Source: a virus
DNA length: 53,269 nucleotides
Virus record (IMG/VR): IMGVR_UViG_3300022752_000099
Coordinates: 1-53,269 of that record
Strand: one strand, 5' to 3'
How positions within the stretch are numbered: the stretch's first letter is position 1; every line of letters starts with the position of its first letter. Below are positions 1 to 53,269 of this stretch, piece after piece. The notes beneath the pieces are model-generated. The model did no database searches, was not told where the DNA came from, and saw nothing but the letters and a program-made list of their open reading frames with translations. The translations under genes were made by a program, and so were the position numbers.

Positions 1-18
1 ACTTAACGTGTTACGATA

Positions 19-651
19 ATGAGTAGATTGAAAATTTATTATCCGGATTGGCAGATCACCAAAAATTTATATACGAATGGTGGGGAATATACTACTGAGG
101 ATGGTATTGAGTATGTAGGATACTATCATAAATACACGACCGGCGAAGTGTATTCAGAATCCAATTGGTCTCCGTTAAATTCAATCAAATTGAAGACCTT
201 GTCTGCAAATCGACCTGTAGTCAATACTGTATATGAAAACATCAAATCAATTTCAATAGACGAATTGAAAGCGCCACTTGCTTATTCACCTATATTATCA
301 ATTGATGATTATTACAACGGTGATTTTAACAGATATTTTGTAGTTAGAAGAAACAATCTCAATCAAATTGTAGAAGTGAATAAGACTGAATTTGATAAAC
401 TTTCAAATAGTAGAGGAGTTGATGGCAATTTGTATACAGGTCTAATAATCAATTGGAAATTAACCGGCCCTCGTAATGATGTTTATGAAAATTCAACTCT
501 TGTAGAGAAAGGTGTAATAGATCAAAATATCAGATCCATTCAAGCTACTAGAAAGTACGCTTCAAGTATGTTCACTTATTTGACGGATATGTTGGAGTAT
601 TCAATATATTGGCCGTTAACGTCTGAAGAAATCAAAAAGAAATTTGTATAA
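19..651 (+). CDS. Hypothetical phage protein, possibly structural
   Basis: This is a 210-residue protein with no signal peptide or membrane segment. It is rich in Tyr, Asn and Ser. Its early segment (a GGEYTTEDGIEYVGYYHKY-type stretch, residues about 21-39) resembles small virion-associated proteins that I recall from marine T4-like phages, but I cannot name a family with certainty. The ATG at 19 follows an unresolved upstream region, so a start further upstream outside the window cannot be excluded. It ends 33 bases before the next gene, which has its own promoter-like box. A structural role is inference only. Confidence 0.6.
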   Translation: MSRLKIYYPDWQITKNLYTNGGEYTTEDGIEYVGYYHKYTTGEVYSESNWSPLNSIKLKTLSANRPVVNTVYENIKSISIDELKAPLAYSPILSIDDYYNGDFNRYFVVRRNNLNQIVEVNKTEFDKLSNSRGVDGNLYTGLIINWKLTGPRNDVYENSTLVEKGVIDQNIRSIQATRKYASSMFTYLTDMLEYSIYWPLTSEEIKKKFV

Positions 652-660
652 TTGAATCGT

Positions 661-674
661 ATTTGATATATTTA
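661..674 (+). promoter_or_regulatory. Promoter-like box TATATTTA upstream of the 685 gene
   Basis: TATATTTA lies at 667-674, preceded by TTTGA at 662-666, and the downstream ATG is at 685. It matches the recurring box of this phage and the Bacteroidetes -7 pattern TAnnTTTG apart from the last base. Confidence 0.5.
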
Positions 675-684
675 CAGTGTAAAT

Positions 685-2028
685 ATGTTGATATTAGATA
701 CTCTAGAATCGTACAATCAATTTAAATCAGATTATTCAACTTATGATTGGTTCATATTACCGGTGTATGAAAGCGGTAATGTTCCAGTACATACTGATTC
801 AATTAGTATATTGTACGTTTACGTTATATTGAAAGATGTTACTGCAATAGTGGTAATCAATCATACTGAATCTATAAACAATATACCAATCAATCAAATT
901 GACTTTCCATTACTTAACAATTGTTATGTATATGAAATGAAAGCGTTCATGTCCAAGAAATATCAAAGCAATTTCATAGACATAGACCTCATCAAATACT
1001 TTAAAGAAAACACTATTTTCGAAGACAGTTACGATACCTCAGCTCATATATGGTTTTCCAAGACGTACGTCAATTTCAAGTACTTAAATACTATCATACC
1101 TATTTACAAACATGTTGAACGATGTGAATTGATTCGAAATGATTTTCTGGAATTGTGGAATGATCCGATTATCAATGACAATTCATTTAAATATTACAAT
1201 GCGTTAATGTTGCCTACATTATACAATATTGAACGCTCCGGTATAGCAGTCAATTCAAACGTATTCAATTCCTTTTTCCCGGGCAAGTCTACATTTGATG
1301 GATTGGTTTATTCAGAATACAATCCTTATACAACCACCTCGAGACCTAGTAACAATTATGATGGTGTAAACTTTGCAGCTTTAAACAAAGAATCGGGAGT
1401 TAGATCATCATTAATTAGTAGATTTGATAACGGGTATTTGGTGAATTTTGATTATGATGCTTATCACATACGATTGATGGCTGGCTTAGTAGGATATGAA
1501 TTTCCTGAAGATATATCAGTACATGAATATTTAGGTAGACTGTATTTCAATACCAATGAACTGACTGAAAGTCAATATGACAAGTCCAAACAAATGTCAT
1601 TCAAACTCATTTACGGTAGCGGTATTCATGAGTATTTGCATATCAATTTCTTTAAAAAGATACATGAATTTACAAAAGCCCTTTGGTCTGAATTCAATTC
1701 AAATTTGAAAATTGAAAGTGCTTTATTCAAACGGCCGTTATGTAAACGATTTTTCACTGACATGAACTCAACAAAGTTATTGAATTATTATCTTCAAAAT
1801 TTTGAAACTGAGAGAAACATGTTGGTATTGTCTAAACTGCTAACGTTGCCGGCAGCATCTAAAACGATTTTATATACTTACGATTCGGTGCTAGTTGATT
1901 TCAATGTAAATGATGGTGCTGAATTTTTGACTGAATACAAAAAAATATTGGAGACCGGTAATTATCCGGTTAAAATTGCTGTAGGTTCTGATTACAATAA
2001 CATGATAAAATATAGTTTACCGGTATAG
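685..2028 (+). CDS. Divergent family A DNA polymerase-like protein
   Basis: This 447-residue protein keeps the order of Pol I palm and finger motifs. The TTTSRPS segment (about 218-224) corresponds to the TTTGRLSS region. Motif A is DYDAYHIR with the catalytic Asp at 256. The O-helix reads K302-x3-F306-x3-Y310-G311. Motif C is TYDSV with the Asp at 400. Changes from the canonical pattern are Glu to His in motif A (DYSQIELR in Pol I), Tyr for the O-helix Arg, and YDS for HDE. Residues 1-150 occupy the place of a 3'-5' exonuclease domain but show no clear catalytic acids. It is short for a Pol I Klenow fragment (about 600 residues). The replicative family B polymerase lies at 21583, so this would be an accessory or degenerate polymerase. 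The fold assignment is fairly secure; activity is unknown. Confidence 0.72.
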   Translation: MLILDTLESYNQFKSDYSTYDWFILPVYESGNVPVHTDSISILYVYVILKDVTAIVVINHTESINNIPINQIDFPLLNNCYVYEMKAFMSKKYQSNFIDIDLIKYFKENTIFEDSYDTSAHIWFSKTYVNFKYLNTIIPIYKHVERCELIRNDFLELWNDPIINDNSFKYYNALMLPTLYNIERSGIAVNSNVFNSFFPGKSTFDGLVYSEYNPYTTTSRPSNNYDGVNFAALNKESGVRSSLISRFDNGYLVNFDYDAYHIRLMAGLVGYEFPEDISVHEYLGRLYFNTNELTESQYDKSKQMSFKLIYGSGIHEYLHINFFKKIHEFTKALWSEFNSNLKIESALFKRPLCKRFFTDMNSTKLLNYYLQNFETERNMLVLSKLLTLPAASKTILYTYDSVLVDFNVNDGAEFLTEYKKILETGNYPVKIAVGSDYNNMIKYSLPV

Positions 2029-2035
2029 AGTCATA

Positions 2036-2043
2036 TATATTTA
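2036..2043 (+). promoter_or_regulatory. Promoter-like box TATATTTA
   Basis: TATATTTA sits between the family A polymerase-like gene and the small gene starting at 2058 (or 2082). It has the same form as the boxes at 667, 12854 and 40075. Confidence 0.4.
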
Positions 2044-2057
2044 AAATATATGAATAC

Positions 2058-2429
2058 GTGGTATTACTTGCAACATTTACAATGTTACCAAACTTAGAAA
2101 CTACTGTTGATTTGATTAAAAAATCATATCAGTTACCTAACAATTGTATATTTGTATTGAGTTTGAAAGATCAAGAAGAATTGATTTGTACGTATAATGT
2201 ATCTGATATTGAAATCAAATTGCAAAATACCGTCGCATTACATAGAAAAAAAGAATCCAACACATTATACACGATAAATGCATTGAACGCATTAATCAAA
2301 TCAAAAAATAATGGAATATTGGATATAAAGTACCCGATCAATTGGACCGAATACACAAACTGTTTGTTAGTAACATCAGGTAGTGGTTACAAATCTATTA
2401 CAACTTCTATACACAGCATAATTCGATAA
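2058..2429 (+). CDS. Hypothetical protein, small phage family
   Basis: This 123-residue protein starts at a GTG; an in-frame ATG at 2082 would give 115 residues beginning MLPNLETT. The GTG start places it closer to the upstream promoter-like box, so I keep the longer form but regard the choice as open. The central segment (NTLYTINALNALI, about 67-79, followed by a Tyr-Pro-Ile-Asn-Trp stretch) is the type of conserved motif seen in small T4-like phage proteins, but no function is known to me. The next gene follows immediately: its ATG is one base past this stop codon. Confidence 0.6.
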   Translation: MVLLATFTMLPNLETTVDLIKKSYQLPNNCIFVLSLKDQEELICTYNVSDIEIKLQNTVALHRKKESNTLYTINALNALIKSKNNGILDIKYPINWTEYTNCLLVTSGSGYKSITTSIHSIIR

Positions 2430-2430
2430 T

Positions 2431-2985
2431 ATGAAATCAATCAAATTGACTGATTTGTTGAAAGAATCACCGTTACATAATGATCCGGGTGAACGTATGG
2501 AACAGGACAACACATACATGTTCTTTCAAAATTTAAAGACTATTCATCATGCAATCGGCCATATGTTACAAATGCCGTCTGATAAAGTATCAAAAGCTTT
2601 AGCTGACGGACATGGTTGGGCACTAGATCACATATCCACTTCTGCTGATGATGTTTCAGAAGTATACAATTTTCTTCAGGCTATCATGTCAGTACATGAA
2701 TCCACTATTACAGAAAGTGAACGATATGGTACTTTATTCAAGGTGAAATTTAAACCTGAATATACCGATTCAACCAATAAACCGCATCCGCCTGTATTGG
2801 TGTATTTATCAAATTCAGATAGAACCAAAATAGGACAATATGCTGCGGTGGATAACATCTTAGGATTGGGTAACACATTGATATCCACACTACCTACTAA
2901 AATTTCTTTAGGGTCTGTGAAATTGGACTCAGTAGATTTATTTAAATTAGTGAAGAGTTTATCGAAAACTAAATTCTATAGGTAG
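2431..2985 (+). CDS. Hypothetical protein with short N-terminal leader
   Basis: This is a 184-residue soluble protein. Its N-terminus MKSIKLTDLLKES has the form shared by about ten proteins in this window: Met, a basic residue, a short amphipathic helix, then Leu-x-Glu followed by a small residue. This resembles T4 capsid-targeting sequences cut by the prohead protease gp21. The rest has a His-rich segment (residues about 35-60: HHAIGHMLQM, HGWALDHI) and a central MSVHESTITESERYGTLFKVKFKP segment in pieces; I recognise no domain. It directly follows the 2058 gene and is followed by a 211-base non-coding stretch. Packaging into the head is inference from the leader. Confidence 0.65.
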   Translation: MKSIKLTDLLKESPLHNDPGERMEQDNTYMFFQNLKTIHHAIGHMLQMPSDKVSKALADGHGWALDHISTSADDVSEVYNFLQAIMSVHESTITESERYGTLFKVKFKPEYTDSTNKPHPPVLVYLSNSDRTKIGQYAAVDNILGLGNTLISTLPTKISLGSVKLDSVDLFKLVKSLSKTKFYR

Positions 2986-3196
2986 AAAAAGTAGCACTTA
3001 AACTGCAATAAACTACATTTTACCGTTAGTTATATATATTTATTATAGTGATAAAAAAATATATGTAGCCGTTGAATTTTAATTTTGTTAATTCAATAGT
3101 TACTATTATATTTATCATAAATTAGTTATTAAGTAGTTATCCTAGGCCCAATTACTAAATGCTAATTATTAATTGTTAATTAAAAAATGAAAAACT
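2986..3196 (+). promoter_or_regulatory. Leader of the SSB gene with two promoter-like boxes
   Basis: This 211-base gap has no ORF. It holds two TATATTTA boxes (3035-3042 and 3107-3114), an A/T-rich hairpin between them (arms 3071-3078 and 3090-3097, with one G-T pair), and a very A/T-rich unstructured tract of short TAATTA-type repeats at about 3160-3195 just before the ATG. In T4, gp32 represses its own translation by binding an A/U-rich unstructured leader behind a folded element. A similar operator is plausible here but is inference. Confidence 0.5.
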
Positions 3197-3997
3197 ATGG
3201 CAATCGATTTAAACGCCGTCAAGGCAAAACTACAGGCACTACAATCAAAGACTACAAAACAGAACAATCTTTGGAAGCCTGAACCCGGTACTCATCAAAT
3301 TAGAATTGTACCGTATATTCATAACCCGGGTAATCCTTTTTTGGAACTTTATTTTCACTACAATTTTGTTGGTAAGAACATTCTTTCTCCGGTAACTTTC
3401 GGTAATGCAGATCCTATTGTAGAGTTTGCAGAAAAATTGAAATCAACCGGTAATAAGGATGATTGGAAGATGGGCAAGTCTCTAGAACCGAAAATGCGTT
3501 GTTATGTTCCAATTCTAGTAAGAGGGAAGGAATCAGAAGGTGTTAAATTTTGGGGATTTGGTAAGACTGTATATCAGGAACTTTTAGGATTTATCACTGA
3601 CCCAGATTACGGTGATATCACTGATCCTATGTCAGGACGCGATATTACAGTGGAATTCAAGTCAAAAGAGAATACCGGTAAAGATTATCCTGAAACCTCT
3701 ATTCGAGTTAAACCGAATACAACAGTATTGTCTGATAAGAAAGACATTTTAGCTTTGGTGAAGAATCAACCTAAAATTACTGAATTGTATAAGGAGTATA
3801 CATATGAAGAAATTGAGCAACTATTGGAACAGTGGTTGAATCCAGAAACCAATACTACTCAGGAAACTGCTAGTGCTGAAGTTGAAGCTGAAACTGAAAC
3901 TGCTAAGAAACAGCCTGCTAAAAAGATTGAAGCTCCGACTGCAACTGTCCCGTCAGATGTAGCCGCTGCATTCGATGATCTATTCAAGAAAAAATAA
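3197..3997 (+). CDS. 32: Single-stranded DNA-binding protein, gp32-like
   Basis: This 266-residue protein coats ssDNA at the replication fork and in recombination. It has an N-terminal basic segment, an OB-type core (residues about 20-190, with the WKPEPGTHQIRIVPY start and VKFWGFGKTVYQELLGF typical of gp32 relatives in marine T4-like phages), and an acidic, low-complexity tail rich in Glu, Thr and Ala (about 218-250). It ends in FDDLF close to the C-terminus, a usual protein-interaction tip. No T4-type Cys/His zinc motif is visible. It is followed after 6 bases by uvsX. A dedicated leader with two promoter boxes fits a highly expressed protein. Confidence 0.88.
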   Translation: MAIDLNAVKAKLQALQSKTTKQNNLWKPEPGTHQIRIVPYIHNPGNPFLELYFHYNFVGKNILSPVTFGNADPIVEFAEKLKSTGNKDDWKMGKSLEPKMRCYVPILVRGKESEGVKFWGFGKTVYQELLGFITDPDYGDITDPMSGRDITVEFKSKENTGKDYPETSIRVKPNTTVLSDKKDILALVKNQPKITELYKEYTYEEIEQLLEQWLNPETNTTQETASAEVEAETETAKKQPAKKIEAPTATVPSDVAAAFDDLFKKK

Positions 3998-4003
3998 GAT
4001 AAT

Positions 4004-5155
4004 ATGGCCAAAAAAGATAAAGAGCCTGGAGTATTACAGGATGAATTGGCGTCCACGTTGGCGACCAATTTAAATAAGAAGTTTAAAGAATCACATTCAA
4101 AAGTTGCTTACTTTCTAGATGGCGACTCTGATTCTCCTTCCGAAGTAACTGATTGGGTATCAACCGGCTCTACATCATTGGATTTGGCAGTATCTAATAG
4201 ACCTAACGGAGGTTGGCCGGTAGGCCGTATTGTAGAATTGACAGGGCTAGAAGCTGCCGGGAAATCACTCCTGGCGGCTCATGCCTTGGCTAATACTCAG
4301 AAAAAGAATGGTATCGGGGTGTATATTGACACTGAATCAGCAATTAACAGTGAATTTTTATCTGCTATTGGTGTTGATTTAAAGAAGATGTTGTATGTAC
4401 CGTTAGAAACTATTGAAGATATTTTTGAAAGTATTGAATCTATAATTGAAACCGTACGAAAAGGGAACAAAGATACTGTAATAACCATAGTAGTAGATTC
4501 TGTTGCAGGTGCATCCACTAAAGTAGAAATGGCCGCCGACTTTGATAAAGACGGTTACAATACCAGTAAAGCAATTCTATTATCTAAAGCAATGCGTAAG
4601 ATAACCAATTTGATTGCAAAAGAGAAAATTCTAGTTATTTTTACCAATCAGTTGAGATCGAAGATGAATGCTATGGCTTTTGCAGATCCTTATACGACTG
4701 CCGGTGGTAAAGCAATTGCATATCACTCTAGCGTTCGAATTCGATTAGCGCCTAATGGTCAAATTAAAGGAAAACGCAATGGTAAAGAAGACGTTTTAGG
4801 TATCAAGACTGTAGCAAAAGTAATTAAAAACAGAATGGGTCCGCCTCTTCGTACTGCTAAGTTTGATATCTATTTTGATAGAGGTATTGACGATGAAACT
4901 TCTTTATTGGAATTGTTGAAAGAATTACAGATTGCTGATAGTACCGGAGCATGGTATGTATTGGTAGATCCTTCAACCGGTGAAACTTTAGATTTGAAAT
5001 TTCAAGCGAAAACTTTCAAGTCTATTGTATTGGATAATCCGGAAATTTACTCAAAAGTGAAACAGTGGGTTTATGATCGATATATAGTCAAGTATAAAGA
5101 TTCGCTTGATTCTGATGTTGAAATTATTCACTCTGATTCTATAATAGAAGAATAG
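4004..5155 (+). CDS. uvsX: UvsX-like RecA-family recombinase
   Basis: This 383-residue protein forms filaments on ssDNA and drives strand exchange in recombination-dependent replication and repair. Walker A is GLEAAGKS at 81-88 and Walker B is the hydrophobic VVDSVAG strand at about 163-169. The segment TAGGKAIAYHSSVRIRL matches the RecA/UvsX core near the L2 loop. Length and gene order (SSB, recombinase, nuclease) fit T4-like genomes. The start ATG at 4004 lies 6 bases after the SSB stop, and the stop is followed one base later by the next ATG, so the three genes look co-transcribed. Confidence 0.92.
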   Translation: MAKKDKEPGVLQDELASTLATNLNKKFKESHSKVAYFLDGDSDSPSEVTDWVSTGSTSLDLAVSNRPNGGWPVGRIVELTGLEAAGKSLLAAHALANTQKKNGIGVYIDTESAINSEFLSAIGVDLKKMLYVPLETIEDIFESIESIIETVRKGNKDTVITIVVDSVAGASTKVEMAADFDKDGYNTSKAILLSKAMRKITNLIAKEKILVIFTNQLRSKMNAMAFADPYTTAGGKAIAYHSSVRIRLAPNGQIKGKRNGKEDVLGIKTVAKVIKNRMGPPLRTAKFDIYFDRGIDDETSLLELLKELQIADSTGAWYVLVDPSTGETLDLKFQAKTFKSIVLDNPEIYSKVKQWVYDRYIVKYKDSLDSDVEIIHSDSIIEE

Positions 5156-5156
5156 T

Positions 5157-6236
5157 ATGATTAAACCTAAACATTACATTTCTTTACTTAAAGAAGTTAC
5201 AGATCAGAAACAACAAAACTCAATGGAAGGTGTTAATGATCGACCGTTGATAGTAGATGCATTGAACAGTTACATTCGAGTTTTTTCGGCAGTACCGGCA
5301 GTAAATGAACATGGTGATCACATTGGTGGAGTCTCCGGATTTCTTCGTTCAATTGCATGGGTTGTTAGAATGATCAAACCTACTCGATTGATATTGGTAT
5401 TTGACGGTAAAGGTGGATCAATCAGAAGAAAAGATTTGTATTCTGATTACAAGTCCGGTAGAACGGTCAATACCAAATTCAATAGACCAGATCACATTAC
5501 AATTGATGTGGATCAGGAACTTCGTAATATGAGTAAACAGTTGGTTAGATTAAGTGAATACCTAGACACACTGCCTATTACAGTTATTTCTATTGATAAT
5601 GTAGAAGCTGACGACGTAATTGCATACATGGTCACCAATGTGTTCAATGAATCTAAACATGTTACGGTAATGTCAGATGATAAAGACTTCTTGCAATTAA
5701 TCAAAGATAATGTATACGTGTGGAGACCGATTCAAAAAGTATTGTATACGCCTAAACACGTTTTAGATTCTTTCGGAGTACCTCCACACAATTACATTAT
5801 TTACAAGATAATGGCCGGAGACGCTTCAGACAATATTAAAGGAGTGTATGGTATCGGTAAAAATTCTTTAGTGAAATTGTACCCAGAACTTTTAAGTGAT
5901 ACTCCTATGAGTGTGGATGAATTGATAGAAATCACTAAAATTAAATCGCAGCATTCGAAAAGAGTCAAGTACAATAACATTTTGGAATCTATTGATCAAA
6001 TCAAACTCAATTTCAAATTGATGCAACTTTCTGATGTAGACATATCCGGTGCAATCAAATCCAATATTCGAGACATTTTGAATCGACCAATTCAATTGAT
6101 GGATCGACCTAAATTCAAGTTTCTATTGGCACAGGATGCAGCATTTAATGTGTTTACGAATCCGGACGGTTGGTTATTGGAAAGTTTCAATTACTTAAAT
6201 GCTAAGGCCGCAGAATTTAATTCCACGGTTTCATAG
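5157..6236 (+). CDS. rnh: 5'-3' exonuclease / RNase H-type flap nuclease (T4 Rnh-like)
   Basis: This 359-residue FEN-family nuclease removes RNA primers and flaps. Acidic metal-binding motifs appear in order: VDALNSY (Asp 34), VFDGKGGSIRR (about 81-91) with the following DYKSGR, VEADDVIAY, MSDDKDFLQL, and the helix-hairpin-helix AGDASDNIKGVYGIG. The first 22 residues (MIKPKHYISLLKEV...) lie outside the nuclease fold and look like the leader found on the presumed packaged proteins; an ATG at 5223 (MEGVNDRPLIVD) would remove it. I keep 5157 because it abuts the uvsX stop. The gene ends at a bidirectional-looking regulatory spot with a promoter box and a terminator. Confidence 0.88.
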   Translation: MIKPKHYISLLKEVTDQKQQNSMEGVNDRPLIVDALNSYIRVFSAVPAVNEHGDHIGGVSGFLRSIAWVVRMIKPTRLILVFDGKGGSIRRKDLYSDYKSGRTVNTKFNRPDHITIDVDQELRNMSKQLVRLSEYLDTLPITVISIDNVEADDVIAYMVTNVFNESKHVTVMSDDKDFLQLIKDNVYVWRPIQKVLYTPKHVLDSFGVPPHNYIIYKIMAGDASDNIKGVYGIGKNSLVKLYPELLSDTPMSVDELIEITKIKSQHSKRVKYNNILESIDQIKLNFKLMQLSDVDISGAIKSNIRDILNRPIQLMDRPKFKFLLAQDAAFNVFTNPDGWLLESFNYLNAKAAEFNSTVS

Positions 6237-6255
6237 TTTTTTAGTTTGGTTATGT

Positions 6256-6263
6256 TATATTTA
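6256..6263 (+). promoter_or_regulatory. Promoter-like box TATATTTA abutting a terminator hairpin
   Basis: TATATTTA at 6256-6263 ends exactly where the terminator stem begins (6264). A transcript starting about 6-8 bases downstream of the box would begin inside the 5' arm and could not form the hairpin, whereas read-through from upstream could. The box would serve the helicase gene at 6312. Confidence 0.5.
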
Positions 6264-6293
6264 ATGCACGGGTATTAATCCGTGCATTTTTTT
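6264..6293 (+). terminator. Intrinsic terminator after the 5'-3' exonuclease gene
   Basis: The stem ATGCACGG (6264-6271) pairs with CCGTGCAT (6280-6287) around an 8-base loop and is followed by six T residues (6288-6293). It closes the SSB-uvsX-nuclease transcription unit. Confidence 0.8.
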
Positions 6294-6311
6294 ACTAAAA
6301 GAGATGATGTT

Positions 6312-7676
6312 ATGACAGATAGATTGAGCGCATATGGTTCTAGTTTTCAATTGAAAATCATTTCGGCGATATTAGGTGATAGGTTGTATTTGCAACAAAT
6401 ATCTGATATCATGAAGCCGGAATATTTTGAAAGTGAAGCTACTAGTTGGATAGTGAAACAAACTCTAGAATATTTTGAGCAGTATAAAAGTCCACCTAGT
6501 ATAGACGTATTCAAGTCTAAAACAATGTCCATTTCCAGAGACGTATTGCAATTGGCTATTGTAGAAGCGTTACGTGAAGTGGTAAGATTTATGGATTCAG
6601 ATGATTTACAGTTCGTTAAAGATGAAACGTTGCGATTCTGTAAAAATCAATGCATTAAGAAAGCTATATTGGAATCAGTTGAAGATTTGAAATTGGGTAG
6701 ATATGATGATATCAAATTGAAGATTGACACTGCAATGAAAGCCGGTGAAGCAGTTTATACCGGATACGATTATGTGGATACAGTTGAAAGTAGATATACA
6801 GAGTTGGTTAGAAATTGCATTCCGACTCCTTGGCCTGTAGTTAATGATTTGTTAGGTGGCGGTGCTGCTAAAGGTGAACTCGTAGTATTTGTTGCCGGTC
6901 CTGGTGCCGGTAAGTCCACTTCATTGATTAATGTAGGCGCTGAAGCGTTGAGAAAAGGTAAGGTTGTAGTTCATTATACTTTGGAATTGTATGAGCCGTA
7001 TGTGGCTCAAAGATATGATGCTGTTATCAGTGGTATAGCAACTCAAGATTTAAAGTATCATATTTCTGATATCAAATCAGTTCTTAGTAAATTACCGGGT
7101 AAACTTGAACTACAATATTATCCTACAAAGACAGCCTCATGTAATACAATTCGAGCTCACTTAGGTAAATTGAAATTGGCAGGAGTCAATCCAGATTTAC
7201 TAATAGTAGATTATGCAGATTTGTTACGAGTTTCCGGTAGAGCTTCCGACTCCAAGCATATTGATTTGGAAAACATTTATGAAGATTTACGAGGTGTTGC
7301 TGGTGAATTTGAAGTGCCAATTTATACTGCGAGCCAAGCCGGTAGACAGAGTGCGGAATCGGATGTAGTTCAAGGTGAACACGTTGCCGGAGCATTTGCA
7401 AAAATCATGATTGCGGATGCAGTTATATCATTGTCTAGAAAAGTTTCTGATAAAATATCTGGAACCGGTAGATTCTTCTTTATTAAAAATAGATTCGGCC
7501 CGGACGGTATCACATTACCCAGTAGATTGAACATGTCGAATGGACAGTTTCAAATATTTGAAGAAACCTCAGTACAAGGAACTGAAACTAAAAAAGTGAT
7601 AGCAAATGGTGCTGATGTGGTTAGACAAACTTTGGCACAAAAATATAAAGAAATTAATGGGGGATCGTTAGGTTGA
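6312..7676 (+). CDS. 41: Replicative DNA helicase, gp41/DnaB-like
   Basis: This 454-residue hexameric helicase unwinds the fork. Residues 1-150 form the helical N-terminal domain. The RecA-like ATPase domain has Walker A GPGAGKST at about 196-203, Walker B LLIVDYADLL at about 295-304, and a FFFIKNRFGPDG segment near the C-terminus that matches DnaB motif 4 (KNRxGxxG). A longer reading from a GTG at 6282 would start inside the terminator stem, so the ATG at 6312 (MTDRLSAYGS) is the likely start. The last bases overlap the region where the ribonucleotide reductase gene begins. Confidence 0.92.
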   Translation: MTDRLSAYGSSFQLKIISAILGDRLYLQQISDIMKPEYFESEATSWIVKQTLEYFEQYKSPPSIDVFKSKTMSISRDVLQLAIVEALREVVRFMDSDDLQFVKDETLRFCKNQCIKKAILESVEDLKLGRYDDIKLKIDTAMKAGEAVYTGYDYVDTVESRYTELVRNCIPTPWPVVNDLLGGGAAKGELVVFVAGPGAGKSTSLINVGAEALRKGKVVVHYTLELYEPYVAQRYDAVISGIATQDLKYHISDIKSVLSKLPGKLELQYYPTKTASCNTIRAHLGKLKLAGVNPDLLIVDYADLLRVSGRASDSKHIDLENIYEDLRGVAGEFEVPIYTASQAGRQSAESDVVQGEHVAGAFAKIMIADAVISLSRKVSDKISGTGRFFFIKNRFGPDGITLPSRLNMSNGQFQIFEETSVQGTETKKVIANGADVVRQTLAQKYKEINGGSLG

Positions 7677-7717
7677 CATATTTATCTATCCCTAATAATA
7701 TTAACATCATAAACTAT

Positions 7718-9580
7718 ATGGAACTATCAAACAAAATTTTAAGTGATCTTACGGTGTACATGAAGTATGCTAGATTTGTACCGGAGATAAACAGACGTGA
7801 ATCGTGGCATGAATTGGTAACTAGAAACAAGGAAATGCACTTGAAGCGTTACCCGAATTTAGAAGCGGAAATTGAAGCTGCTTATCAACTCGTATATGAT
7901 AGGAAGGTACTTCCTTCAATGCGAAGTCTTCAATTTGGAGGTAAACCAATTCAAATTTCTCCGAATAGAATTTACAATTGTGCTTATTTGCCGATTGACG
8001 ATTGGAGATCATTCAGTGAAATCATGTTTCTTCTTTTAGGTGGAACAGGTGTCGGCTACTCAGTACAAACGCATCACGTAGATCAACTACCGGAAATTCA
8101 TAAACCGAACCCTACAAAACATAGAAGGTATTTGATTGGAGATTCAATTGAAGGTTGGGCTGATGCAGTGAAAGTGTTGATGAAATCTTATTTTCAAGGA
8201 GGACCGACAGTAAATTTCGATTTTCAAGACATTCGACCGAAGGGAGCTCGATTAATTACTTCCGGCGGTAAAGCTCCTGGACCGCAACCGCTTAGAGAAT
8301 GTTTAATTAAAATTCAAGGAATTCTAGAAAACAAATCGAACGGCGACAAATTGAGTTCAATTGAAGTGCATGACATTGTATGTAACATTGCTGATGCTGT
8401 ATTAGCCGGTGGAATTCGTAGAGCTGCTTTGATTTGTCTGTTTAGTGCAGATGACAATGACATGATTTCCTGCAAGTCAGGTGCTTGGTGGGAAATGAAT
8501 CCACAAAGAGGTAGAGCGAACAATTCCGCAGTATTGTTACGTAATAAGATTACTAAAGAGTTTTTCATGGATCTTTGGGAGAAAATTAAAAATTCCGGAT
8601 CCGGTGAGCCTGGTATTTATTTTAACAATGATAAAGATTGGGGAACTAATCCTTGTTGTGAAATTGCTTTAAGACCATTTCAATTCTGTAATCTATGTGA
8701 AGTGAATGTGTCTGATGTGGAATCGCAGGAAGACCTGAATGCTAGAGTTCGTGCTGCAGCACTAATAGGAACCCTTCAGGCGGGCTATACTGATTTTCAT
8801 TACCTTAGACCTATTTGGAAGAGAACTACAGAGAAAGAAGCTCTAATAGGTGTTGGAATGACGGGTATTGGTTCTGATAAAGTACAGAAATTGAATTTGA
8901 AAGAAGCTGCTGAATGCGTAGTAGATGAAAATAAAAAGATTGCCGGTTTAATTGGTATCAATACGGCAGCAAGATGTACCACTATCAAACCATCAGGTAC
9001 CAGTTCATTGGTATTGGGTACATCATCAGGAATTCACGCGTGGCATAATGATTATTACATTCGTAGAATTAGAGTAGGTAAAAATGAATCTATTTACACT
9101 CATTTAGCAATTCATCATCCGGAACTCGTTAAAGATGAATATTTTAGACCTCACGATACTGCGGTTATTGAAATTCCTCAGAAATCACCTGAAGGTTCAA
9201 TATTAAGAACCGAGTCTGCTATGCAATTGTTAGAGCGAGTCAAATTCTTCTATCAAAATTGGATTTTACCTGGACATATATCCGGTCAAAATACTCATAA
9301 CATTTCTGCTACTATTTCAATTAAGCCGGAAGAATGGGACCTAGTAGGTGATTGGATGTTTGAAAACAGAAATTTCTATAATGGTTTGTCTGTACTACCT
9401 TATTCAGATCATACCTATATTCAAGCTCCCTTTGAAGATTGTACTGAAGAAGTGTACAATGATATGATGAAACAATTGACTCAATTGGATTTGAGTACTG
9501 TTATTGAGTTTGATGATATGACCGATCAAAAAGGTGAAGCTGCTTGTGCCGGAGGTGCTTGTACTGTTGAATCATTCTAA
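7718..9580 (+). CDS. nrdJ: Ribonucleoside-triphosphate reductase, class II (adenosylcobalamin-dependent)
   Basis: This 620-residue enzyme reduces ribonucleotides to deoxyribonucleotides for phage DNA synthesis. The first redox Cys is in YNCAYLPI (about residue 88). The GGTGVGYSVQ glycine-rich segment matches the monomeric class II (Lactobacillus leichmannii RTPR) type. NPCCEIAL (about 309-316) holds the thiyl-radical Cys and catalytic Glu, and the tail ACAGGACTVESF carries the C-terminal Cys pair for re-reduction. A TTG at 7673 would add 15 residues; I prefer the ATG at 7718 because it begins with the family's N-terminal region. No class I large/small subunits are present. Activity would need host B12. 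The stop overlaps the next ATG (TAATG). Confidence 0.88.
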   Translation: MELSNKILSDLTVYMKYARFVPEINRRESWHELVTRNKEMHLKRYPNLEAEIEAAYQLVYDRKVLPSMRSLQFGGKPIQISPNRIYNCAYLPIDDWRSFSEIMFLLLGGTGVGYSVQTHHVDQLPEIHKPNPTKHRRYLIGDSIEGWADAVKVLMKSYFQGGPTVNFDFQDIRPKGARLITSGGKAPGPQPLRECLIKIQGILENKSNGDKLSSIEVHDIVCNIADAVLAGGIRRAALICLFSADDNDMISCKSGAWWEMNPQRGRANNSAVLLRNKITKEFFMDLWEKIKNSGSGEPGIYFNNDKDWGTNPCCEIALRPFQFCNLCEVNVSDVESQEDLNARVRAAALIGTLQAGYTDFHYLRPIWKRTTEKEALIGVGMTGIGSDKVQKLNLKEAAECVVDENKKIAGLIGINTAARCTTIKPSGTSSLVLGTSSGIHAWHNDYYIRRIRVGKNESIYTHLAIHHPELVKDEYFRPHDTAVIEIPQKSPEGSILRTESAMQLLERVKFFYQNWILPGHISGQNTHNISATISIKPEEWDLVGDWMFENRNFYNGLSVLPYSDHTYIQAPFEDCTEEVYNDMMKQLTQLDLSTVIEFDDMTDQKGEAACAGGACTVESF

Positions 9581-9804
9581 TGAGCTCAAAATTGTATTAT
9601 TTCGAGAATGATAAGTTGGTATTCACACCAGAATATCACATTGAACGAGGTTACTGTTGCGGGTCAGGTTGTCGACATTGTCCGTATGACCCGCAGCATA
9701 CTCGTAACAATAAAAAATTGAATCAGTTCTATTTGAAATCCAATATTGAATCAACAATCAACTCCATAAACAATGACTCAATGGATGTCGACCAATTTAA
9801 TTGA
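9580..9804 (+). CDS. DUF5522-type cysteine-rich small protein
   Basis: This is a 74-residue protein with the signature ERGYCCGSGCRHCPYDP (residues about 24-40), a four-cysteine motif I recognise from the DUF5522 family, common in Bacteroidetes and also found in eukaryotes. The preceding FTPEYHI segment is also characteristic. The cysteines suggest metal or Fe-S binding, but the function is unknown. It starts within the TAATG junction after the reductase and overlaps the next gene by 32 bases. Acquisition from the host is plausible. Confidence 0.75.
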   Translation: MSSKLYYFENDKLVFTPEYHIERGYCCGSGCRHCPYDPQHTRNNKKLNQFYLKSNIESTINSINNDSMDVDQFN

Positions 9805-10015
9805 TTTGCACGGTGTAAAACATGCTGATGTGGAACCTGAACTGTTAAATTGGATTCATTTTCAACGATTGCCGGTAACAGTTATTACAGGTAACAGTGT
9901 AAAAATGAAAGACATTGTTAAGAAAATTTTAACTGAAGCCGGCTATTCCTACATTGAAGGTGACAATTACAATCAAGGATGTATAAAAGTAACTTGTTAC
10001 AATATCAAGTACTAA
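9773..10015 (+). CDS. Smr-domain-like small protein
   Basis: This 80-residue protein has the DLHG signature (residues about 11-14), followed at a typical distance by VTVITGNSVKMKDIVKKIL, where ITG(N/K)S matches the TGxG motif of Smr (small MutS-related) domains. Smr domains bind or cut nucleic acids: RNA in ribosome rescue, branched DNA in MutS2. It consists only of this domain. The ATG at 9773 overlaps the DUF5522 gene; an ATG at 9785 is also possible. Role in the phage is unknown. Confidence 0.68.
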   Translation: MTQWMSTNLIDLHGVKHADVEPELLNWIHFQRLPVTVITGNSVKMKDIVKKILTEAGYSYIEGDNYNQGCIKVTCYNIKY

Positions 10016-10063
10016 ATACTGTATTTATATTCGAAAATTAGATATTTATTAAAAAAGTATAAA

Positions 10064-10606
10064 ATGGCATTACCAAATTCAACTGTACAAAATGTAGTAG
10101 CAAATCAATCAGATGTATTGCTACCAAAAACTCTAGAACCTGAAATAGTAGATTATTTGAATGCAGCATTGGCCGAAGAATATACTGCGCACTACTTTTA
10201 TCGAGCAGCATCAAATTGGGCTCAAGGCGTTGCTTACACAAAAGCAGCAGCATTTTTTGCAGGAGAAGCAGCCGCGGAATTGGAACATGCTGAGAAACTG
10301 CAAAAGTATTTGGTAGATTGGAATTGCAGCCCAGTATTACCGACAGTTAAGTTCTCAGGTAAATTTGATAGTTTAATTGATGTTGTAAATAAAGCATACG
10401 CTATTGAATTTAAATTGGGAGACAAATACAATGAAATGTCTGCTGATATTTTCTCAAAGCATCTTCCTACATTTGATTTTTTACAGGAATTTAGAAACAT
10501 TCAGACAGAATCTATTGCAGAGTTTTCAGATAAGTTGAATGCTGCGCAGTTAATTGATGTTAATAGTAAACTGGATCTGCTTCATTATGAAGAACGATAC
10601 TTCTAA
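10064..10606 (+). CDS. Ferritin-like iron storage protein
   Basis: This 180-residue four-helix-bundle protein aligns with bacterial non-haem ferritin. Ferroxidase-type residues are visible at Glu39 and Tyr46 (EEYTAHYFY), Glu72 and His75 (AELEHAEK), Glu115 (YAIEFKLG) and Gln147 (RNIQTES); the Glu next to Glu72 in E. coli FtnA is Ala here. The PTFDFLQEF segment matches PTFNFLQWY of FtnA. An extra N-terminal extension of about 20 residues precedes the fold. Iron oxidation and storage is the family role; why a phage carries it is unclear. The C-terminal coding region overlaps the next gene by 20 bases. Confidence 0.8.
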   Translation: MALPNSTVQNVVANQSDVLLPKTLEPEIVDYLNAALAEEYTAHYFYRAASNWAQGVAYTKAAAFFAGEAAAELEHAEKLQKYLVDWNCSPVLPTVKFSGKFDSLIDVVNKAYAIEFKLGDKYNEMSADIFSKHLPTFDFLQEFRNIQTESIAEFSDKLNAAQLIDVNSKLDLLHYEERYF

Positions 10607-12365
10607 TTTTATAGATTTAGATTCAATTTTAGAATCGAAATCTGAAACGAAACCGGAAATAATTTCCGAGTCCGCAATTGCAACTGCATCAGAAAGTACC
10701 ACACCTGATATTGAAATGATATTGACTGAATGGGCCTGGAGATGTGATAAAGGATATCCGGTATGGGGCGATGTCAACGACATGAAAGTTTTACAACAAT
10801 TGTTACATGAAATGAAAGTGGATATTCAGTTGATTGACATCAGTCAATTGAACGAGTCTACTGCATTAGCCGAATCCAATACACCGGACATGAAAGAAAG
10901 TTTAGCAATTTTCTTTGCAACGTTGTCATCAAAATCTTTAGATTCAATTCAAAATAAAATTATCAGTAAAAGTGATGTTAAACTTTCATTGAAGGTACCT
11001 AACTCAGCATCACCATATTACGGTTCTAAAGGATTCGCTTTATTGAATTCTGCAGTCGATTATTTGAATTTGAATGTAATTGATTCTGCTACCGGTAAAT
11101 TGTATTTGAATGCAATTTCAATTGCAAGAAAACTTCAAAAAACTTTTGGCGGTCCTGTATTGCAAAGTGTAATTGATAGAGGTAGAGATTACAATGTGAT
11201 TCGATCCAATGCTAAAAAAGTTTCCGGAGTATCGTATCCTGACAAATGGTGTCCAGCTGACATTTACATTTATAATGATAATAAGAGTAAAAAGATTGCG
11301 CAGTCTGCCAAGACATTGAATGTAGGTGAAAACAGTTTGAATGCAGCATTTAGTACTGAATTCGGGCCCGGCTCTGGAATTGTAGCAATTTCATTGAAAG
11401 AGCAGGAAGCTCAAGCCGGTAAGGCTACAGCATTTCGACAGATATTGAATAGAAATGAAAATTATCCTGCAGCCACTGAACTTTCTTCGGATGACAAGTA
11501 TACGATGGAATTGTTGTACAATTTAAATCAAAGTGTAACTCCAACGAAACCGACTCCGGATAAGTTGAAAATAGGTTACATAGCCGAAGCAGTTCGTTTA
11601 ATGGATGCATTGAAAATTGACTCATCAAACAAACTTAGAACTTCATTGCAGCGTACATTGGATGCAACATTCAATAACAAATCTAATGCATATAGAGGTC
11701 CGAAAGGAAACTACAATAAAGATGCTGCTAGAAAGTCGTTCGCAGATATGAATTTGAGTTCAATTAAATTTGATCCTAAATTGAAAAATAACATCGATGC
11801 GTTTGCAGAATCGATACACAATAAAGCTGAAACGGTATATAAAGATTCTAGAAAAACATTCCTATCAACTTTAAATAATTTCAAATTTAAAGTTACTGGA
11901 ACTAACGTGGCTCCAAGTAAAATGTCGGCGGAAGTTTTATATAAAAAAGCTTCATGTTATTTGGTTGCTGATTATCTTTTGAATGGATTGAATAGTAGCA
12001 ATTTGGTAGTACCAAAAGAATACGTTACATTAGCATCACAGAAAAATGCTTTTGTTGCTTTAACATCATATGCAATCGGCCAATCAGGTATATCACCCAC
12101 GTTTTTCAAATTAACCGGTAAGTCTAATGGAAGTGATGCTTCAGTTGAAGCGTTTTACGGATCCGGGTTCATGGATTTGGAAGCTGGTAGTATGAATGTG
12201 ATTGATTCACCGAACAATAAAGGATTTGACGTTCGATTCAATGCTATGGTTAGAAAGTCACCAAAAACTTCCTCAGAAATTTTAACTAGATATGCAGTGT
12301 TATTGTCATTCAGATATGCAGGTGACACTTTAAATATTGAAGTTTCCGAACTTAAGGAAGTTTAA
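10587..12365 (+). CDS. Large hypothetical phage protein
   Basis: This 592-residue soluble protein is rich in Lys, Ser and Asn. The likely start is the ATG at 10587 (MKNDTSNFIDLD); an upstream ATG at 10554 would extend further into the ferritin gene. It has an acidic Ser/Glu-rich N-terminal stretch (to about residue 40), then EWAWRCDKGYPVWGD (about 48-62), a motif I recall from uncharacterised marine phage proteins followed by a Leu-rich helix. The central part contains VIDRGRDYNVIRSNAK. No catalytic motif is recognised. The size and composition would suit a virion protein, but this is inference. Transcription continues past 12365 into a short gap with a promoter-like box. Confidence 0.6.
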   Translation: MKNDTSNFIDLDSILESKSETKPEIISESAIATASESTTPDIEMILTEWAWRCDKGYPVWGDVNDMKVLQQLLHEMKVDIQLIDISQLNESTALAESNTPDMKESLAIFFATLSSKSLDSIQNKIISKSDVKLSLKVPNSASPYYGSKGFALLNSAVDYLNLNVIDSATGKLYLNAISIARKLQKTFGGPVLQSVIDRGRDYNVIRSNAKKVSGVSYPDKWCPADIYIYNDNKSKKIAQSAKTLNVGENSLNAAFSTEFGPGSGIVAISLKEQEAQAGKATAFRQILNRNENYPAATELSSDDKYTMELLYNLNQSVTPTKPTPDKLKIGYIAEAVRLMDALKIDSSNKLRTSLQRTLDATFNNKSNAYRGPKGNYNKDAARKSFADMNLSSIKFDPKLKNNIDAFAESIHNKAETVYKDSRKTFLSTLNNFKFKVTGTNVAPSKMSAEVLYKKASCYLVADYLLNGLNSSNLVVPKEYVTLASQKNAFVALTSYAIGQSGISPTFFKLTGKSNGSDASVEAFYGSGFMDLEAGSMNVIDSPNNKGFDVRFNAMVRKSPKTSSEILTRYAVLLSFRYAGDTLNIEVSELKEV

Positions 12366-12439
12366 TTGAATTTTTAATCGCTTAAACAAGATAGTTATAC
12401 CAAATTTCACCATATTTATATTAGATAACAAAAAAAACT

Positions 12440-12736
12440 ATGAAACTCACAGAATTCAAAAAATTAATCCGCGAAGAGGTTAAAAAAGTACTAAAGGAAG
12501 CCAAAAACGAAACCGTACTATTCTCAGGATATAAAAAATTTATGGATAGTAAGGCTGTTTTAAAGGTATTTGCAGACCATGGGGTAGATAAGTCAAAAAT
12601 GAAAAGAACGTATGATTGGGATAGTGATACGGTTGAATTGGTAGTGAATATTAATTTTAATACCGCAAAAAAAATTGGCGATGCGTTAGAAAAAATAGAT
12701 CGTAACGAAATGTATGGCGGTTGGATTGTTGATTGA
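12440..12736 (+). CDS. Small protein with long-type leader, putative packaged protein
   Basis: This 98-residue protein starts with MKLTEFKKLIREEVKKVLKE, the long version of the leader found also at 34278, 34696, 35014 and 35375, and continues with Ala, giving a Leu-Lys-Glu/Ala junction like T4 prohead protease sites. The mature part (about 78 residues) has FSGYKKFMDSKAVLKVF and a Trp-containing C-terminus; its fold is unknown. It has its own upstream ATATTTATA-type element (12413-12421) and is followed directly by a tandem repeat and a terminator, so it appears to be a monocistronic unit. Head packaging is inference. Confidence 0.65.
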   Translation: MKLTEFKKLIREEVKKVLKEAKNETVLFSGYKKFMDSKAVLKVFADHGVDKSKMKRTYDWDSDTVELVVNINFNTAKKIGDALEKIDRNEMYGGWIVD

Positions 12737-12788
12737 AGTAAGTTAATTGAAGTAAGTTAATTGAAGTAAGTTAATTGAAGTAAGTTAA
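12733..12788 (+). repeat. Four perfect 14-bp tandem repeats
   Basis: The unit TTGAAGTAAGTTAA is repeated four times without change, beginning within the stop codon region of the 12440 gene and ending 2 bases before a strong hairpin. It carries stop codons in more than one frame. It is too short and lacks spacers, so it is not a CRISPR. Confidence 0.95.
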
Positions 12789-12790
12789 TC

Positions 12791-12818
12791 GATGCCCCAT
12801 CCGGGGCATCCTACTTTT
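12791..12818 (+). terminator. Strong GC-rich intrinsic terminator
   Basis: The stem GATGCCCC (12791-12798) pairs with GGGGCATC (12803-12810) around a 4-base loop, followed by CTACTTTTC. It ends the 12440 gene unit just before the promoter of the QueD gene. Confidence 0.75.
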
Positions 12819-12853
12819 CGAATAAATAATTTGTTGATTACGATTGTTTTTAC

Positions 12854-12861
12854 TATATTTA
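12854..12861 (+). promoter_or_regulatory. Promoter-like box TATATTTA upstream of queD
   Basis: TATATTTA lies 16 bases before the queD ATG and just downstream of a terminator, in the same arrangement as at 19519. The upstream TTTTTAC context is also shared with 19519. Confidence 0.6.
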
Positions 12862-12877
12862 AAGAAATTAAGTTACA

Positions 12878-13354
12878 ATGGCACGTTACGTTTCTACAAA
12901 ACTATTTGACAACTTTTCGGTAGCATTGAGACAACATAAAGCAGCACATTCGCACTGTTGTTTGCTTCACGGTTACGCTTTTAAATTTAAAGTTTGGTTT
13001 GCTTCAATTGAATCTGATATTGATAAACAATTGGATTCTATGAATTGGATTGTGGATTTCGGAGGATTTAAGCCTCAGCCCGTAGGCAATGGGTTGAAAG
13101 ATTGGTTGAATCATATGTTTGATCATACAACTCTTATTGAAAAAGATGATCCATATTTAGATTTGTTTCAACAATTGGAGCAAATGGGACTATTACATTT
13201 ACGAGTAATGGACAAGATGGGTGCCGAGTCGATGGCTAAGTTGGTGTACGATAAATTTAATGATGTGCTGTCAAAAACTGATGCCGGTAGATGCAAGGTA
13301 ATTAAAGTAGAATGCTTTGAAAATGATAAGAATTCAGCGATTTATGAGGAATAA
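12878..13354 (+). CDS. queD: QueD-like 6-carboxytetrahydropterin synthase
   Basis: This 158-residue T-fold enzyme would convert 7,8-dihydroneopterin triphosphate to 6-carboxytetrahydropterin, the second step of the preQ0 pathway. Zn-binding and catalytic features are HSHCCLLHGYAFKFKVWF (about 24-41, Cys plus His residues), WIVDFGGFK (about 54-62, matching the DFxxxK motif) and FDHTTLIEKDDP (about 84-95, matching LDHxxL). The C-terminal EC-Glu segment (KVECFEN) supplies the final acidic residue. It is preceded by a terminator and promoter box and starts the region that also holds queE, the DpdA-like gene and folE. Confidence 0.83.
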   Translation: MARYVSTKLFDNFSVALRQHKAAHSHCCLLHGYAFKFKVWFASIESDIDKQLDSMNWIVDFGGFKPQPVGNGLKDWLNHMFDHTTLIEKDDPYLDLFQQLEQMGLLHLRVMDKMGAESMAKLVYDKFNDVLSKTDAGRCKVIKVECFENDKNSAIYEE

Positions 13355-13380
13355 ATCAATGACTTCAAATATTTATTGAT

Positions 13381-13935
13381 ATGAAATTGAAATCATTATT
13401 ACCTAAATTACTTACTGAACGATTCCTATCATTATTGTCAGTCGAAGATCGACGTAAATATATAGACGAAGTATGGGATATGTTACAGAAATCGTATGCA
13501 AAAGTGGGCGGATTTAAATCTGCACCTAATAAAGAGGAACTTTTAAAAGAAACTGATTTCTGGAAGTTGGTCAAAAAGAATGGTAAAATAGTTGCAATTG
13601 CTTTGTACAAGTTTAAACGAGGAAGAAAATCAATTGCAGGTGGTACGGATGGCACTGATTTAGGTAAAGAGTGGTTAATGAAAATATTTTTAGAAGACCT
13701 TCAACAAAACAGATCATGGTCTGAAGTATCAGATAAAGTTGAATTGATCAAAACAAAGATGGGTTATTTTAAAATACCGAACAAATTTGTTGAAGACATT
13801 TTAAATAAACCAATCATTTCATTGGACCCGGATGGATATCATTATACTAGAATGATTGCCGGTGAACCGCATACGAAAATGATGGTAGGTCATATTGACG
13901 GATTTCAAGTTCCAGAAGAATTTACAAATGATTAA
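13381..13935 (+). CDS. Conserved phage protein with short leader (putative packaged protein)
   Basis: This 184-residue protein starts MKLKSLLPKLLTER, a variant of the short leader (Leu-Leu-Thr-Glu then a residue). The body has YIDEVWDMLQKSYAKVGG, FWKLVKKNGKIVAIALYK and DPDGYHYTRMIAGEPHTK segments that I recognise as a widespread uncharacterised phage family in T4-like genomes; the arrangement of a Trp-Lys-Leu strand and Lys-Ile-Val-Ala strand is reminiscent of GNAT-type folds, but that is speculative. An ATATTTATTGAT element lies just before the ATG. The last 8 bases overlap the next gene. Confidence 0.65.
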   Translation: MKLKSLLPKLLTERFLSLLSVEDRRKYIDEVWDMLQKSYAKVGGFKSAPNKEELLKETDFWKLVKKNGKIVAIALYKFKRGRKSIAGGTDGTDLGKEWLMKIFLEDLQQNRSWSEVSDKVELIKTKMGYFKIPNKFVEDILNKPIISLDPDGYHYTRMIAGEPHTKMMVGHIDGFQVPEEFTND

Positions 13936-14509
13936 ATTGATATACATTCACGGATTTAAATCATCCGGTGAATCTGACAAATCTAGAATGCTTAAACAGG
14001 CATTTCCGAATGCAACGGTTGAAGCTCCTACATTGTCGCCTCGACCTGCTACTGCTATCAGTCAAATAGAATCTATAATTAAACGAAATCCTAGTAACAC
14101 TATATTGGTAGGTACTTCATTGGGAGGATTTTATTCACTGTATTTAGCTAGTAAGTTTGATATACCTGCATTCATTATCAATCCATCTTTGGAACCGAAT
14201 GTTACATTGATTTCAAAAGTAGGAACTCATACTAGATACGGTTCTGATGAAGAGTATGATTTCAAATTGCCGTATATTGATGAATTGGATGAAATGGTGA
14301 AACAGTTGGCTTCAATGCCGAAGCCGGGTAATTTACTGCATTTATATTTGTCAGAAGATGATGAACTATTATCATTTGAAAAATTGGACTCGGTGATACC
14401 GGTAAGAAAATTGACGCGATGGTTCAAATCAGCCGGGCATCGATTTACCAAGTTTTCAGAAGTTATACCAGATATTCAAGAAGTGATTAACGACTTTGAA
14501 AAATCATAA
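13928..14509 (+). CDS. YqiA/UPF0227-like alpha/beta-hydrolase (esterase)
   Basis: This 193-residue hydrolase starts at the ATG at 13928 (MIKLIYIHGFKSSGES), overlapping the previous gene by 8 bases; a longer reading from 13895 is less likely. The IYIHGFKSS strand-loop forms the oxyanion region, VGTSLGGFYSLYLA (about 64-77) holds the GxSxGG nucleophile elbow, SEDDELLSF carries the acid Asp, and AGHRF holds the catalytic His. YqiA-type proteins are small intracellular esterases whose natural substrate is poorly defined. No signal peptide. The neighbours do not explain its role. Confidence 0.8.
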   Translation: MIKLIYIHGFKSSGESDKSRMLKQAFPNATVEAPTLSPRPATAISQIESIIKRNPSNTILVGTSLGGFYSLYLASKFDIPAFIINPSLEPNVTLISKVGTHTRYGSDEEYDFKLPYIDELDEMVKQLASMPKPGNLLHLYLSEDDELLSFEKLDSVIPVRKLTRWFKSAGHRFTKFSEVIPDIQEVINDFEKS

Positions 14510-14538
14510 GATTTCATTAAATTAATAAAAAATAAGTT

Positions 14539-14835
14539 ATGAGTAAATTAGCAAAGCCAATGGGCGATCGAGTATTGGTTAAACTTAAAAAATTCGATCA
14601 AAAGACGGCATCCGGAATCATTATACCTGATTCAGTAAATATTGATGATGTGCGAACTGCAGAAGTAGTTGCAGTAGGCGATGGTTTATTTTCAACATCT
14701 GGACAATTGGTACCGACTACAGTTAAAGTTGGTGATGAAGTTATATTCGGCCCGCATATTGGTATTGAAATAAAACTTTCAGGTGAAGATTATATATTAA
14801 TTCGTGAAGGTGACATTTATTTAATTTGTAGGTAA
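14539..14835 (+). CDS. groES: GroES-like co-chaperonin
   Basis: This 98-residue protein has the Cpn10 core: MGDRVLVKL (residues about 8-16), TASGIIIPDS (about 23-32, the mobile loop region), VVAVGDG, and VKVGDEVIFGPHIGIEI near the C-terminus, ending in the EDYILIREGDIY strand. It would cap host GroEL, as T4 gp31 does for folding of the capsid protein. Start context is AAAAAATAAGTTATG, typical of this phage. It lies between the esterase and a short unknown gene; the cluster position is not T4-like. Confidence 0.9.
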   Translation: MSKLAKPMGDRVLVKLKKFDQKTASGIIIPDSVNIDDVRTAEVVAVGDGLFSTSGQLVPTTVKVGDEVIFGPHIGIEIKLSGEDYILIREGDIYLICR

Positions 14836-14846
14836 TAAAAACAGTT

Positions 14847-15212
14847 ATGCATAAAATATATCATAAAACTATTGATCAAATTGAAGTAGGAGATATAGTG
14901 ACTACTGCCACTAAATGTACCGATTCTGCAATGTTACGAATCGGAGTTGTTTCAAATATTGTTTCAAATATTGTCGATAATATTATTACGATTAAGACAT
15001 TGATACCGACTTATGATAGAAACAATCAATTGATCAAGTATCGACTTAATCAAGTTACCAGAAGTAAACAATATAGACGATATTCTTATGTAATTTATAA
15101 AGGGGATTTATTGAACTCATTTTCACCTGAGGAAATCAACGTATTAAAATCTAGTTACACTAGAATTGGTGGAAATCATGAAACAATTTTTGATTACATT
15201 TCAAATTTATAA
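14847..15212 (+). CDS. Hypothetical protein
   Basis: This is a 121-residue protein with no recognised family. It opens with KIYHKTIDQIEVGDIVTTATK, suggestive of a small beta-barrel (SH3- or PRC-like) segment, and includes a short internal duplication (VVSNIVSNIVDNII, from a repeated GTTTCAAATATT unit at about 14947-14970). The C-terminal half is basic (RSKQYRRYSY). It sits 11 bases after groES and 2 bases before queE, so it is likely part of the same transcript. Confidence 0.55.
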   Translation: MHKIYHKTIDQIEVGDIVTTATKCTDSAMLRIGVVSNIVSNIVDNIITIKTLIPTYDRNNQLIKYRLNQVTRSKQYRRYSYVIYKGDLLNSFSPEEINVLKSSYTRIGGNHETIFDYISNL

Positions 15213-15214
15213 TA

Positions 15215-15970
15215 ATGCCAGTAACTCTAATTTCATCCAATCCGACTTTCACAAAAGATCGAGTTGGTTCTAAAACAGATTGCATTGCAATTGCTGAATT
15301 GTTCGGTAATACTATTCAAGGTGAAGGCATTAACGCCGGAGTTCCTGCAACGTTTCTTCGAGTAAAAGACTGCACTCTCGATTGTGTTTGGTGTGATACT
15401 TTATCAGTATGGAAATTCGGTAACTGGTACACTCACGAAGAGGTATTTGAAATGTTTGAAAAATTCAATTTGATTGAAGCATTTCGAAATGGCCAACATT
15501 TAATTTTGACAGGCGGTTCTCCACTCAAGCAAAGTAAAACTTTAGTTACATTTATTGAAAAGTTTATTGAACGTTATTCATTTAAACCGTATATTGAAGT
15601 TGAAAATGAAGTGGTATTGATGCCGGGTGAATTGACTTTGTATGTAGATTGTTGGAACAATTCTCCGAAATTAGCAAATTCCGGTATGGAGAAATCCAAG
15701 CGATTGAAGCCGGAGTATTTGAAATACATGAGTAGACAAAACAATAGTTGGTTTAAGTTTGTTATTTCGAGTAGATCTGATTGGGATGAAATTGTAGAAG
15801 ACTTTCTACCGCATATCAAAAAAGAACAAATTATTTTGATGCCGTGTGGTGAAAATCAAATTGAACTAAATTCTAGTAGAGAATTGGTTGCAGAACTTGC
15901 AGTAGAACATGCAGTCCGAATGACAGATCGACTTCATGTAACGATTTGGGATAAGAAGACAGGCGTATAA
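15215..15970 (+). CDS. queE: QueE-like 7-carboxy-7-deazaguanine synthase (radical SAM)
   Basis: This 251-residue enzyme would rearrange 6-carboxytetrahydropterin to 7-carboxy-7-deazaguanine. IAELFGNTIQGEGINAG (about 26-42) is the typical QueE opening (usually SxQGEG). The radical-SAM cluster motif is CTLDCVWCDT, a CxxxCxxC form (about residues 53-62). GGSP (about 94-97) corresponds to the SAM-binding GGEP motif. The family's usual length is 200-250. It lies in the same run of genes as the exonuclease at 15981 and the transglycosylase at 16662, supporting a base-modification pathway. Confidence 0.87.
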   Translation: MPVTLISSNPTFTKDRVGSKTDCIAIAELFGNTIQGEGINAGVPATFLRVKDCTLDCVWCDTLSVWKFGNWYTHEEVFEMFEKFNLIEAFRNGQHLILTGGSPLKQSKTLVTFIEKFIERYSFKPYIEVENEVVLMPGELTLYVDCWNNSPKLANSGMEKSKRLKPEYLKYMSRQNNSWFKFVISSRSDWDEIVEDFLPHIKKEQIILMPCGENQIELNSSRELVAELAVEHAVRMTDRLHVTIWDKKTGV

Positions 15971-15980
15971 TAAAATAGTT

Positions 15981-16616
15981 ATGAGATCATTAGTGTCTAT
16001 AGACTTTGAAACTACTGGACTTAACTTCGTTAACGACTACCCGGTGCAATGGGCCGTTACAAAAATTGATTCAGTACAAGGTAAAACTCAATTTAAAACT
16101 TTATCCGGTTACATTAAGACTGATATTGAAATATCAAGTACAGTGGAACAACTTACCGGTTTGAGTTATGAATTTCTAAATGAAAATGGTGTATCATATG
16201 ATGAAGGTATGTTGCAGTGTATTGAAGCAATAGGATTGTCTCAAGAAAAACCTACCGATTCAATCATATTAGTGGGACATAACGTGTTGAATTTTGACAT
16301 TCATTTTCTTGAAATGGCAGCGGCTAAGCTCGGATATTATATTCCGGATACAAAGTATTATTGGGATACTGCAGCTCATTATAAAGCTCAGCAACTCGGT
16401 CTTAAGAAAGATGTGAACGAGTCTATACGTGAATATCATCAAAGAGCTCTAGGTACTTATGCAAAAGGTATCAAATTTAAATTGCCGATTGTATGTGAAC
16501 ATTTAGGAATTCCGTTGACTGCTCACCATGATGCTGTACATGATGCAAATGCAGCTTTGATGATTGCTATTAAACAGATGTCTAGTTTCCCGGAAGCTAA
16601 AGAACTGTTTGAATAA
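15981..16616 (+). CDS. DEDDh 3'-5' exonuclease (DnaQ/RNase T-like)
   Basis: This 211-residue exonuclease has all DEDDh motifs: SIDFETTGL (Exo I, residues about 6-14), VGHNVLNFDIHFL (Exo II, about 96-108), and HHDAVHDANAAL (Exo III, His and Asp, about 179-190). Substrate could be DNA or RNA. It is distinct from the DexA-like exonuclease at 43331 and from the polymerase proofreading domain. It is followed after 45 bases by the DpdA-like gene; co-occurrence with the deazaguanine genes may be only positional. Confidence 0.85.
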   Translation: MRSLVSIDFETTGLNFVNDYPVQWAVTKIDSVQGKTQFKTLSGYIKTDIEISSTVEQLTGLSYEFLNENGVSYDEGMLQCIEAIGLSQEKPTDSIILVGHNVLNFDIHFLEMAAAKLGYYIPDTKYYWDTAAHYKAQQLGLKKDVNESIREYHQRALGTYAKGIKFKLPIVCEHLGIPLTAHHDAVHDANAALMIAIKQMSSFPEAKELFE

Positions 16617-16661
16617 TTCAATTGATATCAATATATTAATATTTCAAAATAAAAAAAAGTT

Positions 16662-17897
16662 ATGATAGCGAAACGACCGATATTTTTCCCGAGCTTTAGT
16701 ACGGGTGAGTTTGCCAATGAATGTAAACAAAATAAAATTTTAGGCGGTAAAGTACCAGTTCGATTTTATTCTAAAGATTTTCCTGAAGAATACAGACATC
16801 CTTACTTTCTAATTACAGCCGGACATTTGTACAAGAAAAAAGACTTTAGAGCTCAATTAGGCTTGGAAGATGCATTTGTAATGGGTGACTCCGGTGGTTA
16901 TCAAATTGCAATGGGTGCTATTAAGTGGGACATGAATATTCGACATGAAATATTTGAATGGTTGGAAAACAATTCAGATCTTGCAATGAATATTGATATT
17001 CCGCCATACGGTGATATGGCCGGTAAGTTTGATCAATGTTTAACTATCAGTGTAGACAATTTCAAATATTTTGCAGACAAGCAGACCGGTAAAACCAAAT
17101 TTCTAAATGTACTTCAAGGTAACAATTACAAGCAAAGATTGAAGTGGTACAATGCTGTAAAAGACTTTGAATTTTCTGGTTGGTCACTAGGAGGTTGTAG
17201 AATTCCGTATCGCTTTTGTGCTGCTATCACTGCATTGGTTCAAGGTAAAGAACATCTAAATCCTAGAAATGAATACATTCACATTCTGGGTACTACAAAG
17301 ATCAATGATTTCTTTTATTTGTCTCAATTGCAAAAATCGCTTTCTGAAGTCGGTTCCAATATGACTGTAACCACAGACTCTAGTTCACCTAGTAGATCGG
17401 TGGCATTTGGTCTTTATTATATTGGTGCCAATTTGAATATTGATTCTTTCAAATCAATTCATATTCCTAAAGCCAATTCTGCAAATAAAAAGTTTGTAGT
17501 TCCTGAATGTATTCAAACGATTTTACCGCATCAATATGATATGCCGATGCCGGTAGTTACTGAATTTGACAAACTGTTATCGCCTCTATATACTTATGGT
17601 GATTGCGTGAACAATGTAAATGACAGTACGATGTACATGTCTATGCACAATTTCATGTTGTATCAGGATGTTATGAAGACGGTATCCAATTACGTTAATC
17701 ATCATGATTATCTGTTATCTCAAGTTTCATCGGCTACTACTAGAAAGGTGATGAAAATTATTGATGAAATTGTTAAGTCTGATGATCCTGAAAAAGTACT
17801 TCATGCAAATGAATCGTATTTGGTTTCATTGAGTACAGTCGTTAACAGATCCAATTCAACTGAATCTGTACATAATGAATTTTTCGATATCAAATGA
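16662..17897 (+). CDS. dpdA: TGT-like / DpdA-type 7-deazaguanine transglycosylase
   Basis: This 411-residue protein has the TIM-barrel transglycosylase motifs in order: GDSGGYQ (Asp76, equivalent to DSGG(F/Y)Q), NIDIPPYG (place of the DE-P motif), FLNVLQGNNY (place of VQGG), GWSLGGCRI (place of GGLAVG) and TTDSSSPSRSVAFG, where the Asp would be the nucleophile as in FDCVxPTR. Bacterial TGT works on tRNA; phage DpdA relatives put 7-deazaguanines into DNA. Divergence from TGT, no obvious zinc-binding Cys cluster, and neighbouring folE, queD and queE favour the DNA role. A tRNA role is the alternative. Confidence 0.8.
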   Translation: MIAKRPIFFPSFSTGEFANECKQNKILGGKVPVRFYSKDFPEEYRHPYFLITAGHLYKKKDFRAQLGLEDAFVMGDSGGYQIAMGAIKWDMNIRHEIFEWLENNSDLAMNIDIPPYGDMAGKFDQCLTISVDNFKYFADKQTGKTKFLNVLQGNNYKQRLKWYNAVKDFEFSGWSLGGCRIPYRFCAAITALVQGKEHLNPRNEYIHILGTTKINDFFYLSQLQKSLSEVGSNMTVTTDSSSPSRSVAFGLYYIGANLNIDSFKSIHIPKANSANKKFVVPECIQTILPHQYDMPMPVVTEFDKLLSPLYTYGDCVNNVNDSTMYMSMHNFMLYQDVMKTVSNYVNHHDYLLSQVSSATTRKVMKIIDEIVKSDDPEKVLHANESYLVSLSTVVNRSNSTESVHNEFFDIK

Positions 17898-17903
17898 TTT
17901 TAA

Positions 17904-17911
17904 TATCTTTA
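17904..17911 (+). promoter_or_regulatory. Promoter-like box TATCTTTA before folE
   Basis: TATCTTTA lies 4 bases before the folE ATG, with TGA six bases upstream (TGA-N6-box), the same layout as at 20531 and 38800. If used as a promoter, the mRNA would have almost no leader. Confidence 0.45.
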
Positions 17912-17915
17912 AGTT

Positions 17916-18518
17916 ATGAATAGTAAAACAATACAATTAAAAGAAGGTCAATTAGAACAGGCCGCCGAACAGTTTGGTTTATTTTTGAAAGCGATTGGTT
18001 TTGAAGATTATGAAAACAATCCGCACATGGCTGATACTCCGATGCGAGTGACTAAAGCGTATGTAGAAGATCTTTTCAAAGGATTGTATACAGATGCTCC
18101 GAAAATTACTGCCTTTGAAAATACTAACGGATATGACGGTATAGTTTTTCAGGGTGATGTTGAAGTGAAAAGTTGCTGCTCGCATCACTTCCTACCGTTT
18201 GTCGGTAAGGCGCATGTAGCTTATATCCCGGGCCCGGACGGTAAAGTAATTGGTTTGTCAAAATTGAATAGAATTGTAGAATGGTTCGCGAGACGCCCTC
18301 AGGTTCAGGAAAACCTAACAATGGAAGTTCACAATTATATTGACACCGTATGTACTGGTAATAGAGGCGTTGCTGTTATGATTCAAGCTAAACATATGTG
18401 TGCTTCATGTAGAGGTGTAAATCATGATTCTACAATGATGACTGCAAAATTATCCGGAGCATTTGAAACTAATGATGCTACTAGAAATGAATTTTACAAA
18501 TTTGTGGAACGACTATGA
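17916..18518 (+). CDS. folE: GTP cyclohydrolase I, FolE-like
   Basis: This 200-residue enzyme converts GTP to dihydroneopterin triphosphate, the first step for both folate and 7-deazaguanines. [24 protein letters not shown] (in two parts) contains the zinc ligands Cys and His, [21 protein letters not shown] is the conserved active-site helix, and MCASCRGV carries the second zinc Cys and catalytic neighbours. Length and motif order are typical. The last bases overlap the next ATG (ATGA). In this context it feeds QueD and QueE. Confidence 0.93.
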
Positions 18519-19462
18519 TTAATGATGATTCTATTTTGATTTTAGGCCTCGGCGGTATCGGTAAATTGTACAATCGAGTTTGCAATACTTTATTGGGTGA
18601 AGATCGAGTTTATACAGTAGATCCAAATCCTGCAGCAGATGCGATGTTCACAGAAATTCCTGAAGGTTGTAAATTTAAATTGGGTATCATCTGTACTCCG
18701 AATTATCTGCATGAAAGTCAAATCAAATTTCTGTTATCAAACAATATCTGTAAAATTGTAATGGTTGAAAAGCCCGGTGTTGTTGATGTAACTATATGGG
18801 AGGAATTGCAGCTTCGATATCCGGATCGACTGATAATGGCTAAAAACAACTGCTATCGACCGGAACTGTATGATGCAATATTGAATAGTCACGGTAAATC
18901 AATTACTTCAATCAATTTGAATTGGATTTGTAAAGATCGAGTCCCTTCACCAGGTTCTTGGTTTACCAATTCAAAACAAAGTTTAGGAGGTGTATCTGTA
19001 GATTTGATGCCACATTTAATTAATGTAGCGACGGAATTGTTAGAACTATTTCCATCCGGGTTCGATCAAGTAACTGACATTACTGCCATTAAACAGCAGT
19101 TATATACTTTATCAGATGTCAATTCCACTGAATACGGTACTATTAATAAAGACGGTATTTATGACGTAGACGATCAAGCTGTATTACAATTCAGATATGA
19201 AAACATTCCAATTACTTTGGTAGCAGCTTGGAAGTCAAATCTTGAAAGCGATTCAATTAAATGGTCAATTACATTTTCCGATGATTCTGTATATGAGATC
19301 GAATTAGGATTATGTCCAGAGACTGCATATGAAAGTATGATTGCAAATATACTGGAAAATCAACACACGGAATGGCATATAGATTTAGACATGTTCACTC
19401 ATAAACTGCTAAGTGCATTTAAAGTGGATTCATTCGACATTCACAATGATACTAGACCTTAA
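18515..19462 (+). CDS. Gfo/Idh/MocA-family NAD(P)-dependent oxidoreductase
   Basis: This 315-residue protein has a Rossmann start [16 protein letters not shown] (about 7-22), the VEKPG motif (about 88-92) typical of the family (catalytic Lys in EKP), and a C-terminal half with [15 protein letters not shown] (about 155-169), where the Asp and His match the conserved substrate-binding DxxxH. Members oxidise or reduce sugars or sugar nucleotides; substrate is unknown. It overlaps folE by ATGA and is followed by a terminator, so it belongs to the folE transcript. That linkage is what makes it interesting for base or sugar modification. Confidence 0.82.
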
Positions 19463-19488
19463 CATTAAAGTTACAATTGAAATTTTTC

Positions 19489-19516
19489 AAGAACCTTTTT
19501 GTTAAGGTTCTTTTTT
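19489..19516 (+). terminator. Intrinsic terminator after the Gfo/Idh gene
   Basis: AAGAACCTT (19489-19497) pairs with AAGGTTCTT (19504-19512), with a 6-base loop and a T run continuing to 19516. Confidence 0.8.
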
Positions 19517-19518
19517 AC

Positions 19519-19526
19519 TATATTTA
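19519..19526 (+). promoter_or_regulatory. Promoter-like box TATATTTA directly after a terminator
   Basis: TATATTTA lies 2 bases after the terminator T run and 20 bases before the ATG of the dehydrogenase at 19547. Confidence 0.6.
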
Positions 19527-19546
19527 ACAAAATAAAAAAGTTAGTT

Positions 19547-20524
19547 ATGACACAATTTGAACGAGTAGTCACGTTACATTCATTTAATACTGGAAGTATT
19601 GAAGAAGTGGTATGGGAAAGACCTCATATCAATCCTGATGAGGTAGTAGTAGAAACCAAATTATGCGGTTTCTGTAGAAGCGATGTAGGATCAGTTGCTA
19701 GATTTGAAGCAATGCCGTACAGTGATGCGGAGAATCCTAATGGTAAAATCGGAGGCCTCGGTCATGAAGGTTTAGGCGTTGTAGTAGAAGTAGGTGACAA
19801 TGTTACTGACATTAAAGTTGGTGATGTAGTATCTACATGGGGCGATCCGGCATTTGCCTACAAGTATAATGTAAAGGCGAATGAAGCAATAAAAGTACCT
19901 GAAGTGTCTCCGAAGTACATTTTACAGCCGACTGCCTGTTCAATCAATATTGCAATGAAAACTATTGATGCGTGCAGTAAAATAAATGCATGTAATTCTC
20001 CGAAAATTTTATTGTTAGGAACTGGATTCATGAGTTTGATTATCGGTCAATACTTTAAAAATTGTAACATACAATTTGATGTGGTAGGCTCGGCAAACAA
20101 ACGAGATTGGCATGAATTGTATATTCAATTGAAAACCATCGATCAAATAGCCGGTAATCAGTATGATGCAGTTATTGATTTGACTTCGAAAGCTGCAAAT
20201 TGGGACTTGATTGCAGATCTCAATCTGTTGAAGCCGGAAGGAATTTTGTGTTACGCTTCCACTCCATATACGCCGGTAACAACCAACTTCTTCAAACAAT
20301 GTTGGAATTGTTATACTATCATTATGCCGTCGCCTCGTAATTCAGACTTCGATCAAATTATGCGTAAGACTGCATTACTAATTCGACTTGGAGCAATCAA
20401 TCCAGCACCATATTGGACTAAAGGATATGCAAGGTCTTCAATGGATGAAGTACTTCAAGCATTCACTGATGGATTGAATAGAACCCCGGATTACATTCGC
20501 GGATATATTGATTACACCAAATGA
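19547..20524 (+). CDS. Zinc-type alcohol dehydrogenase-like (MDR) oxidoreductase
   Basis: This 325-residue medium-chain dehydrogenase starts at the ATG at 19547 (MTQFERVV). CGFCRSDVG (about 40-48) corresponds to the CGICGSD catalytic-zinc region, GGLGHEGLGVVVEVG (about 69-83) is the GHExxGxV motif with the His and Glu, and KVGDVVSTWG follows. The structural-zinc Cys cluster is absent. The Rossmann segment (ILLLGTGFMSLIIGQ, about 150-164) binds NAD(P). Such enzymes oxidise alcohols, polyols or sugar derivatives. It is between the Gfo/Idh gene and a glycosyltransferase, suggesting small-molecule sugar chemistry. Confidence 0.8.
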   Translation: MTQFERVVTLHSFNTGSIEEVVWERPHINPDEVVVETKLCGFCRSDVGSVARFEAMPYSDAENPNGKIGGLGHEGLGVVVEVGDNVTDIKVGDVVSTWGDPAFAYKYNVKANEAIKVPEVSPKYILQPTACSINIAMKTIDACSKINACNSPKILLLGTGFMSLIIGQYFKNCNIQFDVVGSANKRDWHELYIQLKTIDQIAGNQYDAVIDLTSKAANWDLIADLNLLKPEGILCYASTPYTPVTTNFFKQCWNCYTIIMPSPRNSDFDQIMRKTALLIRLGAINPAPYWTKGYARSSMDEVLQAFTDGLNRTPDYIRGYIDYTK

Positions 20525-20530
20525 TTTTAT

Positions 20531-20538
20531 TATCTTTA
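20531..20538 (+). promoter_or_regulatory. Promoter-like box TATCTTTA before a glycosyltransferase gene
   Basis: TATCTTTA ends 4 bases before the ATG at 20543, with TGA-N6 spacing upstream (TGATTTTAT-TATCTTTA). Confidence 0.45.
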
Positions 20539-20542
20539 ATTT

Positions 20543-21583
20543 ATGAAAACAGTATACATAGTTGATTTAGAATCAATTGAAACTCGTTATACGAGTCAAT
20601 GGGCATGGCATATTCCGAATGTATTGAATGATTACATTCATTCTAACAATTTGCAAGATAAGTATCGAGTTCAAACCATATCCGGTACCAATGATATTCC
20701 GGAGGCCACTACTCCCGGCGCATTTTTAAATTTCGGTGGTACTAACATTTACAAGTCTTCTCAACTCATTGAAATTGGTAAAATGTTTTGCGATGGTACT
20801 GTAAAGGCAGGTGATGTGTTTCTATATACGGATGCATGGAATCCTACCATACTTCAATTGAAATACATGAGCACTCTGTTGAACATTCCAGTATCAATTG
20901 TCGGTATTTGGCACGCTGGTAGTTGGGATCCTAACGATTTTATTGGTAGAGTTGAAAACAAACAATGGATCAAACATTCTGAACTCGCTTTACTGACGTC
21001 AATCAATTACAATTTGGTTGCCACTGAGTATCATGCAGAATTGATTCACAATTACTTTGATCGCGATGCTATTATTGATTTATGGAAGACCGGATTTCCT
21101 TTTGAATATCTGCAGTCCATGATCACTCCGGGTACGAAACGTGATATGATTTTGTTCCCACATAGAATTGCGCCTGAAAAACAATTGTCAGTGTTTAAAC
21201 AATTGTCTGAAATGTTGCCTCAATATGAGTGGGTAGTATGTCAAGAAAAACAGTTGACTAAAAATGAATATCATCAGTTATTGAGTGAAGCGAAAATAGT
21301 ATTTTCTGCAAATCTTCAGGAAACCTTAGGTATTAGTATGTATGAAGGAGTATTAGCTGAAGCTATCCCGGTTGTACCTGATAGACTTTCATATACAGAA
21401 ATGTACTCTGATGAATTTAAATATACAGATTCAGCAAGTATTGATGAAATCGCAAAACACATAACTCACGTAATGGAAAATTATGAATCATATAAAAGTA
21501 AACTACCACTGTTAAAGCTCAAACTCGATGAGCAGTTTTTCTCCGGACACTCCATGTATGACATAATTTTTAAACTAGCATAA
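20543..21583 (+). CDS. GT-B fold glycosyltransferase (GT4-like)
   Basis: This 346-residue protein has an N-terminal domain with IVGIWHAGSWDPNDF (about 127-141), and a C-terminal nucleotide-sugar-binding domain: ILFPHRIAPEKQLSVFKQL (about 199-217), then KIVFSANLQETLGISMYEGVLAEAIPVVPD in pieces, where the ExxxxxxxxE pattern is that of group 1 glycosyltransferases. No signal or membrane segment. Donor and acceptor unknown. Its place after the deazaguanine and dehydrogenase genes and directly before the DNA polymerase (TAATG overlap) leaves DNA-base glycosylation as one option; the surface-sugar role is the alternative. Confidence 0.72.
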   Translation: MKTVYIVDLESIETRYTSQWAWHIPNVLNDYIHSNNLQDKYRVQTISGTNDIPEATTPGAFLNFGGTNIYKSSQLIEIGKMFCDGTVKAGDVFLYTDAWNPTILQLKYMSTLLNIPVSIVGIWHAGSWDPNDFIGRVENKQWIKHSELALLTSINYNLVATEYHAELIHNYFDRDAIIDLWKTGFPFEYLQSMITPGTKRDMILFPHRIAPEKQLSVFKQLSEMLPQYEWVVCQEKQLTKNEYHQLLSEAKIVFSANLQETLGISMYEGVLAEAIPVVPDRLSYTEMYSDEFKYTDSASIDEIAKHITHVMENYESYKSKLPLLKLKLDEQFFSGHSMYDIIFKLA

Positions 21584-24132
21584 TGTATCAAAACATATAT
21601 TACGATCGAAATACCAATTTAATTCACCTTTGGGATGACACTAGAGGTTATTTGAAATTCGCATACAACCGTTACGGATATAAAAAGGCTGATAACGGTA
21701 AATTTACAGCTCTAGACGGAACTAGACTACAGAAAGTTCAACGCTGGTCAAAGGAAGATGAAGCTGCAGGCAGCATGTATGAATCGGATCTTAGACCGGA
21801 AATGCGAACTCTGATAGACATGTATTTGGATTCTGATGACATTTCTACCAATCATAGAAATCTTTTTATAGATATTGAAGTTTCATCGGAAGGAGGTCAC
21901 GCTACTACCAAAAACGTGAAAAATGAAATTACTGCAATTTCAATGTATCAGCAGGCTGATGACAAGTTTTACACATTACTACTCAACCCGGAAGGAAACT
22001 TAAAAGACTTCAAGAAAGATAAAGTTCAAGTATTGGTTTATGAAACTGAAGATGAACTGCTTCAATCATTTTATTCATTGTATACCAATTATCAGCCCAC
22101 TATTATTACTGGTTGGAATATAGACGGTTACGATATACCGTACATATACAATCGAACCAACATGGTTTTAGGTGAAACGTATGCTAATCTTCTTTCTCCG
22201 ATTGAAATAGTTGAAACTGACAAATTCGGTATAGTAAAGATTGCCGGTGTAGCTTGTCTCGATTATTTGGCATTGTACAAGTTGTATACTTATTCAGAAG
22301 AATCTTCATACAGATTGGAAGCTATTGCAAGAAAAGAATTGGGTAGAGGTAAAGTGGAATATGAAGGCTCATTGGATCAATTGTATAAAACGGATATTGA
22401 CAAGTTTATTGATTACAATGTTTGCGACGTTCAACTCATTATTGATTTGGATAAAAAGCTGCAATTCATACAGCAAGCAATGGGTGTAGCTCATAAAGGT
22501 CATGTCCCATACGGGGACGTATACAAGTCGACTAGATTTCTAGATGGAGCTTGTATCACGTTTATTAAGCGTCGAGGTCTCGTAGTACCCAATATTAATA
22601 GAACTGTTACAGCGGTATCTGAAGAAGATCAATCTGAATCCGGTGGTGATTTTGAAGGTGCATATGTAAAAATTCCTGTACCCGGTAGATATGTATGGGT
22701 TTATGATATAGATATGTCTGCTCTGTATCCTTCAGTGATTAGATTGTTGAACATATCACCGGAGACAAAGGTAGGTAGAGTTTCAAATTGGGATTCAATT
22801 AAAACGCATTTCGTAAATGGTACGACTTCCACAGAACGCGTTATAATACCTGGAATATCTTTGAATATCAAAGTCCATGAATTACGAGACTGGTTGATAT
22901 CGAATACCTATAGCATTTCTAGTATAGGTGTTATATATGATATGAAGAAACCCGGTATAGTACCTACCATATTGACTACATGGATGCAGGAACGAGATGA
23001 TTATCGAGCTTTATCCAAACAATTTGGTAAGTCCGGTGATATAGATAAAAGAAATTTCTACGAGTCAAGACAGTTGACAATGAAGATTATCAACAATTCA
23101 TTGTACGGTGTATTGGGTAACAGAGGATTTAGATTTTATGACTTGGATAATGCTGAATCAATTACTACTACCGGTAAGAGTGCATTGATGAATCATGCTG
23201 AACCTAGAGCCAATAGATGGTATTTGGAAAAGTTAGGAATAACCGGAGACAATGTTATTTACGTTGATACAGATTCGGTATTTTGTTCAGCATTACCGGT
23301 GATAAATCATATGGAGTCGGTAATGAACAGAGAGTTGTCGTATGAAGAGAAACGAGATGCCACGTACAAGACTGCCATATCAGTGGAACAGTATATCAAC
23401 GATACATTCACTGAACATACAATGTTACATCATAATGTGAAGAACAATATATTGACTATCAAACAGGAATATGTGTCAGAAGCAGCTTTCTGGGTGACAA
23501 AGAAACGATATGCTCAAAAAATTGTATTGGAAAAAGGCGTTTCAATTGAAAACATCACTAACGGTAAATCTAAATGGAAGCTGGATGTAAAAGGTATGGA
23601 TTCAGTTCGATCAGACTTTCCGAAAGCATTTCGTAAGTTCATGTCTGAAATGTTGATTTTGATTTTAGATGGAGTTGATAGAAATGTATTGGATACCAAG
23701 ATCAATGAAATGTATGAAGCCATGAATTCAGTGGAACTGTTTGATATCATGTTCCCGACAGGAGTAAAAGAAATTAGCAAATATCCATCGCTCGGCCTGT
23801 TTCAAAGATCAAAAGGTACTCCGGCTCACGTGAAAGCTGCATTAAATTACAATGATTTCATTACAATGATTCAAAGTACTGCATTGCCATTCAATGACGG
23901 TGACAAGATTATGTGGTGTTATTTGAAACCCAATAAATTTGGTTTGCAAAATATTGCTTTACGAGGCTATGAAGATCCAATCGAAATCGTTAAATTTGTG
24001 AATGATTTTATTGATCGAGAATCAATATTTGAGAGTGCCTTATTCAATAAGTTAAATGATTTCTATTCCGCATTAAAGTTCGGTGAAATCACATTAAATA
24101 ACAATGTTAATGAATTTTTCTCATTCAATTGA
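21583..24132 (+). CDS. 43: DNA polymerase, family B (T4 gp43-like)
   Basis: This 849-residue replicative polymerase has an active proofreading domain: FIDIEVSSE (Asp97, Glu99), GWNIDGYDIPYI, and YNVCDVQLI. Polymerase motifs are DIDMSALYPSVIR (motif A, about residue 375), KIINNSLYGVLGN (motif B, about 500) and VIYVDTDSVF (motif C, about 561). The length is close to T4 gp43 (898). It overlaps the upstream glycosyltransferase gene stop by one base (TAATG). Unlike some marine T4-like phages it is a single uninterrupted gene, without intein or intron. Confidence 0.96.
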   Translation: MYQNIYYDRNTNLIHLWDDTRGYLKFAYNRYGYKKADNGKFTALDGTRLQKVQRWSKEDEAAGSMYESDLRPEMRTLIDMYLDSDDISTNHRNLFIDIEVSSEGGHATTKNVKNEITAISMYQQADDKFYTLLLNPEGNLKDFKKDKVQVLVYETEDELLQSFYSLYTNYQPTIITGWNIDGYDIPYIYNRTNMVLGETYANLLSPIEIVETDKFGIVKIAGVACLDYLALYKLYTYSEESSYRLEAIARKELGRGKVEYEGSLDQLYKTDIDKFIDYNVCDVQLIIDLDKKLQFIQQAMGVAHKGHVPYGDVYKSTRFLDGACITFIKRRGLVVPNINRTVTAVSEEDQSESGGDFEGAYVKIPVPGRYVWVYDIDMSALYPSVIRLLNISPETKVGRVSNWDSIKTHFVNGTTSTERVIIPGISLNIKVHELRDWLISNTYSISSIGVIYDMKKPGIVPTILTTWMQERDDYRALSKQFGKSGDIDKRNFYESRQLTMKIINNSLYGVLGNRGFRFYDLDNAESITTTGKSALMNHAEPRANRWYLEKLGITGDNVIYVDTDSVFCSALPVINHMESVMNRELSYEEKRDATYKTAISVEQYINDTFTEHTMLHHNVKNNILTIKQEYVSEAAFWVTKKRYAQKIVLEKGVSIENITNGKSKWKLDVKGMDSVRSDFPKAFRKFMSEMLILILDGVDRNVLDTKINEMYEAMNSVELFDIMFPTGVKEISKYPSLGLFQRSKGTPAHVKAALNYNDFITMIQSTALPFNDGDKIMWCYLKPNKFGLQNIALRGYEDPIEIVKFVNDFIDRESIFESALFNKLNDFYSALKFGEITLNNNVNEFFSFN

Positions 24133-24133
24133 T

Positions 24134-24478
24134 ATGAAAACAGAAATTATAGTTACACTTGCAGTAGACGGTATTCATAAGTTCCCAGCTGCTCATCAAC
24201 TGTTTCCGGAAGTTGCATTTCTTTCCTATGATCACAGACATGCATTTCACTTCAAGATTTACAAATTGGTTCAACATGATGATCGAGATGTAGAGTTTAT
24301 CATGTTTAAACGAGATGTTTTGCAATACTTGAACAAGTATTATGATACTGAACTTAGAAGTTTAAACTTCGGTGCTAGGTCCTGCGAAATGTTAGCCAAA
24401 GAAATTTTGTTGCAATTCGACTGTACTCAAGTTGAAGTATGGGAAGATCTGGAAAATGGTGCTAGAGTTACTAAATGA
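24134..24478 (+). CDS. T-fold (QueD/PTPS-like) protein, second copy type
   Basis: This 114-residue protein starts at the ATG at 24134 (MKTEIIVTLAVDG), one base after the polymerase stop. IHKFPAAHQLFP (about 15-26), HRHAFHFKIYK (about 37-47) and DDRDVEFIMFKRDV (about 52-65) match the layout of a shortened 6-pyruvoyl-tetrahydropterin synthase/QueD fold, and VEVWEDLENGARV at the end gives the C-terminal acidic motif. The usual zinc Cys motif is replaced. I recall related small proteins in many phages annotated as hypothetical. Function is not established; it differs strongly from the QueD at 12878. Confidence 0.6.
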   Translation: MKTEIIVTLAVDGIHKFPAAHQLFPEVAFLSYDHRHAFHFKIYKLVQHDDRDVEFIMFKRDVLQYLNKYYDTELRSLNFGARSCEMLAKEILLQFDCTQVEVWEDLENGARVTK

Positions 24479-25413
24479 AATTGATAGTAGTATTCGAAGA
24501 TCAACTTCGAACTATTTATTGGATTGATAATCTGATTGATCGACTTTCCAATGAAAAGACGCAAGTAATTAGATGCAGTTCTCAAACTGAATTGAATTCA
24601 ATATACAGGCAGCATGGTAAAAAAATGAACTATGCTAAAATTATTGTATTGAATTCAATGAGTGAAGCGCCTATTTCAATAGTCAGATTGAACGATTACT
24701 TTCAAGTGAATCCGAAGACTGTATTACTTTGGCCATACATGGAACAGTTTGATTCGAGTTGGTGGCTTCATATAAGTAGAGCTGTATACAAATTGTCCGG
24801 GCTATGTAGTGTTGTATTGAATGAACCGTATATCATTGACAAGTTCTATTCAAGTATACCGAAGAACAGTATGATGAATGTGATATTCACTTCATATCCG
24901 GTGATATATCCGAATACAGGACTGAAAGTGAACAAATCAAACTCAATAGCAATTCATGCGCCTGAGTACATGTTACATGATATAGAACAGATTTCTATCA
25001 TCTTGTCTAAAGAAACCGGATACACTGTAACGCCATTATCTATACCAGGTAAACTATGTGACGGTAACAAGTTCATGCAATTCGTGAATGAATGTAAAAT
25101 TTTAATTGATTTACATCCGGTATCATGGTTAGGTGAATCGTTGATTCAGGTGTCAAACAGAGATTGCATTGCAGTTACTGAGAAAATTGGTTACGGGTAT
25201 TTCGCTCGAAACTGCGTGCATGATTTGAAATATCATATTGATGTAAAATCATTCAACTCAATACCTGATTTTGTTACTGCATTGCCATCGATAAAGCACA
25301 TGGTCCATGAAATTATACAATCGTATGATTCTATCATATCAGAAAACAAAAGCAGGATTGATCGAATTGTAGAAACCTGTTTTAATCCTGATAAATTTAT
25401 TGAAACTTTATAA
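24475..25413 (+). CDS. Unknown protein, possibly glycosyltransferase-like
   Basis: This 312-residue soluble protein overlaps the T-fold gene by ATGA. It has two alpha/beta-looking halves. The second contains LLWPYMEQFDSSWWL, then NSIAIHAPEYMLHDIEQIS and CKILIDLHPVSWLGESLIQVSNRDCIAV in parts, whose layout (a strand, then a Leu/Glu-containing helix, then a cisoid IAV strand) resembles the nucleotide-binding domain of GT-B glycosyltransferases. The similarity is weak and no catalytic residue is certain. It lies between the polymerase and clamp genes, so a role tied to DNA is possible but unproven. Confidence 0.5.
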   Translation: MKLIVVFEDQLRTIYWIDNLIDRLSNEKTQVIRCSSQTELNSIYRQHGKKMNYAKIIVLNSMSEAPISIVRLNDYFQVNPKTVLLWPYMEQFDSSWWLHISRAVYKLSGLCSVVLNEPYIIDKFYSSIPKNSMMNVIFTSYPVIYPNTGLKVNKSNSIAIHAPEYMLHDIEQISIILSKETGYTVTPLSIPGKLCDGNKFMQFVNECKILIDLHPVSWLGESLIQVSNRDCIAVTEKIGYGYFARNCVHDLKYHIDVKSFNSIPDFVTALPSIKHMVHEIIQSYDSIISENKSRIDRIVETCFNPDKFIETL

Positions 25414-25422
25414 CGATTTACT

Positions 25423-25430
25423 TATATTAA
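25423..25430 (+). promoter_or_regulatory. Promoter-like box TATATTAA before the sliding clamp
   Basis: TATATTAA at 25423-25430, preceded by CGATTTACT, lies 16 bases before the clamp ATG at 25447. It is a variant of the common box. Confidence 0.4.
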
Positions 25431-25446
25431 TCAAAAATTAAATAGT

Positions 25447-26163
25447 ATGAAAAAAGAACACTTACTGTCATTTATTGACAAGTATCATTTGTCAGGCAAT
25501 TGCGAGTCTGCTAAATGGGTTGTAACTGCAAACACTTTGCAAACTTCATTTTTAACTTCTGACAGAAATGTGATCGGATCAGTATCATATGCAAGTCCAG
25601 AGCTTCCGGATATTGAGCTAGGTGTATATAATACCGGTCAATTGATCAAATTGATGTCGGCTCTAGATTCAGATGTGAATGTCAATTTCAAGAAAGCAGA
25701 CAAACAAGTGTATGCAATGGAACTTTCAGATTCAAATACTACAGCTTCATACATGTTGTCTGATTTGTCTGTAATTCCTGATGCTCCTAGTTTGAAGAAG
25801 CTTCCAGATTTTGATATCAAAGTTGAACTTTCAAAAGAGTTTACAAGTAGATTCATCAAATCTAAAAACGCTTTGCCTGAGTCTGATAATTTTGCAGTAG
25901 AAAGTGATGGTAGTACTTGCACATTGACAATCAATTATGCAAACATCAATACCAATAAAATCACGTATGCTGTAAAGAGTGTAGAAACTCCGAACAAAAT
26001 GTCTCCGGTATGTTTTTCTGCGAAATTGTTCAAGGAAATTCTAGAAGCAAATAAAGATTGTACTGGATGGTTGGAAGTTTCATCAGCCGGTTTAGGTCGA
26101 GTTACTTTGAAAAATGATTCTTTTACAGCAGTATATTATTTAGTTAAACTTACAATTAATTGA
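25447..26163 (+). CDS. 45: Sliding clamp, gp45-like
   Basis: This 238-residue protein is placed as the DNA polymerase processivity clamp. It has the repeated beta-rich layout of PCNA-fold clamps: MKKEHLLSFIDKYHLSG at the start, an ELGVYNTGQLIKLMSAL segment (about 57-73), a TASYMLSDLSVIP strand-loop, and CFSAKLFKEILEANKD near the end, the latter two typical of gp45. It is immediately followed by the gp44 clamp-loader gene, two bases after its stop. Length (T4 gp45 is 228) and gene order support the assignment more than any single motif. Confidence 0.85.
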   Translation: MKKEHLLSFIDKYHLSGNCESAKWVVTANTLQTSFLTSDRNVIGSVSYASPELPDIELGVYNTGQLIKLMSALDSDVNVNFKKADKQVYAMELSDSNTTASYMLSDLSVIPDAPSLKKLPDFDIKVELSKEFTSRFIKSKNALPESDNFAVESDGSTCTLTINYANINTNKITYAVKSVETPNKMSPVCFSAKLFKEILEANKDCTGWLEVSSAGLGRVTLKNDSFTAVYYLVKLTIN

Positions 26164-26165
26164 TA

Positions 26166-27095
26166 ATGTTCAATCAAAATCAAGAACATTCATTATGGAC
26201 TGAAAAGTATCGTCCTAATCAACTAGAAGACTACGTTGGTAATGATCACATCAAGAAAAATGTTAAACATTATCTTGAAACTGATGATGTGCCGAATCTT
26301 CTATTAGTGGGTACAGCTGGTACCGGAAAAACGACTATTGCAAAATTGATTGCCAATAACATTGATTGCGATCTGCTTTATTTGAATGCTTCAGATACCA
26401 ACTCAGTGGATACGGTTCGAGAGCAAATCAAATCGTTTGCTAGTAGCATTGGTTTCAAGAAATGGAGATTAGTGATATGCGATGAGTTTGACTTCATGAC
26501 ACCTAATGCACAAGCTGCATTGCGTAATTTGATGGAAACTTTCAGTAAAACCTGCAGGTTCATTTTAACCGGTAATTACATTGAGAAGATCATTGAACCA
26601 ATTCAATCTAGATGTCAGGTATATTACGTTACTCCTCCTTCCAAGAAAGATGTTGCCATTCGAATGGCTAACATATTGAATCAGGAATCAATTCAATATA
26701 CACCTGAAGATTTGGTTGCAGTAGTTAATACAGGTTATCCGGATATTAGAAAAGTGATAAATGCCTGTCAGCGTCAATCTACTACAGGTACATTGATTGT
26801 TGATACTGCCACTAAAATTGAAATGGACTACATGACTTCAATTTTGGAACAATTGAAAAATCTGAAAGATAAAAAATCTGCATTTGCCAATATTCGACAA
26901 ATTCTAGCAGACAGTAAGGTTAGAGATTTTACTGGATTGTATTCCTACTTGTATGAAAAATTGGATGAATTTGCAGTAGGTCATATTGGAGCTGTAATAT
27001 TGATTATTGCTGAACATCAAGCATTGGAAAATCAGGTAGTAGATCGGGAAATCAATGTGGCGGCTATGATGGTTAAATTGATCAATGAACTGTAG
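26166..27095 (+). CDS. 44: Clamp loader large subunit, gp44-like AAA+ ATPase
   Basis: This 309-residue AAA+ protein opens the clamp with ATP. The start is the ATG at 26166 (MFNQNQEHSLWTEKYRP), two bases after the clamp stop. SLWTEKYRPNQLEDYVGN is the conserved RFC opening, GTAGTGKTT the Walker A (about 51-59), VICDEFDFM the Walker B (about 99-107), and IQSRCQ (about 147-152) the SRC arginine-finger motif. Length and motifs match T4 gp44 and archaeal RFC small subunit. It converges with the single minus-strand gene that follows. Confidence 0.94.
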   Translation: MFNQNQEHSLWTEKYRPNQLEDYVGNDHIKKNVKHYLETDDVPNLLLVGTAGTGKTTIAKLIANNIDCDLLYLNASDTNSVDTVREQIKSFASSIGFKKWRLVICDEFDFMTPNAQAALRNLMETFSKTCRFILTGNYIEKIIEPIQSRCQVYYVTPPSKKDVAIRMANILNQESIQYTPEDLVAVVNTGYPDIRKVINACQRQSTTGTLIVDTATKIEMDYMTSILEQLKNLKDKKSAFANIRQILADSKVRDFTGLYSYLYEKLDEFAVGHIGAVILIIAEHQALENQVVDREINVAAMMVKLINEL

Positions 27096-27096
27096 T

Positions 27097-27513
27097 TCAT
27101 TTTAAAAATTCAATTTCATATACCGGATGCAATTCATTCCATCGATGAATTTTATCGAAAACAAATCGACCGGTTACTGCTATTGAATCACCGACTTTAG
27201 GAATTTGAATTTGATTCTTATAACTAACACAAGCCGGTATTGGAGCAGACTCTACACATACAATTTCCAAAACCATACATGAATCCTGTTTGGTAAAGTT
27301 TCGTTTATGAAGTAAATGCAACTCAGAAATTTTCATTCGAATGTGAATGTCGCCATCAAAGCAAGATTCAATTGAATGAATTTCACCAATCAATTGCATC
27401 GTGTCTTGCAATGTTTCCAATCGATACGAGTTATGTACTTTAGAATTTAAATCAAACTTTGAATTGCTGCAACAAATCAACATGGTGTACATGAAAAAGA
27501 GAACAACTCGCAT
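27097..27513 (-). CDS. Putative lipoprotein/exported protein with OB-like domain
   Basis: This is the only convincing minus-strand gene, 138 residues. The N-terminus MRVVLFFMYTMLICCSNSKF is a short hydrophobic signal ending in two Cys (14 and 15), consistent with a lipoprotein, although the box is not canonical. The body, LIGEIHSIESCFDGDIHIRMKI and VGDSIAVTGRFVFDKIHRWNELHPVYEIE in pieces, has the feel of an OB-fold; GDxxxVTGxxxxDxxHxWNELHPV is a motif I have seen in secreted bacterial proteins. It fills an otherwise empty gap, with a divergent start region at 27514-27577. A surface exclusion or host-interaction role is possible; function unknown. Confidence 0.65.
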   Translation of the reverse strand: MRVVLFFMYTMLICCSNSKFDLNSKVHNSYRLETLQDTMQLIGEIHSIESCFDGDIHIRMKISELHLLHKRNFTKQDSCMVLEIVCVESAPIPACVSYKNQIQIPKVGDSIAVTGRFVFDKIHRWNELHPVYEIEFLK

Positions 27514-27560
27514 AATATTTTTTGATAAATATTGATCGTTTATTTGAACTTTAGTTTGAT

Positions 27561-27568
27561 TATATTAA
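27561..27568 (+). promoter_or_regulatory. Divergent intergenic region with promoter-like box TATATTAA
   Basis: The 64-base region 27514-27577 separates the minus-strand gene from the + strand gene at 27578. TATATTAA (27561-27568), with TTTGAT just before it, would serve the + strand. On the other strand an AATATTTATC sequence lies close to the minus-strand start. Confidence 0.4.
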
Positions 27569-27577
27569 ATTTACATT

Positions 27578-27799
27578 ATGAATTGGATTGAATTGTTAGG
27601 TTGGCTGGCTACCATTATGGTAGTTTCAGGTTTCATATTGAATGCATACAAACATCATTCGATATCTATTGCATTATGGATTTTAGGTGACTCAATTTGG
27701 ATTGCTTATGACGTGGTTCGAGGCATTTATCCGCATCTATTTCTGAGTGTCGTTATTATTTTAATTAACATTTTCGGTTTAATCAAATTGAATAAATGA
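27578..27799 (+). CDS. Small membrane protein (PnuC/SemiSWEET-like)
   Basis: This 73-residue protein has three hydrophobic segments: residues about 4-23 (IELLGWLATIMVVSGFILNA), 30-46 (SIALWILGDSIWIAYDV) and 51-70. The pattern, with a Trp-Leu-Gly-(N/D)xxWxxYD motif in the second helix, resembles half-transporter proteins of the SemiSWEET/PnuC superfamily and small uncharacterised Bacteroidetes proteins. A transport role is inference. The stop overlaps the start of a newly recognised 53-residue gene (ATGA). Confidence 0.6.
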   Translation: MNWIELLGWLATIMVVSGFILNAYKHHSISIALWILGDSIWIAYDVVRGIYPHLFLSVVIILINIFGLIKLNK

Positions 27800-27957
27800 T
27801 TCACTTTCTGTTTCACGCAATCGGCCTTTGCCCGGATTCCATGCTACATGTAGACTTGATGGATATACTACCTTATTACGCTCACACTCTACATGTATGT
27901 TCTTCTTTTCTTTTTCAAATATCAAATTATATTAAATCATTAAAAGCACTTATATGA
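27796..27957 (+). CDS. Small 53-residue protein
   Basis: This reading frame begins with the ATG at 27796, overlapping the preceding stop as ATGA, and ends with TGA at 27955-27957, which overlaps the next ATG (27954), again as ATGA. It therefore exactly fills an otherwise empty 154-base gap. The protein is MIHFLFHAIGLCPDSMLHVD at the start and continues with LMDILPYYAH; CPDS-x-x-H-x-DLMD is a pattern I recall from short phage proteins. Function unknown. The two junctions are the main evidence that it is real. Confidence 0.65.
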   Translation: MIHFLFHAIGLCPDSMLHVDLMDILPYYAHTLHVCSSFLFQISNYIKSLKALI

Positions 27958-28202
27958 GCTTAATTTCACCCAACGGGGCACCAATGTCGTCCGGTAAAGC
28001 AGTTACTACAAAACCGGGTATCGATTTGTCAGTAGCAATCGACATTCTTTGCGAATGCGGTAATAAACTGTTCATGCCACTGATGCGATTTAAAAAGATT
28101 CCGGCAGTAGCATCACCAACCGGTCAAGAAGCAATTATACCGGCTCAAGTTTTTGCATGCAGTAGTTGCGGTGCAGTACCTGAAATGTTAGATATCGATT
28201 AA
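27954..28202 (+). CDS. Zinc-ribbon-like small phage protein
   Basis: This 82-residue protein has two Cys pairs, CECG (about 33-36) and CSSCG (about 68-72), separated by about 32 residues, which would form a zinc ribbon. Between them is KIPAVASPTGQEAIIPAQVF. It lies just upstream of the probable gp62 gene and downstream of gp44, where some marine T4-like phages have small zinc-binding proteins. Function unknown. A promoter-like TATATTAA box is at 27926-27933, inside the preceding small gene. Confidence 0.65.
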   Translation: MSLISPNGAPMSSGKAVTTKPGIDLSVAIDILCECGNKLFMPLMRFKKIPAVASPTGQEAIIPAQVFACSSCGAVPEMLDID

Positions 28203-28203
28203 T

Positions 28204-28680
28204 ATGGCTAAAAAAGTATCGAAATCACCGGATACTATCACCAAGCCGGCCACTCTATTTGATCATTTAGAGTTTATTCAGCACAAGAAACGTGGGTGGG
28301 ACGAGTTGACAGAATCTGATAAAAAGACTTGGTCCACTTACATGATCAATCGATATCTTTCAATGAGTACCGAATACATTGACTTGGTAAACATGTTGCA
28401 ACGATATACGATTGGTATGAATAACAGAGATGTTTACAAATTGTATTTGGATCTGCTACCGGCTAAAAAACAGTTTCTGAAATACGTGAAAGGTAAATCG
28501 GAAGACAAATATTCGCAACCATTAATTGACTTGATTTCAAATCATTTCAAGTGTAGTAGTGCTGAGGCCATCGAAAACATTGAATTGATGTCAATTATTG
28601 ACAACAATGAACTGCCTAGCATTCTCAAGAAGTACGGTAAAAGTGATAAGGAAATTGCAAAATTGTTGAAGGATGTTTGA
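28204..28680 (+). CDS. 62: Clamp loader small subunit, gp62-like (probable)
   Basis: This 158-residue helical protein, one base after the zinc-ribbon gene, is likely the partner of gp44. The part WSTYMINRYLSMSTEYIDLVNMLQRY (in two pieces, about 45-70) matches the (M/V)NRxLSM motif of gp62 from marine T4-like phages, and VYKLYLDLLPAKKQFLKYVK (about 78-97) fits its second helical segment. T4 gp62 is 187 residues and very divergent, so similarity is weak. Its position three genes after gp44 supports the call. Confidence 0.7.
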   Translation: MAKKVSKSPDTITKPATLFDHLEFIQHKKRGWDELTESDKKTWSTYMINRYLSMSTEYIDLVNMLQRYTIGMNNRDVYKLYLDLLPAKKQFLKYVKGKSEDKYSQPLIDLISNHFKCSSAEAIENIELMSIIDNNELPSILKKYGKSDKEIAKLLKDV

Positions 28681-28984
28681 TTCATTCAAAGTTTTGGATT
28701 CAAATTATCGAAAATTTCATCCGAATAATCTCATCGTACGAGGTGCAGTTATAACCGATGATGAATGGAACTTATTGTGGTCTGGAGATTTGGATTGCAC
28801 ATTAGATATTACTATACTTAAGAATGCATCGAAGATACTAAACAAACAACTATTTGTATTGTGGTCTTTAAAAGATTATCAAATTAAAAGTAGAATGTTT
28901 GTACTTCGAATTAATTTTGACTTCATTGAATTGGGATATGAAGTTGAAAGGTACATTGATTTAAAAACTTTAAAATACCATTAA
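28673..28984 (+). CDS. Hypothetical protein
   Basis: This is a 103-residue protein, overlapping the gp62-like gene by 8 bases. It is a mix of short strands and helices (FKVLDSNYRKFHPNNLIVRG, then AVITDDEWNLLWSGDLDCT), without Cys clusters or membrane segments. I do not recognise a family. The close overlap places it in the clamp-loader transcript. Confidence 0.55.
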   Translation: MFDSFKVLDSNYRKFHPNNLIVRGAVITDDEWNLLWSGDLDCTLDITILKNASKILNKQLFVLWSLKDYQIKSRMFVLRINFDFIELGYEVERYIDLKTLKYH

Positions 28985-28988
28985 CATT

Positions 28989-29258
28989 ATGTACGTTGAC
29001 ATCGACATTGACGGCTTTCTATCAGGTTGTTCTAAACATGACATTGAGGATATCATAGAATCATTAATAGCAGACGGTTGGCTACCTGCAAAATCTGCTA
29101 AACCATCAGGTACATATTCAGACTGGTCTAATGAAATTTCATGTACAGATTCTGATTGGTCTAAAACTTTAACATGTTTATCAGAACCATGGAGATTGAC
29201 GACTGAAGAACTGAACACTATTAAATCAATTGCAAGTAAGTATGAATACCTTGTTTGA
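28989..29258 (+). CDS. Hypothetical protein
   Basis: This 89-residue protein starts MYVDIDIDGFLSGCSKHDIE; its first half is acidic and the second half has many Trp and Ser (SDWSNEI, SDWSKTL, an approximate repeat). A minus-strand reading frame of similar length covers the same bases, but operon context and direction favour the + strand. Function unknown. It overlaps the next gene by 17 bases. Confidence 0.55.
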   Translation: MYVDIDIDGFLSGCSKHDIEDIIESLIADGWLPAKSAKPSGTYSDWSNEISCTDSDWSKTLTCLSEPWRLTTEELNTIKSIASKYEYLV

Positions 29259-29775
29259 TTCAATAAATGAAATGATCAAATCAATTCGAGTAGAAATCAA
29301 ATCAATTCGAGTTGGTTTGATCAATCTGTATCGATGGTTCCCGGTAATATGGAAAGATCGAGATTGGGATGATCATTACATTGTTGAAATTTTGATCAAA
29401 AAACTGGAACATCAGCGCGATTTCTTCAAATCAAATAAAGCTTATAGTGCAAATGCAAATGAAGTTGCATCAGAAATTCAATATGCAATTGATATGCTAC
29501 GTAAAACGCAAGATTCATTTGATCATTATGAACTACCGGCCACAGAAGCTTTAGATTTGAAATGGGGCGTACGAGACATATCATTTGTTCCAATTGAGGG
29601 TACTAATTTGACAGAAATGAAATCGAATATACCGAATGTCAAGAACGAAGAGGATAAGAAACAATATTCAAAAGAATTTAGAGAATCATTGCAGTCTGCT
29701 CGAAATCAATATATGGAAGATAAAAGAAAGGTGTATACATTTATTGCGGAAAATATAGATAAGTGGTGGGATTAA
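29242..29775 (+). CDS. Conserved phage protein of unknown function
   Basis: This 177-residue protein starts at the ATG at 29242 (MNTLFDSINEMIKSIRVE); a TTG at 29230 is less likely. The N-terminus has a perfect seven-residue repeat (IKSIRVE, IKSIRVG). Next comes YRWFPVIWKDRDWDDHYIVE, a motif (WKDRDWDxxY) that I recall from many phage hypothetical proteins, followed by a Lys/Glu-rich helix with coiled-coil character. The remainder is charged and helical. Function unknown; it is the last gene before the composition change at about 29.78 kb. Confidence 0.6.
   Translation: MNTLFDSINEMIKSIRVEIKSIRVGLINLYRWFPVIWKDRDWDDHYIVEILIKKLEHQRDFFKSNKAYSANANEVASEIQYAIDMLRKTQDSFDHYELPATEALDLKWGVRDISFVPIEGTNLTEMKSNIPNVKNEEDKKQYSKEFRESLQSARNQYMEDKRKVYTFIAENIDKWWD
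29275..29312 (+). repeat. 17-bp direct repeat within a coding region
   Basis: ATCAAATCAATTCGAGT occurs at 29275-29291 and again at 29296-29312, offset by 21 bases, giving the in-frame peptide repeat IKSIRVE/IKSIRVG. Confidence 0.9.
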
Positions 29776-29780
29776 CTAAC

Positions 29781-29800
29781 AAAACAATAGAAAGTTATGA
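29781..29800 (+). repeat. 20-bp repeated translation-start region, copy 1
   Basis: AAAACAATAGAAAGTTATGA occurs here and again, identical, at 30230-30249. Both copies end in the start codon of a small accessory gene (29797 and 30246), so they look like a duplicated initiation cassette. Confidence 0.9.
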
Positions 29801-30051
29801 GTAATAAGATTATAAAACACAAAGACCCCTTCTTGGGTGAAATAGAACTCAAAGAAGTTGGTAGAGTTGTTATGGACGCTTTCTTTAATGAAAATGTTTA
29901 TTATGTAATGGAATCTGAAAAATATAAACATAAAGGTATTGATTGTGGAATATGGTATACAAATACTTTAAACGAAATGAAATGGATGAGGAAAGAAGAA
30001 ATGTCCATGATTAAAGGGATTTATGAAGCTCTAACTAAAATAGAAATATGA
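29797..30051 (+). CDS. Small accessory protein, unknown
   Basis: This 84-residue protein is Lys- and Met-rich and has no recognised motif. It begins MSNKIIKHKDPFLGEIEL and ends in a charged helix. Its start lies in the first copy of the 20-bp repeat. It is the first gene of a stretch whose composition differs from the rest of the window (few CCGG sites, more A). Confidence 0.5.
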   Translation: MSNKIIKHKDPFLGEIELKEVGRVVMDAFFNENVYYVMESEKYKHKGIDCGIWYTNTLNEMKWMRKEEMSMIKGIYEALTKIEI

Positions 30052-30239
30052 ATAAAGAAAAAATACAACAAGAATTAATATCCAAATTACTAAAGGTGTC
30101 TCAGGAAATTGACAAAACACCTAAAGCTAATTATATACACCTTTCAGAAAAATACATCCAAAGTAAGGCTGACGAAAATGGTATTACATTTGATGAGATG
30201 GTAGATATTATTGAAAACGAACTAAACCCAAAACAATAG
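30048..30239 (+). CDS. Small accessory protein, unknown
   Basis: This is a 63-residue charged helical protein overlapping the previous stop by ATGA. The C-terminal part (ITFDEMVDIIENELNPK) looks like one amphipathic helix. No function recognised. The stop codon region lies in the second copy of the 20-bp start repeat. Confidence 0.5.
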   Translation: MNKEKIQQELISKLLKVSQEIDKTPKANYIHLSEKYIQSKADENGITFDEMVDIIENELNPKQ

Positions 30240-30249
30240 AAAGTTATGA
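30230..30249 (+). repeat. 20-bp repeated translation-start region, copy 2
   Basis: Identical to 29781-29800; it ends with the ATGA of the 30246 gene and contains the stop of the 30048 gene. Confidence 0.9.
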
Positions 30250-30386
30250 ATAAGGAACAAGCAAAAGACGAACTAATCAGAGTACTAGAAGGTCAAGTGA
30301 TGGACTTATCAATGATGTCTAAAATTGAATTAGGTGATGATGTAATTGCTAAGATTAAAAAATTAAAAGCTATTATCAATGAATAA
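30246..30386 (+). CDS. 46-residue accessory protein, unknown
   Basis: The frame runs from the ATG in the second 20-bp repeat to TAA at 30384-30386 and overlaps the next ATG (30379). The protein is MNKEQAKDELIRVLEGQ at the start, then MSKIELGDDVIAKIKKL, wholly helical and charged. Tight junctions on both sides and the duplicated start region support translation. Function unknown. Confidence 0.55.
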   Translation: MNKEQAKDELIRVLEGQVMDLSMMSKIELGDDVIAKIKKLKAIINE

Positions 30387-30600
30387 TTTAATCATATTAA
30401 CAAAAGAGAATATCAACGACTATCAACTCACAGAATCATTTCGTAATGATGTGTTAGTATATGATGATCAAAATATAATCAATGCATATACCCGATTTGA
30501 GTTTGCAATCGATCCTAATACAAAACAACTATATTCAAGACATATAGTTTTAGGTAGATTTAAAGAATGGAAAGAATACTCTTTATCAAAATCAAATTAA
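30379..30600 (+). CDS. Small accessory protein, unknown
   Basis: This 73-residue protein (MNNLIILTKENINDYQ start) has alternating polar and hydrophobic residues (RFEFAIDPNTKQLYSRHIVLGR), suggesting a small beta-rich fold. It overlaps the previous gene by 8 bases. No recognised family. Confidence 0.5.
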   Translation: MNNLIILTKENINDYQLTESFRNDVLVYDDQNIINAYTRFEFAIDPNTKQLYSRHIVLGRFKEWKEYSLSKSN

Positions 30601-30602
30601 AA

Positions 30603-30818
30603 ATGAACAACCTAGATAAAGCATATATCGTTGACGGAATCACGATTAATAAAACTGACAAAGGATATAGGGTATTTACAATTCCAACCCAACATTTTGA
30701 TATAGTTGATTTGGATGAATTAACCAATGATAGATTTGACCGTGAAATCAAAAGACAGGAACGATATGAAAAAGATAGTTCTGAATTAATTAATTTATAT
30801 TTGAGTGAAAATGAATAA
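30603..30818 (+). CDS. Small accessory protein, unknown
   Basis: This 71-residue protein starts at the ATG at 30603 ([17 protein letters not shown]); an extension back to 30567 overlaps the previous gene and is less likely. Its first six residues are nearly the same as those of the thymidylate synthase fragment that follows (MNNLDKQY), which may reflect a duplicated start region. The C-terminus overlaps the next ATG by 8 bases. Function unknown. Confidence 0.5.
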
Positions 30819-31131
30819 CTTAGACAAACAATACACCAACCTCCTTCAAGACATACTTGATAACGGTGTAAAAAAAGGTGACCGTACAGGTACAGGAACA
30901 CTATCAGTATTCGGTAGACAAATCAGACACAAAATGTCAGAAGGCTTTCCGTTGCTTACCACCAAGAAAATGTATTGGAAAGGAATTGTGACGGAGTTGC
31001 TCTGGTTCCTACGTGGTGATACAAATATCAAATACCTTGTTGATAATGATTGTCATATATGGGATGGTGACTGCTACCAAGCCTATTTAAGAGAATGTGA
31101 GAAGATGAAAAAAGATGAAAATAATTTATAG
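30811..31131 (+). CDS. thyA: Thymidylate synthase, N-terminal fragment of a split gene
   Basis: This 106-residue protein is the N-terminal part of ThyA-type thymidylate synthase. [19 protein letters not shown] (about 22-40) is the folate/phosphate-binding opening, [31 protein letters not shown] (in pieces, about 44-74) the conserved second segment, and [13 protein letters not shown] (about 78-90) the loop before the interruption. The reading frame diverges after ...ECEKMK and stops 27 bases later. The catalytic Cys is in the separate C-terminal gene at 31870. The two parts probably assemble, as split NrdA does in an Aeromonas phage, but that is inference. Confidence 0.9.
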
Positions 31132-31869
31132 TTTTTGTAATCATCACCATATTTATAATAAAAGAAAATATGGAAACAAAATACTATTTGTACATCAAAA
31201 CTAGTCCATTTGGATTGAAATACTTAGGTAAAACAACTAAGAATCCATTTACCTATTTGGGTAGTGGCAAGATTTGGAAACGTCACATTGCCAAGCATTC
31301 TTTAACATTTGAAGATATTGAGACTGAAGTTGTTTTTGAGACAGATGATATAAATCAATTAATTAAAAAAGGTATAGAACTTAGCCTTTTATATAACATA
31401 GTTGAATCAAAAGAGTGGGCCAATTTACGTGAGGAAAGAGGTGATGGTGGAGATACTTCTAAGTTTATAGATTTTTCAAATCCAATATTTCACAACCCAG
31501 AGCGTAGTAGGCATTTGAATAGTTTTATTGATGAGGAAGATAAAAAACAGAAACTAAAAGAAAGAGCCTCTAAAATAGATTATAAAAACCCAGAACGTAT
31601 TAGAAAAATAAAAGAAAATACAGATTGGGAAGAAAAAGAAAAGAAAAGATTAGAGAACACCGATTACTCAACTTTTTTATGGAAAACTCACGAAAAGAAT
31701 AAAAAACCAGTTTTACAGTTTGATATGGATGGTAATTTTTTAAATGAGTTTGATTGTGCAGCAAACGCTGCAAGGTCCTTAGGATTTAATAACGGTGGAA
31801 ATATAACAAATTGCTGTAAAGGTAGATGTAAATCATCTATGGGTTACACATGGAAATATAAAGATAAAA
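31105..31869 (+). mobile_element. Homing-endonuclease insertion splitting thyA
   Basis: The proposed insertion is 765 bases, bounded by the direct repeat ATGAAA (31105-31110 and 31870-31875). Removing it restores a continuous thymidylate synthase frame of 438 codons joining EK to MKATKKD. Inside are a tail on the first exon, a promoter-like ATATTTATA element at about 31148 and the endonuclease ORF. There are only 38 non-coding bases before the ORF and none after it, which leaves no room for a group I intron core. Confidence 0.75.
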
Positions 31870-31883
31870 ATGAAAGCAACTAA
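31170..31883 (+). CDS. GIY-YIG/Seg-like homing endonuclease with NUMOD domain
   Basis: This 237-residue protein has an N-terminal domain with YYLYIKTS and LKYLGKTTKNPFTYLGSGKIWKRHIAKH (in pieces, about 5-44), the phage GIY-YIG-like pattern (YLY and YLG in place of GIY and YIG). The middle is a charged linker, and the C-terminal part PVLQFDMDGNFLNEF plus AANAARSLGF and GYTWKYKDK is a NUMOD1-type DNA-binding module. It would cut intronless thyA and spread by repair. It lies in the thyA insertion; its end overlaps the start of the C-terminal thyA fragment by 14 bases. Confidence 0.85.
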   Translation: METKYYLYIKTSPFGLKYLGKTTKNPFTYLGSGKIWKRHIAKHSLTFEDIETEVVFETDDINQLIKKGIELSLLYNIVESKEWANLREERGDGGDTSKFIDFSNPIFHNPERSRHLNSFIDEEDKKQKLKERASKIDYKNPERIRKIKENTDWEEKEKKRLENTDYSTFLWKTHEKNKKPVLQFDMDGNFLNEFDCAANAARSLGFNNGGNITNCCKGRCKSSMGYTWKYKDKNESN

Positions 31884-32892
31884 AAAAGATTTACACGAAA
31901 GTGGTAGAGTATTATCTAAAGAAGAATTCATCAACAAAATTAAAACCGACGATGAGTTTGCTAAGAAGTGGGGGTCACTCGGGCCCGTGTATGGCAAGCA
32001 GTGGCGAAGTTGGGGAACAAGAGAATGGGTACATTTATCAGCTACTGATGAACGTCCTGAAATGGATGCTTTAATGCCTGCTTATATAGACCAAATCGCA
32101 AACTCAATCAATCTACTTAAAACAGACCCAGACTCAAGACGAAATAAAGTTTCAGCGTGGAATGTTGGAGAATTGGATGAAATGGTACTTCCACCTTGTC
32201 ATTATGGATTTCAAGTTTATACAAGAGAGTTGAGTATAGAAGAACGTTGTAATATAGCAAATTTTGCACCTTTTGACGATAGATTCCCAGATGGAAATGG
32301 TTTTAAATGGGATGAACATACAATCAATATTGCCGAAGATTGGTTAAAACAACATCATCCAAATCTACCAACCCGAGCAATCTCCCTAATGTGGAATCAA
32401 CGCTCCGTGGATACGCCACTCGGTCTCCCCTTCAACATCGCTTCTTATGGTCTACTATTAGAAATCATTGCCAAAGCAGTAAACATGGTTCCTGATGAAC
32501 TAATAGGTAATTTGGGTGATACACACATTTATTTAAATCAAATTGAGGGTGTAAAAGAACAGATTGGTAGAGATTTAACATTAAAAGAAAGATTTGAGTT
32601 ATGGGAACAGCTTCCAGATAGAGATGTTATGGATTTTCCAATAGGCCCACTAACGGATGGACAATATCATGATGTACTTAATCAATTAGGCGTTCCCACG
32701 ACAACTAGAAATCCGTATCCACTTTCAACATTAAACATCAACACAGAATTTTGGCCTACTCAATCAGGTGAATGTGGTGTGGGTGAATTGACAGATAATA
32801 TTGATTTTCTTATTAAAGAAATGAGAATTGAAGATTTTCAAATAGAAAATTATCAATCGCATCCAGCAATAAAGATGCCGTTATCAAATTAA
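31870..32892 (+). CDS. thyA: Thymidylate synthase, C-terminal fragment of a split gene
   Basis: This 340-residue protein carries the catalytic part: DLGPVYGKQWR equivalent (LGPVYGKQWRSWG, about 37-49), DPDSRRNKVSAWNVGELD, LPPCHYGFQVY with the nucleophilic Cys (about residue 117), QRSVDTPLGLPFNIASYG, and NLGDTHIYLNQ. It ends in HPAIKMPL, like other ThyA proteins. An insertion between the Cys region and the QRS motif is longer than in E. coli ThyA. Translation starts from its own ATG within the end of the endonuclease gene. The folate-binding N-terminal part is in the 30811 gene. Confidence 0.93.
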   Translation: MKATKKDLHESGRVLSKEEFINKIKTDDEFAKKWGSLGPVYGKQWRSWGTREWVHLSATDERPEMDALMPAYIDQIANSINLLKTDPDSRRNKVSAWNVGELDEMVLPPCHYGFQVYTRELSIEERCNIANFAPFDDRFPDGNGFKWDEHTINIAEDWLKQHHPNLPTRAISLMWNQRSVDTPLGLPFNIASYGLLLEIIAKAVNMVPDELIGNLGDTHIYLNQIEGVKEQIGRDLTLKERFELWEQLPDRDVMDFPIGPLTDGQYHDVLNQLGVPTTTRNPYPLSTLNINTEFWPTQSGECGVGELTDNIDFLIKEMRIEDFQIENYQSHPAIKMPLSN

Positions 32893-32904
32893 AAATTATA
32901 AGTT

Positions 32905-33282
32905 ATGGGTTCAGTAATAGATTATCCGGAATGTCCTAATTGCAAACACGAAGCATACAGCGACTTCTACTACAAAACAGGTGAAGAATACATTAACTGC
33001 AACAATTGCGGTTATCATTATTCAGCAACTATTAAAAATAGAAACAAAAAATTATCAGAATTGACGGAGACGGATTGGAAAATTACGGAGCTAAAAAACC
33101 CATATGGTGCATTCCGATACAAAATGGCCGGGGATGTCAGTACATGTTGTGGTTCATTAGCAACAGCAGAAGATGCTGATAGGTTTCGGATAGAAATGAA
33201 ACTTGAGTATCAAGGCCATGTTGAATTTGCACAAATAAGTAGATTAGTTGACGGTGACATTGTTGTAGAAAATGTTGTATAA
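32905..33282 (+). CDS. Zinc-ribbon-like hypothetical protein
   Basis: This is a 125-residue protein with an N-terminal CPNC (about 10-13) and CNNCG (about 32-36), a zinc-ribbon pair, then a beta-rich half (FRYKMAGDVSTCCGSLATAE, EYQGHVEFAQISRLVDGDIVV). Such nucleic-acid-type zinc ribbons are common in phage accessory genes. Start context is the AAGTTATG of this phage. It is the last gene before the first copy of the 47-base direct repeat. Confidence 0.55.
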   Translation: MGSVIDYPECPNCKHEAYSDFYYKTGEEYINCNNCGYHYSATIKNRNKKLSELTETDWKITELKNPYGAFRYKMAGDVSTCCGSLATAEDADRFRIEMKLEYQGHVEFAQISRLVDGDIVVENVV

Positions 33283-33291
33283 AGACTATTA

Positions 33292-33338
33292 ACACCCAAC
33301 AATTAAAGCCGTTTTATCGAATTGATCGATATTTATTA
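33292..33338 (+). repeat. Imperfect direct repeat flanking a two-gene cassette, copy A
   Basis: ACACCCAACAATTAAAGC followed by a TTTATCGAATTGATCGATATTTATT-type tail is repeated, with few changes, at 34217-34262 (tail TTTATCAAATTAATCATATTTATT). Each copy carries a promoter-like ATATTTATTA just before leader-bearing genes. Confidence 0.8.
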
Positions 33339-33340
33339 AT

Positions 33341-33706
33341 ATGATACGATTAATTGATTTATTAGTAGAAGCTTCAAATAATCCTATTACGGCATATCGA
33401 TTAGAAGATGATAATGGATTAGGGCCTTTTCGTGAAGAAATTGCTAAAAAGATAAAAAGTCAAAGCAAAGAAGATTATTCTGCATATAAAAAATTATATA
33501 ATCGTATATCTAAATTACATAAAGCCGTTATAGTTAAAGTACCAAAAGGATATGTATTTGGATTTAGATCAAAAGATCAATTAAATAATTGGTTTACTAA
33601 AGAAGATTTGACATTACTTGGTAAGTATAAATTTTCTATTAAACGATATACAAACGTATTTAACTATTATGGTATCATGGATAGAGAGATAATCTTTAAA
33701 AAATAA
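33341..33706 (+). CDS. Hypothetical packaged protein with short leader
   Basis: This 121-residue protein starts MIRLIDLLVEASNN, a short leader with a Leu-Val-Glu/Ala junction like T4 prohead protease sites. After it comes ITAYRLEDDNGLGPFREE, a YRLED-x2-G-x-GP(F/Y) motif I recall at the start of small phage proteins of unknown function, then Lys-rich helices and an aromatic C-terminal. It lies directly after copy A of the 47-base repeat and 9 bases before another leader protein. Head packaging is inference. Confidence 0.6.
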   Translation: MIRLIDLLVEASNNPITAYRLEDDNGLGPFREEIAKKIKSQSKEDYSAYKKLYNRISKLHKAVIVKVPKGYVFGFRSKDQLNNWFTKEDLTLLGKYKFSIKRYTNVFNYYGIMDREIIFKK

Positions 33707-33715
33707 TTTATTAAT

Positions 33716-34231
33716 ATGACACGATTAAAGGATTTATTGAAAGAGGTATATTATGCTCCCCTATATCATTCTACTACTTACTCGAGATTTTTATCTATTA
33801 TGAATGACGAACTAATAAAACCTAATTCATTGGGATATATATTTCTGACAAGAGATAAAAATTATAAAGTAGGTGGTGAAACAACACCTATAGTGTTTAA
33901 AGTAGATCAAGAAAAAATCAGACAACGTTATAAAATTTTTCCTAGAGTAGGAGATATATCTAATACTAATAAGAGAGTTGAAGCCGAAGAAGTTGTTAAA
34001 GGCCAAATACTATTAGAATGGGTTGAAAAAATTCAAGTACCTAAATCTATAATTAATCGAATAATTGAAAGCATACAAACCGCTGAAGAAGGATTGGAGT
34101 GGGCTGAACAGCAATATTCTAAAACAAAAAATGAAAGATTTAAGAAAGGAATAGAAAGTCGGCAAAAAGATATAGAAATATATAAAAAAATACTCAACCA
34201 TCCTAAATTATCAATCACACCCAACAATTAA
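33716..34231 (+). CDS. Putative packaged ADP-ribosyltransferase-like protein
   Basis: This 171-residue protein starts MTRLKDLLKEV, a short leader, then YYAPLYHSTTYSRFLSIM (about 12-29), where Y-H-S-T resembles the HxT/S NAD-binding motif of DarT/ART-type folds. YIFLTRDKNYKVG (about 41-53) would be the second motif, and VEAEEVVKG (about 91-99) could provide the catalytic Glu. The C-terminal third is a charged helix. Similarity is by layout, not strong identity. T4 Alt, a head-packaged ADP-ribosyltransferase with a cleaved leader, is the precedent. The last codons lie in copy B of the 47-base repeat. Confidence 0.5.
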   Translation: MTRLKDLLKEVYYAPLYHSTTYSRFLSIMNDELIKPNSLGYIFLTRDKNYKVGGETTPIVFKVDQEKIRQRYKIFPRVGDISNTNKRVEAEEVVKGQILLEWVEKIQVPKSIINRIIESIQTAEEGLEWAEQQYSKTKNERFKKGIESRQKDIEIYKKILNHPKLSITPNN

Positions 34232-34262
34232 AGCACCTTTATCAAATTAATCATATTTATTA
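34217..34262 (+). repeat. Imperfect direct repeat flanking a two-gene cassette, copy B
   Basis: Second copy of the 33292-33338 repeat. Its first half encodes the last codons of the 33716 gene, which suggests that the gene pair was inserted or duplicated through this repeat. Confidence 0.8.
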
Positions 34263-34277
34263 TTGAAATTACAAATC

Positions 34278-34691
34278 ATGAAACTAGAACAATTCAAACA
34301 AATTATTAGAGAGGAAATCAATAAGGTATTAAACGAAGCTAATACTCCTACTTGGTATCCGAAAAAAATCTCTGTATTAAAGGACATTTACGTCGGTGAA
34401 GACATGAGTTGGACTTCCGTCGGTACAAATTCCGACGATTTTGTAGTATCTAAAGGAGAGGTAATCAATTTGTACAAAGACGGTTCCTCCAGTAAATCTA
34501 AACCTGCATTCTACGAAGTGAATGTACTGCAAAGTAATAAAAATCGAAGATCTCCGAAATCTAATAGTAAGGACATTATGGAATTTCCATTAAAAGAAAT
34601 TGCACAATTACTCAAGCAGAAAGCTATAAAGATTCTAGATAAAGGCATGTACGGTCATGACATCACGTTGAATGCATTAATTAAAAAATAA
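34278..34691 (+). CDS. Putative packaged protein with long-type leader
   Basis: This 137-residue protein starts at the ATG at 34278 (MKLEQFKQIIREEINKVLNE), then Ala-Asn-Thr. The long leader has the IIREEI-x-KVL core shared by four other proteins here. The mature part has a beta-rich layout (WYPKKISVLKDIYVGEDM) and a Ser/Lys loop (DGSSSKSKPAFYEV), ending in a helix. Fold unknown; it would be exported into the capsid if the leader works like T4 internal-protein leaders. Confidence 0.6.
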   Translation: MKLEQFKQIIREEINKVLNEANTPTWYPKKISVLKDIYVGEDMSWTSVGTNSDDFVVSKGEVINLYKDGSSSKSKPAFYEVNVLQSNKNRRSPKSNSKDIMEFPLKEIAQLLKQKAIKILDKGMYGHDITLNALIKK

Positions 34692-34695
34692 TATC

Positions 34696-35010
34696 ATGAA
34701 AAAATCAGAATTACAACAAATAATTCGCGAAGAGATTCGAAAAGTTTTAATTGAATCTACCGATGATCAATTAATTAAATCATTGGAACAGAAAAAATTG
34801 ATTGATCACTCTAAAAAAACAATCAATTTAGGTTTAGTAAACAGTTGGAATACTACATATAGTAAATTTCACGAAGATTTATCGAAATTGACAATTCCTA
34901 AAACTTACAAGGCCACACAACAAGGTAGAAGTTATACAAAGTATCAGTATGATGTAACATTAAATGGTGAAACGTATACGGTATTTTATTCAGCTGATTC
35001 AAGCGACTAA
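34696..35010 (+). CDS. Putative packaged protein with long-type leader
   Basis: This 104-residue protein starts MKKSELQQIIREEIRKVLIE followed by Ser. Only about 84 residues remain after the leader: a helical first half and an aromatic beta-hairpin C-terminus (QYDVTLNGETYTVFYSAD). Neighbouring genes on both sides carry the same leader, 4 bases away each. Function unknown. Confidence 0.6.
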   Translation: MKKSELQQIIREEIRKVLIESTDDQLIKSLEQKKLIDHSKKTINLGLVNSWNTTYSKFHEDLSKLTIPKTYKATQQGRSYTKYQYDVTLNGETYTVFYSADSSD

Positions 35011-35013
35011 ATC

Positions 35014-35298
35014 ATGAAAAAATCAGAACTAAAACAGATAATTAGAGAAGAAGTTCGCAAGACACTTCATGAAGTGAACAAGTATGATATAATGGCAGTC
35101 GTGTCCGATATCAAACGATTCAATCGAAATGAATTTGATATGAGTGATTTGGTTTCAAGGACTTTAGTGAATTTGGAATTTAAAGAAACTCCGTACAACG
35201 TTAAAGTGATCAAATCGCATTTCATCAGTTCTATAGAAAATGATAAATTGCCGGCAGATGCTACAATGGTTAAAGAACTGTATGCTATGTTGAAATAA
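35014..35298 (+). CDS. Putative packaged protein with long-type leader
   Basis: This 94-residue protein starts MKKSELKQIIREEVRKTLHE followed by Val. The remainder (about 74 residues) is helical, with KYDIMAVVSDIKRF and a C-terminal MVKELYAMLK. The leader is nearly identical to that of the 34696 gene at protein level but differs in many codon third positions, so the duplication is not recent. Function unknown. Confidence 0.6.
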   Translation: MKKSELKQIIREEVRKTLHEVNKYDIMAVVSDIKRFNRNEFDMSDLVSRTLVNLEFKETPYNVKVIKSHFISSIENDKLPADATMVKELYAMLK

Positions 35299-35374
35299 TG
35301 GAATACATTAAAGGCGCTACAAAATTTACCGTTATCGGCAGGGATACTAATAACTTAAAACACACTGAATAAAT

Positions 35375-35797
35375 ATGAAGAGATCAGAATTAAAACAAAT
35401 AATTCGCGAAGAGATTCACAATGTATTGAAATCATCGCGTAAACAAACATTCGAAAGTTTTTTGAATGAAAATTCTTCATATGCAGGTACACGATTCAAA
35501 ACGCCTGAAGATGAACACGAGTATCTGGTTTCGACTAAACCAAAAAATACTTTTAAGCAGTTGATGCAAATATCAAAACCAATGCTCAAAAGATTTGTGC
35601 AACTTAAAGCTGAAGACATAATCGCATACGCTGCTGAAAAGAAAGATCCTAGCAAAACAAAACAGGTCAAAGAAGAGTTCAAAAAGGCTTTAATGCAAGA
35701 TTCAGAGTTTTGGAATCTGTGGTCCAGCAAATGGCAAAACCCAGAAAGTGCACTGTCAAATCTTTTTCATACATTGTACTGGTATCACTTCGGATAA
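35375..35797 (+). CDS. Putative packaged protein with long-type leader
   Basis: This 140-residue protein starts MKRSELKQIIREEIHNVLKS; in this copy the Leu-x-Glu ending is lost (LKSS), but a second candidate site FLNE/N occurs at about residue 32. The body is charged and helical, with RFVQLKAEDIIAYAAEKKDP and a Trp-rich end (FWNLWSSKWQNP). There is a 76-base gap upstream with no clear gene. Function unknown. Confidence 0.6.
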   Translation: MKRSELKQIIREEIHNVLKSSRKQTFESFLNENSSYAGTRFKTPEDEHEYLVSTKPKNTFKQLMQISKPMLKRFVQLKAEDIIAYAAEKKDPSKTKQVKEEFKKALMQDSEFWNLWSSKWQNPESALSNLFHTLYWYHFG

Positions 35798-35830
35798 TTT
35801 TAAATGATATTTTACCAATTAAATTAAGTT

Positions 35831-37300
35831 ATGAAAAAATATTTATCGTTACTTTTGATATTAAGTAGTTATTTATCATTAGCTCAAACTGCTATTTATT
35901 CTGAGAATTGCGGGAATCCTGCAGCAACTACATCAGTAAATACTTACACCGGTTGGCAGAGGTATGGATCGCAAGTATATACAGGTAATGCCGATGTAAG
36001 AACTACGTTACCGTCTACGACTTACACCGGAGCTTCTGGATTAGGTAACATATTTGTAACTAGTACATTAAATACAAATGTCGTTATATCAAATATCAAT
36101 ACAACCGGATACACGAACTTAACATTATCGTTCGGACATTTAAAAACTACAAGTGCTTCAAACGGATCTCAATTGGCAGTAGAAGTTAGTACGGACGGTT
36201 CTACATGGACCACTTTAAGTTACTCAGTACCTACGGGTACTTCAACTTCAAATATTTGGAGATTAGTTACTCCGATCGGTACTATACCCAGTACAAGTAA
36301 TTTAAGAATTAGATTTAGAATGATTGCAGTCGTCACAGGTTTGCAATTTAGAATTGATGACATCAAGTTGGTAGGCTGTGCAATACCGTCAGCTCCTACC
36401 TATACTATCAATACACCATCATGTCAATCTGCCACATTGACGTACGGTTCCAATACATATTTACAAACTTTAGAAACGGATACTAATAGAACGTTAAACT
36501 CTCCGCAGGCGTTCACGACTTCAGGTACTAGATATTTAAGAACTGTATCATCAGTTACCGGATGCACCTCAGTATGGTCAAATGCCACAAGCGTGCCGGT
36601 CAATGTAATACCGTTACCTACAATTACTCAGAACCCTAATAATGTTGAAACTTCAAATAGTTTAAATGCCACGTTTATTGCAAAGTCATCAAATGCTTTT
36701 TATTGGCAGACTTCAGTGGATTCAATAAATTGGACTATTGTAGATTCAATACAACGAGATACTTTAATGTTGCTTGAAGTCAATACCACAATGAACGGCA
36801 GGTTTTATAGAATAGCTGCCAATAATACTCCGTGCAGTGATACCGTGTATTCAACGCCAGCAAAACTTACAGTTCATTTATGGCCACTACCTGTTAAAAT
36901 GATTTATTTTGAAGCAAATCAAATAAATGATATGGTCTCATTGAAATGGGCGACGGCTGTTGAATTGAACAATGATAAGTTTATTGTTGAAAGATCAGAG
37001 AATTGCAATTCATGGACAGAACTGGGACAAGTACGCGGAGTCGGTAATAACAATTCCAACTCATTTTATTCATTTGAAGATTACAATCCAAATCGCGGCG
37101 TGAATTATTATAGATTGAAACAAGTGGATTACAACGGAGTTCATGAATATTTCAATATAGTTTCTCTGTTTGTTAAAAATTCATTTGCTTCAAAAAAATA
37201 TTATAACATTCATGGTATTGAAGTTGATAAACTAGAATTGAATAAAGTGTACATTGAGTTTGACCGGAACAGTTCTAGAAAAATAATGATGATAGACTGA
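35831..37300 (+). CDS. Secreted protein with T9SS-cargo-like C-terminal region
   Basis: This 489-residue protein has a signal peptide (MKKYLSLLLILSSYLSLA, likely cleavage after residue 18). The first third is a Thr/Ser-rich beta-sandwich-like region, then an Ig-like middle, and from about residue 350 a module typical of Bacteroidetes secreted proteins: LPVKMIYFEA, VSLKWATAVELNNDKFIVER, FYSFEDYNPNRGVNYYRLKQ, and a final beta segment (KYYNIHGIEVDKLEL to KIMMID) resembling a type IX secretion sorting domain. It is not a known phage structural family. A host-derived cell-surface or adhesion protein carried as a cargo gene is likely; a tail-fibre role is an alternative. A terminator follows. Confidence 0.8.
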   Translation: MKKYLSLLLILSSYLSLAQTAIYSENCGNPAATTSVNTYTGWQRYGSQVYTGNADVRTTLPSTTYTGASGLGNIFVTSTLNTNVVISNINTTGYTNLTLSFGHLKTTSASNGSQLAVEVSTDGSTWTTLSYSVPTGTSTSNIWRLVTPIGTIPSTSNLRIRFRMIAVVTGLQFRIDDIKLVGCAIPSAPTYTINTPSCQSATLTYGSNTYLQTLETDTNRTLNSPQAFTTSGTRYLRTVSSVTGCTSVWSNATSVPVNVIPLPTITQNPNNVETSNSLNATFIAKSSNAFYWQTSVDSINWTIVDSIQRDTLMLLEVNTTMNGRFYRIAANNTPCSDTVYSTPAKLTVHLWPLPVKMIYFEANQINDMVSLKWATAVELNNDKFIVERSENCNSWTELGQVRGVGNNNSNSFYSFEDYNPNRGVNYYRLKQVDYNGVHEYFNIVSLFVKNSFASKKYYNIHGIEVDKLELNKVYIEFDRNSSRKIMMID

Positions 37301-37329
37301 AAACTAACGACTTGAAAATTTCTTTGTAG

Positions 37330-37355
37330 AAAGCTTGGTTATTCCAAGCTTTTTT
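37330..37355 (+). terminator. Intrinsic terminator after the secreted protein gene
   Basis: AAAGCTTGG (37330-37338) pairs with CCAAGCTTT (37344-37352) around a 5-base loop; the T run spans 37350-37355. Confidence 0.85.
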
Positions 37356-37357
37356 CT

Positions 37358-37365
37358 TATATTAA
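37358..37365 (+). promoter_or_regulatory. Promoter-like box TATATTAA following a terminator
   Basis: TATATTAA begins 2 bases after the terminator T run and 34 bases before the ATG at 37399. Confidence 0.4.
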
Positions 37366-37398
37366 TATTCATTAATTAAGTATCAACCAAATCAATTC

Positions 37399-37881
37399 AT
37401 GTCGATTCTAGAAAACAAGTTCGGGCAATCCGGTAGAAAGGGTCATTTCGGTGAAGTGGCTTTATATTCACTGCTCAAATCAAAATATTCAGAAGTTGTA
37501 GATCATCGACAAAATTTGTCTGTTCAATCGGATGGAGTTGATTTTTCAGTGAAACAAGACAATTGGCGTAAATTTATCACATTGGATTGTAAAAACAATT
37601 TGTTTGTTTCAGATAACTACTATTCACTTAAAATTGAATTGGAATCGAATGGTCAGCCCGGTTGGTTTTTCACTTCAAAAGCTGATAGAATTTATCATAC
37701 CTCCACATACACCAAACAGTATGTGTACTACGATTTAAGTGTTGCAAGATACATGATAACGAAAGCTTTACTTACCGGAGTTAAATTCAATCCAATTCAA
37801 TATCAAAATGATTTGTTGATTCAAATCAAATGGTCAGATAAAATGCCTCCCGGAATAAATGGTCCATTTAAATTCAATTGA
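37399..37881 (+). CDS. PD-(D/E)XK-type nuclease-like protein
   Basis: This 160-residue protein has the layout of a small restriction-fold nuclease: GHFGEVALYSLLK (Glu about 19), SDGVDFSV (Asp about 48-50), and ITLDCKNNLF, where DCK (about 62-65) gives the D-x-K motif. The C-terminal half is less conserved, ending KFN. It could be a DNA endonuclease or a repair enzyme; no specificity is visible. It lies between the secreted-protein gene and a metallophosphatase and has its own promoter-like box. Confidence 0.65.
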   Translation: MSILENKFGQSGRKGHFGEVALYSLLKSKYSEVVDHRQNLSVQSDGVDFSVKQDNWRKFITLDCKNNLFVSDNYYSLKIELESNGQPGWFFTSKADRIYHTSTYTKQYVYYDLSVARYMITKALLTGVKFNPIQYQNDLLIQIKWSDKMPPGINGPFKFN

Positions 37882-37899
37882 TTTTATTAATTTAAGAAT

Positions 37900-38637
37900 A
37901 TGAGAAGATTCGTAGTCGGTGATATTCACGGAGCCAATAAAGCGTTGCTTCAAGTGTTGGAGCGATGCAAGTTCAACAATGATACTGATCAATTGATTAG
38001 TTTAGGAGACGTTGTAGACGGCTGGCCGGAATCGTATGAAGTAGTTGAAACTTTGTTATCAATCAAAAATTTAATTGCCATTCGAGGCAATCATGATGAA
38101 ATCTTTTTGAATTATTTGAAAACGGGTGTTGATGAGTTTGAAGGATCTCACGGTTCTAAGTATACGCATCAATCTTATAAGAATGCCGGTGGCGTACCGA
38201 ACGAACATGTAAACTTCTTTGAATTGCAATTATCGTATTTTAAAGATCATCAGAACAATTGCTTCGTACATGGTGGATTCAATCGACATTATGAAATTGA
38301 TAATCAATCGGATATAGTATATTCTTGGGATCGAGATTTATTTTTACAAGCGTTATCTGCTGCTAAAATCAACAATAACGAGTTCAATTTGCGATTTAAA
38401 GAGAATGTAAATCGAGTATTTATCGGCCATACACCTACTATCAATTGGAACGGTGCCGGTAACAAACCAATCGATACGCCTATATTTGCAGATCGAGTTA
38501 TCAATTTAGATACTGGAGCAGCATTTACCGGTAAATTGACTATTATGGATGTTGATACTTTAGAATATTGGCAATCAGATATCGTTCGAGAATTGTATCC
38601 GTTTGATTATGGTAGAAATAAAACGACTTTCAAATGA
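37900..38637 (+). CDS. Metallophosphatase (lambda protein phosphatase/Ap4A hydrolase-like)
   Basis: This 245-residue enzyme has the calcineurin-like motifs: VGDIHGANK (about 7-15), LGDVVDGWP (about 36-44), IRGNHDEIF (about 64-72), VHGGFNRHY (about 125-133) and GHTPTINW (about 175-182). Family members dephosphorylate proteins or hydrolyse dinucleotide polyphosphates; the substrate cannot be told from sequence. The stop overlaps a short following ORF start (ATGA). Confidence 0.88.
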   Translation: MRRFVVGDIHGANKALLQVLERCKFNNDTDQLISLGDVVDGWPESYEVVETLLSIKNLIAIRGNHDEIFLNYLKTGVDEFEGSHGSKYTHQSYKNAGGVPNEHVNFFELQLSYFKDHQNNCFVHGGFNRHYEIDNQSDIVYSWDRDLFLQALSAAKINNNEFNLRFKENVNRVFIGHTPTINWNGAGNKPIDTPIFADRVINLDTGAAFTGKLTIMDVDTLEYWQSDIVRELYPFDYGRNKTTFK

Positions 38638-38775
38638 ATATCGAATTGAAGAAACTCACTGTAAAGAAACTACTCGACAATCAAAAGTGGTTACTTGAAC
38701 AGCTATCGAGTAAAGATAGATAAAGAGGAGTTGAAACGTCGTGATATAACTTCTGTAAAAATTAATTTGAAATAA
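38634..38775 (+). pseudogene. Short frameshifted gene remnant
   Basis: An ATG overlapping the phosphatase stop (ATGA) opens a 29-residue frame (MNIELKKLTVKKLLDNQKW start) ending at 38723. A frame one base over, from about 38710 to the TAA at 38773-38775, continues with KIDKEELKRRDITSVKINLK, which has the same charged helical character. Removing one base near 38707-38710 would join them into a protein of about 46 residues. A sequencing error, programmed shift or decay are all possible. Confidence 0.4.
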
Positions 38776-38799
38776 TTTGACAGTTTCAATTGATATTCA

Positions 38800-38807
38800 T
38801 ATCTTTA
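38800..38807 (+). promoter_or_regulatory. Promoter-like box TATCTTTA
   Basis: TATCTTTA with TTGA six bases upstream lies 5 bases before an ATG at 38813 that opens only an 11-residue frame (MKAIIDIDNNS), whose stop overlaps the ATG of the 38845 gene. Confidence 0.4.
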
Positions 38808-38844
38808 AGATTATGAAAGCTATTATAGATATTGATAACAATTC

Positions 38845-39018
38845 ATGATATTGTTTGCGAATGTGCAATTTTGGTTTTACACCAAACTCATCAATCACTA
38901 TATTAGAAAGAATGATTTTGATCAAGTCGCAATTTACCTTGAAAAAAAGAAACAGTTAGCAAAAATTATTCGTAAAACATTGACAAGAAATGAAACGGCC
39001 CACAATAGAAATCACTGA
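38845..39018 (+). CDS. 57-residue protein, unknown
   Basis: The frame begins at an ATG overlapping the stop of an 11-residue leader peptide (ATGA) and runs to TGA at 39016-39018, overlapping the next gene by 29 bases. The start MILFANVQFWFYTKLINHYI is hydrophobic and aromatic; the rest is Lys-rich and helical. The 11-residue peptide before it may be a translational coupling leader. Confidence is limited by the size. Confidence 0.45.
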   Translation: MILFANVQFWFYTKLINHYIRKNDFDQVAIYLEKKKQLAKIIRKTLTRNETAHNRNH

Positions 39019-39208
39019 TATACATGGTAAGAATTATGGTGTATGCGACGTAACAGAAATCGGTTGGTCTCCTAATGGTGATCTCGTGACGGCCAAAGTC
39101 GATTTCATGGGAGACTATCGTGATTTAATGGTGATGTACGATATTGATTGTACTGGTACTTTTACAAATGCCCGCGGCAATCTTAAAGGAAAATTGATTT
39201 TTGAATAG
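38990..39208 (+). CDS. Hypothetical small protein
   Basis: This 72-residue protein (MKRPTIEITDIHGKNYGVCD start) is beta-rich, with VTEIGWSPNGDLVTAKVDF and a Gly-Asn-Leu-Lys-Gly turn near the end. It might be a small beta-barrel. No family recognised. It ends 9 bases before the first tRNA-like element. Confidence 0.55.
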   Translation: MKRPTIEITDIHGKNYGVCDVTEIGWSPNGDLVTAKVDFMGDYRDLMVMYDIDCTGTFTNARGNLKGKLIFE

Positions 39209-39217
39209 TTTTCAAAT

Positions 39218-39341
39218 AGTCAGGTGGCGTAATGGTGTACGCTCTGCCTTAGTACTGCGAGGTGTTAATCTATATGGTTGCTTGCGGGAATAGGTAGAAT
39301 TGATTGTTGTAATCAAACAGGTTCGAATCCTGTCCTGACTG
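39218..39341 (+). tRNA. tRNA-like element 1 with enlarged anticodon loop
   Basis: The acceptor stem is AGTCAGG (39218-39224) with CCTGACT (39334-39340). The D arm is GCGT/ACGC (39227-39230, 39239-39242) around AATGGTGT. The T arm is ACAGG-TTCGAAT-CCTGT (39317-39333), a standard T loop. CTGCC (39244-39248) pairs with GGTAG (39293-39297, one G-T) but encloses 44 bases rather than 7, with an internal GCGAG/CTTGC hairpin. A possible variable arm TTGATT/AATCAA follows. No anticodon can be assigned. CCA is not fully encoded (GCA follows). It ends exactly 14 bases before the ATG at 39356. Confidence 0.55.
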
Positions 39342-39355
39342 CAAAAATAAAAAAT

Positions 39356-39595
39356 ATGAAAAAGTTATTATTCACATCATTAGTATTATTATTTACATCA
39401 TCATGTGCAGATCAACAGAAGAGAATGACTGCTCTTGAAAAAATTTATCCTAATTGTAAGGTTGAACCTGCAACAGGATTAATTCAACGCGATGGGTACG
39501 ACTTTATAGTTATAGATTCAACCATGCAAATTATAGCAGTGTCTTTCTATCCTTTCAGTGAGACTAAAATACAATCATTAAGAAATATTAGATAG
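39356..39595 (+). CDS. Small putative lipoprotein
   Basis: This 79-residue protein starts at the ATG at 39356 (MKKLLFTSLVLLFTSSCADQ), a short signal with a Cys at 17 that fits a relaxed lipobox. The mature part is about 60 residues with a RMTALEKIYPNCKVEP start. The extension upstream to 39278 would run through the tRNA-like element and is rejected. Small phage lipoproteins often act in superinfection exclusion, but nothing here proves that. It lies between the two tRNA-like elements. Confidence 0.65.
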   Translation: MKKLLFTSLVLLFTSSCADQQKRMTALEKIYPNCKVEPATGLIQRDGYDFIVIDSTMQIIAVSFYPFSETKIQSLRNIR

Positions 39596-39601
39596 TAAAC
39601 A

Positions 39602-39716
39602 GTCAGGTGGCGGAATTGGTTAGACGCTTGGGGTTGATGGATAGTGCACATAAAACATACAAGTAATTACCCTGTTACAAAATCCATCGTACACGTTCGA
39701 ATCGTGTCCTGACTGC
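39602..39716 (+). tRNA. tRNA-like element 2 with enlarged anticodon loop
   Basis: The acceptor stem is AGTCAGG (39602-39608) with CCTGACT (39709-39715), identical to element 1. The D arm is GCG/CGC (39611-39613, 39626-39628) around a GAATTGGTTAGA loop, Leu-like. The T arm is ACACG-TTCGAAT-CGTGT (39692-39708). TGGGG (39630-39634) can pair with CCCTG (39671-39675, two G-T) enclosing 36 bases; an alternative GATGGAT/ATCCATC pairing (39637-39643, 39683-39689) also exists. No anticodon can be assigned. It ends 14 bases before the ATG at 39731. Confidence 0.5.
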
Positions 39717-39730
39717 AAAAAATTAAAATT

Positions 39731-39934
39731 ATGACTACTGTTAAAAAGTTAATCGAAGAGCTGAGTAAACTTGATCCGGATACCGTTGTTTTCATACCAG
39801 GATATGAGGGAGGATATAAATACGCGTCGACCGATTTAGACGTGTACAACTTTAATTTAGGTGTTAATTCTGAATGGTATTACGGCCCGCATCAATTAGC
39901 AGATAACGGTCCTGTAAAAGGTGTAATTCTATAA
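39731..39934 (+). CDS. Small conserved phage-type protein, unknown
   Basis: This 67-residue protein has the motif TVKKLIEELSKLDPDTVVFI followed by PGYEGGYKYAS, a layout (Leu-x-x-Leu-Asp-Pro-Asp-x-x-Val then Gly-Tyr-Glu-Gly-Gly) I recall from many phage and bacterial hypothetical proteins. No function known. Its start lies 14 bases after the second tRNA-like element. After its stop there is a 155-base A/T-rich stretch with two promoter-like boxes leading to the large RNA. Confidence 0.65.
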   Translation: MTTVKKLIEELSKLDPDTVVFIPGYEGGYKYASTDLDVYNFNLGVNSEWYYGPHQLADNGPVKGVIL

Positions 39935-39976
39935 AAAAAAGTTTAAAAATTACTTGTATATTGCGAAAGTAATTCT

Positions 39977-39984
39977 TATATTTA
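39977..39984 (+). promoter_or_regulatory. Promoter-like box TATATTTA, about 100 bases upstream of the large RNA promoter
   Basis: TATATTTA at 39977-39984, preceded by TAATTCT. The downstream 40-80 bases hold no ORF, only a short TAGTTGGGAATAG stretch and an A-rich tract, so this box may give a second start for the large RNA or a short separate RNA. Confidence 0.4.
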
Positions 39985-40063
39985 AGTAAGTTAGTTGGGA
40001 ATAGTAGTTCTAAATTGACTTGAAAAAAAAATAAAAATTATTTGTAAAAATTTGGGAATTTAG

Positions 40064-40082
40064 TTTGATTTCCTTATATTTA
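40064..40082 (+). promoter_or_regulatory. Promoter of the large structured RNA
   Basis: TTTGA (40064-40068), six bases, then TATATTTA (40075-40082). No ORF follows, so this site supports reading the box as a promoter rather than as a translation signal. The expected start is near 40089-40091. Confidence 0.65.
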
Positions 40083-40100
40083 TAATATAACGCAGAAGAT

Positions 40101-40113
40101 AGTTCTTTAACAT
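40101..40113 (+). promoter_or_regulatory. boxA-like antitermination element
   Basis: AGTTCTTTAACAT at 40101-40113 closely matches the rRNA boxA core (E. coli GCTCTTTAACA). It lies about 12 bases inside the transcript, where rRNA leaders place it. It suggests Nus-factor-dependent, termination-resistant transcription of a long untranslated RNA. Confidence 0.6.
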
Positions 40114-41023
40114 ATTGGAAACGTATACGACGCATCGGTTGATTTGATAAAACGACTTCGGTTGAATAATTGATGAAACGATGATTAGTATAAATGGGCT
40201 GTGTATAGTCCATGGGCTAGTCCCAGAAAATAAACTGCGAAAGTAGGATAAAGTGGTCGATATGCTAAAATTGACTGCGGCTAAGTAATTAGCTTGAGTA
40301 CAAGAGCGCGATATCATTGAGCCTGTGTAGTCGAGGGTGACACTGTAGATGAAATGGTTTGATGACCTGCCTATTGCGAATAGGTGGGTTGAGTTCGGGA
40401 GAACAATAAGAATAACGCGTGGAATTGATGCAAAAAGTAAGGTTTCCGACTTTACGATTGCGTAATTCAATGTCAGCGTTGACTTAACGTCGAAAGACAT
40501 GATCTTGAAACGGGTGGTGCCGACTTGATCCTTATGATAGTGCACCAACACTATTTTATGAAGTTGACGTGAAACATGGGGATAGGGATATTCCAATTGG
40601 TAGTTTGGTATTTCGTGGGTCAAAAGCTTACGAAGCCTAGGGTGAGCCGCTACCGATGTAATTCGCAGCACAAACTTAAATTGTTCTTAAGTAAAATTAA
40701 AATAATTCAAGCACAAGTGCTCGCCAGGTGTAAGTCATCGACCACGAAGAAAGATGCCTACATAGTAGCCGGCTGTCGGCTGCCACTGAAGTTCGCAAGA
40801 CTGATGTGATTTTTATGAAAGCTTTATAGTCCCGCAAGGATTAATTAGCCCGGCAGGGTTGAGTAGAGTGAATAGTAAGAGATTAACTTGCACCTCGAAG
40901 AGTGATTCACTTAAATAATCGGCATTGTCAGTATAGTATCTAAAAGATACTGGATACGAAGCTAACTCATACGGCTTCAAAAGAATTGACGCTGAACCTG
41001 TAATCTCAGGGTTCTATCCACCT

Positions 41024-41056
41024 ATCTCGATTGTGTTATATACAGTCGAGATTTTT
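41024..41056 (+). terminator. Intrinsic terminator of the large RNA
   Basis: ATCTCGA (41024-41030) pairs with TCGAGAT (41046-41052), with an inner TGT/ACA pairing, and is followed by a T run to 41056. Confidence 0.85.
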
Positions 41057-41088
41057 ACTTTTCAGGCAAATTTACTTATAAATAGCAT

Positions 41089-41535
41089 ATGTTAACAGTA
41101 ACCTTAATGAAAGGACTCCCGGGAAGTGGCAAGTCTGTATGGGCCAAAGATTTGGTTAGAAATTACCCGGATCAATACAAACGAGTAAGCAAGAATGACC
41201 TTAGAATGATGCTTGATGCCGGCAAATATTCAAGTGAAAATGAAGAATTCATATTGAATCTTCGCGATCAAATCATTTTATTAGCACTTCAATCAGGCAA
41301 AAATGTTATTGTAGATGATACTAACCTAGACCCAATACATGAAGCACATATACGTGACCTAATTAAGGGTAAAGCTCGATTAATCATTGAAGACTTTACT
41401 AATACTTCAATTGAAACTTGCATTAGCAATGACTTACGTAGATTGAACTCAGTCGGTGAACGAGTAATTCTGGCACTGTATGAAAAATGGATTGCACCGA
41501 AAGAAAACATTTGCAATCTATATACTGAGTGGTAG
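41089..41535 (+). CDS. Polynucleotide 5'-kinase-like P-loop kinase
   Basis: This 148-residue protein has the AAA_33-type kinase layout of the N-terminal domain of T4 PseT: KGLPGSGKSVWAKDLV (Walker A, about 8-23), RVSKNDLRMMLD (about 37-48) and VIVDDTNLDPIHE (about 79-91, the D-T-N-L motif). The C-terminal phosphatase half of T4 Pnk is absent. It probably phosphorylates RNA or DNA 5' ends. The next gene encodes a macro domain, so an RNA or ADP-ribose repair role is plausible. It starts 32 bases after the large-RNA terminator. Confidence 0.82.
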   Translation: MLTVTLMKGLPGSGKSVWAKDLVRNYPDQYKRVSKNDLRMMLDAGKYSSENEEFILNLRDQIILLALQSGKNVIVDDTNLDPIHEAHIRDLIKGKARLIIEDFTNTSIETCISNDLRRLNSVGERVILALYEKWIAPKENICNLYTEW

Positions 41536-41589
41536 AATATAAATGTAATGAAATTTTAATTATTCAATAGATTTTTTTAACTTTACAAT

Positions 41590-42090
41590 ATGGCAGTTAA
41601 AGTAATTGATGGTGACATTATCAAACTAGCAAAGGAAGGTTGGTTTGATGTGATAGTTCATGGATGCAATTGTTTTTGCACCATGGGAGCTGGACTTGCT
41701 CCGAAAATGGCGGAAGCCTTTAAATGTAATCTCTTCGAAAAAGAGAAACCGCAGTATAGGGGAGATCAAAGTAAATTAGGTACTATTGATTATCAATGTG
41801 TAACTATTGTAATTGGTACTGATGAATGGGACATCAGTGAATTTGATTTAACTGTAGTGAATGCATATACTCAGTACAATTACAAGAAACGAGTGGATGA
41901 TCCGCCGACTGTTGATTATGATGCAATTAAAAGTGTAATGATAGAACTCAATAAAACATTTGCAGGTAAGCGAATTGGATTGCCTAGAATAGGCTCAGGA
42001 CTTGCAGGTGGTGATGAATCTATAATTGAATCGATAATTAGAGATCAATTAATTGATTGTGAGGTATATATTGTTAACTTTAAACCATAA
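41590..42090 (+). CDS. Macro domain protein (ADP-ribose/phosphatase-like)
   Basis: This 166-residue protein is a complete macro domain: VIHG/HGCNCFCTMGAGLAPKM (about 23-41, in pieces) is the ADP-ribose-binding loop, NAYTQYNY (about 97-104) and GLPRIGSGLAGGDES (about 131-145) the second. Family members remove ADP-ribose from proteins or nucleic acids or hydrolyse ADP-ribose-1''-phosphate. The layout with Cys and Met before GAG and IGSGLAGG resembles Poa1p/phosphatase-type members. It may counter host ADP-ribosylation or complete RNA repair. Confidence 0.87.
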   Translation: MAVKVIDGDIIKLAKEGWFDVIVHGCNCFCTMGAGLAPKMAEAFKCNLFEKEKPQYRGDQSKLGTIDYQCVTIVIGTDEWDISEFDLTVVNAYTQYNYKKRVDDPPTVDYDAIKSVMIELNKTFAGKRIGLPRIGSGLAGGDESIIESIIRDQLIDCEVYIVNFKP

Positions 42091-42094
42091 ATAA

Positions 42095-42325
42095 ATGCCT
42101 GTAGAATTTTTCGTCGGGATTAATCCTGAAGATCGCTGCGATCTAGAAGATTTTATTTACTACTTGAACAGTTTGTCTGACCCGATCAATCACGTTGCAG
42201 TGATCAATGAATTCGATGAACCGGACGGATATTACATGTATACAATTCACGGTTCGTGGGCAGCATACAACAAACTCAAGTCTTGTACGTATGTTAAATC
42301 AATCGAACACTTTGAGGAAGATTAA
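42095..42325 (+). CDS. Hypothetical small protein
   Basis: This 76-residue protein (MPVEFFVGINPEDRCDLEDF start) is acidic. It has no recognised family. It lies 4 bases after the macro domain gene and may be co-translated with it. Its last part, YTIHGSWAAYNKLKSCTYV, is aromatic and might form a small alpha/beta fold. Confidence 0.5.
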   Translation: MPVEFFVGINPEDRCDLEDFIYYLNSLSDPINHVAVINEFDEPDGYYMYTIHGSWAAYNKLKSCTYVKSIEHFEED

Positions 42326-42349
42326 AATCGATTGATATCAAATAAAGTT

Positions 42350-42637
42350 ATGAAACAATTTGTTTACTCCAAAAAACAGGAAATAGAACTGTTCCTGTCA
42401 GGTATGATACAAGTATTATTGGTCGCTGTCAATACCTACCAGCTCGCACATTACAAGATTTTAGGATCATTGATAGTCGGGTTCCTAATCAGTTTCGTGT
42501 GGTCATTCAATGTTAAACGAGTTGCTTTCGGTAAAATAGGCGATCGAATAATTTACGCATCCGGAGCAGCTTGCGGCACCGTCGTAGGTTTGATTGGTAC
42601 TAGATATTTTTATGAAGTTTTATTGAAACAGTTATGA
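42350..42637 (+). CDS. Small membrane protein, conserved phage type
   Basis: This 95-residue protein starts at the ATG at 42350 (MKQFVYSKKQEIELFLSG). Three hydrophobic segments: about 14-32 (LSGMIQVLLVAVNTYQLAH), 35-52 (ILGSLIVGFLISFVWSFN) and 67-88 (ASGAACGTVVGLIGTRYF). The IQVLLVAVNTY and GFLISFVWSFNVK motifs match a membrane family I recall from many large phages. Function unknown. The stop overlaps the next ATG (ATGA). Confidence 0.65.
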   Translation: MKQFVYSKKQEIELFLSGMIQVLLVAVNTYQLAHYKILGSLIVGFLISFVWSFNVKRVAFGKIGDRIIYASGAACGTVVGLIGTRYFYEVLLKQL

Positions 42638-43350
42638 TAATAGCAATTAATGGATTACCAGGATCAGGTAAAGATACTGTCGGTAGAATGATTCAATATT
42701 TAGGATACGGTGCTGATAAAGCGGGTATCTCTTATTCGGATTGGGACGGTAAGCCGGTATGGGGGACCTTTGAGTCTTCTTTTTTTCAGCGAGACTGGGA
42801 AATTAAAAAGTTTGCCGGTAAACTAAAGGAAGTGGCTTCCATACTAACAGGCATTCCAGTAGAAAAATTTGAAGATCAGGAATTTAAAAAATCGTATCTA
42901 CCTGATGAGTGGAGCTATCTTCCAAAAGATGAAATAATCACTGATGGTATTGGTCTTATGTTTAAAAGAATGACTGTTAGAGAATTGTTGCAATGGTTGG
43001 GTACTGATGCATTACGCAATCACCTTCATAAAAACGTTTGGGTGAACGCGTTAATGTGTAATTACGTCGGATCTACAATAGATTTAAGTACCGGACAAAT
43101 AGATCATTATCCAGATTGGATCATAACAGACTTGCGATTTCTTAATGAATTTGATGCAGTAGTTGCAAAACATGGAATTACATTGAAAGTAGTTCGACCA
43201 GGCGTAACCGGTTCTACCCATGAATCAGACACGGCACTAAACTCACAAAGATTCGATTATACAATTGTTAACGATGGTACAATTGAAGATTTATTGGAAA
43301 AAGTAAAAGAATTTTACACATCAATATTCTATGTTACACTTAATGATTGA
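42634..43350 (+). CDS. 1: Deoxynucleoside monophosphate kinase (T4 gp1-like)
   Basis: This 238-residue kinase phosphorylates dNMPs to dNDPs. NGLPGSGKDTVGRMIQYLG (about 6-24) is the P-loop; KRMTVRELLQWLGTDALRN (about 111-129) and VNALM are typical of the family's central helix; YPDWIITDLRFLNEFDAV (about 154-171) carries the DxRxxxE substrate-binding pattern. It ends by overlapping the DexA-like gene by 20 bases. With the reductase, thymidylate synthase and dUTPase it completes a dNTP supply route. Confidence 0.87.
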   Translation: MIIAINGLPGSGKDTVGRMIQYLGYGADKAGISYSDWDGKPVWGTFESSFFQRDWEIKKFAGKLKEVASILTGIPVEKFEDQEFKKSYLPDEWSYLPKDEIITDGIGLMFKRMTVRELLQWLGTDALRNHLHKNVWVNALMCNYVGSTIDLSTGQIDHYPDWIITDLRFLNEFDAVVAKHGITLKVVRPGVTGSTHESDTALNSQRFDYTIVNDGTIEDLLEKVKEFYTSIFYVTLND

Positions 43351-43864
43351 TTTAGAGACTGCCGGTAATACACAGAGTGCAGCAATACTTTCTATTGGAA
43401 TTGTAGAATTTGATTTACATTCAGGTGAAATCGGTCGACGACATCGATATAATGTAGATTTAAATTCATGCATTGCACTCGGTATGAAGATTGAACCGGA
43501 TACGTTTAAATGGTGGTTACAACAGTCTGATTCTGCCAGGAAAGCTGTTTATGAAAATGATGATACTGTTAAGATACAATTGATTTTAGAAAACCTACCA
43601 CACATTATCACCAAAAAACATTTTGTATGGGCCAATTCACCTAGATTTGATTTAGGTATATTACAGACGGCATACAATTTAATTGGCAAACCAATTCCGT
43701 GGAATTTTAGAAATGAACGAGACGTTAGAACTATTGTCAGTTTAGTTCCTCCGATTGAATCGACAAATACATTACCGCACGATCCAATTGCAGATTGCAT
43801 TCATCAAATTAAATTGGTCACTGAAGCATACAAACAAATCAAACAATATGAAAGTAAAAATTAA
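43331..43864 (+). CDS. dexA: DexA-like 3'-5' exonuclease (DEDD)
   Basis: This 177-residue exonuclease has MIDLETAGNTQSAAILSIG (about 5-23, Asp and Glu of Exo I), FVWANSPRFDLGIL (about 97-110, Exo II) and HDPIADCIHQIKLV (about 149-162, Exo III His/Asp). It resembles T4 DexA, which degrades ssDNA. An ATG four codons later (MIDLETAG) is an equally possible start. It overlaps the dNMP kinase gene by 20 bases and the dUTPase gene by 17. Confidence 0.82.
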   Translation: MLHLMIDLETAGNTQSAAILSIGIVEFDLHSGEIGRRHRYNVDLNSCIALGMKIEPDTFKWWLQQSDSARKAVYENDDTVKIQLILENLPHIITKKHFVWANSPRFDLGILQTAYNLIGKPIPWNFRNERDVRTIVSLVPPIESTNTLPHDPIADCIHQIKLVTEAYKQIKQYESKN

Positions 43865-44285
43865 AAAGTTGAGCCCGAATGCTGTAGTCCCTAAATACGC
43901 GAAAGCTGGTGACGCCGGTATGGACCTAACGGCTACAGAAATTCAATTTACTTCAGACTACGTTGCCTATAAAACAGGACTAGCATTTGAAATTCCTGAA
44001 GGCTTTGTCGGGCTGTTATTCCCAAGAAGTAGCATTTCCAAAAAACAGTTACTGTTAACTAACTCAGTAGGCGTACTCGATTCCGGATATCGCGGCGAAA
44101 TCGAATTTCGCTTTAAATTGAACGGTAATGGTGTTCTTCCGGAAGGTGAATTGCAAATTTACAATATAGGAGATAGAGTAGGTCAAATTATCATCATTCC
44201 TTATCCTCAGATTGAGTTTGAAGAAGTAGCAGAATTGAGTTCTACCGAAAGAGGTGAAGGTGGATTTGGTAGTTCAGGTAAATAA
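43848..44285 (+). CDS. dut: dUTPase
   Basis: This 145-residue trimeric dUTPase starts at the ATG at 43848 (MKVKIKKLSPNAVVP); a longer frame from 43755 only overlaps the exonuclease gene. All five motifs are visible: AGDAGMDLTA (about 19-28), PRSSISKKQ (about 63-71), GVLDSGYRGEIEF (about 80-92), GDRVGQIII (about 111-119) and ERGEGGFGSSG (about 134-144). It hydrolyses dUTP to dUMP, the thymidylate synthase substrate. Confidence 0.95.
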   Translation: MKVKIKKLSPNAVVPKYAKAGDAGMDLTATEIQFTSDYVAYKTGLAFEIPEGFVGLLFPRSSISKKQLLLTNSVGVLDSGYRGEIEFRFKLNGNGVLPEGELQIYNIGDRVGQIIIIPYPQIEFEEVAELSSTERGEGGFGSSGK

Positions 44286-44290
44286 TTCAT

Positions 44291-44431
44291 ATGGAAATTG
44301 TAAACGACATCAATCAATTGAGTCCGATATGGATTATAATCGGATTGCTGGCAGTATATTATATTACTTATCATACGCCCATCGTAGAAATTATTGTAAA
44401 CACAATTAAAGGTATCATTGACAGTCTGTAG
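44291..44431 (+). CDS. 46-residue single-span membrane protein
   Basis: The frame begins 5 bases after the dUTPase stop and ends at TAG 44429-44431. MEIVNDINQLSP is followed by a hydrophobic segment WIIIGLLAVYYITYH (about 13-27) and then a second weaker hydrophobic helix. The length and one clear membrane span fit small phage inner-membrane proteins. Function unknown. Confidence 0.55.
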   Translation: MEIVNDINQLSPIWIIIGLLAVYYITYHTPIVEIIVNTIKGIIDSL

Positions 44432-44436
44432 TTTCA

Positions 44437-44455
44437 TTTGAATTACTTATATTTA
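44437..44455 (+). promoter_or_regulatory. Promoter-like TTTGA-N6-TATATTTA before the PD-(D/E)XK nuclease
   Basis: TTTGA (44437-44441), six bases, then TATATTTA (44448-44455), ending 3 bases before the ATG at 44459. The transcript would be nearly or fully leaderless. This is among the cleanest copies of the motif. Confidence 0.6.
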
Positions 44456-44458
44456 AGT

Positions 44459-45406
44459 ATGAAGAATTATAATCTCAGTGAAGTTCTTAGAATGTCAATA
44501 CCGGATCGGAAACCGACTGATAAGAGTATATCATTCAGTCAATATTCCATGTATTCACAGTGTCCGTTAAGATGGAAGTTGTGTTATATCGATCGAATTC
44601 GAGTATCAAAACCTAGTATGTTGTTAACATTCGGTACTGCATTGCATGAAGTACTTCAAATGTACATTCATTCTATATACGTCAATTCAGTGAAAGAAGC
44701 TGATCAATTGAATTTGGATCAGATACTGCAAGATCGTTTGGTAGAATTGTATTCAATTCAAGTTGCCGAAAATAATGATGAACATTACTCCACTTCTGAG
44801 GAAATTCAAGAATTTTATGCAGACGGTGTTGAAATATTGAATTGGATTCGAAGAAACAGATCAGATTATTTTGAGAAGAGAGATTGGGAACTGCTAGGAA
44901 TTGAATTGCCTCTATATCATCCAGTATCCGGTTACAGTGAAAACATCATGTTGAATGGATTTCTAGATGTGGTATTGTACAATTCCAAAACCAATACTGT
45001 ACGAATTATAGACATTAAGACTTCAATGCGAGGCTGGAATGACAATGACAAGAAAAACACTTCTAAGACTGCTCAATTGATCATTTATAAAGAATACTTT
45101 TCAAAGCAGTTCGGGTATAATGTTGATACTATAGAAATTGAGTATTTCATTGTTAAGAGGAAGTTGTACAATGAAAGTATGTTTCCTCAGAAGCGAGTTC
45201 AATTGTTTGCTCCTGCTTCTGGTAGAATTACTAGAAAGAAGATTACCGAGTCTGTAAATGAATTTGTATCGAATTGTTTCAATATCGATGGTTCATATAA
45301 GACTGATGCATCGTATCCGGCCACTACCAATAAAGGCAAATCATGTAGATATTGCGAGTTTAAAGATAAATTTGATTTGTGTCCTAAAGAAAATAGATTG
45401 AAATGA
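44459..45406 (+). CDS. PD-(D/E)XK nuclease, RecB/Cas4-like with Fe-S cysteines
   Basis: This 315-residue nuclease starts at the ATG at 44459 (MKNYNLSEVLRM). SFSQYSMYSQCPLRWKLCYI (in pieces, about 25-44) is the S-x-C-Pro-x-x-(W/Y) opening of RecB/Cas4-type nucleases; FGTALHEVLQMY (about 59-70) carries the first catalytic His/Glu; GFLDVVLY and VRIIDIKTS (about 168-190) supply the catalytic Asp and D-x-K; SCRYCEFKDKFDLCP (about 295-309) supplies the remaining Cys. Such enzymes act in recombination or DNA degradation. The stop overlaps the next gene (ATGA). Confidence 0.85.
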   Translation: MKNYNLSEVLRMSIPDRKPTDKSISFSQYSMYSQCPLRWKLCYIDRIRVSKPSMLLTFGTALHEVLQMYIHSIYVNSVKEADQLNLDQILQDRLVELYSIQVAENNDEHYSTSEEIQEFYADGVEILNWIRRNRSDYFEKRDWELLGIELPLYHPVSGYSENIMLNGFLDVVLYNSKTNTVRIIDIKTSMRGWNDNDKKNTSKTAQLIIYKEYFSKQFGYNVDTIEIEYFIVKRKLYNESMFPQKRVQLFAPASGRITRKKITESVNEFVSNCFNIDGSYKTDASYPATTNKGKSCRYCEFKDKFDLCPKENRLK

Positions 45407-45897
45407 TTATACCATTCAATAAACTGTTTAATATAGGATCATGTAAGTCGTTGATTCGATCAATGAAATCCAGAAAGCACGGTGTAGTTTCAATAGCAAT
45501 AGTCGGTAGTAGACATTATCAAAGTAAATTGAAAATTAAAGACACCATTTTCATGTTGAAACAGAACATGCAGTCTGAATTTGAAATTGTATCCGGTGGC
45601 GCTAAAGATGGGGCCGACTTTTATGCGAGAAAATATGCTATGGAATTGGGAGTAAATTATGTAGAATTCAACCCGGCGTGTACTTCATTCAATTTGTATT
45701 CAGCAATGCCGGAAGCTTATTATGATCAACCATTTCACGTATCACATCTATTTCATAGAAACACATTGATTGCCATGTATTGCGATCGAATGATAGCATT
45801 CAGATCCTCAGGTAAATCTTCCGGTACTGATCACGTTATAAATGAAGCAATCAAATACAACAAACAAGTTGTAATTGTTGATGATAAAGTTGCTTAA
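45403..45897 (+). CDS. SLOG-domain (YspA/DprA-like) protein
   Basis: This 164-residue protein has a Rossmann-like SLOG layout: VSIAIVGSRHYQSK (about 29-42), then EIVSGGAKDGADFYARKYA (about 60-78), HRNTLIAMYCDRMIAF (about 118-133) and GTDHVINEAIKYNK (about 140-153). YspA/DUF2493 and DprA-type folds bind nucleotides, and SLOG domains often sense or process nucleotide signals. It overlaps the nuclease gene. Its role here is open; with the macro domain it may belong to NAD or ADP-ribose metabolism. Confidence 0.78.
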   Translation: MIIPFNKLFNIGSCKSLIRSMKSRKHGVVSIAIVGSRHYQSKLKIKDTIFMLKQNMQSEFEIVSGGAKDGADFYARKYAMELGVNYVEFNPACTSFNLYSAMPEAYYDQPFHVSHLFHRNTLIAMYCDRMIAFRSSGKSSGTDHVINEAIKYNKQVVIVDDKVA

Positions 45898-45943
45898 AGT
45901 TGCTCTGTTTTGGTTTGTTTAACATATATATAGAAAAGTAGTT

Positions 45944-47302
45944 ATGTATAAAAAGAAAATTTTATTGCTGTCGGATGATCTACGACTTTCATCCGGTGTA
46001 GCAACAGTAGCAAGAGAATTGGTACTAGGCACTTGCCGTGAATTTGATTGGGTTCAAGTTGGAGCTGCAATCAATCACCCAGATCAAGGGAAAATTATTG
46101 ATTTAAGTCAATCTATCAAAAGCGAATTTAACATTGACTGTTCCGTGAAGGTTTATCCTTGGAATGGTTACGGTAATATCGATTTGATCAGACAGTTGAT
46201 CAATACTGAAAGACCTGATTGCATTCTTCATATCACAGATCCTAGATACTGGACTTGGTTATATGAAGCTGAACATGAAATCAGGCAGATTCTCCCAATA
46301 TTTTATCTTTCAGTATGGGACAATTGGCCGACTCCACATTGGAATTTGCCATATTACAAGTCAAGTGATATGTTGATGGCTATCTCAAGACAAACTCATG
46401 CAATTCACAAAGCTGTTTTGAAGCAGGAAACGATGCAGGATTGGCAGTTTCGATATTTACCACACGGTATCAACCAGAAAGTGTTTTATCCTATTGAATT
46501 GAATTCACCGGAGCACAATGAAGTGGTTGCAGTTCGAGACAAATTCAATTTGAAAGACAAGTTCACTGTATTTTACAATTCCAGAAACATTGCAAGAAAA
46601 AGAGCTTCCGATGTGATTGCAGCATTTGCAAAATTTGCTCGAGAAGTTGGTACAGATAAGGTTGCTTTGTTGATGCACACTCAACCGATTGATCAAAATG
46701 GAACTGATTTGTATGCAGTAAAAAATGCTTTGGCTGCCGGTGTAGACATTCAATTTTCTACAGACAATTTATCGCAGCCTCAGCTCAATCATTTGTATAA
46801 TGCAGCACACGTTACTATCAATATTGCTTCAAATGAAGGTTTCGGATTAGGTACTGCCGAGTCTGTAATGGCAGGTACTCCAATCATTGTTAACGTTACC
46901 GGTGGGTTGCAAGATCAATGTGGATTTAAAAAGGCTGACGGTACTTATTTGAAAGTAACTGATTATTCAGAAGAGTGGGGTTCAAATGCCGATGGTACGT
47001 ATAAAGATTGCGGTGCATGGGCTTATCCGGTATTCCCTGCCGTTAGAACTATTCAAGGTTCAATTCCGACTCCATACATTTTAGATGACATCGTTAATAC
47101 GGATGATGTAGTGAAAGCGTTGCATACAGCTTATTCAGATAAAGACAAATTGACTGAATTTGGTGCTCAGGGTCGAGAATTCATGTTGAGTGATGATAGT
47201 ATGTTGAACGCTGAAACAATGTGTAAAAATGCAATTGAATTTATTAATATTGCATTACAAAATTGGACTCCAAGAAATAGATTTGAAATTACAAAAATAT
47301 AG
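45944..47302 (+). CDS. GT-B glycosyltransferase (GT4-like)
   Basis: This 452-residue enzyme starts with ILLLSDDLRLSSGVATVARE (about 6-25, Gly-rich acceptor loop), has a middle FYNSRNIARKRASDVIAAFAKF (in pieces, about 205-226) and the donor-binding end NIASNEGFGLGTAESVMAGTPIIV (in pieces, about 295-320), where E-x7-E is the typical group 1 pattern. It is preceded by a 46-base gap with an AGTTATG start. It is the first of three adjacent glycosyltransferase genes, so it likely builds one glycan. Confidence 0.85.
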   Translation: MYKKKILLLSDDLRLSSGVATVARELVLGTCREFDWVQVGAAINHPDQGKIIDLSQSIKSEFNIDCSVKVYPWNGYGNIDLIRQLINTERPDCILHITDPRYWTWLYEAEHEIRQILPIFYLSVWDNWPTPHWNLPYYKSSDMLMAISRQTHAIHKAVLKQETMQDWQFRYLPHGINQKVFYPIELNSPEHNEVVAVRDKFNLKDKFTVFYNSRNIARKRASDVIAAFAKFAREVGTDKVALLMHTQPIDQNGTDLYAVKNALAAGVDIQFSTDNLSQPQLNHLYNAAHVTINIASNEGFGLGTAESVMAGTPIIVNVTGGLQDQCGFKKADGTYLKVTDYSEEWGSNADGTYKDCGAWAYPVFPAVRTIQGSIPTPYILDDIVNTDDVVKALHTAYSDKDKLTEFGAQGREFMLSDDSMLNAETMCKNAIEFINIALQNWTPRNRFEITKI

Positions 47303-47304
47303 TT

Positions 47305-48600
47305 ATGAAACCAACATGTTTAATTATAAGTCCGTGTGGTACTGTAAGCGGATACGGCTCCAGGTCTCGAGATTTGATCAGATCAATTATTTCGTTAGAC
47401 AAGTATGAAGTGAAACTCATTTCTACTAGATGGGGTAACACTCCTATCAATGCATTGATGTCAGGTAAAGATGATGACATTATTAGTAGATTGGTAGAAA
47501 GAGTTGATTCTCAGCCTGATTTATGCATTCACGTAACAGTTCCTAATGAATTTCAACCAATCGGTAAATTCAATATTGGTGTTACTGCCGGAATTGAAAC
47601 TACAATGTGTTCCGCAGAATGGTTGGAAGGATGTAATCGAATGCAACTCATATTGGTTCCGTCCAAGCATTCCAAAGATGTGTTCATGAATACCAAATTT
47701 GACAAGATAAACAGTCAAACCAAACAGAAAGAAGGTGTATTGAGTTTAACTACTCCAATTGAAGTGTTGTTTGAGGGTCTGGATATTGACACGTTTACAA
47801 AAACCAATGAAATTTCAGCAAGGATTGTAGAAAGTTTATCAGAAGTGAATGAGAAGTTCTGTTTTCTATTTACCGGTCATTGGCTGCAAGGTGATTTCAA
47901 ACAGGATAGAAAAAATATTGGTTTGTTGATTAGACTGTTTTATGAAACATTTAAAAACAAACAGAATGCTCCGGCATTGATATTGAAAACTTCCGGCGGT
48001 ACTTTCTCGCATACAGATCGACTCAATATCATCAATAAAATCAATTCAATCAAATCTTCAGTTTCAGCTGTACGATTACCGAATGTATATTTGTTACATG
48101 GTGATTTGAGTGAATCGGAAATGAATTCATTGAACAATCATCCGAAAGTGAAAGCTGCAATTTCATTGACTAAAGGTGAAGGATTCGGAAGACCTCTAAT
48201 GGAATTTGCTGTAACTGGTAAGCCTGTTATTGCAAGTGCATGGTCCGGTCATATCGACTTTCTGGATAAAGATTTGACTTTTCTAGTACCCGGTAATTTG
48301 GAGCAAGTTCATCAGTCTACCGTATGGCAAGGAGTTATTATTCCGGAGTCTTCATGGTTTTCTGTGGATGAATCGTATGCTATGTCAATTATGAATCTCG
48401 TATTTGAAAAGTATGATGATTGTTTAGTGAAGTCCAGGAAAATGACTAAACATGTTAAAGATCATTTCACTTTGAGTGCTATGACTGAAAGAGTTAAAGA
48501 AATTGTAGAATCAAAGGTACCGGAATTTCCTAAAATGCAAACAATTCAATTACCTAAACTTAAAAAAGTTCAACTACCTAAACTCGATGGAACCAATTAA
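47305..48600 (+). CDS. GT-B glycosyltransferase (GT4-like)
   Basis: This 431-residue enzyme has LIISPCGTVSGYGSRSRDLI (about 4-23) at the start, VEVLFEGLDIDTFTK-type hinge (residue about 155-170), and the nucleotide-sugar end SLTKGEGFGRPLMEFAVTGKPVIAS (in pieces, about 290-314), with E-x7-E. The C-terminus has a short repeat (IQLPKLKKVQLPKL). The gene overlaps the next one by 14 bases. Donor sugar unknown. Confidence 0.85.
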   Translation: MKPTCLIISPCGTVSGYGSRSRDLIRSIISLDKYEVKLISTRWGNTPINALMSGKDDDIISRLVERVDSQPDLCIHVTVPNEFQPIGKFNIGVTAGIETTMCSAEWLEGCNRMQLILVPSKHSKDVFMNTKFDKINSQTKQKEGVLSLTTPIEVLFEGLDIDTFTKTNEISARIVESLSEVNEKFCFLFTGHWLQGDFKQDRKNIGLLIRLFYETFKNKQNAPALILKTSGGTFSHTDRLNIINKINSIKSSVSAVRLPNVYLLHGDLSESEMNSLNNHPKVKAAISLTKGEGFGRPLMEFAVTGKPVIASAWSGHIDFLDKDLTFLVPGNLEQVHQSTVWQGVIIPESSWFSVDESYAMSIMNLVFEKYDDCLVKSRKMTKHVKDHFTLSAMTERVKEIVESKVPEFPKMQTIQLPKLKKVQLPKLDGTN

Positions 48601-49210
48601 AATTAGTTACTGCATCCTAACTCATAATGAAGGCAACTACATTCAGGAACTCATTTCCAATCTGCTTTCATATATTGATCCTAGTGATGAAATTGTAGTA
48701 GTAGACGATTTTTCTGATGATGAAAATACCATTCAAATTTTAGAAGACTTCGTATCTGCAGGCAACATCAAATTGTATAGACGAGCTCTATGTAAAGATT
48801 TTGCAAGTCAAAAGAATTTCCTATTATCAAAATGTACTGGTGATTGGATATTCAATATTGATGCAGATGAACTACCTAAACCGGAACTTCTAGTTTATTT
48901 GAAGGAAATTATTCAATTGAATCCGGAAGTTGATGCTTATCGAATTCCTAGAGAAAATATTGTAGACGGTATTACACCGGAACATATTGCATCTTGGGGC
49001 TGGCAGATGGATGATAATGGATTTATCAATTTTCCTGATTATCAACTTAGAATTCATAAAAGAGTTCCTGCAATAAAATGGGTAGGTAAAGTTCATGAAA
49101 CTCTACAAGGATATAAAGTTCTATCCACAATACCAGATGAACTTGCATTGGAGCATTACAAAGATATTGATCGTCAAGAAAAACAAAATAACTTCTATAC
49201 TAGTATATAG
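48587..49210 (+). CDS. GT-A glycosyltransferase (family 2)
   Basis: This 207-residue enzyme has ISYCILTHNEGNYIQELI (about 5-22), EIVVVDDFSDDENTI (about 35-49) and NIDADELPKPE (about 90-100), where D-x-D/E binds the metal-sugar nucleotide. The length suits a compact GT2 domain such as the LpsA/WaaE type. It probably adds a sugar in the same pathway as the two upstream GT-B enzymes. It ends 28 bases before the aminotransferase gene. Confidence 0.85.
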   Translation: MEPIKISYCILTHNEGNYIQELISNLLSYIDPSDEIVVVDDFSDDENTIQILEDFVSAGNIKLYRRALCKDFASQKNFLLSKCTGDWIFNIDADELPKPELLVYLKEIIQLNPEVDAYRIPRENIVDGITPEHIASWGWQMDDNGFINFPDYQLRIHKRVPAIKWVGKVHETLQGYKVLSTIPDELALEHYKDIDRQEKQNNFYTSI

Positions 49211-49238
49211 TTTAGTTCGATTTATTTAAATTTATGTT

Positions 49239-50429
49239 ATGAATACGCCTAAAGAATCAATACAACTTTTCAAAGTCTTTATGTCACCTAACGCAGCTGT
49301 TGAAACATCTAAAGTTTTAAATAGCGGTTATATCGGCCAGGGCCCAAAAGTAGAACAATTTGAACAAGATATTCGAGAGTTTTTAAACTCCGATCGAGTC
49401 ATAACATTAAATTCAGGTACTTCCGGACTACATTTGGCTTTACATTTGTTGAAACGTTCCAATAGTAAAACTATAGCAGATGGATATTCAGCTCGAGAGT
49501 TCGGTTGGCCCGGATTACAAGAAGGTGATGAAGTATTAACCACGGCATTGACGTGTACAGCTACAAATTTCCCAATACTTGCACATGGTCTAAAAATCAA
49601 ATGGGTTGATATTGATCCTACTACTTTGAATATAGATTTAGATGATTTATCTAGAAAAATATCACCAAAAACTAAAGTAATCATGTTGGTTCATTGGGGC
49701 GGATATCCTAATGACCTGGACAAAGTAAAAGAAATTCAAAACAAGTGCTTGAACTTATATGGGTTTAAACCTGTAGTGATTGAAGATGGTGCTCACTCAT
49801 TTGGATCCAAATACAAAGGAAAGTATTTAGGTAATCACGGTAATATGGTAATGTATTCATTTCAAGCAATTAAACATATTACTTCTGTAGATGGAGGTGC
49901 TTTGGTATTACCGCATCAGGATCTTTACAATAGAGCTAAATTGATTCGATGGTATGGTATAGATCGAGAGGGTAATCGAAAGGATTTTAGATGTGAAGCC
50001 GATATTGTTGAGTGGGGATACAAGTTTCATATGAACGATGTATGTGCCACTATTGGTATTGAAAATCTTAAACATGTACATGAAATTGTAGGCAAGCATC
50101 AATCAAATGCACGATATTACGATACTCATTTGTCAAATGTAAACGGATTGAAATTGTTAGATAGACATGAAGGACATGAGTCAGCATTCTGGATATACAG
50201 TATGCTTGTGGATGATCGAGACGGATTTTACAGACATATGAAGGAATGTAATATAATAGTATCGCAGGTACATGAAAGAAACGACAAACATACCTGCGTT
50301 CGAGAATTCAAATCTAGTTTGCCTACATTGGATAGGACGATAGGTAAAGTGGTTTCCATACCTGTAGGCTGGTGGGTGAGTGATGAAGAACGAGAATATA
50401 TTGTAGAGTGTATCAAAAAGGGTTGGTGA
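49239..50429 (+). CDS. DegT/DnrJ/EryC1/StrS-family sugar aminotransferase
   Basis: This 396-residue PLP enzyme transfers an amino group to keto-sugars in nucleotide-sugar biosynthesis. LNSGYIGQGPKVEQFE (about 27-42) and TLNSGTSGLHLALHLL (about 56-71) are the family start; VIEDGAHSFGSKYKGK (about 180-195) holds the PLP-binding Asp; MYSFQAIKHITSVDGGALV (about 205-223) carries the Schiff-base Lys in QAxKH. It overlaps the next ATG by one base (TGATG). It indicates that an amino-sugar is made by the phage. Confidence 0.9.
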   Translation: MNTPKESIQLFKVFMSPNAAVETSKVLNSGYIGQGPKVEQFEQDIREFLNSDRVITLNSGTSGLHLALHLLKRSNSKTIADGYSAREFGWPGLQEGDEVLTTALTCTATNFPILAHGLKIKWVDIDPTTLNIDLDDLSRKISPKTKVIMLVHWGGYPNDLDKVKEIQNKCLNLYGFKPVVIEDGAHSFGSKYKGKYLGNHGNMVMYSFQAIKHITSVDGGALVLPHQDLYNRAKLIRWYGIDREGNRKDFRCEADIVEWGYKFHMNDVCATIGIENLKHVHEIVGKHQSNARYYDTHLSNVNGLKLLDRHEGHESAFWIYSMLVDDRDGFYRHMKECNIIVSQVHERNDKHTCVREFKSSLPTLDRTIGKVVSIPVGWWVSDEEREYIVECIKKGW

Positions 50430-51664
50430 TGATAACGTATATCGTATCCACATATTTAGGTCCTAGAAGATCCGATTTTTATAATAAGATTTGGGATATT
50501 GATATCTACTACTTCGTACGTCGTCACATAAGAAAAATCAATGAGCTTAACGATACTAATATCAGTAAAATAGTATTCTCAGTTAATCGTTATAACAATT
50601 CTATCGATCGAGGTATATATGATGTGATAAAAGAGGAAAATAGTAAAATACCCGTGTCGGTTATATACAGGAATAACAAACATTTCTCATATGGTGCATG
50701 GAATGACGCCATTAAACAGATAATACACGAGCCAACCGATTACTATTTCCTAATTGAAGATGATTATATTCCAAATGCATCGAATTTTTACGAGTATTTC
50801 GTAGATGAAATTGATGATACGACCGGATATGTGGCTCAAGTAGTTAATTATTCATATCATCCTATTCATACTTCCATCAGTAATGGACTATTACCGTATG
50901 AAGTAGCAAAAGAAATGTATACTAATCATGGTGATATTTTCAATCTACCAGAATATACTAAAAAGATTTCAAAATTAGTATCATACGAAAAAAGCTCAGA
51001 TATACAAATACAGTTTTTAATGTACATATCATCAAAATATAAAATTAAAGATGTATCAAAAACTACTAGAGTGCCTTTTTTAAATGCTGAGGAAAATAGT
51101 CCAAACTTAGATCAAGTAATATATTTTGGTACGGAATCTGAACCTGAAATAATAGTACCGGCTCAGCTTCAGCATAATGTAATCGAGTTTAAACCGATAA
51201 CGGATTCTGATGCGCAGTTTATTAATAAAATTCGTAACGGTTATGCAAGCGAATTTTTGCATAATTCTAACACGTATACAGAGTCTCAGACTAAGGAATG
51301 GATCAAAAAGTACTCCCCGGATTATTATATCATACAGTATTTACATCGTAGTATAGGATATTTTCGAACATCGAATTATTGTCCTGAGAATAGAAATATA
51401 TACATTGGATGTGATATCGCTCCGGAATTTACGGGCGAGGGCTTGGGCTATATTTCATACTTAGCATTCATACCTTTTATTTTTAAAAAATACGACTTAC
51501 ATAAAATATCGTTAGAAGTACTAAGTACGAATACTCGTGCTATAAGCTTGTATGAAAAACTAGGATTCGTAAAAGAAGGAGTTAAACGTGAGGAGGTAAT
51601 AAAAAATGGAAAATATATTGACTCAATTATCTATAGTTTGTTAAAATCTGAATTTAAACCATGA
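50429..51664 (+). CDS. Glycosyltransferase-like domain fused to GNAT acetyltransferase
   Basis: This 411-residue protein starts at the ATG at 50429 (MITYIVSTYLGPRRSDF). The first 220 residues have a GT2-like layout (ISKIVFSVNRYNNS, HFSYGAWNDAIKQI, YYFLIEDDYIPNAS, the E-D-D being a metal site). From about residue 255 a GNAT domain follows: IGYFRTSNY, IGCDIAPEFTGEGLGYIS and SLEVLSTNTRAISLYEKLGFVKEG, where R/Q-x-x-G-x-G/A appears as EGLG and NTRAISLYEKLGF is the usual RimJ/RimL end. It might add and then acetylate an amino-sugar. Fusion is unusual. Confidence 0.8.
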   Translation: MITYIVSTYLGPRRSDFYNKIWDIDIYYFVRRHIRKINELNDTNISKIVFSVNRYNNSIDRGIYDVIKEENSKIPVSVIYRNNKHFSYGAWNDAIKQIIHEPTDYYFLIEDDYIPNASNFYEYFVDEIDDTTGYVAQVVNYSYHPIHTSISNGLLPYEVAKEMYTNHGDIFNLPEYTKKISKLVSYEKSSDIQIQFLMYISSKYKIKDVSKTTRVPFLNAEENSPNLDQVIYFGTESEPEIIVPAQLQHNVIEFKPITDSDAQFINKIRNGYASEFLHNSNTYTESQTKEWIKKYSPDYYIIQYLHRSIGYFRTSNYCPENRNIYIGCDIAPEFTGEGLGYISYLAFIPFIFKKYDLHKISLEVLSTNTRAISLYEKLGFVKEGVKREEVIKNGKYIDSIIYSLLKSEFKP

Positions 51665-52482
51665 AAAAAACATTAGTATCACATATTCGTAATGAGGAGT
51701 ACCTACTGCCATTTTGGTTAAAACACCATAAGAAATACTTTGATCACGGTATCATCGTAGATTACAATTCAACAGATAGTTCAGTTGAAATCATAAAAAG
51801 TATATGTCCTACTTGGGAGGTCGTACCTAGTAGAAATGCAAAATTAGACGCGCTAGTTATGGATCGTGAGATTGAAGATATAGAAAGTCAACATCCGGGA
51901 TGGAAAATGTGTTTAAGTACTACTGAATTTTTAGTGGGTGATTACAAAAAATTAGATTCTATATATGAACCCACTGAATTGTTAATACCGGCTTTAAATA
52001 TGGTGGAACATCCCTCACAGGAAGGTATACATCCGAGTTATGATACTGATATTTTTTTACAAAAAACATATGGTATTCACTATGAAGATCGAATAGTATA
52101 CAGTAATAATGAAATTACATATAACGGTCGTATAGACTCTCATATTAAAGCACAGAATACCGGATATCTCACTAGAAGACTTCGTTTATTACATAACAGA
52201 GATAGGATAACATATCCGCTCGGTAGACATTATCATGATCCTGGCAATATAAATAAAGATTTCATAATCGTTTATTATAGATTTTGTCCATTTAATGACA
52301 TTACATTGAGACGAATGACTCGTATGCAAGAAAATATAGAATCTGATAACAAGGATAAAAACTTAGGTTATGAGCATTTTATGGATGAGATCGAAACTAC
52401 TAGGTGGGTACGTGAATGGCAACGAAACTCAAGAGATTTATCGGGATATATCGATCAGTATGTAAAAATTATGGAAAGATAA
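51661..52482 (+). CDS. Glycosyltransferase-like (GT92/GT2-type) protein
   Basis: This 273-residue protein overlaps the previous gene by ATGA. The start LVSHIRNEEYLLPFWLKHH (about 5-23) and IIVDYNSTDSSVEII (about 31-45) are typical of GT2_4/GT92-like sugar transferases (RNE-x5-W-x2-(H/Y)H, D-x-(N/S)-S-x-D). A later LGRHYHDP segment may supply metal-binding residues. The E/D-rich tail is variable. It belongs to the same sugar locus. Confidence 0.75.
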   Translation: MKKTLVSHIRNEEYLLPFWLKHHKKYFDHGIIVDYNSTDSSVEIIKSICPTWEVVPSRNAKLDALVMDREIEDIESQHPGWKMCLSTTEFLVGDYKKLDSIYEPTELLIPALNMVEHPSQEGIHPSYDTDIFLQKTYGIHYEDRIVYSNNEITYNGRIDSHIKAQNTGYLTRRLRLLHNRDRITYPLGRHYHDPGNINKDFIIVYYRFCPFNDITLRRMTRMQENIESDNKDKNLGYEHFMDEIETTRWVREWQRNSRDLSGYIDQYVKIMER

Positions 52483-53269
52483 TGAATATAGCTATCGTAG
52501 GCGCGGGCTGGACTGGATGTCATATAGCGAAACATCTCATGCAGTCACATAACGTGACTATTTATGAACGAGACTCGATATTCAACGGTACATCCTCAAA
52601 CAATCAAAATAGATTACATTTAGGATTTCATTATCCTAGAAATTATAGAACCAGAATGTTATGTAAAAATACTTTCAATCGATTCATCGATGAATATGGT
52701 CAGTTTGTGAAGTCCGTAGATAACAACGTATATGCTATATCAAAGAACTCTAGTATTGATTATGAAACTTATAAAAACATATTTTCATATGACGGTATCC
52801 GATATACAGAGTTCAGTTCTAGTAATTTGAATAACGTATCCGGTTGTATAAATACGGATGAAATGTATATTGACTTTGGTAGAGTAACGGAATATTTTGA
52901 TAACTTATTAAAAGATATTATTGTTAAACGACATATATATAGTTTCGATGAACTCTCCGGGTATGATATTATTTTAAACTGTACTAATAATTTCATACGA
53001 AATCCGGTAATAGATTCATTTTACGAACTAACATTATCACTCGTATACAAGTCAATATCCCCGATCGAATTCGGTGCTTTAACGGTAGTTGACGGACCAT
53101 TCTTATCAATATTCCCGTATAAGTCTGATCTTTACACGATGACCGATGTTGAACATACGCCTATGTTCATTTCCAACGATATAAATGAAATTCAAAAATT
53201 CTATAATAGTATCTCCTCTGAATTAATTCTAGATAAGCGAAAATTGATGGAAGAGAAGGTATCTAGTTA
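52482..53269 (+). CDS. FAD/NAD(P)-binding oxidoreductase, truncated by the window end
   Basis: The frame begins with the ATG in a TAATG junction and is open to the last base, so the C-terminus is missing (262 residues seen). NIAIVGAGWTGCHIAKHLM (about 2-20) is a GxGxxG dinucleotide-binding Rossmann start, followed by VTIYERDSIFNGTSS (about 26-40) with the Glu that binds ribose, and the NRLHLGFHYPR segment (about 44-54) typical of DAO/sugar-mutase-type flavoproteins. It may be a sugar-modifying or mutase-like flavoenzyme; the exact type cannot be decided. Confidence 0.75.
   Translation, partial: MNIAIVGAGWTGCHIAKHLMQSHNVTIYERDSIFNGTSSNNQNRLHLGFHYPRNYRTRMLCKNTFNRFIDEYGQFVKSVDNNVYAISKNSSIDYETYKNIFSYDGIRYTEFSSSNLNNVSGCINTDEMYIDFGRVTEYFDNLLKDIIVKRHIYSFDELSGYDIILNCTNNFIRNPVIDSFYELTLSLVYKSISPIEFGALTVVDGPFLSIFPYKSDLYTMTDVEHTPMFISNDINEIQKFYNSISSELILDKRKLMEEKVSS

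Follow-up and report, generated by a model that had tools for sequence, protein, structure and literature searches.

The giant structured RNA on the plus strand at positions 40090-41056 of the window, the whole 53,269-base virus record, is by homology a complete GOLLD RNA gene and a further member of an established class. GOLLD was reportedly first described in 2009; what appears to be new, to judge from the literature searched, is that most of these GOLLDs begin with a conserved leader of the rRNA type, containing a boxA, which suggests how such RNAs may be expressed.

A complete GOLLD gene and its limits

Among 4227 Rfam families, only GOLLD and tRNA match positions 39000-42000 at E<=1, and ROOL, HEARO and OLE give no match there at that threshold. 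The cmscan match to GOLLD (RF02032) covers model positions 1-416 of 416 with a score of 251.1 bits (E 2.6e-70), the gathering score being 150 bits. boxA and the conserved 3' end lie 908 nt apart, where a GOLLD composed of a 5' and a 3' domain is expected to exceed 800 nt. The record holds this one GOLLD only, and a megablast search among phage records found no near relatives of the region. Four Bacteroidota genomes searched for GOLLD likewise gave no match, in a search that also returned none for its positive controls.

As RF02032 models only the 3' domain, the match could in principle conceal a hitherto undescribed class of giant RNA, or a novel 5' domain fused to a GOLLD 3' domain. However, the 5' half of the window RNA shares homology with the 5' half preceding GOLLD in LR745206, a phage record of 634 kb, and, as sole nhmmer query, it matched approximately 75 GOLLD loci, mostly in viral contigs. 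Because this half is common to other GOLLD loci, the whole unit is assigned to GOLLD and is neither a chimera nor a new class; both variants of this alternative were rejected and are extremely unlikely. Most of the loci compared here are viral contigs picked by a 3'-domain pattern, and their counts refer to loci listed, not to totals. The chance that the region is instead a protein gene is smaller still, bordering on nil. The plus strand of 40090-41056 holds no open reading frame of at least 90 aa, and the single long antisense frame (203 aa, minus strand, 40060-40671), although open in the window, found no match in PHROG. Its longest counterpart in the same stretch of 11 homologues spans 48-104 codons versus 166 in the window; these broken frames, together with the strong covariation of the RNA described below, rule it out.

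Both ends of the gene are marked by transcription signals (Table 1). The promoter, from which transcription would be expected to start near 40088, is matched at chance level when taken alone (4 sites seen, 3.9 expected), and is believed because homologous genes bear a promoter of the same type in a similar place. For the terminator, a scan of the region found 2 sites where 0.6 were expected. The original prediction, which had proposed a large non-coding phage RNA of the GOLLD or ROOL kind with many hairpins, its own promoter and terminator and no credible coding frame, is thus borne out in each of these respects, and its limits were correct to within a few bases. It had left open whether the RNA belonged to those kinds or formed a class of its own; the former is upheld by the covariance-model comparison that it had proposed, and the latter fails on the shared 5' half.

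Table 1. Features of the GOLLD locus and of the upstream tRNA-like elements (positions in the window)
Feature	Position	Strand	Details	Basis
tRNA-like element, first copy	39219-39339			matches Rfam tRNA
tRNA-like element, second copy	39602-39713			no Rfam tRNA match at E<=1
Predicted promoter, Bacteroidota-type	40051-40082	+	TTTG-N20-TATATTTA	sequence; same type in homologues
boxA	40102-40110	+	GTTCTTTAA; extended GTTCTTTAACATATTGG to 40118	motif conserved in GOLLD loci
GOLLD 5' domain	40119-40595	+	cap domain in env-38 structure; outside Rfam model	nhmmer; covariation
Hairpin of 5' domain	40365-40389	+	contact of loop 40376-40379 (GCGA) with 40663-40666 (UCGC), next to linker	covariation
GOLLD 3' domain	40596-41012	+	ring domain in env-38 structure	RF02032, 251.1 bits; covariation
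Variable linker	40667-40708	+	A+U-rich; limits approximate; no tRNA inside	Rfam alignment; PMC12286853
Pseudoknot	40754-40925	+	40754-40757 (AUGC) with 40922-40925 (GCAU)	two-sided changes in 3/4 pairs
Hairpin (probably L21a)	40829-40841	+	loop 40833-40837 with GC dinucleotide 40834-40835	
Predicted intrinsic terminator	41024-41062	+	13-pair stem, 3-base loop, T tail TTTTACTTTT	

The fold of the RNA is supported by energy and, more strongly, by covariation. The folding energy of 40090-41056 is -283.2 kcal/mol, compared with -245.5 +/- 7.4 for 20 shuffles (z -5.1). An alignment of 35 nonredundant GOLLDs, running from boxA to the 3' end with a mean identity of 67%, was compared with controls in which the pairing partners were slid by 1-3 columns. 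Consensus pairs form in 93.7% of cases versus 38-43% in these controls, a percentage biased upward because the consensus structure was derived from the same alignment. The stronger measure is the count of two-sided changes, which occur in 147 of the 222 consensus pairs versus 42-66 after sliding; covariation, the other proposed check on the predicted stems, is therefore present. Of the two findings named beforehand as refuting, a conserved protein frame and a lack of covariation, neither was observed, which favours the RNA. The signal extends over both halves of the molecule, with two-sided changes in 76 of 117 pairs of the 5' domain (20-29 in slid controls; 94.1% of its pairs form) and in 71 of 104 pairs of the 3' domain (18-38 in slid controls). 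Two further contacts, between the 5'-domain loop and the linker edge and in the 3'-domain pseudoknot, covary and lie outside the nested fold; the former, GCGA/UCGC in the window, is replaced in relatives by GUGG/CCAC, GUAG/CUAC, CCGA/UCGG or ACCG/CGGU. The loop dinucleotide at 40834-40835, GC in the window, is CG in several relatives, and the hairpin bearing it is probably, to judge by its position, L21a, the self-kissing loop between half-shells.

These features invite comparison with GOLLD env-38, which forms a closed, hollow RNA cage of 14 copies, a property of GOLLD shown in 2025, with the linker disordered inside the cage and a GC/CG switch in the L21a loop as evidence for the contact between half-shells (PMC12286853). 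The window RNA resembles it in matching the full Rfam model above the cut-off, in having a separate 5' domain before the 3' domain with a total length above 800 nt, in the GC/CG loop switch and in its place in a phage genome close to genes for tRNAs or tRNA-like elements. It differs in that the boxA leader is absent from the text of PMC12286853, that the contact between the 5'-domain loop and the linker edge has no assigned counterpart among the published bridges, and that the cage was seen for env-38, whereas the window RNA is known from sequence alone. ROOL is likewise a giant, cage-forming phage RNA found near tRNA islands (PMC12286853), but positions 39000-42000 hold no match to it, as stated above; a lncRNA stretch from L. 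salivarius, taken for a comparison with ROOL in respect of boxA, gave no Rfam match.

The boxA leader

In the alignment with LR745206, the start of the RNA contains a conserved segment of the form TTAGTTCTTT(A/G)A(A/C)ATATTG, which resembles the boxA of rRNA. The boxA listed in Table 1 is the sole plus-strand match to GTTC(A/T)TTRA in the window. Among the contigs listed, 97 reach 1000 nt or more beyond the 3'-end pattern on its upstream side, and in 80 of them GTTCTTTRA stands 700-1000 nt before the 3' end of GOLLD. A profile built from these 80 calls ten of the 17 others GOLLD, giving 80 of 90 GOLLD loci with the motif; the profile is no independent test of the 80 themselves, for which independent support comes from the search with the 5' half of the window RNA and from Rfam on three scanned loci. 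The density of GTTCTTTRA at 700-1000 nt is 41 times that in the remaining locus sequence, although in one of the 80 loci (L014) the motif directly follows GGGAGG and may be a coincidence. Since approximately ten diverged GOLLD loci, with low 3'-domain scores, do not have the motif, boxA is regarded as a feature of one lineage, which probably belongs to phages of Bacteroidota. The window phage itself probably infects Bacteroidota, as judged solely from its promoter type and boxA.

The same motif is found in front of bacterial ribosomal RNA. Within 210 nt upstream of 115 Bacteroidota-type 16S genes, GTTCTTTRA occurs in 42 leaders and GTTCATTRA in 26, approximately 0.7 being expected for each, and there too it stands after a similar promoter. 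The window boxA therefore has the same sequence as those of Bacteroidota 16S leaders and a comparable setting, a few tens of bases past a similar promoter and ahead of an untranslated structured RNA; it differs in leading a phage RNA rather than rRNA, and in that its role is read from the sequence only. Of 37 nonredundant GOLLD loci, about half have a promoter of the form TANNTTT(G/A), which precedes boxA by 34-37 nt. Between promoter and boxA, 45% of 47 nonredundant GOLLD genes carry a small hairpin, versus 1.6% of shuffles, and its stem shows compensating changes (UCGGA/UCCGA or UCAGGA/UCCUGA); the window leader has the boxA without this hairpin. The open-access literature searched, a scope outside which the 2009 discovery paper falls, contained no description of a boxA start of GOLLD genes and no relevant paper joining boxA and GOLLD.

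boxA shows a preference for stable-RNA genes. Viral contigs were scanned for GTTCTTTGA downstream of a promoter box, a pattern containing no GOLLD sequence, and 75 of the 87 classifiable new matches listed, that is, those absent from the earlier GOLLD collection, are GOLLD. The 12 others comprise six in which an Rfam scan identified tRNA genes, four that resemble copies of those six, and two without explanation (L466 and L476); an open reading frame of at least 60 aa lies nearby in just one of the 12, L466.

Several other RNAs with such leaders were observed. In three loci (L053, L082 and L100), an RNA of about 170 nt that appears structured lies some 300 nt upstream of GOLLD behind a promoter-hairpin-boxA leader (AACAGTCTAGGTCCGTAGGGCTACTGTTGTATGTGAGGAAAGTGACTACGGGA...), and those of L053 and L082 have no Rfam match at E<=0.5. 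A boxA-led RNA some 230 nt long, with GGTAAGA/TCTTACC closing it, occurs in five loci on contigs with tRNA arrays (L463, L494, L495, L519 and L546) and has no Rfam match at E<=0.05 in L463 and L494. In L079, a tRNA-Met gene follows a promoter, a small hairpin and GTTCATTGA, at a point approximately 1.2 kb before the 3' end of GOLLD. The viral contig L053, which also holds GOLLD, contains a tmRNA match at 362-778 (78.6 bits, cut-off 47).

Upstream tRNA-like elements and neighbouring genes

The two odd tRNA-like elements described upstream of the RNA are real (Table 1). Their acceptor, D and T arms are conserved (GTCAGGTGGCG...TTCGAATC.TGTCCTGAC), but the region where a normal anticodon arm would stand is hypervariable and several tens of bases long. 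Elements of this kind occur in at least 120 viral-contig stretches (L243-L448), some with several copies. The acceptor sequence GTCAGG is present in 95 of 122 among the matches listed, and most of the other variants still pair. The link to GOLLD that the original prediction implied did not hold up. GOLLD occurs in only two of the 120 listed tRNA-like loci besides the window, and the elements occur in two, the window included, of about 110 GOLLD loci; given this rare co-occurrence they were rejected as partners of GOLLD, and they form a widespread family in their own right, with no tie to it. Two other ideas about these elements were also set aside: a pseudoknot in the middle region is weakly enriched (51% versus 29% of shuffles at score 12) and was rejected, and the case for the elements as 5' leaders of open reading frames is weak (40% versus 29% in controls).

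Directly downstream of GOLLD lies a P-loop kinase-like gene (AAA_33, 41089-41535), for which no close viral relatives were found, followed by a phosphatase gene (PHROG 335, 41590-42090) whose start is macro-domain-like. The proximity of both to GOLLD and to the tRNA-like elements possibly points to RNA repair. Searched with tblastn, their products do not recur near other GOLLDs. A comparison of the window proteins with the GOLLD loci, which left out the small open reading frames starting at 39357 and 39732, revealed no common neighbour except 35831-37300, partially matched in three loci.

Proposed expression of GOLLD and its meaning

It is likely that GOLLD is transcribed in the manner of rRNA, with NusB-S10 antitermination yielding an untranslated RNA of about 0.97 kb that goes on to form a cage. 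Transcription would begin near the predicted start from the host-type promoter, and boxA, some 15 nt into the transcript, would bring in the antitermination complex of the host, NusB-S10 (NusE), as happens with rRNA, which would allow the polymerase to complete the untranslated RNA despite Rho and pausing and to stop at the predicted terminator. On folding, the 5' part of the RNA would become the cap domain and its 3' part the ring domain, and the molecules would self-assemble into a closed multimeric cage in the style of env-38, with 14 copies and the linker inside. Antitermination at this boxA is suggested by the leader sequence and is its natural reading, because an untranslated RNA of about 1 kb would otherwise be exposed to Rho and because boxA is read by NusB-S10 (PMC4807359); cage formation by the window RNA is proposed by analogy with the env-38 structure.

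A different account would make GTTCTTTRA a structural element, its resemblance to rRNA boxA being coincidental: the 5' end would pair with an AAGGAG-type segment near 40897-40902 and so close the molecule. RNAalifold does set 40103-40108 opposite 40897-40902, with 94% of cells paired, the partner segment is well conserved, and such pairing would itself keep boxA constant. However, the pairs of this helix show no two-sided changes, the match to the host boxA reaches bases beyond the helix, related AAGGAG-type segments are present in GOLLDs that do not have the motif, and the same promoter-boxA leader precedes other RNAs, for example tRNA clusters. This explanation is consequently judged unlikely. 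Much less probable again is that boxA chiefly provides a hold on ribosomal protein S10 or on the assembly of ribosomes, for instance to sequester it, rather than acting against termination. Recognition of boxA by NusB-S10 (PMC4807359) and the pull-down of ribosomes with GOLLD (PMC12286853) are compatible with such a role, but the site just after the promoter and the recurrence of the leader at tRNA clusters fit transcription better.

Under the favoured reading, rRNA-like transcription with antitermination, the shared boxA predicts that GOLLD depends on NusB-S10 and resists Rho, and it would explain how a phage produces an untranslated RNA of about 1 kb. It may also help to account for the association with ribosomes noted in PMC12286853, where tRNAs and ribosomes are named as candidate GOLLD cargo. 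With an rRNA-type leader, a connection with ribosomal components would gain somewhat in plausibility; a role of the cage in containing or protecting parts of the translation machinery (tRNAs, ribosomal particles) during infection is nevertheless a doubtful proposition. Only slightly better placed is the tentative generalisation that Bacteroidota phages make their stable RNAs, including GOLLD, tRNA clusters and other structured RNAs, by means of a copied host rRNA leader that uses the rRNA antitermination machinery. Through the leader, the expression of GOLLDs and perhaps their function become testable, and the promoter-plus-boxA pattern provides a cheap search handle for stable RNAs of phages, including structured ones with no Rfam match. 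If phage stable RNAs are indeed made through the host rRNA leader, GOLLD would be synthesised beside ribosome assembly, and its cage would be linked to how ribosomal components are handled in the course of infection.
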